IMG/VR virus record: IMGVR_UViG_3300035661_000350
Span: 1 to 22,329 of that record
Source of the DNA: a virus
Strand: one strand, 5' to 3'
Length of the DNA: 22,329 nt
The notes below the pieces were generated by a model. That model saw nothing but the letters and a program-made list of their open reading frames with translations, searched no databases and was not told the origin of the DNA. How positions within the stretch are numbered: the stretch's first letter is position 1; the number at the start of each line of letters is the position of its first letter. The position numbers and the translations under genes were made by a program. This document shows positions 1 to 22,329 of the stretch, piece by piece.

Positions 1-1
1 A

Positions 2-1270
2 ACTGCTGGTGGTAGCGTGGGCAGCACCTATCTGGGTCAGGCTGCTTGGGTCCGTGGAAATATTCCAACCCTCGCTGCTGTTCAGAGCGTCGTGAGTGGC
101 ACGCTTGCGCTCACCGTCAATGGCCTGCTGTGTACTTCTAGTGCGCTCAACCTCGCTGGCCTTTCCTATGTCGCTGCTGCTGCTGCGATCCAGACTGCCT
201 TCTCATCTGCGTTCGTCGCTGCTGCTCTTGGCACGACCGTCACCTGGGACGGCCTGGCTGGTGGCTTTATCATCCAGTCTGCTGCGAATGTCACGATCAC
301 CACCTGTGCTGGCACGAGTGTCACTGCTTGCACTGGCGTGAACGCTGCAACCTTGGGCCTGTCTTCCACCCAGGTCACGATCAGCCCTGGCTCGGCTGTC
401 AATGTTCCAAATACCTTCATGGCGCAGGTTGCTCTCTACACCACCAACTGGGCTGCGTTCACCACCTGCTTCGAGCCCAGCGCTGCGGACAAGCTGCTCT
501 ATGCGACCTGGAATAGTGGTACTGGTGGTCAGTTCGTCTACGCTCCCTACGACTCCGACGCCACGATCGTATCGAGCAATAACAGCGCGACCTGCATCAG
601 CCGTGTGGCCACCAGTGCTTCGCTCAGCGGAACCTGTGCCTGGTATCTCGATCCGAATGCCGCAGCCTTCTGCCTTGGCTTCATCGCCAGCACCAACTAC
701 AACATGACCTCTGGTCGCGCTGCCATCGCCTTCAAGTCTGGCACTGGTATCAACGCCAGCGTGAGCGATCCTACCAGCTATGCAAATGCGATCGCGAACG
801 GCACGAACTTCTACGGCAACTGGGCCACTGCGAACAGCCAGTTTTTCATGGCTTACAATGGGTTCATCACCGGACCTTTCGGATGGCTCGACAGCTATGT
901 CGGCGCCATCTGGCTGAACAGCGCATTGCAACTGGCTCTGCTGAACATGTTCACTCTCATGAACAGCATTCCCTACAACAATGCTGGCTATGCCACGATC
1001 AAGGCTGGCTGCAAAGCCACGCTGGATCTCGCGCTCATGAATGGCGTGATCAATCGCGGCGTGGCGCTGACTGCTGCTCAGGCCAATGCGGTGGATACGG
1101 CTGCTGGTCTGATAATCGATCCGACCCTGGCCACCATCGGCTACTACCTCCAGGTGCTCCCTGCTACGAGCACTCAGCGCAACAACAGGCAGTCGCCCAC
1201 CTGCACCCTCTGGTATATGGACGGTGGCTCCGTGAACCAGCTCAACCTTGCCTCCATCGACATCCAGTAG
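2..1270 (+). CDS. Tail sheath-like protein, DUF3383 family (5' partial)
   Basis: The reading frame is open to the left edge, so the N-terminus lies outside the window; 422 residues are visible. It is followed directly by a tube protein and a tail chaperone, the normal place for the contractile sheath. Residues near 20-130 (Ala/Thr/Ser-rich, with a VTWDG strand and a VTITT strand) resemble the inserted beta domain typical of DUF3383 proteins. The C-terminal part (YVGAIWLNSALQLALLNM, then a helical segment and VLPATSTQRNNRQSP) resembles the conserved DUF3383 core; sheath C-termini polymerise around the tube. Family assignment is from recalled motifs and gene order, not a search. GTG at 17 could be read as a start, but nothing suggests initiation there and no ribosome site precedes it. 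Confidence 0.8.
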   Translation, partial: TAGGSVGSTYLGQAAWVRGNIPTLAAVQSVVSGTLALTVNGLLCTSSALNLAGLSYVAAAAAIQTAFSSAFVAAALGTTVTWDGLAGGFIIQSAANVTITTCAGTSVTACTGVNAATLGLSSTQVTISPGSAVNVPNTFMAQVALYTTNWAAFTTCFEPSAADKLLYATWNSGTGGQFVYAPYDSDATIVSSNNSATCISRVATSASLSGTCAWYLDPNAAAFCLGFIASTNYNMTSGRAAIAFKSGTGINASVSDPTSYANAIANGTNFYGNWATANSQFFMAYNGFITGPFGWLDSYVGAIWLNSALQLALLNMFTLMNSIPYNNAGYATIKAGCKATLDLALMNGVINRGVALTAAQANAVDTAAGLIIDPTLATIGYYLQVLPATSTQRNNRQSPTCTLWYMDGGSVNQLNLASIDIQ

Positions 1271-1280
1271 GAGCTGAATC

Positions 1281-1715
1281 ATGGCCAAGACTCTCACCAG
1301 TAACAATGCTTCATTCATCCTCACCATCCCTGGTGTTTTCAACGCACCGTTCCAGGTCCAGGGATTCGCTGCCGACGACATGTTCAGCACTGACCCACAG
1401 AAGCCTGTGGAAGTCAAGATGGGCGTTGATGGCAAACTCAGCGGCGGCTATGTGAAGCACCAGATCGTGCAGAAGATCAAGCTGTCGCCTGATTCAGTGT
1501 CGCTTCCCTACTTCGACCAGTGGCTGCTCGCCATGGACACTGGCCTGGATGCATATCCGGCTCAGGGTCGCATCACGATGCCAGGCAATGGCGCGGAATA
1601 CACGCTGAACAATGGCTGGCTGACGCAGTACAAGAATGTCCCGGATGCGAAGAAGTTGCTCCAGGACCAGGAAATGGAAATCACCTGGGAATCAATTCAG
1701 AAGGGAGTGATGTAG
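1281..1715 (+). CDS. Tail tube protein, DUF3277 family
   Basis: A 144-residue protein starting at ATG 10 bases after the sheath-like gene, with GGAG upstream as ribosome site. Its size and position between sheath and chaperone fit the major tail tube protein of DUF3277-type myoviruses, the subunit that stacks as hexameric rings to form the DNA channel. The text is beta-rich with no membrane segment or signal peptide; FNAPFQVQGFAADDMFSTD and the D-G-K-L-S-G-G-Y turn near residue 50 resemble the family pattern I recall. The C-terminus (QDQEMEITWESIQKGVM) is followed at once by the chaperone gene, which would bind the tape measure and tube before assembly. Function is inferred from family and position. 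Confidence 0.75.
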   Translation: MAKTLTSNNASFILTIPGVFNAPFQVQGFAADDMFSTDPQKPVEVKMGVDGKLSGGYVKHQIVQKIKLSPDSVSLPYFDQWLLAMDTGLDAYPAQGRITMPGNGAEYTLNNGWLTQYKNVPDAKKLLQDQEMEITWESIQKGVM

Positions 1716-1716
1716 C

Positions 1717-2169
1717 ATGAGTCGCAGAACGAAAGACTTCAAGGTCGAAGCAAGTGGCCGTGATCAAGGGAAGATCTTTCGCCTCACTGAAATGTCTGCC
1801 TTCGCTACCGAAGTTTGGGCTGCCAAGGCTCTGCTCGCCCTGCTCAATGCAGGTGTCGATATTCCAGACAATGTGAAGGACGCTGGGCTTGCGGGCCTGG
1901 CATCAATCGCACTCAGTGCTTTGGGCAAGATGCCTGCGGAGTCTCTGATTCCTTTAATGGAAGAAATGATGACCTGCGTGCAGGCAGTTCCTGATCCGCG
2001 CAACCCTCTTCCGCGTCCTCTTTTTCCTGATGACATCGAAGAGGTAATGACGCTTCTGAAAATCAGAAAGGAACTGCTTGAACTACACCTAGGTTTTTCG
2101 CTCGCCGCCAAGCTCTCCAGCTCCACAGCTTCGGCGGCAGAAGCAGAGACGACCTCGCAAACTACCTGA
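1717..2169 (+). CDS. Tail assembly chaperone, short (frame-0) form
   Basis: Starts at ATG just after the tube gene stop; the ribosome site (GGGAG) lies inside the end of that gene. The 150-residue product opens with GRDQGKIFRLTEMSAFATE and continues as a helical protein with PDPRNPLPRPLFPDDIEEV near residues 91-109, a pattern I associate with the chaperone encoded between tube and tape measure in this phage type. Such proteins coat the tape measure during tail assembly and are absent from the finished virion. The last ~23 residues (Ser/Ala/Thr-rich) overlap the recoding region and look like filler, as expected for the short form of a frameshifted pair. Lambda gpG is the functional analogue; homology to it is not claimed. 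Confidence 0.75.
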   Translation: MSRRTKDFKVEASGRDQGKIFRLTEMSAFATEVWAAKALLALLNAGVDIPDNVKDAGLAGLASIALSALGKMPAESLIPLMEEMMTCVQAVPDPRNPLPRPLFPDDIEEVMTLLKIRKELLELHLGFSLAAKLSSSTASAAEAETTSQTT

Positions 2170-2327
2170 ACATATCACCACTGCTTGGCGTAATCATCAG
2201 CAAAAAGTTGGCCACACTTCACGAGCTGCAGACCATCTATGGTTCAGAGGACGCCTACAATTTGTATGAGATCATCCGAGTCGACAACTACAACGAGAAC
2301 CTTCTGACGAGGCCAGCAAATGAGTAA
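1717..2327 (+). CDS. Tail assembly chaperone, long -1 frameshift form
   Basis: Predicted fusion: frame 0 from 1717 through Phe127 (codon 2095-2097), then a one-base backward shift so that the next codon starts at 2097, ending at TAA 2325-2327. The product is about 203 residues, with a 76-residue extension containing LNISPLLGVIISKKLATLHE and the acidic motif TIYGSEDAYNLYEII. The -1 frame is closed upstream by TGA at 2079-2081, so the shift must occur between 2082 and the frame-0 stop at 2167-2169. The extension has no start codon or ribosome site of its own and ends inside the first codons of the tape measure gene. This matches the G/GT logic of lambda-like chaperones, where the extension contacts the tube subunit. 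The shift is inferred, not demonstrated. Confidence 0.75.
2092..2138 (+). promoter_or_regulatory. -1 ribosomal frameshift signal: T5 slippery run plus stem-loop
   Basis: The frame-0 codons GGT TTT TCG (2092-2100) contain five T's, letting a tRNA-Phe on TTT re-pair with TTT one base back. Three bases downstream a hairpin can form: GCCGCCAAGCT (2104-2114) pairs with AGCTT (2127-2131) and GGCGGC (2133-2138), giving 11 base pairs with C2132 bulged and a 12-base loop. The 3-base spacer is somewhat short for a classical signal, and the A-site codon TCG does not re-pair well, so slippage would be mainly in the P site. Confidence 0.7.
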
Positions 2328-3924
2328 TGTCATCGAGAGCCTGGTCATCACTCTCGGGCTGGATGCTGAAAAGCTGAAGAAGGGCCTGCACGATGTGATG
2401 GAGGGACTGCGCGGCCTGAGCCATAAGGCCGACGAGTCCCTACATCATCTTGAGCACATGGCAAAAAGTAGTGAGCCTCTGATCGATGGAATGAAAGAGC
2501 ATCTGGTTGGGATGCTTGGTGCGCTTGCTTCTGTTGGCGCATTCATGGCTTTCACTGAGCATACGATGAAGGCTCAGACTGCCATGATCCATCTTTCTGA
2601 AGAGACAAAAATGTCTGTCGAGGATATTAGTCTCTGGCAGAATGCAGTCATCATTGCAGGTGGATCAGCAGAAGGATTCAATAGCTCACTCAAGGGTATG
2701 GGTGAGTCTCTCATCGCAATCGAGAAGGGTCTTCCGCGTGCGAAGCGTGCGATCAAGGCATTTGAGGCTGCTGGGATTCAAGGACTTGGCAAAGGACATC
2801 ATGTCGAAATCACTGACATGTATACCAGGATCCATGACAAATTTCAGAAGCTAACTGTTGCTGAGGCCATGACGCTTGGTAAGCGCATGCACTTGGATGA
2901 AGCAACGATTCGTGTTCTTCACAAGACTGGTGAAGAGTATGAAGAGTTCATGAACAAGGCCAAAGAAGCAGGTATCGTCACAAAGGAAAATGCAGAAGCT
3001 GCACATCAAGCTGAAGAAGCGCAGAATGAAATGAAAATCAGCATGCAGCGTTTCGCTGAGACGATTTTTCAGTATGCTGTTCCTGCAATGAAGTTCCTCA
3101 GCGAGAAGATGACGCAGTTTGCTCAGTGGGCCCGCAAAAATCCAGAGATCATCAAAGGTGCCTTGATGACGATCGGCACCGCAATGGTGTTTGTCGGCGC
3201 CAAGGCAGCATGGATGGGAGCTCAGGCTGCGCTTGGGTGGCTTGGCTTGCTTGGACCTGTTGGCCTGATCATTGCAGCTATCGGCCTGGTGGTAGGCGCA
3301 CTCGTCTATGCCTACAATAAATTTGAAGGCTTCCGCAATCTCGTCAATGGAGTCTTCACATGGATCAGTGGCACAATTCAAGTGAAAGTGGAGAACTGGA
3401 TATCAATTTTCAAATCACTTTGGGAGGCAATCAAGTCTGGCTTCACCCTTGTGGTTGGAATCTTCACGCTCAATTTTGACAAGATCAAAGAGGGATGGAC
3501 TGGTCTTGTTGATGCACTTGGTGATGCATTCAAGACTTTCCGTTACGACATCGAGAATGAAATGCTTCTGGTGATTTTTGCGATCATCGATGGCGTGACA
3601 AACATCTGGAATTCAATCAAGGAAACAAAACTCTACAAGTGGCTGTCTGATCATGACGGAAATGAGCACAAAGAGGGAGATGTAGTTGATGATGGACAAG
3701 GTGGCACATATGTCGTAGCTGCGCCAGTCACTGCTGCAGATGCGCAGAGTCCTGCCGTTTCAAATAACAGCACGAGCAGCAGAACTGCATCTACCACAAT
3801 CAATGTGGATCGCATTGAGGTCACGCCAGACCCTGGTTCTGATCCTAGTGAAGTTGGTGCTGCCGTTGCTGGTGGCATGTCGGATAAAGCACGCGACCTA
3901 GCTTATCAAATGGATGCCTACTGA
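2320..3924 (+). CDS. Tail tape measure protein
   Basis: A 534-residue, mostly helical protein immediately after the frameshifted chaperone, with which it overlaps by 8 bases; the long chaperone ends within its first codons, so translation is likely coupled. Residues 1-60 and 195-250 are charged and suited to coiled coil. Residues ~279-333 form a strongly hydrophobic Gly/Ala-rich stretch (GLLGPVGLIIAAIGLVVGAL), typical of tape measures, which can insert into the host membrane during DNA entry. The C-terminal ~70 residues are polar and low-complexity. Tape measure length sets tail length; at roughly 1.5 angstrom per residue this predicts a short tail of about 80 nm, an estimate only. Gene position and composition support the call strongly. 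Confidence 0.85.
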   Translation: MSNVIESLVITLGLDAEKLKKGLHDVMEGLRGLSHKADESLHHLEHMAKSSEPLIDGMKEHLVGMLGALASVGAFMAFTEHTMKAQTAMIHLSEETKMSVEDISLWQNAVIIAGGSAEGFNSSLKGMGESLIAIEKGLPRAKRAIKAFEAAGIQGLGKGHHVEITDMYTRIHDKFQKLTVAEAMTLGKRMHLDEATIRVLHKTGEEYEEFMNKAKEAGIVTKENAEAAHQAEEAQNEMKISMQRFAETIFQYAVPAMKFLSEKMTQFAQWARKNPEIIKGALMTIGTAMVFVGAKAAWMGAQAALGWLGLLGPVGLIIAAIGLVVGALVYAYNKFEGFRNLVNGVFTWISGTIQVKVENWISIFKSLWEAIKSGFTLVVGIFTLNFDKIKEGWTGLVDALGDAFKTFRYDIENEMLLVIFAIIDGVTNIWNSIKETKLYKWLSDHDGNEHKEGDVVDDGQGGTYVVAAPVTAADAQSPAVSNNSTSSRTASTTINVDRIEVTPDPGSDPSEVGAAVAGGMSDKARDLAYQMDAY

Positions 3925-4706
3925 TGCCAACCTTCTCACTCCCTCAGTTCACTACGCCCTCGCTCAGCATCAAACTGCCTTCAATCACAGGCATCGGACT
4001 ACCACAGCCATCCGGCTTCCAGATTCCAAATCAGCCTGCGTCGCCATTTCTCAATACTGATGATACGCCAATTGAAGTCGTACCAATCACGCCACCACTC
4101 AAGCAACAGTGGGGCGTATTTGATATGGCTGGCAACTCTGTGTTCTCAACCTTCGGCCCTGGTGGTGCTCCTGGAAATATCGACACATTCATCAGCTTGA
4201 GTTATAGCAACAACGCCAAGGTTAGTGACTTTCCAGTTGAGCAAGGCAGCTTCGCTAGCTACAACAAAACAGGCACTCCATTTTCGCCAAAGGTTGCTGT
4301 GGCAGTTGCTGGCCAGGGCCGGATGGAAACACTGATGCAGCAGCTTGAAGACGAATTGAATAGCATCAACCTCTACCAGCTAATCACACCTGAACGAGTA
4401 TACTCACCTGTGACGCTTGAAAAGTATGATTATGCTCGTGCAGTAAAAGCCGGCAAGAATATGCTTCATGTCACAATGATCTTCAAGCAGGTAATTGAAA
4501 TTACGCCAAATCAATATTCTCAGTCAGCAATTACTCATGCCAAGAAGCCTGCAGCCAACGACAAGGAAAACCACGGAAAGGAAACAACAACAGACGCAGC
4601 AACGCTGAAGAAAATGGCCATCAATGCAGCGCGCATCCGTGCTGGGTTTAAGCCTGGGACTCCTGGAATGTATGACACCACAACCTGGAAGCTGATTATC
4701 AAATGA
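3924..4706 (+). CDS. Baseplate/tail hub adaptor, Dit-like
   Basis: A 260-residue protein overlapping the tape measure stop (TGATG). After a Pro/Ser-rich N-terminus (~1-60), residues ~65-195 form a beta-rich domain with SNNAKVSDFPVEQGSFASY followed by a P-x-V-x-V-A-V-A-G strand, the pattern I associate with Dit-like N-terminal domains of myophage baseplates (the ring joining tube to hub). A helix with QQLEDELNSIN and a closing strand (MLHVTMIFKQVIEI) follow, then a basic linker and a short tail. Its slot between tape measure and baseplate plug fits. The family is recalled, not searched; a LysM- or gp53-like hub adaptor is the main alternative. Confidence 0.6.
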   Translation: MPTFSLPQFTTPSLSIKLPSITGIGLPQPSGFQIPNQPASPFLNTDDTPIEVVPITPPLKQQWGVFDMAGNSVFSTFGPGGAPGNIDTFISLSYSNNAKVSDFPVEQGSFASYNKTGTPFSPKVAVAVAGQGRMETLMQQLEDELNSINLYQLITPERVYSPVTLEKYDYARAVKAGKNMLHVTMIFKQVIEITPNQYSQSAITHAKKPAANDKENHGKETTTDAATLKKMAINAARIRAGFKPGTPGMYDTTTWKLIIK

Positions 4707-5011
4707 TCTACTGCGACCTCTCACTCAATGGAACGGTGCTCTTCTCTGGCGCACCTTGTCTGAATGCAGTGGCCATTCGTCCTGCGAGCTACATTGGCCT
4801 GGTTGGTGGTAGGCTTTCATTTCTTGATACGCAGGGTGATACTGATCCTATGTGGACTGGTCTTGGTTCTCGCTACATTCTCCTGTGGCTTCCAAACTCT
4901 GGTGATCCAGGCGCTACCATCCCGCTGAAGTCAGTTCCATCCCAGCAGTTTGATATTGCGCTTGGCAATTTCTCCTACACCATCACCATCTATGAAAACT
5001 CACCATCATGA
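4703..5011 (+). CDS. Baseplate plug protein, Pam3 gp18-like
   Basis: A 102-residue beta-rich protein joined to both neighbours by ATGA overlaps, which suggests strict co-translation. The segment with FDIALGNFSYTITIYENS at the C-terminus and the central RYILLWLPNSGDPGATIPLK resemble the small plug family described for the cyanophage Pam3 baseplate (formerly DUF6983), where it closes the channel below the hub. Gene order (Dit-like, plug, hub, spike) agrees. No signal peptide or membrane segment is visible. The assignment rests on recalled family features plus position. Confidence 0.6.
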   Translation: MIYCDLSLNGTVLFSGAPCLNAVAIRPASYIGLVGGRLSFLDTQGDTDPMWTGLGSRYILLWLPNSGDPGATIPLKSVPSQQFDIALGNFSYTITIYENSPS

Positions 5012-5892
5012 CCATCGGCTCCTCCTTCACGAAAAAGCAGCTCATCGTGACCTTCGTCTTGAAGGATGGAACATTTGATGGAACAAATAATACCAAGATC
5101 ATTCAGGGTCTGCGTATCCACTGTTCTGTGGACAAACAGGGCGAGCCAAGCAAAAATAAAATGAAGTTGAAAGTCTATGGCATGAGCACTTCTGACATGA
5201 ATGTGCTCACTATCGTACCTGGTCAATCAGCACACGCACTTCAGGTGTTCCACTCAATCGTGAAGATCGAGGCCACAGAAGAGGGATCTTCCATCAGGAG
5301 CCTTGTTTATCAGGGTGATGTGACTGAGTCTTTCGCGAGCTATCACCAGCCACCAAATCTTCATTTCGCAGTTGAATCGCTCACTGGCTACTTTGGTGCC
5401 ATCGCACCAGTGAAACCAACCAGCTACAAGGGTGGTGCTGATGTCGCCACCATCATGCAGGGATTGGCCACTCAGCTCGGCTATGGCTTCCAGAATAATG
5501 GCGTCAATGTGCAGATCAATAATCCTTACCTTTGTGGATCTGCTCTGTCGCAGGCATCTGCAATTGCCAACGCAGCCAACATCGAATTTGGAATTGATGA
5601 TGATGTCATGTTCATCGCTCCGACTGGCAAGGAACGCGCAGGAACAGCACCGCTGATCAACGCACAGACTGGATTGCATGAATATCCGACATTTGACAAG
5701 AAAGGAATCAAATTTAAGTGTCTCTACACTCCAGGCCTGAAACTGGGTGGTCTGGTAAATGTGCAATCATCCTTGTTTCAAGAAGGAAAGCAGAGCACCT
5801 GGAGGATAAACGGCCTGAAGCAGGAGCTGACCTGCCTTGAGCCGAGCGCGAAGTGGGAATCGCATGTGACTGCATCTTGGGTTGGGAATTGA
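5008..5892 (+). CDS. Baseplate hub protein, gp27/gpD-like
   Basis: A 294-residue protein starting at an ATGA overlap with the plug gene and immediately followed by the spike gene. It has the layout of the trimeric central hub that carries the spike: an N-terminal strand pair (KQLIVTFVLKDGTFDG), a beta domain with NKMKLKVYGMSTSDMNVLT, a middle helical part with ADVATIMQGLATQLGYGF, and a late INGLKQELTCLEPSAKWES segment resembling the RVxxLxHxLD element of gp27/gpD-type hubs. No enzymatic motif was found. Position before a Gp138-type spike supports the call; exact family membership needs a profile search. Confidence 0.65.
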   Translation: MTIGSSFTKKQLIVTFVLKDGTFDGTNNTKIIQGLRIHCSVDKQGEPSKNKMKLKVYGMSTSDMNVLTIVPGQSAHALQVFHSIVKIEATEEGSSIRSLVYQGDVTESFASYHQPPNLHFAVESLTGYFGAIAPVKPTSYKGGADVATIMQGLATQLGYGFQNNGVNVQINNPYLCGSALSQASAIANAANIEFGIDDDVMFIAPTGKERAGTAPLINAQTGLHEYPTFDKKGIKFKCLYTPGLKLGGLVNVQSSLFQEGKQSTWRINGLKQELTCLEPSAKWESHVTASWVGN

Positions 5893-5893
5893 T

Positions 5894-6532
5894 ATGGCAG
5901 GCGTCTTCGGCAGGCAGAAAATTGATACGGCGAACAGTGAGCTGAACGCTCTCATGTTCGTTATCAGTCAAGCCCTAGCAGGTGTTAGCGTGGCTACGCT
6001 TGTCCAGGTGGTGAACGCTTACCCTGGGGGAACAGGCGTCGTAGGCACCGTTGATGTTCTACCTCTAGTTCATCAAGTAGCAGGCGATGGCACCGCAATT
6101 CCCCACACGACGATCTACGGCCTGCCTTACCTGCGTGTCCAGGGTGGGGCAAATGCAATAATTTGCGATCCTCAAGCTGGCGATATTGGATTCTGCGTCT
6201 TCGCTGATTCTGATATTACCAACGCACAGAATACTTGTGCGCCTGCCTTGCCTGCCAGTGGTCGCAAATTTGACTACGCAGATGGCCTCTACCTTGGTGG
6301 CTGGAACGGAGCTGTCGCTCCAAACAATTTCATCCAGCTTGATGCAACTGGTGTGGCAATCAATACGAATGCGCTTGCTGCAATCATCGCAAGTGCGATG
6401 CTCAATGTCACCACGCCGCTCTCCGCGTTCTCTGGAAATCTAACGGTGGGTGGCGGCGCGAGCGGCAGCTTCACCACGCAGTCTGGCTCCGTCGTCACAG
6501 TTCAAGATGGAATCATCACCAACATTATGTAG
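5894..6532 (+). CDS. Baseplate spike, Gp138/gp5-type membrane-puncturing protein
   Basis: A 212-residue protein. I choose ATG 5894, one base after the hub stop, over the in-frame TTG at 5882, which lies inside the hub gene. Residues ~40-125 form an OB-fold-like domain (ATLVQVVNAYPGG, VDVLPLVHQVAGDG, then GDIGFCVFADSDIT), the typical start of Gp138 family spikes: 'xVLPLVxxxDGxGxxxxxxxIxxLPYxR' and 'GDxGxxxxxxRDI'. The C-terminal ~60 residues are Gly/Ser/Thr-rich with alternating hydrophobics and end in VVTVQDGIITNIM, as in the trimeric beta-helix that tapers to a tip. No lysozyme domain is present, so the spike seems purely mechanical. It follows the hub, as in other myophages. Confidence 0.8.
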   Translation: MAGVFGRQKIDTANSELNALMFVISQALAGVSVATLVQVVNAYPGGTGVVGTVDVLPLVHQVAGDGTAIPHTTIYGLPYLRVQGGANAIICDPQAGDIGFCVFADSDITNAQNTCAPALPASGRKFDYADGLYLGGWNGAVAPNNFIQLDATGVAINTNALAAIIASAMLNVTTPLSAFSGNLTVGGGASGSFTTQSGSVVTVQDGIITNIM

Positions 6533-6540
6533 GAGCAGAA

Positions 6541-7380
6541 GTGCAAGCGCAAGGATCTGGACTCATCAATCAGAGCTACTTCAATAACATGATTGCAGCA
6601 GTCAACGCTGCGCCGTCGTGCTCTGCTCTGAATGCCCTCACGACTCAGATCATGGCGTCGATCAACGCTGAACTCGAAGCACTGAATGCGCAGAATGCGA
6701 GCCTAGCGGCGCTCGGTGCTCTGAACCCGATGAGCATCACCAACCTCGGCGCTGCCGTGAACGCAATCCGCATGATGCTCGTGCCATACCAGTCTGCCTA
6801 CGCAACATACCTCGCACAGTTCGAAGCAACCACTGCGGCGATCGCTCAGCTTCAGGCTGCTATCACCGCTGCGTCTGCGCGCTTCGCGTCGTGCTCCGTC
6901 ACGCTGCCACCTGTGCGCAGCACGCTGAGCACGACCACTAATCCTCCTGCCGCCACTGTCTCAACGACTGCGCCTGGGGTTGTCGGATCCAGTGCTTCTC
7001 TAAATGGTACAATTTTAAGTTTCGGATCGCCCATACTAGATACTGGAATTGACTCAATAATCCAGGTGGCTTCTGGCTGCATGACATTCCAGCTTCAGAA
7101 TATGAATGTGAGTTCTTCCGCTCGTGTTAGGTTTTACGGAACTGCTGCTGCTGCTGCTGCTGATCGTCTCAGGCCAAATACCATTGATCCAGTTGGCAAC
7201 CATGGCATGTATGTTGACATGATGTTCACTGCTGGCTATTTGTCTTGGATCACCACGCCACCAGTCCTATGCAGCAACCAAGACAGTCCGCAAGCTTCGC
7301 TGCTCTACGCAATTGTGCAGAATCTTGGCTCACTACCTGTCGCAATAACCGTCAATTCCAGCATCTTGATTATGGAGTAA
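6541..7380 (+). CDS. Putative tail needle/adhesin with helical stalk and beta C-terminal domain
   Basis: A 279-residue protein; GTG 6541 is taken as start because AGGAG lies just upstream. Residues ~10-125 are Ala/Leu/Asn-rich helix (INAELEALNAQNASLAALGA), suited to a trimeric coiled-coil stalk. A Thr/Pro linker (~125-145) leads to a beta domain (~150-279) with SARVRFYGTAAAAAADR, TIDPVGNHGMYVDMMFTAG and a closing YAIVQNLGSLPVAITVN. That R-x-R-x-Y...D...HG pattern recurs in many phage receptor-binding and fibre proteins. The DNA for the stalk is GC-rich, while that from about 6990 on is visibly richer in A/T, suggesting the C-terminal domain was swapped in. Its slot after the spike would also suit a needle protein. 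Confidence 0.5.
   Translation: MQAQGSGLINQSYFNNMIAAVNAAPSCSALNALTTQIMASINAELEALNAQNASLAALGALNPMSITNLGAAVNAIRMMLVPYQSAYATYLAQFEATTAAIAQLQAAITAASARFASCSVTLPPVRSTLSTTTNPPAATVSTTAPGVVGSSASLNGTILSFGSPILDTGIDSIIQVASGCMTFQLQNMNVSSSARVRFYGTAAAAAADRLRPNTIDPVGNHGMYVDMMFTAGYLSWITTPPVLCSNQDSPQASLLYAIVQNLGSLPVAITVNSSILIME
7142..7162 (+). repeat. (CTG)7 microsatellite
   Basis: Seven tandem CTG units. In the gene frame they read as GCT codons and encode six Ala in a row inside the beta domain of the 6541-7380 protein. A run of this kind can change length by slippage in whole codons. Confidence 0.9.
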
Positions 7381-7383
7381 CAA

Positions 7384-9375
7384 ATGTCAACCTTCTTGGG
7401 ATTCATCTCGCCTCTGATGTCGCTTGGTGCGACAGTCCAACAGATGCAGACCACAATTGCCTCCGCACTAATCGGCTATGGTTGGCAGTGCCGTCGTCAG
7501 GCGCTCAATCCATCATCTGTGATGGCGACGAGCACACTGGTGAGCTACGCGAGTGCTGTTGATGGCGACAACAGCACGAAAGCAGGAACTATGGGCGTCA
7601 CCTCTGCGTGGGTGGGGGTCATCATGCCTGCGGTCTTTACGCCGACCGCCATGTATATCACCTGCAATACAGACGCCGCATCTGCGTTCGTGCTTGATGC
7701 CCCGTTGTCGTTCAACCTGGATTACTGGAATGGATCAGCATGGGCTACGCTAGTCGGTTGGTCAGGTCAGACGAATTGGGAACCTGGCGAGCGCAGAAAG
7801 TTCACTGTCGCGGGCGCGGGTGCCTACACTCAGTGGCGACTCAATGTGCTCACCAGCAACGGCCCGAATATGTATGTGGTTGACTGGACGCTCGAAGACT
7901 CATCATCACCTATGAATTGGGTAACCACATCCAACTTCGCCGATTTCATCCCGCCAGTCAGTGAAACTATCGGCAACGCAAACTCTCGTGATGTTGTGCG
8001 ACTCGTCTATAGTGCCGATGGCACCACAATGAATGTGATCGGAGTGCAGGAAATTCTGAAGGCCACACCGCAGGTCTTCAGCCTCGATACCTTCACCGCA
8101 GGCGCAGTGACCATCAGCATCACCTTGACGAACACCGTCAGCTTCACAGGCGTTAGCAGCAACACCGCACTTCAGAATGCTCGTGGACTCTACGAGGCAT
8201 GCCGCAATAGCGCGAATGCTGATTTCCTGTTGTGGAACTGGTATTGGCCCGTTGCGACGCAGGCTATTGAAGGCGCCGGCAATATCTTCATGTCGAAGAA
8301 AACGCCATCGTCGAATGTGAATGCACCAATGGTAGTCAACTGCGCAATCAGGCACCGTGCTGGCTACTGCGCTCCGATGGTGCAGACTGGCAACATCATG
8401 CAGCTCTCGCCGACTGCGTTGACGGTCGATCTGGTGAATGGCTTCGTCTACTACCTCCAAATATGCTCACGAGGCTTGGCTTTCGGAATAAAGACGAACT
8501 CTGGTTACTACGGCGCGGTTCACGCCTGCTACACCGACAATGCTTCCGCGCTCGCTCAGCTTCCCACTGCTGATCTGCCAGGATCATACTGTTCGCCGAT
8601 TGAACTGCTCGTTGGCTACGATGATGTTGTAACCCATGGATCAAGCAACGGTAGCGTCTCGCACGTTTGGGCAATCGCTGGAGGAACTATCATTCCACCA
8701 GCCACCCAGCCACCCGAAGGCTCGACCTCCATTGGCAACTACTTCATGAAGTATGCAGCGGCAGGGCAGATTCAAGATGTTCAGTATAGCAGTAGCAATG
8801 CCGGGATTCTCGGCCAATTCAATGTCGTGCTATCTGCTGAAGGTATCAATGGCATCGCCAACTATGGGCAGTATTCACTTTTGAGCTACCCCGTGAACCA
8901 TATGTCCTCTGCTGGCGGCATCCTGAACACGGATTTTTTCGGGAGCAGTTCCGGCAGCAGCAGTTCCGGCTCATTGTTCGCACCAGCATTCCCCAACCTT
9001 GACTGGTATAAGTATGTCGGCGTGTCGGCCCCAGCCTCTGAGCAGTTGATTCTCTCGCCGTCAGCAGATTTCGTCGGAGTGGTGAACGGCAACCATACTG
9101 CCGCAGCGACCACGATCAATGTCACCTGTGCTTCCGGGGTGGTGTTCCCGGCAGGCTCCCCTGGCTACATCATCATCGACGGAGAACCAATCAGCTACAC
9201 AGGCGTTACGAACGCAGGCCCAGGTGGTTCCACATCTGCATTCACGGGCTGCACGCGTGGGCTATACGGCACCACTGCGCAAGGTCTGCCAAGTGGCACG
9301 CCAATCAATATCGGCGGATGGTTCTGCGTCATTAATACTAGCCTGCTCTTCGCAGGCTACCAGAAGCCTGTGTGA
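7384..9375 (+). CDS. Large baseplate/tail protein with discoidin-like domain
   Basis: A 663-residue protein, start ATG 7384 with GGAG in the end of the previous gene. Residues ~55-172 look like a jelly-roll carbohydrate-binding (F5/8C, discoidin) domain: SYASAVDGDNSTKAG near the start, FNLDYWNGSAWATLVGW in the middle, WRLNVLTSNGPNMYVVDWTL at the end. Residues ~200-500 form a large domain I do not recognise. A flexible linker rich in Ser/Gly (~520-530) leads to a C-terminal domain (~565-645) with IIIDGEPISYTGV and TGCTRGLYGTTA, a motif pair common in phage tail proteins. It probably decorates the baseplate and binds host surface glycans. Function is inferred; no catalytic motif was seen. Confidence 0.6.
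   Translation: MSTFLGFISPLMSLGATVQQMQTTIASALIGYGWQCRRQALNPSSVMATSTLVSYASAVDGDNSTKAGTMGVTSAWVGVIMPAVFTPTAMYITCNTDAASAFVLDAPLSFNLDYWNGSAWATLVGWSGQTNWEPGERRKFTVAGAGAYTQWRLNVLTSNGPNMYVVDWTLEDSSSPMNWVTTSNFADFIPPVSETIGNANSRDVVRLVYSADGTTMNVIGVQEILKATPQVFSLDTFTAGAVTISITLTNTVSFTGVSSNTALQNARGLYEACRNSANADFLLWNWYWPVATQAIEGAGNIFMSKKTPSSNVNAPMVVNCAIRHRAGYCAPMVQTGNIMQLSPTALTVDLVNGFVYYLQICSRGLAFGIKTNSGYYGAVHACYTDNASALAQLPTADLPGSYCSPIELLVGYDDVVTHGSSNGSVSHVWAIAGGTIIPPATQPPEGSTSIGNYFMKYAAAGQIQDVQYSSSNAGILGQFNVVLSAEGINGIANYGQYSLLSYPVNHMSSAGGILNTDFFGSSSGSSSSGSLFAPAFPNLDWYKYVGVSAPASEQLILSPSADFVGVVNGNHTAAATTINVTCASGVVFPAGSPGYIIIDGEPISYTGVTNAGPGGSTSAFTGCTRGLYGTTAQGLPSGTPINIGGWFCVINTSLLFAGYQKPV
8944..8970 (+). repeat. 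Direct repeat encoding Ser/Gly linker
   Basis: The 12-mer AGCAGTTCCGGC occurs at 8944-8955 and again at 8959-8970, separated by three bases (AGC). It encodes the SSGSSSSGS hinge of the large tail protein, dividing its main body from the C-terminal domain. Confidence 0.85.
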
Positions 9376-9378
9376 TAT

Positions 9379-9720
9379 ATGCCAGCACCCGTAAAGGCAT
9401 TCATACAACCGACAGCGCCGACTTTCGCTGAACTCCAGTCAATCAAGAGCAGGCCAATTCTCAAGCCTGCGCTGCGAAGCGTGATCACTTCATGGCCCGT
9501 TGCTATCAGTTCCTTTCCAGTAAGTTCTCCGCGCTACACGATCTTGTTTATCAATGGCGCTCCGACACCGCAGATAATCAAAACGAAACCAGCCCTCATT
9601 CCTGGCCTTTCAGCAGCATCCATCGGCTACAAGGTGATCGTGACCTTCCCTGCTATCTACGACAAGTTGGCAGGACGACCATACTTCGGTCAGATTTATC
9701 CGCGCAACATTTTGAACTGA
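9379..9720 (+). CDS. Hypothetical protein within the baseplate module
   Basis: A 113-residue protein I do not recognise. It starts at ATG 9379, three bases after the previous stop, with no clear ribosome site, so translation probably depends on coupling. The sequence is Pro/Ile/Lys/Arg-rich with several short beta-like segments (SPRYTILFING, GYKVIVTFPAIYDKL) and no membrane segment or signal peptide. It sits between the large adhesin-like protein and the gp25-like protein. That position suggests a virion component or attachment protein for the large neighbour; this is inference from place only. Confidence 0.6.
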   Translation: MPAPVKAFIQPTAPTFAELQSIKSRPILKPALRSVITSWPVAISSFPVSSPRYTILFINGAPTPQIIKTKPALIPGLSAASIGYKVIVTFPAIYDKLAGRPYFGQIYPRNILN

Positions 9721-9727
9721 GGAGACG

Positions 9728-10105
9728 ATGAACACGTTCCAGCTTTCCAACTCATCGAATTCCAACCCGCCGTCATCATCACCGTGGGATCTCATGGTCG
9801 ACAGCAACAAGAACATTGCCATTGCCACTGGACCGCTCGCTCTCGCTCAAGATGTTGCCAGTGCAATCCAGACCTACCTTGGTGAAGTCTACTACGACAC
9901 GACCCAAGGCCTGCCCTATCTCAGCGCAGTGCTTGGCCAGCCATACGCACCCATGCTTCTCCAGGCACAGCTTCAGCAGACAGCCCTCACTGTGCCTGGT
10001 GTTCTTCTTGCCAAGGCTTCTATTAACACCTTTGCCAATCGCATGGCAAGTGGAGTTGTTTACATAACTGACGCCAGTGGCGAAGCTCTTGGCATCCACT
10101 TCTAG
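9728..10105 (+). CDS. Baseplate wedge / sheath initiator, gp25-like
   Basis: A 125-residue protein with an excellent ribosome site (GAGGAG) before ATG 9728. It has the gp25 layout: a variable N-terminus, the strand pair SPWDLMVDSNKNIAIATG, then LALAQDVASAIQTYLGEVYYD, a conserved helix in which gp25-type proteins keep (D)V...(I)...EV/GE, followed by G-L-P-Y and a C-terminal strand pair (ASGVVYITDASG). T4 gp25 and its relatives start polymerisation of the sheath on the baseplate. The next gene is baseplate J, the standard partner in gp25-J pairs, which strengthens the call. Confidence 0.75.
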   Translation: MNTFQLSNSSNSNPPSSSPWDLMVDSNKNIAIATGPLALAQDVASAIQTYLGEVYYDTTQGLPYLSAVLGQPYAPMLLQAQLQQTALTVPGVLLAKASINTFANRMASGVVYITDASGEALGIHF

Positions 10106-10113
10106 GAGAACGC

Positions 10114-11592
10114 ATGGCCACCAATGTCCCTGTCCCAACCCTCGGCTTGACTGGCTTCACCACCCAGCCAGACTCAGCCATTCTCGCTGGCGTGATCGCT
10201 GACATCCAGGCTGCGTTTGGTGGTGCGTTGAACCTGAGCGCAGGCACGCCAAGCAGCCTGACGACGCCACAGGGCCAGCTTGCGAGCAGCATCACTGCCA
10301 TGATCAGCGATTGCTACAGCCAGTTCCTTCAACTGGCATCGCAGACTGACCCTCAGTATGCCCAGGGCGCGATGCAGGACGCCATCGGCAACATCTACTT
10401 CATGACGCGAATTCCAGCCGCAGGGACCATCATAAGCGCCACAGTATCCGGCCTGCCAGGAACTTCCATCGGATTTGGCGTAGCAGTCGCACAGGATGCA
10501 GCCGGGAACCTCTACTCCTGCGCGACCGCTGGTGGTGCTCAGGCAGTGATCCCTGGTGGTGGCTCGCTGGCCATCAATTTTACCAACATCGCCACTGGTC
10601 CGACTCCATTCACTGCTCCGATGACGATCTACCAGACGACTCCTGGTTGGTCGAACATCTCTGGTGCTGTTCTTCTTCAGCTTGGCCAGGCAGTTGAAAC
10701 TCAGCAGGCATTTGAAGCACGCAGGCAGAATAGCGTGTCCGCAAATTCTGTTGGTCAGTTTGGCTCCATCAAGGGTGCGATTCTTACTGCTCTCGCAAAT
10801 GCTGGGGTCGGCACTTCAGTCTATGTTATTGAAAATGCCAACGCAGTGAACACCACAGTTGGTGGCGTGGTGCTGCTTCCAAACTCTGTCTATATCGCAG
10901 TGGCTGCTGGCAGCGCCACCAATGCTCAGGTCGCTAGTGCGATCTGGAAGTCAAAAGGAAATGGTTGCAGCTACACTCCATCTGCAATTCTATCCAGTGC
11001 TACAGTTTCTGGAACTGCCCTATCTCTTGCTTCAGCACTTGGAACTATCGCAATTGGCCAGTCACTTGTGCTTGCTTCTGGTGGCGCACCCTATCTGACT
11101 GCTGGTGGCGCACTTGTGACGATTGTCTCTGGGTCTGGACTCTCATGGGTTCTTAGTGGCACTCCTGCCACGAGCATCAGCGGAATCACGATTGGCACTG
11201 CTACGGTCGCACAGGTTCAGGACACCAGCTACGCTTCGCCCTATCCAAGCTACTATCCTCAGTGGACTGTGCCTGTTCAGGTTCCAATTTATGTTCAAGT
11301 CACGCTTGTTGGCGCAACTCTTGCCACGAGCGTTGCTGCGGCTACTGCTGCACTTGTGGCGCCAATTCAGAATGCCTTCACTGGTGCCGATGGTGGCGCT
11401 CCGGTTCAGCAAATCGGCGCCACAGTTTTTGGAACTCGATTCTTCAGCTCGATCTCTGCTGCGTTCGTCAATCCTCAAGTCGTAAGCGTGCTCGTGAATA
11501 CCTCTCCTAACTTTACTAGCAATCCAACCAGCGTCCCAATCAACATCAACCAAATCCCAGTCTATGGTGCTGTGAGCGTGGTGCTCGTGTGA
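10114..11592 (+). CDS. Baseplate J-like wedge protein (gp6/gp47 type) with inserted domain
   Basis: A 492-residue protein with AGGAG before ATG 10114. The N-terminus (~20-100) has the J-type pattern: ILAGVIADIQAAFGGALN, TPQGQLASSITAMISDCYSQ, then AIGNIYFMTRIPAAGT, matching 'D..G..R....A'. The usual domain with QAFEARRQNSVSANSVGQFG (~199-218) and GVGTSVYVIENA follows; these match the baseplate assembly J family that forms wedge dimers linking hub to sheath. Residues ~296-360 hold an extra ~65-residue Gly/Ser/Thr-rich domain that is also in the next protein. After it the core resumes with VPIYVQVTLVG and IGATVFGTRFFSSI. The stop overlaps the GTG start of the next gene. Confidence 0.8.
   Translation: MATNVPVPTLGLTGFTTQPDSAILAGVIADIQAAFGGALNLSAGTPSSLTTPQGQLASSITAMISDCYSQFLQLASQTDPQYAQGAMQDAIGNIYFMTRIPAAGTIISATVSGLPGTSIGFGVAVAQDAAGNLYSCATAGGAQAVIPGGGSLAINFTNIATGPTPFTAPMTIYQTTPGWSNISGAVLLQLGQAVETQQAFEARRQNSVSANSVGQFGSIKGAILTALANAGVGTSVYVIENANAVNTTVGGVVLLPNSVYIAVAAGSATNAQVASAIWKSKGNGCSYTPSAILSSATVSGTALSLASALGTIAIGQSLVLASGGAPYLTAGGALVTIVSGSGLSWVLSGTPATSISGITIGTATVAQVQDTSYASPYPSYYPQWTVPVQVPIYVQVTLVGATLATSVAAATAALVAPIQNAFTGADGGAPVQQIGATVFGTRFFSSISAAFVNPQVVSVLVNTSPNFTSNPTSVPININQIPVYGAVSVVLV
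10999..11193 (+). repeat. Inserted ~65-residue domain, copy 1 (in baseplate J)
   Basis: Residues ~296-360 of the J-like protein. By hand alignment about 39 of 65 positions are identical to copy 2; shared blocks are ATVSGT, G-T-I-x-x-G-Q, PYLT, IVSG and SWVLSGTP. The similarity is at protein level; the DNA has diverged. The pattern suggests a small beta domain inserted between core strands of the wedge protein. Confidence 0.8.
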
Positions 11593-12467
11593 TAAATCTC
11601 AATGGGACGATCCTAGCTCAATACACTAGCTCGCCAATTCTGATGGCGTGGTTGGCTCTGATCAACCAGTCAATCGACCCATCACAAGGCCCAGGTGGAG
11701 CAACGCCACCCTACCTGACTTCGCTCAAGACCAATGTTTGGGGCGCAATGGCCACCGCAACGCCTGAAGATGGTAGTGGCGTGACATTCCACTATGGATT
11801 TGATGTGTGGGGACGGATCGTTGGCGTTGGCCGGAATCTTTTTATTCCAGCATCAGTGGGAACCTGGTTCGGCTTCAATGAGGCACAGACTGGTGGGCCT
11901 ACTTATTTGTGGACTGGATTTGGTGATGCTCTTCCTGCCAACGCAGTGCTCAATGCGACCGTCAGTGGAACGAACCTGACGGTAAACTCTCTGACGAGCG
12001 GCACAATTGAAGTTGGGCAGGTGCTGATCGCCAATGCTGGTGGCCCTTACCTCACTGGTGGTGGAGCAATCATCAGGATTGTCAGTGGTGCTGGCTCATC
12101 GTGGGTTCTCAGTGGAACTCCTGGATCTGCGATTACGGGAATTTCAATTACTGCTGGTAGCTTACCGATGTGGGATAGCTCTTTCACCTCTCAGCCATCT
12201 CTTGGCCTGACCAATACTCAGATGCAACAGATGATCTTGGCTAAGGCTTATGCGAATATTTCTTCCGCATCATCCTACGCACTGAATATCGTTGTGCGAA
12301 AAATGTTTGGTGCAAGAGTCTGCGTCTACGATAATGGCAATATGGGAATGTCAGTCAATTTTGAATCAGCACCAACGACAGACCAGAGCAACCTTATTAA
12401 CTATGGCAATGTGCTGCCTCACGCATCGGGCGTGTTGGTTGGCATCACTACTGGCGCACTTCACTAG
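11589..12467 (+). CDS. Baseplate protein, DUF2612-like, with inserted domain
   Basis: A 292-residue protein whose GTG start overlaps the J stop (GTGA), so translation is coupled. Residues 66-98 (FHYGFDVWGRIVGVGRN then GTWFGFNEA) and 205-292 (LTNTQMQQMILAKAYANISS; VRKMFGARVCVYDNGNMGMS; YGNVLPHASGVLVGI) match the pattern I recall for DUF2612 baseplate proteins, which follow J and link wedge to tail fibres, comparable in place to Mu gp48/P2 gpI. Between them, residues ~123-187 carry the same extra domain as J. With it removed the protein would be about the usual family length. The tail-fibre-like gene comes next, consistent with a fibre-attachment role. Confidence 0.7.
   Translation: MINLNGTILAQYTSSPILMAWLALINQSIDPSQGPGGATPPYLTSLKTNVWGAMATATPEDGSGVTFHYGFDVWGRIVGVGRNLFIPASVGTWFGFNEAQTGGPTYLWTGFGDALPANAVLNATVSGTNLTVNSLTSGTIEVGQVLIANAGGPYLTGGGAIIRIVSGAGSSWVLSGTPGSAITGISITAGSLPMWDSSFTSQPSLGLTNTQMQQMILAKAYANISSASSYALNIVVRKMFGARVCVYDNGNMGMSVNFESAPTTDQSNLINYGNVLPHASGVLVGITTGALH
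11955..12149 (+). repeat. Inserted ~65-residue domain, copy 2 (in DUF2612-like protein)
   Basis: Residues ~123-187 of the DUF2612-like protein, matching copy 1 at about 39 of 65 positions (blocks ATVSGT, GTI-x-x-GQ, PYLT-x-GGA, IVSG-x-G, SWVLSGTP). It interrupts the DUF2612 core between the FGFNEA and LTNTQMQQ segments. Confidence 0.8.
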
Positions 12468-12476
12468 GAGAGCAGC

Positions 12477-13466
12477 ATGTCAACAATGGTTCAGCCAACG
12501 CCGATCTACCAGGCATGGTGCAGTGGATCAGGAGGAACGAAAGGCTTGATCGCCTCAATCCCGGCTGGTGCATCTTCTCCGAATGCCTCTCTCAATGATG
12601 GGTTCCCTCTCATCACGATGACCTATGCCGGTGGCCAGCCGCCAAAGGGTGCTGACATGAATGGCATCCTGAATTGGATTACTCAGTATTGCGTCTGGAT
12701 AAATGGTGGTGGCCAGTTCCCATTCAATGCAACCTACGCAGGGACGCCTGGCTATGCAGTTGGCGCAGTTGTCCAGCTTACTAGTGGCCTGTCATCGTAT
12801 GTCAACTTGGCAGCCAACAATACGAACGATCCCAACAGCGTGCTCACAAATTGGGCACCTTGGGCCGGGGCAGTGAAGGCGAATGTTGCTGATCTCAATG
12901 GCACTACTGCTGCACTTGGTGCTGCATTAGTCGCCTACAATTCCGCGGTTGCTGGTAGCTATGCTGCTGGGAGTGTTGGGGCGAATCTTTACACTGCGCT
13001 CACCAACGCTGCTGCAGCACTTACCAATGCCAGCAATGCACAGGCTGCCGCGAATACCGCGAATACCGCAATCGCCAACTTGACATCCACAGCTGCTGCT
13101 TTTGGCGCAGGCATGGTTGGATTCAGTGCTGCTTCTGCTTATGCAGCGAACACTGTTGGATCTGCACTGCGTGCGATTCCTGCTTCCCTTTTTGCTACAC
13201 AGAATGATGTCACTGCGTCGCGGACTCTTGGCACAAGCTACTCGTGTCCTGGTGGAACTGGCAAGCCAATGTTCGTGTCAGCACAAGGTAACGGAACGGG
13301 AAACTGCGTCATTAATCTCACTGTCAATGGAATTGTGGTGAATTCGGTTAGTATCAATGAGCCAAACACCATTGGCATCTGCGGTATGGTCCCTCCTGGT
13401 GGCACATATGCCATCAGTTACTCTGGCGCATTCACTGGTATCACCAAGTGGGTCGAAGTTTACTAG
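12477..13466 (+). CDS. Tail fibre / receptor-binding protein
   Basis: A 329-residue protein, ATG 12477 after GGAGAG. Residues ~1-125 resemble the N-terminal attachment region of many phage fibres: FPLITMTYAGGQPPKGADMN, then ILNWITQYCVWINGGGQFPF and GAVVQLTSGLSSYVNLAANN with NWAPWAG. The middle (~135-240) is almost entirely Ala/Asn/Thr helix, suited to a trimeric shaft. The last ~80 residues form a beta domain with VFVSAQGNG-like and NCVINLTVNGIVVNSVSIN strands, ending in ITKWVEVY, typical of the receptor-binding tip. No dedicated fibre-assembly chaperone gene follows. Target receptor cannot be read from sequence. Confidence 0.7.
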   Translation: MSTMVQPTPIYQAWCSGSGGTKGLIASIPAGASSPNASLNDGFPLITMTYAGGQPPKGADMNGILNWITQYCVWINGGGQFPFNATYAGTPGYAVGAVVQLTSGLSSYVNLAANNTNDPNSVLTNWAPWAGAVKANVADLNGTTAALGAALVAYNSAVAGSYAAGSVGANLYTALTNAAAALTNASNAQAAANTANTAIANLTSTAAAFGAGMVGFSAASAYAANTVGSALRAIPASLFATQNDVTASRTLGTSYSCPGGTGKPMFVSAQGNGTGNCVINLTVNGIVVNSVSINEPNTIGICGMVPPGGTYAISYSGAFTGITKWVEVY

Positions 13467-13476
13467 GAGAAGTAAC

Positions 13477-13863
13477 ATGCAGGTTTCAACATCAACGGGT
13501 TTCACCACAGGCGAAGTAATCGCACTCACAGGAGTCACTGTGATCGGCATCGGGTGGCTCGTGAGTGCGATCGCAGGATTGCTCAAACACGACCGTAACA
13601 TCGTCACCAAGCAGGATGACGAGCACATTCGACAGATCACAGCGCTATGGAAGGCGCAGGATGACATCAAGCGAATGCTGGACGCTGCGCGAACTGACAT
13701 CGCCGTCATTGATGATCGGTTGCAGAACACGATACCCGATATGCACCACTACGACTCGAAGTTGGAGACGCTTCGCACGCGCCTGGAGAGCAAACTGGAC
13801 GAGGTGCTCGATAAGCTACACACGACGCAGATTCAACTCGCACGCATCACACCGGAGGACTGA
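13477..13863 (+). CDS. Membrane-anchored coiled-coil protein at head of the lysis-like cassette
   Basis: A 128-residue protein; I start it at ATG 13477, which has AGGAGA upstream, rather than at the in-frame codon 120 bases earlier inside the fibre gene. A short polar N-terminus is followed by one membrane helix (~12-36, EVIALTGVTVIGIGWLVSAI) and a long charged helix (~45-128) with heptad-like spacing. This looks like a bitopic membrane protein with a soluble coiled-coil tail. Its place before an enzyme gene and a holin-like gene suggests a role in lysis, for example a holin-like or i-spanin-like partner. No second embedded outer-membrane lipoprotein was found in it. Confidence 0.6.
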   Translation: MQVSTSTGFTTGEVIALTGVTVIGIGWLVSAIAGLLKHDRNIVTKQDDEHIRQITALWKAQDDIKRMLDAARTDIAVIDDRLQNTIPDMHHYDSKLETLRTRLESKLDEVLDKLHTTQIQLARITPED

Positions 13864-13864
13864 C

Positions 13865-14305
13865 ATGGGCGGCAATCTGAATTTCTGTCACAGCACAGGA
13901 GTCTGGACGAAAGATGATGGCACCATCCTCGTGCCTGCTGGCCAGTCGTGGGCAGGCAACGACTCAAACCCTGAGTGCAATCCCACAGGCATCAAGGGCA
14001 AGCTGAACCACGATCAGCAGGGCACGCACAAGATCGGGCCGCTGCCTGTGGGCGTATATCGCGTGGGGCCGTGGGGTGATGCGCATAGTGTGCCAGGATA
14101 CCCAAAACATCTCGGTCCGCTCATTGCATCTCTCACACAGATCAGCGGAGATACGCTGGGACGTGACGGATTCTTCATCCACGGACCAGCGTCGCAGGCC
14201 TCTGGCATCTTCGGACAGGAATCGATGGGCTGTACCGTCACCATGCACGACTACCGCGTGAAGATTGCGCTGTTCAATCCCACGACTGTGAATGTCACAG
14301 CGTGA
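13865..14305 (+). CDS. L,D-transpeptidase-like (YkuD/DUF2778-type) candidate lysis enzyme
   Basis: A 146-residue protein starting at ATG 13865, after GGAGG; the frame is open far upstream, but that part overlaps the previous gene. The C-terminal half carries DGFFIHG (His106-Gly107) and, 13 residues after His106, SMGCTV (Ser120, Gly122, Cys123). This is the HG...SxGC signature of L,D-transpeptidase-fold enzymes, closest in spacing to the compact DUF2778/Tlde1 group that attacks peptidoglycan peptides with a catalytic Cys. The earlier K-I-G-P-L-P-V-G-V-Y segment resembles the product-entry strand of that fold (GPIPxGxY). No signal peptide is seen, as expected for a holin-dependent endolysin. 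No other endolysin is visible, so it is the best candidate. Activity is inferred. Confidence 0.65.
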   Translation: MGGNLNFCHSTGVWTKDDGTILVPAGQSWAGNDSNPECNPTGIKGKLNHDQQGTHKIGPLPVGVYRVGPWGDAHSVPGYPKHLGPLIASLTQISGDTLGRDGFFIHGPASQASGIFGQESMGCTVTMHDYRVKIALFNPTTVNVTA

Positions 14306-14326
14306 TTTCAACACAAGGAGGTTAGT

Positions 14327-14479
14327 ATGCTGCATGAGCAGTTTCACCACATAGTAATATTTGTGGTCGGAAACATAACAGGAGCAGCTGCTGCTCTATG
14401 GCTCTACAAAAAGATTGCAACACGCATCGCTGCTGCTGAAGCCAAGGCCAGAGCGGTGGTTGCTGACATTAGGAAGTAG
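14327..14479 (+). CDS. Small single-span membrane peptide
   Basis: A 50-residue product with a near-perfect ribosome site (AAGGAGGT, 4 bases before ATG 14327), the strongest in the cassette. One hydrophobic helix (~8-26, HIVIFVVGNITGAAAALWLY) is followed by a basic helix (KKIATRIAAAEAKARAVVAD). It lies between the transpeptidase-like gene and the holin-like gene. Small size, one membrane span and strong translation suit a holin or antiholin-type peptide. No specific family is recognised. Confidence 0.65.
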   Translation: MLHEQFHHIVIFVVGNITGAAAALWLYKKIATRIAAAEAKARAVVADIRK

Positions 14480-14481
14480 CC

Positions 14482-14790
14482 ATGTGGATCGCAACAGTAT
14501 GGGAGTGGTTGACAGGCTGGATCGTGCGCTGGGTCAACAAGCTGTTCGATGGCAAGGACCACACAGTTGAGACACGACTTGTGTGCTATGTGGCGGTCGT
14601 CGTCTCTGCGATCTGCTGGCTCAGTCACGGTATCTGGAAAGACAAAGCATTCACTGAAGGCTGGAACACAGCATTCGTCACCCTTGCTGGCATGGTCACT
14701 CTCGTGCATGCGAACGGTGCGTGGGCCAACCGACCTGCAAATCCAAAGGGTGGAGATTCCGGTGCCACACAGAAAGAAGGTGAGCAATGA
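14482..14790 (+). CDS. Putative holin with two membrane segments
   Basis: A 102-residue protein beginning two bases after the previous stop; the ribosome site (AGGAAG) is inside the preceding gene. An amphipathic aromatic N-terminus (MWIATVWEWLTGWIVRW) is followed by a polar turn with DGKDHTVETR, then two hydrophobic helices (~33-50 CYVAVVVSAICWLSHGIW; ~61-76 NTAFVTLAGMVTLVHA) and a charged, disordered C-terminus. This size and layout fit phage holins, which form the inner-membrane lesions that release the lysis enzyme. It is translationally coupled (ATGA) to the next gene. The call is from topology and position; no family match is claimed. Confidence 0.6.
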   Translation: MWIATVWEWLTGWIVRWVNKLFDGKDHTVETRLVCYVAVVVSAICWLSHGIWKDKAFTEGWNTAFVTLAGMVTLVHANGAWANRPANPKGGDSGATQKEGEQ

Positions 14791-15404
14791 ACTCGATGAC
14801 GAAATTGTATGCAGCGACGGTATTGATGCTGATCACCTTCGGCTTGGGTCTTGGGCTCGGGTGGAAGTTGTGGCGAGGAAAGATGACGACGATCACCAGG
14901 GATGTTCCAGGGCCAGCGATCATCCTGCATGATGGTGGTCAAGTCCTTGAAAAGAAAATCGCAAGCAAGTCCACCATCATCCAGGTGATTCCAGATGGTG
15001 CCCATGTCCAGGAGGAAGGAACCATCATATTCAGGCCAAATCCAGACCCGGCTCCTGATGATCATCCTGCAAAGGTTCCTGATGCTCCGCACGACTTCCA
15101 TATCAACTTTGCCTTGGTCACGATGGCTGATGGCTCCAGGCGAGTCGTCGCCAGCAGTCCAGAAGGGAAGGTGGTTGGCGGCATTGACATCGTCGTTGAC
15201 CCACACAAGCCAGCGCCACTGCCGCTTCGCAACTCTGCTGGACTTGTTTATGGGACGACTGCCTGGGGCGATACTGCCAAAGGAATCTTCTACGACAGAG
15301 ATTGGAAGTTTATTCGTGCTGGACTTGAGGTCACTCATAACACCTACGCAAATGTCAATCGTACTGCGTGGGAGGGTCGCATCAAGGTTGGTTTGAATTT
15401 CTAA
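14787..15404 (+). CDS. Membrane-anchored protein with outer-membrane-like C-terminus (spanin candidate)
   Basis: A 205-residue protein overlapping the holin-like gene by ATGA. Residues ~5-29 form an N-terminal membrane helix (LYAATVLMLITFGLGLGLGW) with flanking Lys/Arg but no cleavage or lipobox motif. A beta/turn region (30-80), a Pro/Asp-rich stretch (~82-101, NPDPAPDDHPAKVP) and another beta region follow. The last ~55 residues alternate aromatic and polar positions and end in GRIKVGLNF, like the closing strand of an outer-membrane protein with terminal Phe. Such an arrangement could tie inner to outer membrane, making it a spanin candidate in the lysis-like cassette. Similar terminal-gene proteins occur in other phages without known function. 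The role is a hypothesis. Confidence 0.55.
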   Translation: MNSMTKLYAATVLMLITFGLGLGLGWKLWRGKMTTITRDVPGPAIILHDGGQVLEKKIASKSTIIQVIPDGAHVQEEGTIIFRPNPDPAPDDHPAKVPDAPHDFHINFALVTMADGSRRVVASSPEGKVVGGIDIVVDPHKPAPLPLRNSAGLVYGTTAWGDTAKGIFYDRDWKFIRAGLEVTHNTYANVNRTAWEGRIKVGLNF

Positions 15405-15420
15405 TCTGAACAGCAGGCAT

Positions 15421-15457
15421 AAAAATAGGGGAGCCATTGGCAGGCTCCCCTATTTTT
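15421..15457. terminator. Bidirectional intrinsic terminator between convergent arms
   Basis: A perfect 15-base-pair stem: AAAAATAGGGGAGCC (15421-15435) pairs with GGCTCCCCTATTTTT (15443-15457), loop of 7. The GC core sits inside A and T runs, so either strand gives a hairpin followed by a U tract. It follows the last + strand gene by 16 bases and its right edge touches the stop of the last - strand gene. Confidence 0.95.
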
Positions 15458-15668
15458 ATCGTCCGATGACAAAGATGGTGCAGATGGCGAGCAGCATAAA
15501 CAGCTCGCCAATTAGCTTCAGCGCATCCCAATCTGTCGCTGCGTAGTTGTTGAAGAATGTGTTTAGCCATTTCATGTTCAGCCTCTCAGAAATGTGCAGC
15601 AGAAACTGCGACAGTCCACTCCACATGATGCGGAACCTGTGACGGTGCTTTCTCCTCTCTTCATTCAT
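15456..15668 (-). CDS. Small membrane protein, last gene of the right arm
   Basis: A 70-residue product from ATG 15668, which overlaps the previous small ORF's stop as ATGA. The N-terminus is strongly basic (MNEERRKHRHRFR). The C-terminal ~20 residues are hydrophobic (LIGELFMLLAICTIFVIGR), giving one membrane span right at the end. A second in-frame start at 15575 (MKWLNTFF...) has its own GAGAGG site and would give a 39-residue form, so two products are possible. An upstream ATG at 15683 lies inside the neighbour and is not needed. The stop codon sits at the edge of the arm's terminator. Function unknown. Confidence 0.6.
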   Translation of the reverse strand: MNEERRKHRHRFRIMWSGLSQFLLHISERLNMKWLNTFFNNYAATDWDALKLIGELFMLLAICTIFVIGR

Positions 15669-15742
15669 TTTCTGTGCCTCCACCAGTTGGTTAGGATGAT
15701 TGCTCCAGCAAGTCCACAGAGGATGGTGCTCATTGCGAGCAT
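15665..15742 (-). CDS. Very small hydrophobic peptide
   Basis: A 25-residue ORF (MLAMSTILCGLAGAIILTNW then WRHRK) with one hydrophobic segment and a basic C-terminal tail. GTG 15772, one base past the previous gene's stop, would extend it to 35 residues; the nearer ATG follows a GAGGG-like site. Its TGA forms an ATGA overlap with the next start, which supports it being translated. No family is recognised; it is below common gene-finder cutoffs. Confidence 0.45.
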   Translation of the reverse strand: MLAMSTILCGLAGAIILTNWWRHRK

Positions 15743-15773
15743 CACCCTCTGTGGTTGGTTGATGATTTCCACA

Positions 15774-15989
15774 CTACTTCTTGTCGCGTGCGTTCGGTTT
15801 CGGCTCCTTGGCAGGAGCAGCCAGGCTCAGCCAACCAACCTGGCGAAAGTGCAGTATCAGAATTGCGCTCAGCATCTGATCACCAGTAAGGCCGCAGCCT
15901 TCGGCCAGCAAGTCCACCTGGTCAGCCAGGGCGATTGGTAGCCGGATCTTCTCCTCACACAGTTCGATCTTCTTTTTCTTGACGGTCAT
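15774..15989 (-). CDS. Small basic protein, possible ribbon-helix-helix regulator
   Basis: A 71-residue protein whose ATG overlaps the previous stop (TAATG) after a GAGGT site. A Lys-rich N-terminus (MTVKKKKIELCEEK) leads to IRLPIALADQVDLLAEGCGL, then TGDQMLSAILILHFRQVGW. Strand 'IRLP', helix 'ADQVDLLAEGCG', helix 'GDQMLSAILILHF' is the order seen in ribbon-helix-helix DNA-binding proteins. The C-terminus is basic and probably disordered. If the fold is right it could be a dimeric regulator acting on phage promoters. The match is only by pattern, and a small structural role is possible. Confidence 0.5.
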   Translation of the reverse strand: MTVKKKKIELCEEKIRLPIALADQVDLLAEGCGLTGDQMLSAILILHFRQVGWLSLAAPAKEPKPNARDKK

Positions 15990-16153
15990 TATTTCACCTC
16001 ACTCAATTGTGCTGGCGGTATCACCAGCGCGTTTCTGTCCTTGGCGATCAACTGACGGAGAGCCATGATGTGCTCACGCTCTACCTTCAACAGATTTTCA
16101 TATCGGGTCTCTGTGATCTTGAGCAGCTCTGCGTCAAAGGCATCCTGGTTCAT
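15989..16153 (-). CDS. Small charged helical protein
   Basis: A 54-residue product. I start it at ATG 16153, which overlaps the upstream gene's stop (ATGA); the open frame to 16309 overlaps that gene throughout and is rejected. The sequence (ELLKITETRYENLLKVERE, then MALRQLIAKDRNALVIPP) is one long amphipathic charged helix with a short tail, suited to a coiled coil. No membrane segment. Function unknown. Confidence 0.55.
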   Translation of the reverse strand: MNQDAFDAELLKITETRYENLLKVEREHIMALRQLIAKDRNALVIPPAQLSEVK

Positions 16154-16341
16154 TTGTTCCTCCGTGCCATGCGTGGTGAATCTGCCAGGCCTTTTCTTGC
16201 TGGACGCATGTTGCGTCTGATGTTGGCTCGAATCTTGAACCACATGACGATGTTTGGTATCCACAGCTGAGCATACCTGATGATGATGGCTGCTGAGATG
16301 ATGATCCACAGGTTGAGGACCACAATCAGTAGTGCGCGCAC
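16150..16341 (-). CDS. Small membrane protein with basic C-terminus
   Basis: A 63-residue product from GTG 16341, which has an ideal AGGAGG site 5 bases upstream. One hydrophobic helix at the very N-terminus (~3-22, ALLIVVLNLWIIISAAIIIR) is followed by a second moderately hydrophobic stretch (LWIPNIVMWFKI) and a strongly basic tail (RANIRRNMRPARKGL). It is coupled by ATGA to the next gene. The strong ribosome site and N-terminal span point to an abundant small membrane protein; role unknown. Confidence 0.6.
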   Translation of the reverse strand: MRALLIVVLNLWIIISAAIIIRYAQLWIPNIVMWFKIRANIRRNMRPARKGLADSPRMARRNK

Positions 16342-16350
16342 TGCTTCCTC

Positions 16351-16800
16351 CTATGAGTTGAGAATTGCTTCTGAAAGTCTACTCCAACCAGACCAGTCAT
16401 TCAAGTCCACCAGCGTTGCGGTCACGCTGGTTGGGAGTCCTGTGGACTTGGTCATTGGAAGTTCAGCAACGCTGCGCTGAGCAATGAGCGACAGCGACCC
16501 TGGAATTATCAGAGCCAGATTGCCAGCCTTGATGTGGACAATCGTGCAGCAGCAGCCACCTTCAATTGAGTAGCTGTAGAGCCATGGCGCCTGCTTTGGT
16601 CGATACTTTATCTTCTTGGGCAGGCCTTCTACCTCTTTCACCTCAATCCAGCCAGCACGACTGAGTGGCCTGCATAGCCAGGCATTATCAGGCAGGCCTG
16701 CTGCTGTTGCGTGGCTCTCGATGCGCTCGATCCTGTAATCAAACTCTTCATCAAGGGTGCCACGCAGTTTCTTGTTGAAGTCCATTTCCTTGACGCTCAT
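16351..16800 (-). CDS. PD-(D/E)xK / VRR-NUC-like nuclease
   Basis: A 149-residue protein overlapping the coiled-coil gene upstream by ATGA. The catalytic pattern reads Asp38 (GLPDNAW), then Glu53-x-Lys55 (GWIEVKEV), then YRPKQAPWLYSY with Gln70. This D-(x14)-E-x-K plus downstream Q/W order is the active-site arrangement of PD-(D/E)xK nucleases of the VRR-NUC kind, which cut branched or flapped DNA with Mg2+. A further strand (CTIVHIKAGNLALIIPG) fits the rest of the fold. Phage VRR-NUC genes are commonly found beside SNF2-type helicases, as here. Length is normal for the family. Substrate is not readable; a resolvase or repair role is inferred. Confidence 0.65.
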   Translation of the reverse strand: MSVKEMDFNKKLRGTLDEEFDYRIERIESHATAAGLPDNAWLCRPLSRAGWIEVKEVEGLPKKIKYRPKQAPWLYSYSIEGGCCCTIVHIKAGNLALIIPGSLSLIAQRSVAELPMTKSTGLPTSVTATLVDLNDWSGWSRLSEAILNS

Positions 16801-16991
16801 CGCAGAACCAGCCTGATGTTGCAGACCATAACATGAAGATTGTCAGCGACCTGCTTTGCGCGTGCGCTGAGAGACACCAACCTGTGACTGGTCGGTATCA
16901 GAGACCAGTAGGACTGATCCATCACCTGCTCAGCCTCATGGAGTTTATCTTCGAGCAGTGCGATGCGGTCCTTGAGTGCTTGCTCATTCAT
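16797..16991 (-). CDS. Small coiled-coil protein between helicase and nuclease
   Basis: A 64-residue product from ATG 16991, with GGAG in the end of the helicase gene 3 bases away. Residues ~5-28 (LKDRIALLEDKLHEAEQVMD) have heptad spacing of Leu/Ile, and the rest (SLSARAKQVADNLHVMVCNI) is also helical. It is coupled to the nuclease gene by ATGA. Position suggests an accessory subunit of the helicase or nuclease, but no family is recognised. Confidence 0.55.
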   Translation of the reverse strand: MNEQALKDRIALLEDKLHEAEQVMDQSYWSLIPTSHRLVSLSARAKQVADNLHVMVCNIRLVLR

Positions 16992-16994
16992 TTC

Positions 16995-18791
16995 CTACTC
17001 CATGAAAAGTGAAATTGGATCACGTGTGATCTGATCTGCAATTGACTTCTTTTCCTTCAGGCTGGTGACGATCTTTTTGTCAATGCCTGTCGTGTAGATG
17101 TCAGTGTAGAGGATCTTGTCGTGAATCTCTGAACCAATTCTGTGGTTGCGATCCTCGCTCTGAAGTCTGATCATCAGATCGAAGCTGTTGGTGTAGTAGA
17201 ACGACTGCTCTGCCGCAGTGAGCGTCAGCCCACGCGCAGCAGCCTTGGATGCCACGAGCCATTTGATGGACCTATCAGTTTGGAACCTCCTAATTGAAAC
17301 TGCGCGTGCATCGTCCTTGATGGCGCCGTGATATTCCATGAACCCACCCAATCTAGCTCGGCTCAGCTGCTTGGTAATTGCTGCGATATTGGCCTTGCTA
17401 CCAGGCGCAGTGACCCAGATGATGGCCTTTCCCTCTACGGAACTCATGAGCGCGAATAGGGCCTCTAGCCGTTGATTACCACCCTCTATTGGGATGGGTT
17501 CCTCACCAGCTGCGAAGGGCTGCCAGCCGCAGGTGATCTGCTGAAGCCGGATCATCCTGGTGATGGCAATCTCCTGTGCCAATTTCAGTGCGTGCTCCTG
17601 ACCAAATACGCGGGTCAGGTCTTCAATGGCACCCTTGCGAACAGTTTCGTAGGCCAACTTCTGCTGCTCGCTCATCTCAAAGAAATGTCGCTTGTAGAGT
17701 TTGTCTGGCAAGTCCAGGCAGTCTTTCTTCAGCACGCGGTGAGAGTGGCCGTCAATTATGTCAGCCAATTTGTCGATGTGCTTGTAGCCAACCACGCTGT
17801 GCTGTTGGAAGCCACCCATGATACAAAACTGAGCTTTGAATGTGGTGAATGTGTCATAGCCAAGAATCAGTGGGTCCAGAAATTTGAACTGGGCGAAAAG
17901 ATTTTCTACACCATTGGTGATGGGCGTACCATTCAACACACGCTTGTATTTTGCTAGCTTGCCAGCTTCAATCAGGAACTCAGTTCTCTTTGCGCCTGGA
18001 TTTTGAATTGAATTGGACTCATCGATCACCATCATGCAACGGTGGTTGGTCAGGAAGTCCATGATCAAACCTTTGGCCTTGTCACTGGTGAAGCCTTCCA
18101 CATTGAAAGCCACGATGCTGCACGGCCTCCTCCTGCGCAGCTTGTATGGCTGAGACTCGCTGGCGAAAATATTGCGCCTGTGCTTGTCCATGCCAGTGGA
18201 GTAAGTCAGCAGCTTGGCTTCGATTCGCTCAGGCAAATGAGCAGGGATTTCTTCGACGATCCAATTGGTGTGGACTCCATTTGGAGCCACCACGATCAGC
18301 ACATCAATTTCATCCTTGGTCCAAAGGTAGGCAAAGGTATCAATTGCCACCTTGGTCTTGCCACAACCCTGTTCATAAAGGATGGCGAAATTTTTCAAGT
18401 CACGACTGATCAGGAAGCCATGGCGCTGATGGTCAAATGGAACGGTCTTGTATTCGTATCCACTTTCATCAACGAGCTGATCGTGCTTCATTGCACGCAT
18501 GGTGTGCTCTTGCATTTTGACGGCCATGTAGTTGTTCATGTGGACGCCAGCATCACCAAGCCACTCAGCTGATGGCCAGTTCTCCATGATGAATTCTATG
18601 TTTCCGCCTGTTGGCCTGAACACTAGTGTGTGGTCAACCCATTTCTTGCTCCCAGGCAGGGCAGACAGAAGAGCAAAGCAGCGTGGCACATCACAGGTTA
18701 TGGCAAGGCAATCATACACAGGCTTGTATTGGCCAGGTGCTGGTGAGTATGGAGTGATCACCATTGGCTTGCGCATTTCAGATGCTTCCAT
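16995..18791 (-). CDS. SNF2/SF2-type DNA helicase
   Basis: A 598-residue protein starting at ATG 18791 after GAGGT. An in-frame TTG at 18827 lies inside a terminator hairpin and is rejected. Motifs (my numbering): Q-like FDHQRHG ~119-125, Walker A EQGCGKT ~140-146, Walker B DESN 257-260 in place of DEAH/DEGH, motif III LNGTPITNG ~286-294, motif V ASKAAARGLTL ~514-524, motif VI QSEDRNHRIG 544-553. The order and the Q-x-x-D-R-x-x-R-I-G end are those of SNF2-family ATPases, which translocate on duplex DNA; phage members act in replication, recombination or repair. The N-terminal ~115 residues are specific to phage homologues. It heads a cluster with a small coiled coil and a PD-(D/E)xK nuclease. 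Confidence 0.9.
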   Translation of the reverse strand: MEASEMRKPMVITPYSPAPGQYKPVYDCLAITCDVPRCFALLSALPGSKKWVDHTLVFRPTGGNIEFIMENWPSAEWLGDAGVHMNNYMAVKMQEHTMRAMKHDQLVDESGYEYKTVPFDHQRHGFLISRDLKNFAILYEQGCGKTKVAIDTFAYLWTKDEIDVLIVVAPNGVHTNWIVEEIPAHLPERIEAKLLTYSTGMDKHRRNIFASESQPYKLRRRRPCSIVAFNVEGFTSDKAKGLIMDFLTNHRCMMVIDESNSIQNPGAKRTEFLIEAGKLAKYKRVLNGTPITNGVENLFAQFKFLDPLILGYDTFTTFKAQFCIMGGFQQHSVVGYKHIDKLADIIDGHSHRVLKKDCLDLPDKLYKRHFFEMSEQQKLAYETVRKGAIEDLTRVFGQEHALKLAQEIAITRMIRLQQITCGWQPFAAGEEPIPIEGGNQRLEALFALMSSVEGKAIIWVTAPGSKANIAAITKQLSRARLGGFMEYHGAIKDDARAVSIRRFQTDRSIKWLVASKAAARGLTLTAAEQSFYYTNSFDLMIRLQSEDRNHRIGSEIHDKILYTDIYTTGIDKKIVTSLKEKKSIADQITRDPISLFME

Positions 18792-18807
18792 TTCAACCTC
18801 AATGAAA

Positions 18808-18839
18808 ATCACCCTGGACCTTGGCAAGTCCAGGGTGAT
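18808..18839 (-). terminator. Intrinsic terminator upstream of the helicase gene
   Basis: A perfect 12-base-pair stem (18808-18819 with 18828-18839, loop of 8). On the - strand the hairpin is followed by GATTTTCATT, a T-rich tail; the + strand lacks one. It lies 10 bases past the stop of the 343-residue gene and covers the TTG sometimes readable as the helicase start. It should separate, or attenuate, transcription of the helicase cluster. Confidence 0.8.
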
Positions 18840-18848
18840 GGTTGACCT

Positions 18849-19880
18849 CTACCTCAGCTCAACGAACTGGTGATCGAGATCCCATTGAAGGTCGGTGGCA
18901 CGACCACCAGCTTCGATGTATTCCTCGAAGCTCATTCCATCGTGCACCAGGTTGTAGCTCTTCCATCCGTGCGTGCCTTCCCTGCGCGGATTGCCCTTAG
19001 CAAGTTTGTAGATCTTCTTGCCAGCCTTGTCGCTGCGGGGCCCAGGAGCAGCCCCAGGGAGGCGAGGCACTCGCGGCTGACGAGGCTCCCTGGCCTCCTT
19101 GCCCTTTGGGTATCCTGGCTGCTTGGCCTGAATGTCGAACGAACTGCCCTTGTCAGTCAGCGTGACATAGTAGAACGGGTCATTGGGATCAGTGCTGTCA
19201 TCCTCGATGGTGACATAGCCGAGCTGAACCAAGATGTCAATTTGCTTGACGACCTCCTTGGTGCTCGTGACAGCAGCCCGTGCCAGTTCAGTGCTGGTCG
19301 TGACTTCATCCTCGTTTTTGGTTTTGTGTTGGCGCATTTGGCTCTGTGCGAACCAGAGGACTGCAGCAGCACGACTGCCAGGTTCAAGTTCAGTTGGCGC
19401 ATTGCGATGGCCACGCTTGCGCTGTGGCGCCTCAGTGCCAGCATCCTCCTGCTCCTTTTCCTTCTTCTTGCGCTGAGCATCCAGCAGAGTCTTGGCTGCG
19501 GCAGCGAACTCAGGATCAGCTGGTTCACCATCGCTGGCCACCACCTTCACCTTGGCATCCTTCCTGCTGGTCTTCTCTTCAGCATCCTTGGCTGCAGCAT
19601 GGGTCTTTTCTGCGGCCTGTGCTTCAGCTCTCGCCTGTGCCTTTTCTTTCTCCTTGGCTGCCGCGGCCAGCTCTGTTTCGTACTTGGCGATGATCTCCGG
19701 CCTCACCTTCACTGCCTTCATCGCCTTCAGGAACTTGGCAGTATCGATGTGCGCAAGTCCATGGAGCCTACCCTCAGCAGTCTTTCTGTCCTTGAACTTC
19801 TTGACCTCGATCTTGCTCAGCTGGTTGTAGCACTCGACAATCTCTTGCGTGCTCAAGTCAAGAATGATTTGGTCTGACAT
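18849..19880 (-). CDS. Modular protein: N-terminal helical motif, winged-helix-like middle, C-terminal 'NPR-EGT' domain
   Basis: A 343-residue protein, ATG 19880 after GAGGG. Residues ~5-45 (LSTQEIVECYNQLSKIEVKK, FKDRKTAEGRLHGL) match an N-terminal motif common in phage and alphaproteobacterial proteins. Residues ~65-160 are Ala/Lys/Glu-rich, likely an extended helix. Residues ~160-255 resemble a winged helix (AAVTSTKEVVKQIDILVQLG, a recognition-helix pattern, then YVTIEDD and FYYVTLTDKG). The C-terminal ~50 residues (NPRREGTHGWKSYNLVHDGM, YIEAGGRATDLQWDL) are shared with the next gene product. The whole resembles DUF3489-like proteins. DNA binding is likely but unproven; a nucleoid-like or regulatory role is inferred. 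Confidence 0.65.
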   Translation of the reverse strand: MSDQIILDLSTQEIVECYNQLSKIEVKKFKDRKTAEGRLHGLAHIDTAKFLKAMKAVKVRPEIIAKYETELAAAAKEKEKAQARAEAQAAEKTHAAAKDAEEKTSRKDAKVKVVASDGEPADPEFAAAAKTLLDAQRKKKEKEQEDAGTEAPQRKRGHRNAPTELEPGSRAAAVLWFAQSQMRQHKTKNEDEVTTSTELARAAVTSTKEVVKQIDILVQLGYVTIEDDSTDPNDPFYYVTLTDKGSSFDIQAKQPGYPKGKEAREPRQPRVPRLPGAAPGPRSDKAGKKIYKLAKGNPRREGTHGWKSYNLVHDGMSFEEYIEAGGRATDLQWDLDHQFVELR

Positions 19881-19919
19881 GGTTCCCTCGTAGAAAGTGG
19901 TTGTGGTTGAAGAGCAGCT

Positions 19920-20189
19920 CTACTTGCTGGTGAGGTGGATGTGGCCTTTGGCGATATCCCAGCGCAGATCAGTGGTGCGACCGCCCAGCTCAACGAACTT
20001 GGCAACGGTCATGCCGGATTTGATGAGGCTGAAGGACTGGAAGCCCCAGGTGCCCTCCTTGCGGGGATTGGTCTTCACGTCCTTGACGATGATCAGATCA
20101 GGGTTGGTGACGGAGCCACGCGTGTTCTTCGGCTCAGACTTCTTTGTGGACTTGGTGCTCTTCTTGCTGGTGGTGGACTTGGCGGCCAT
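19920..20189 (-). CDS. Small basic protein with the shared 'NPR-EGT' domain
   Basis: An 89-residue protein, ATG 20189 with AAGGAG upstream. The N-terminal ~25 residues are a Lys/Ser/Thr-rich tail (KSTTSKKSTKSTKKSEPK). Residues ~40-86 hold the domain NPRKEGTWGFQSFSLIKSGM, then FVELGGRTTDLRWDIAKGHI, matching the C-terminus of the 343-residue neighbour at the same spacing. The two genes are 39 bases apart, so the pair probably arose by duplication or domain capture. The basic tail would suit nucleic-acid binding. Function unknown. Confidence 0.65.
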   Translation of the reverse strand: MAAKSTTSKKSTKSTKKSEPKNTRGSVTNPDLIIVKDVKTNPRKEGTWGFQSFSLIKSGMTVAKFVELGGRTTDLRWDIAKGHIHLTSK

Positions 20190-20200
20190 GGTGGCTCCTT

Positions 20201-20476
20201 TTATTTGGTTGACTTGCGATTGGGCTTCTTGGTTGACTTGCTGACGGGAACTTCAGGATTCATCGGAGGCAGTGGCGTCTTGCCGCCGAAAAAGTTGTCG
20301 ATGCCAGGGATGAGACAGCTATCAGGAACGGTGCGTGTGGCAGGCTTGAGGCTCTGCTTCCATGCTTGCTTGTCGCAGAATCCCCACAAGTGCGGGCTGA
20401 TCTGCGTGTGCTGATCTGCGATGATGTCAGGCACACGCCTGATCTCGCCGGTGTTCAAATTGCGGATGCACTTCAT
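20201..20476 (-). CDS. Small basic hypothetical protein
   Basis: A 91-residue product, ATG 20476 after GGAGG at 9-base spacing. The N-terminus (MKCIRNLNTGEIRRVPDIIAD, then WGFCDKQAWK) is a motif seen at the start of many small phage proteins: 'IRN..TGEIRRV.D..A......Y..K..WK'. The rest is Pro-rich with a Lys/Ser/Thr tail (SKSTKKPNRKSTK) similar in composition to the neighbour's N-terminal tail. No domain with known function is seen. It lies right after a terminator, so it is probably the first gene of its transcript. Confidence 0.6.
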   Translation of the reverse strand: MKCIRNLNTGEIRRVPDIIADQHTQISPHLWGFCDKQAWKQSLKPATRTVPDSCLIPGIDNFFGGKTPLPPMNPEVPVSKSTKKPNRKSTK

Positions 20477-20493
20477 GGGGTTGAACCCTCCAT
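20475..20493 (-). promoter_or_regulatory. Possible hairpin hiding ribosome site and start codon
   Basis: On the - strand the leader ATGGAGGGTTCAACCCCAT can fold so that ATGG and GG of the ribosome site pair with CC and CCAT, the last three bases being the start codon of the 91-residue gene. Only about six pairs form, with one bulge, so any control of translation would be weak. Confidence 0.3.
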
Positions 20494-20511
20494 GCTACTG
20501 CGTGAAACGAA

Positions 20512-20542
20512 ACTCCCCAGCAGCACGATGCGACTGGGGAGT
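20512..20542 (-). terminator. Intrinsic terminator after the DUF932 gene
   Basis: ACTCCCCAG (20512-20520) pairs with CTGGGGAGT (20534-20542): 9 GC-rich base pairs, loop of 13. On the - strand the stem is followed by TTCGTTTCA, a modest T-rich tail. It starts 12 bases after the DUF932 stop codon. Confidence 0.75.
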
Positions 20543-20554
20543 GGTAATGATCAT

Positions 20555-21643
20555 CTACACGAGTGCCAGCTCGTCATCGTTCTCCACTTCATTGTTCTTG
20601 GGCATGCGGGCCAGATCGCCGTAGTCTTTCTGGCTCATCTGCATGATGCGGCCACCAAGAGTCTCCAAGTCCACAGCACGGTCGTAGCTCTCGGTGCTGT
20701 TGGCCAGGACAGTGACGGCATTGGCCAGACCCCATCGGCTGTAGTCCTTGGATTCAGCCAGGGCGATCAGCGCAGACTCAGCTTCAGGCTTGTTCAGTGC
20801 GTAGCGTGCGGCCAGAGACTCCACCACGAGAGTAGGATCAGCAGGCAGCACCTGGTCAGCAACATCACGCAGAGCATTGAGGCTCTTCTCAAACATTTCA
20901 GGCCTGGCCATCGCCTCAAGGTATTCAGCCAGCTCAGCGATCATGGCACGCGTCTTGAGCATCTGCGTTGCGCTGCTCAGAGCCACCCAGCCATCCTGCG
21001 CTTCAAGGTAGCTTCCACCAATGTGCGCCCTGCGGCGAACCTGATCAGCAATGACCATGCCGTTGGTGCAGGCAAGTCGATAGATCAGTGGGCTGACGCT
21101 CAGTGCTCCCTTGCCGATCTCTGAGTTGCGGATGGCCACGCCATAGCGCACCACATCACCCTTGCGAATCTCACCCTCGATCTTCATGGTTGCTTGAAGG
21201 TGGAGGTAGTCGTCGCTGACATTTGCGGACTCGATCTTGGCGCCCAGCTTCTCAAGCACAGGATACATGCCATCAAAGACCAGCTCGTTGTCGATGCGCC
21301 TGTAGCTGTCGCTCATGAAGGCACGAGCGTTTCCCTCCAGCGTCCGGATCATTCTCCTGCCTTCCTGCTTGGCGATCATCGTGTTGAAGTTCTGCAGCAG
21401 CAGCTCAGGGAAGTCAGTCTCTAGCCGAGAGGCAAACCTGCTGGGGATGCCGAGGTAGCCAGTGACTTGCCGCGTGGCGTGATGCGTCATGGCTATGTCG
21501 TGATCGCCGACCTTCAGCCGGACCTGGCCGAAGTCATTCCTGTTGAAGTGGATGTCCTTGGCTGGCGCCACCAGGTCCTCTTTGCCTGAGGCGTGCTCCA
21601 TGATGGTGGTGACCAGTGCGGAGGGAGTCATTCCTGTGATCAT
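20555..21643 (-). CDS. DUF932 family phage protein
   Basis: A 362-residue protein, ATG 21643 after AAAGGA. It has features of the DUF932 (phage/plasmid-like) family: an N-terminal section with VRLKVGDHDIAMTHHATRQV, then GYLGIPSRFASRLE; the conserved middle RTLEGNARAFMSDSYRRIDN; a beta part with GDVVRYGVAIRNSEIGKGAL; and RLACTNGMVIAD near residue 210, the C-x-N-G-x pattern typical of the family. The C-terminal half is helical and ends acidic. DUF932 proteins are common on phages and plasmids and of uncertain role, possibly in DNA metabolism. It is followed by a terminator and preceded by small genes, so it may be the main product of its transcript. Confidence 0.8.
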   Translation of the reverse strand: MITGMTPSALVTTIMEHASGKEDLVAPAKDIHFNRNDFGQVRLKVGDHDIAMTHHATRQVTGYLGIPSRFASRLETDFPELLLQNFNTMIAKQEGRRMIRTLEGNARAFMSDSYRRIDNELVFDGMYPVLEKLGAKIESANVSDDYLHLQATMKIEGEIRKGDVVRYGVAIRNSEIGKGALSVSPLIYRLACTNGMVIADQVRRRAHIGGSYLEAQDGWVALSSATQMLKTRAMIAELAEYLEAMARPEMFEKSLNALRDVADQVLPADPTLVVESLAARYALNKPEAESALIALAESKDYSRWGLANAVTVLANSTESYDRAVDLETLGGRIMQMSQKDYGDLARMPKNNEVENDDELALV

Positions 21644-21691
21644 GATTCGTTCCTTTCATTTGGGCACATCGGCGCCACTGGGTTGAGGTGA

Positions 21692-21907
21692 TTAGAGCAG
21701 CCCACGCTTGATGAGCATCCTTTTGAAGCCTTCATGGAGACCAGCCAAGTAATCCTGCTGATCGGAAATCATGGAATGGTAGTCGTGATCGTCATCCTCG
21801 CACTCAGCCAGCCTGTCCTGAAGATCAGCCAGGCGATCTTCCTCGCGCTGGATCTTCACGCGCATCTGTTCAACTACAGGGTCTTCGTAGATCGGAGCTG
21901 TGCTCAT
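21692..21907 (-). CDS. Small acidic coiled-coil protein
   Basis: A 71-residue product. I start it at ATG 21907, which has GAGAGGA upstream and overlaps the previous stop (ATGA), rather than at the in-frame ATG 21934. Residues ~10-45 (VVEQMRVKIQREEDRLADLQ, DRLAECEDDDHDY) are a charged coiled coil ending in a run of Asp. The remainder (DQQDYLAGLHEGFKRMLI) is a second helix. It may form a helical hairpin. Role unknown. Confidence 0.6.
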   Translation of the reverse strand: MSTAPIYEDPVVEQMRVKIQREEDRLADLQDRLAECEDDDHDYHSMISDQQDYLAGLHEGFKRMLIKRGLL

Positions 21908-22191
21908 CGATTTCCTCTCTGAATAATGGTGCACATTATGTCAACTTCCTGCTGAAGTGCCTCTGTTGCTCTTGCGATTACCTCACCATTGCTGGGCAGA
22001 TGACTCGCACCCTTGAGCAAGTCCAGATGAGTAGTAATGAGCAGCAGCTTGGCCATGGTCTTCACTGCCTTGTCGTAGTTGCGCGCGTCCATCTGGTCAC
22101 ACAGCGCATCAAAAAACATGCTGCATGCTGCATTGGCGTGAAGCTCAGTGAAAAGGATTTCAATGCAGAGCTGTTCTTGTTCTTGGCTCAT
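21904..22191 (-). CDS. Hypothetical helical protein
   Basis: A 95-residue product, ATG 22191 after AGGAG; it overlaps both neighbours by ATGA, which supports co-translation. It appears entirely helical (CIEILFTELHANAACSMFFD, KTMAKLLLITTHLDLLKG, ATEALQQEVDIMCTII) with three Cys in the first 32 residues but no metal-binding spacing. No signal peptide and no clear membrane segment. I do not recognise a family. Position at the start of this operon portion suggests an early function. Confidence 0.6.
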   Translation of the reverse strand: MSQEQEQLCIEILFTELHANAACSMFFDALCDQMDARNYDKAVKTMAKLLLITTHLDLLKGASHLPSNGEVIARATEALQQEVDIMCTIIQRGNR

Positions 22192-22328
22192 GGCGTCTCC
22201 TGTGCGCAGTAGAACTGTTCAGGGAAGGCCAGCTTGGCGATGGCCCATCGCTGTTCACGAGTGAAGTGGTTGCGGAAGGCATCGAGTTCAGCTTTGAACT
22301 CAGGAGTTTGCGGGCCATATTGCTCAAG
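22188..22328 (-). CDS. Hypothetical protein, C-terminal fragment at window edge
   Basis: A reading frame runs in from the right edge and gives 46 visible residues ending in REQRWAIAKLAFPEQFYCAQ-ETP and TGA 22188-22190. The stop overlaps the next start (ATGA). The start lies outside the window. The visible part is helical with mixed charge (TPEFKAELDAFRNHFTREQR); no family is recognised. Confidence 0.55.
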   Translation of the reverse strand, partial: LEQYGPQTPEFKAELDAFRNHFTREQRWAIAKLAFPEQFYCAQETP

Positions 22329-22329
22329 A

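Follow-up and report, generated by a model that had tools for sequence, protein, structure and literature searches.

The YkuD fold hosts enzymes with LD-transpeptidase, LD-carboxypeptidase, and LD-endopeptidase activities, and its LD-transpeptidases carry the motif (phi)G(phi)HG(S/T)-X10-(S/T)XGC(phi)R(M/L) (PMC12729407). Tlde1a of Salmonella Typhimurium acts as an LD-carboxypeptidase and also has an LD-transpeptidase exchange activity, its active-site residues being R115, H121, G130, and C131 (PMC9638812), and DpaA, a hydrolase, has an Ala at the second position after the catalytic Cys (Cys+2), where many LD-transpeptidases have an Arg (PMC10653827). In phages, YkuD is one of the lytic domains listed by PhaLP, where it occurs 10 times among 11,838 proteins, once as PF10908 (PMC8310338), and a virome study counted three YkuD endolysin genes (PMC5017753). 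In phage JC1, a DUF2778 gene precedes that of the terminase large subunit by two genes, and a lysozyme is encoded separately, in the lysis module (PMC9144972). The literature searched, to which most subscription journals do not belong, yielded no experimental test of a Tlde1-like phage protein.

Organization of the window and of the candidate gene

The stretch of viral DNA analysed here (the window) is a linear, incomplete contig of 22,329 bases. According to Pfam and PHROGs, a tail module on the + strand fills its left two thirds, and is followed by a lysis cassette region, 13477-15404, made up of five short genes on the same strand. Rightward of 15404 are − strand genes, including those for an SNF2-type helicase and a DUF932 protein. 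The features referred to below are:

2320-3924, + strand: tape measure, tail module
10114-11592, + strand: baseplate wedge, tail module
11589-12467, + strand: DUF2612 protein, tail module
12477-13466, + strand: tail fibre (PHROG tail fiber), before the lysis cassette
13477-13863, + strand: 128-aa membrane protein, one N-terminal TM segment followed by a coiled coil (hydropathy scan)
13865-14305, + strand: Tlde1-like protein of 146 aa, second of the five short genes; proposed endolysin with predicted catalytic His106 and Cys123
14327-14479, + strand: 50-aa protein with one TM segment, cassette member
14482-14790, + strand: 102-aa membrane protein, two hydrophobic segments; holin-like by topology
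14787-15404, + strand: 205-aa protein, N-terminal TM segment and periplasmic-looking domain; conserved cassette marker and anchor in the slot-replacement test

The open reading frame at 13865-14305 runs from an ATG to a TGA, has a GGAGG directly 5' of the ATG, and starts one base after the stop of the previous gene (13861-13863). It is a real, conserved gene. An earlier note on this DNA, made from its letters, had described membrane-protein genes with holin-like topology around it, and genes for small membrane proteins were found at 13477-13863, 14327-14479, 14482-14790, and 14787-15404.

Repeated segments were also observed elsewhere in the window. The baseplate wedge and the DUF2612 protein have in common an inserted segment of ~60 aa (VSGTxLxxxS...SWVLSGTPxxxIxGIxI), which is present in the wedge of locus L084 too; it represents a domain that recurs in adjacent baseplate genes. 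On the − strand, the C-terminus of 18849-19880 and the neighbouring 19920-20189 share a motif of ~50 aa (NPR+EGTxGxxSxxL..GMxxxxxxExGGRxTDLxWD), suggesting, by sequence likeness, a duplicated small domain.

Conservation and predicted fold

Each of the 57 aligned homologues consists of one short domain (119-146 aa). Across them, G31, G58, P59, P61, G84, L90, G99, R100, F103, H106, G107, S120, G122, C123, R131, and V144 (window protein numbering) are invariant. The motifs on which the earlier note was built, H106-G107, S120-M121-G122-C123, and GPLPVGVY, were located as described, the last one at 58-65. Because R100, H106, G107, S120, G122, C123, and R131 do not vary among the 57 sequences, dN/dS is low (0.05-0.32, seven close relatives), and the structural model is confident, a chance match of the motif was dismissed. 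In line with the earlier remark that the window protein lacks a signal peptide, the hydropathy scan of the 57 homologues detected neither a hydrophobic TM-like nor a signal segment.

The AlphaFold2 model obtained with the 57-sequence alignment had a pLDDT of 96.7 and a pTM of 0.90. Its best PDB matches were three Tlde1a entries (Z 11.4-11.5, rmsd 2.8, 120-121 residues), with 7UO8 at Z 11.5 and, by Foldseek, at E 2.5e-4 and prob 1.00; next were Pgp2, Bd1075, and Csd6, at Z 10.3-11.1, and also YkuD of B. subtilis. When viral models were searched by fold, Tlde1-domain phage proteins came out best, and a Nodularia phage endolysin, a Synechococcus phage tail-lysozyme protein, a GH19 protein, and a DUF5675 protein appeared lower.

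By sequence, the window protein scored 17.0 bits (E 0.0083) with the Pfam model Tlde1_dom (PF10908/DUF2778), in which membership is defined by a score over the curated cut-off of 30.1 bits; for this reason it is named Tlde1-like here and not a PF10908 member. Of four relatives tested, three exceed the cut-off (L024, 37.0; L007, 46.2; L049, 52.4 bits) and one fails (L109, 25.2 bits). Its PHROGs match is an unnamed family (E 1e-9), and NCBIfam and a direct search of PDB sequences returned no match to it. Since the profile of the 57 homologues also gave matches only at chance level against PDB sequences, the fold assignment rests on structure comparison. The L,D-transpeptidase/DUF2778 fold foreseen from the motifs was borne out by the structure prediction, by Tlde1a as top match, and by the relatives over the Tlde1_dom cut-off, and the model makes it almost certain that the window protein has the L,D-transpeptidase (YkuD/Tlde1) fold.

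The active-site set of Tlde1a is found, by motif spacing, as R100, H106, G122, and C123 in all 57 sequences. The YkuD motif as a whole is not matched by the window protein, which keeps HG and SxGC and departs from it by an HGP in place of HG(S/T), a longer His-Cys spacing, and a V at Cys+2. In the 57 homologues, Cys+2 is I, V, or once E, and never R, from which, as in DpaA, we infer a hydrolase; the absence of this Arg is not decisive, as some true LD-transpeptidases vary at this position.

Distribution of the homologues

Six IMG/VR relatives were obtained by direct search and 80 loci were kept from the profile search, in addition to one homologue (57%) on a Geothrix MAG contig. No relatives were found by using the DUF2612 protein as a route to them. 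Further homologues are present in jumbo phages of Erwinia, Dickeya, and Yersinia, in cyanophage lysozymes, and in a Citromicrobium ssDNA microvirus, as its gpB. The “lysozymes” of cyanophage S-2L (L107:3230-4372) and of a Nodularia phage (L108:2071-3324) consist of a GH24 domain and a C-terminal L,D-transpeptidase-like domain. The microvirus gpB (ORF2; L007:1328-1738, MG214764.1) is one of the relatives that score over the Pfam cut-off; ORF2 was without a match in the paper describing the virus (PMC6030365), and its sequence makes it a candidate lysis gene of this 4.4-kb genome. Two other small records (L062 and L082; 4.1 and 4.4 kb), considered as possible microviruses, matched neither the capsid nor the Rep protein of the Citromicrobium virus.

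In the jumbo phages (L147 and L008), the Tlde1-like gene is among SbcC/D-like and other DNA-metabolism genes, ~2.6 kb from an annotated endolysin (Yersinia phage fHe-Yen9-02) or from a putative glycosyl hydrolase (Dickeya AD1), and its role there may therefore differ. In L011 the gene is likewise within a DNA-metabolism region and not in a lysis cassette, with a weak GH19 match elsewhere.

Exchange with known lysis genes and neighbours of the gene

In the slot-replacement test, relatives of the 205-aa cassette protein were used as anchor and the gene adjoining them was read. A Tlde1-like gene was beside the anchor in L002-L006, L012-L019, L132, L133, and L146, and in the last three upstream of it; also upstream of it were a T4-type lysozyme (GH24, PF00959, E 2.8e-42) in L144, a GH108 muramidase (E 5e-18) in L134, and a DUF5675 protein (E 6e-27 to 3e-31) in L130, L131, and L137. 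The cassette position is thus interchangeable, being occupied by a GH24, GH108, DUF5675, or Tlde1-like gene next to the same 205-aa protein.

The DUF5675 proteins in the slot (L130:3992-4444, L131:5158-5610, L137:2734-3177) carry an H..GC pattern, and the DUF5675 protein reached by the viral fold search with the Tlde1-like model is that of phage RP31. Modelled with AlphaFold from three sequences, DUF5675 gave a poor result (pLDDT 43), and hence no claim on its fold is made.

Baseplate-wedge relatives are mostly without a Tlde1-like gene. After the tail fibre, some of those without it have a SleB-type Hydrolase_2 (L096, L101), a VanY-like protein (L095, below cut-off), or a C92 peptidase (L087). 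Among records of 30 kb or more, Hydrolase_2 was present in 4 of the 15 non-carriers, all wedge relatives, versus none of the 32 carriers.

The neighbouring membrane proteins also point to lysis. Homologues of 14482-14790 are 3' of the Tlde1-like gene in L005/G003, L132, and L146, and 3' of the DUF5675 gene in L137, and a two-TM holin-like gene often travels with the 205-aa membrane-anchored protein in other phages. Genes with a TM segment plus a coiled coil, such as 13477-13863, precede the homologues in L002-L006, L046, L054, and L055; 13477-13863 itself, with one sequence homologue (L010:7797-8159), is possibly a holin or an accessory lysis protein. GTA_holin_3TM is directly after the homologue in L021 and L024 and near the gene in G015 and G035, and a holin (GTA_holin_3TM or PHROG) is next to it in L055. 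By PHROGs, a holin is beside the homologue in L046 and L069, an endolysin is the neighbour in L059, and an Rz-like spanin in L050. The holin of the window is a putative one, by topology, the Pfam and PHROG holins being those of the relatives L021, L024, L046, and L069. Small TM proteins were 31 of the 62 adjacent same-strand genes counted after removal of near-duplicates, against 13.6% (sd 3.9; maximum 27.9% in 2000 draws) for random genes of the same loci, a descriptive figure as the loci are partly dependent.

Other wall hydrolases in the window and its relatives

The Pfam scan of the other proteins of the window found no peptidoglycan hydrolase at E<=1e-3, in agreement with the earlier note, which had seen no lysozyme, amidase, or peptidase there. 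Likewise, among the called proteins of G003 (~36 kb, near-complete) and G001 (40 of 41 kb scanned), no Pfam wall hydrolase besides Tlde1_dom was detected. G003 (IMGVR_UViG_3300035182_000144) is classed as linear; because its ends (L122:1-1198 and L123:16248-17448) overlap by 1.2 kb at 92% identity, it is probably a near-complete permuted genome of ~36 kb.

A fast family search had detected Phage_lysozyme in 0 of 49 carriers, a result weakened by its having missed a real lysozyme beside the L050 homologue (22.7 bits). Absence counts from this search are thus incomplete, and the full Pfam scans of G003 and G001 were relied on instead. Searches for M15_4 and GH19 did not separate carriers from non-carriers. 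A second wall enzyme is present in a few carriers: the homologue is immediately upstream of a lysozyme gene in L050 and of a GH108 or endolysin gene in L061 and L059, and G005 has a weak GH19 match. Given these carriers and the jumbo phages, the Tlde1-like family is not always the sole endolysin.

Slot replacement, the holin and spanin neighbours, the fusions and tandems with lysozymes, and the two relatives without another recognised wall hydrolase support the placement of the gene in the endolysin slot, as the earlier note had it, and a role of the Tlde1-like gene in the lysis cassette is probable.

Proposed role in lysis

The gene at 13865-14305 is likely to be the endolysin of the phage, or its main wall-attacking enzyme, as a cysteine peptidase of the YkuD/Tlde1 fold that has a single domain, stays in the cytoplasm, and is released by a holin. 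Genomic context gives this reading good support; wall activity and the bond attacked are proposals. In the scheme that we infer, which runs from holin export through hydrolysis over transfer and the bond cut to lysis itself, the protein would accumulate in the cytoplasm, as it has no export signal, until at lysis time the holin-like product of 14482-14790, and possibly that of 13477-13863, would open the inner membrane and let it reach the wall. Cys123, activated by His106, would then attack the L,D bond after meso-diaminopimelate (mDAP). An endolysin must cut crosslinks, most simply at this bond, which is present in both crosslink types; the targets would be mDAP3-D-Ala4 in 4-3 crosslinks and mDAP3-mDAP3 in 3-3 crosslinks, cut by hydrolysis. 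That the protein is the sole endolysin, with a crosslink-cutting LD activity, has close to an even chance of being right. Tentative, and a little short of even, is the broader proposal of a widespread class of stand-alone endolysins that would lyse Gram-negative hosts via L,D hydrolysis at mDAP in 4-3 and 3-3 crosslinks, in tailed phages and at least one 4.4-kb ssDNA microvirus (Citromicrobium gpB), with DUF5675 as a second family in the slot.

The enzyme might instead be an accessory wall-modifying LD-carboxypeptidase/LD-transpeptidase which, like Tlde1a, trims or swaps tetrapeptide ends and so weakens or edits the wall, while a separate or unrecognised enzyme completes lysis. Its nearest folds, Tlde1a, Pgp2, Csd6, and Bd1075, are mainly LD-carboxypeptidases, and those of the YkuD fold studied so far trim peptide ends and do not lyse, which counts against the endolysin reading; in the jumbo phages and in L050 and L061, moreover, the gene accompanies a lysozyme or an annotated endolysin. 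However, the Pfam scans detected no second wall hydrolase in G003 and G001, and within the slot the gene takes the place of single, stand-alone endolysins, so that an accessory enzyme is a rather unlikely explanation.

The fold is also that of a type VI effector, Tlde1a (PMC9638812), and a toxin against competing bacteria, or a factor changing the wall against other phages rather than lysing the cell, could be envisaged. Such a role is very improbable, as the homologues are single short domains without TM or signal segments, no secretion system genes were recognised among the 10 Pfam families of the window, and the neighbours are lysis genes; with signal, delivery domain, and context absent, a type VI secretion system (T6SS) effector is unlikely. 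The divergence of the window protein from Tlde1_dom (17 bits) and its lack of the Cys+2 Arg of many LD-transpeptidases would fit a protein that has lost catalysis and is retained for something else, as a wall-binding or structural component, but the invariance of H106, S120, G122, C123, and R100 and the low dN/dS among close relatives make this the most remote of the explanations weighed.

Most known endolysins act on glycan strands, on the MurNAc-L-Ala amide, or on D,D or L-Ala-D-Glu peptide bonds. If the Tlde1-like protein is the sole endolysin, phage lysis would acquire a further bond specificity, new to it, and a crosslinking fold would have been turned into a crosslink cutter. If the proposal is true, a function would also be gained for many phage genes that are now labelled hypothetical, DUF2778, or DUF5675, among them gpB of a cultured ssDNA microvirus. 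As carbapenems acylate enzymes of the YkuD fold (PMC12729407), a drug-sensitive step in phage lysis is conceivable.

Comparison with known systems

The closest described protein is Tlde1a (PF10908/DUF2778; PDB 7UMA, 7UO3, 7UO8), with which the window protein shares the predicted fold, an Arg six residues before the catalytic His, a Gly before the catalytic Cys, and (S/T)xGC. They differ in the His-to-Cys spacing, which is 17 in the window protein and 10 in Tlde1a; in addition, the window protein is below the Pfam cut-off and in a phage lysis cassette, with no signal peptide seen and no T6SS context recognised. Pgp2, Csd6, and Bd1075, which are LD-carboxypeptidases, and the amidase DpaA combine the YkuD fold with hydrolysis in place of transfer, as proposed for the window protein, and DpaA too is without the Cys+2 Arg, but they are bacterial enzymes of wall shaping or lipoprotein detachment and none is a phage lysis enzyme.

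The YkuD entries of PhaLP and of the virome study are, like our protein, of the L,D-transpeptidase fold, and are annotated as phage lytic domains. They are rare annotations, whereas here a stand-alone, single-domain family is described from cassette, slot-exchange, and holin evidence in dozens of viral contigs. YkuD was thus already known as a rare phage lytic domain (PhaLP), and what we propose as new is a stand-alone, widespread family of Tlde1-like endolysins. The proteins of S-2L (S2L_53) and Nodularia phage kac68v162 (gp079), annotated as lysozyme/endolysin, have a C-terminal domain related by sequence and structure, but there it is fused behind a GH24 lysozyme, while the window protein stands alone. 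Finally, the canonical endolysins of the GH24, GH108, and SleB-type Hydrolase_2 families are found at this position of the cassette in related phages, although their folds are unrelated and they are mostly glycosidases.
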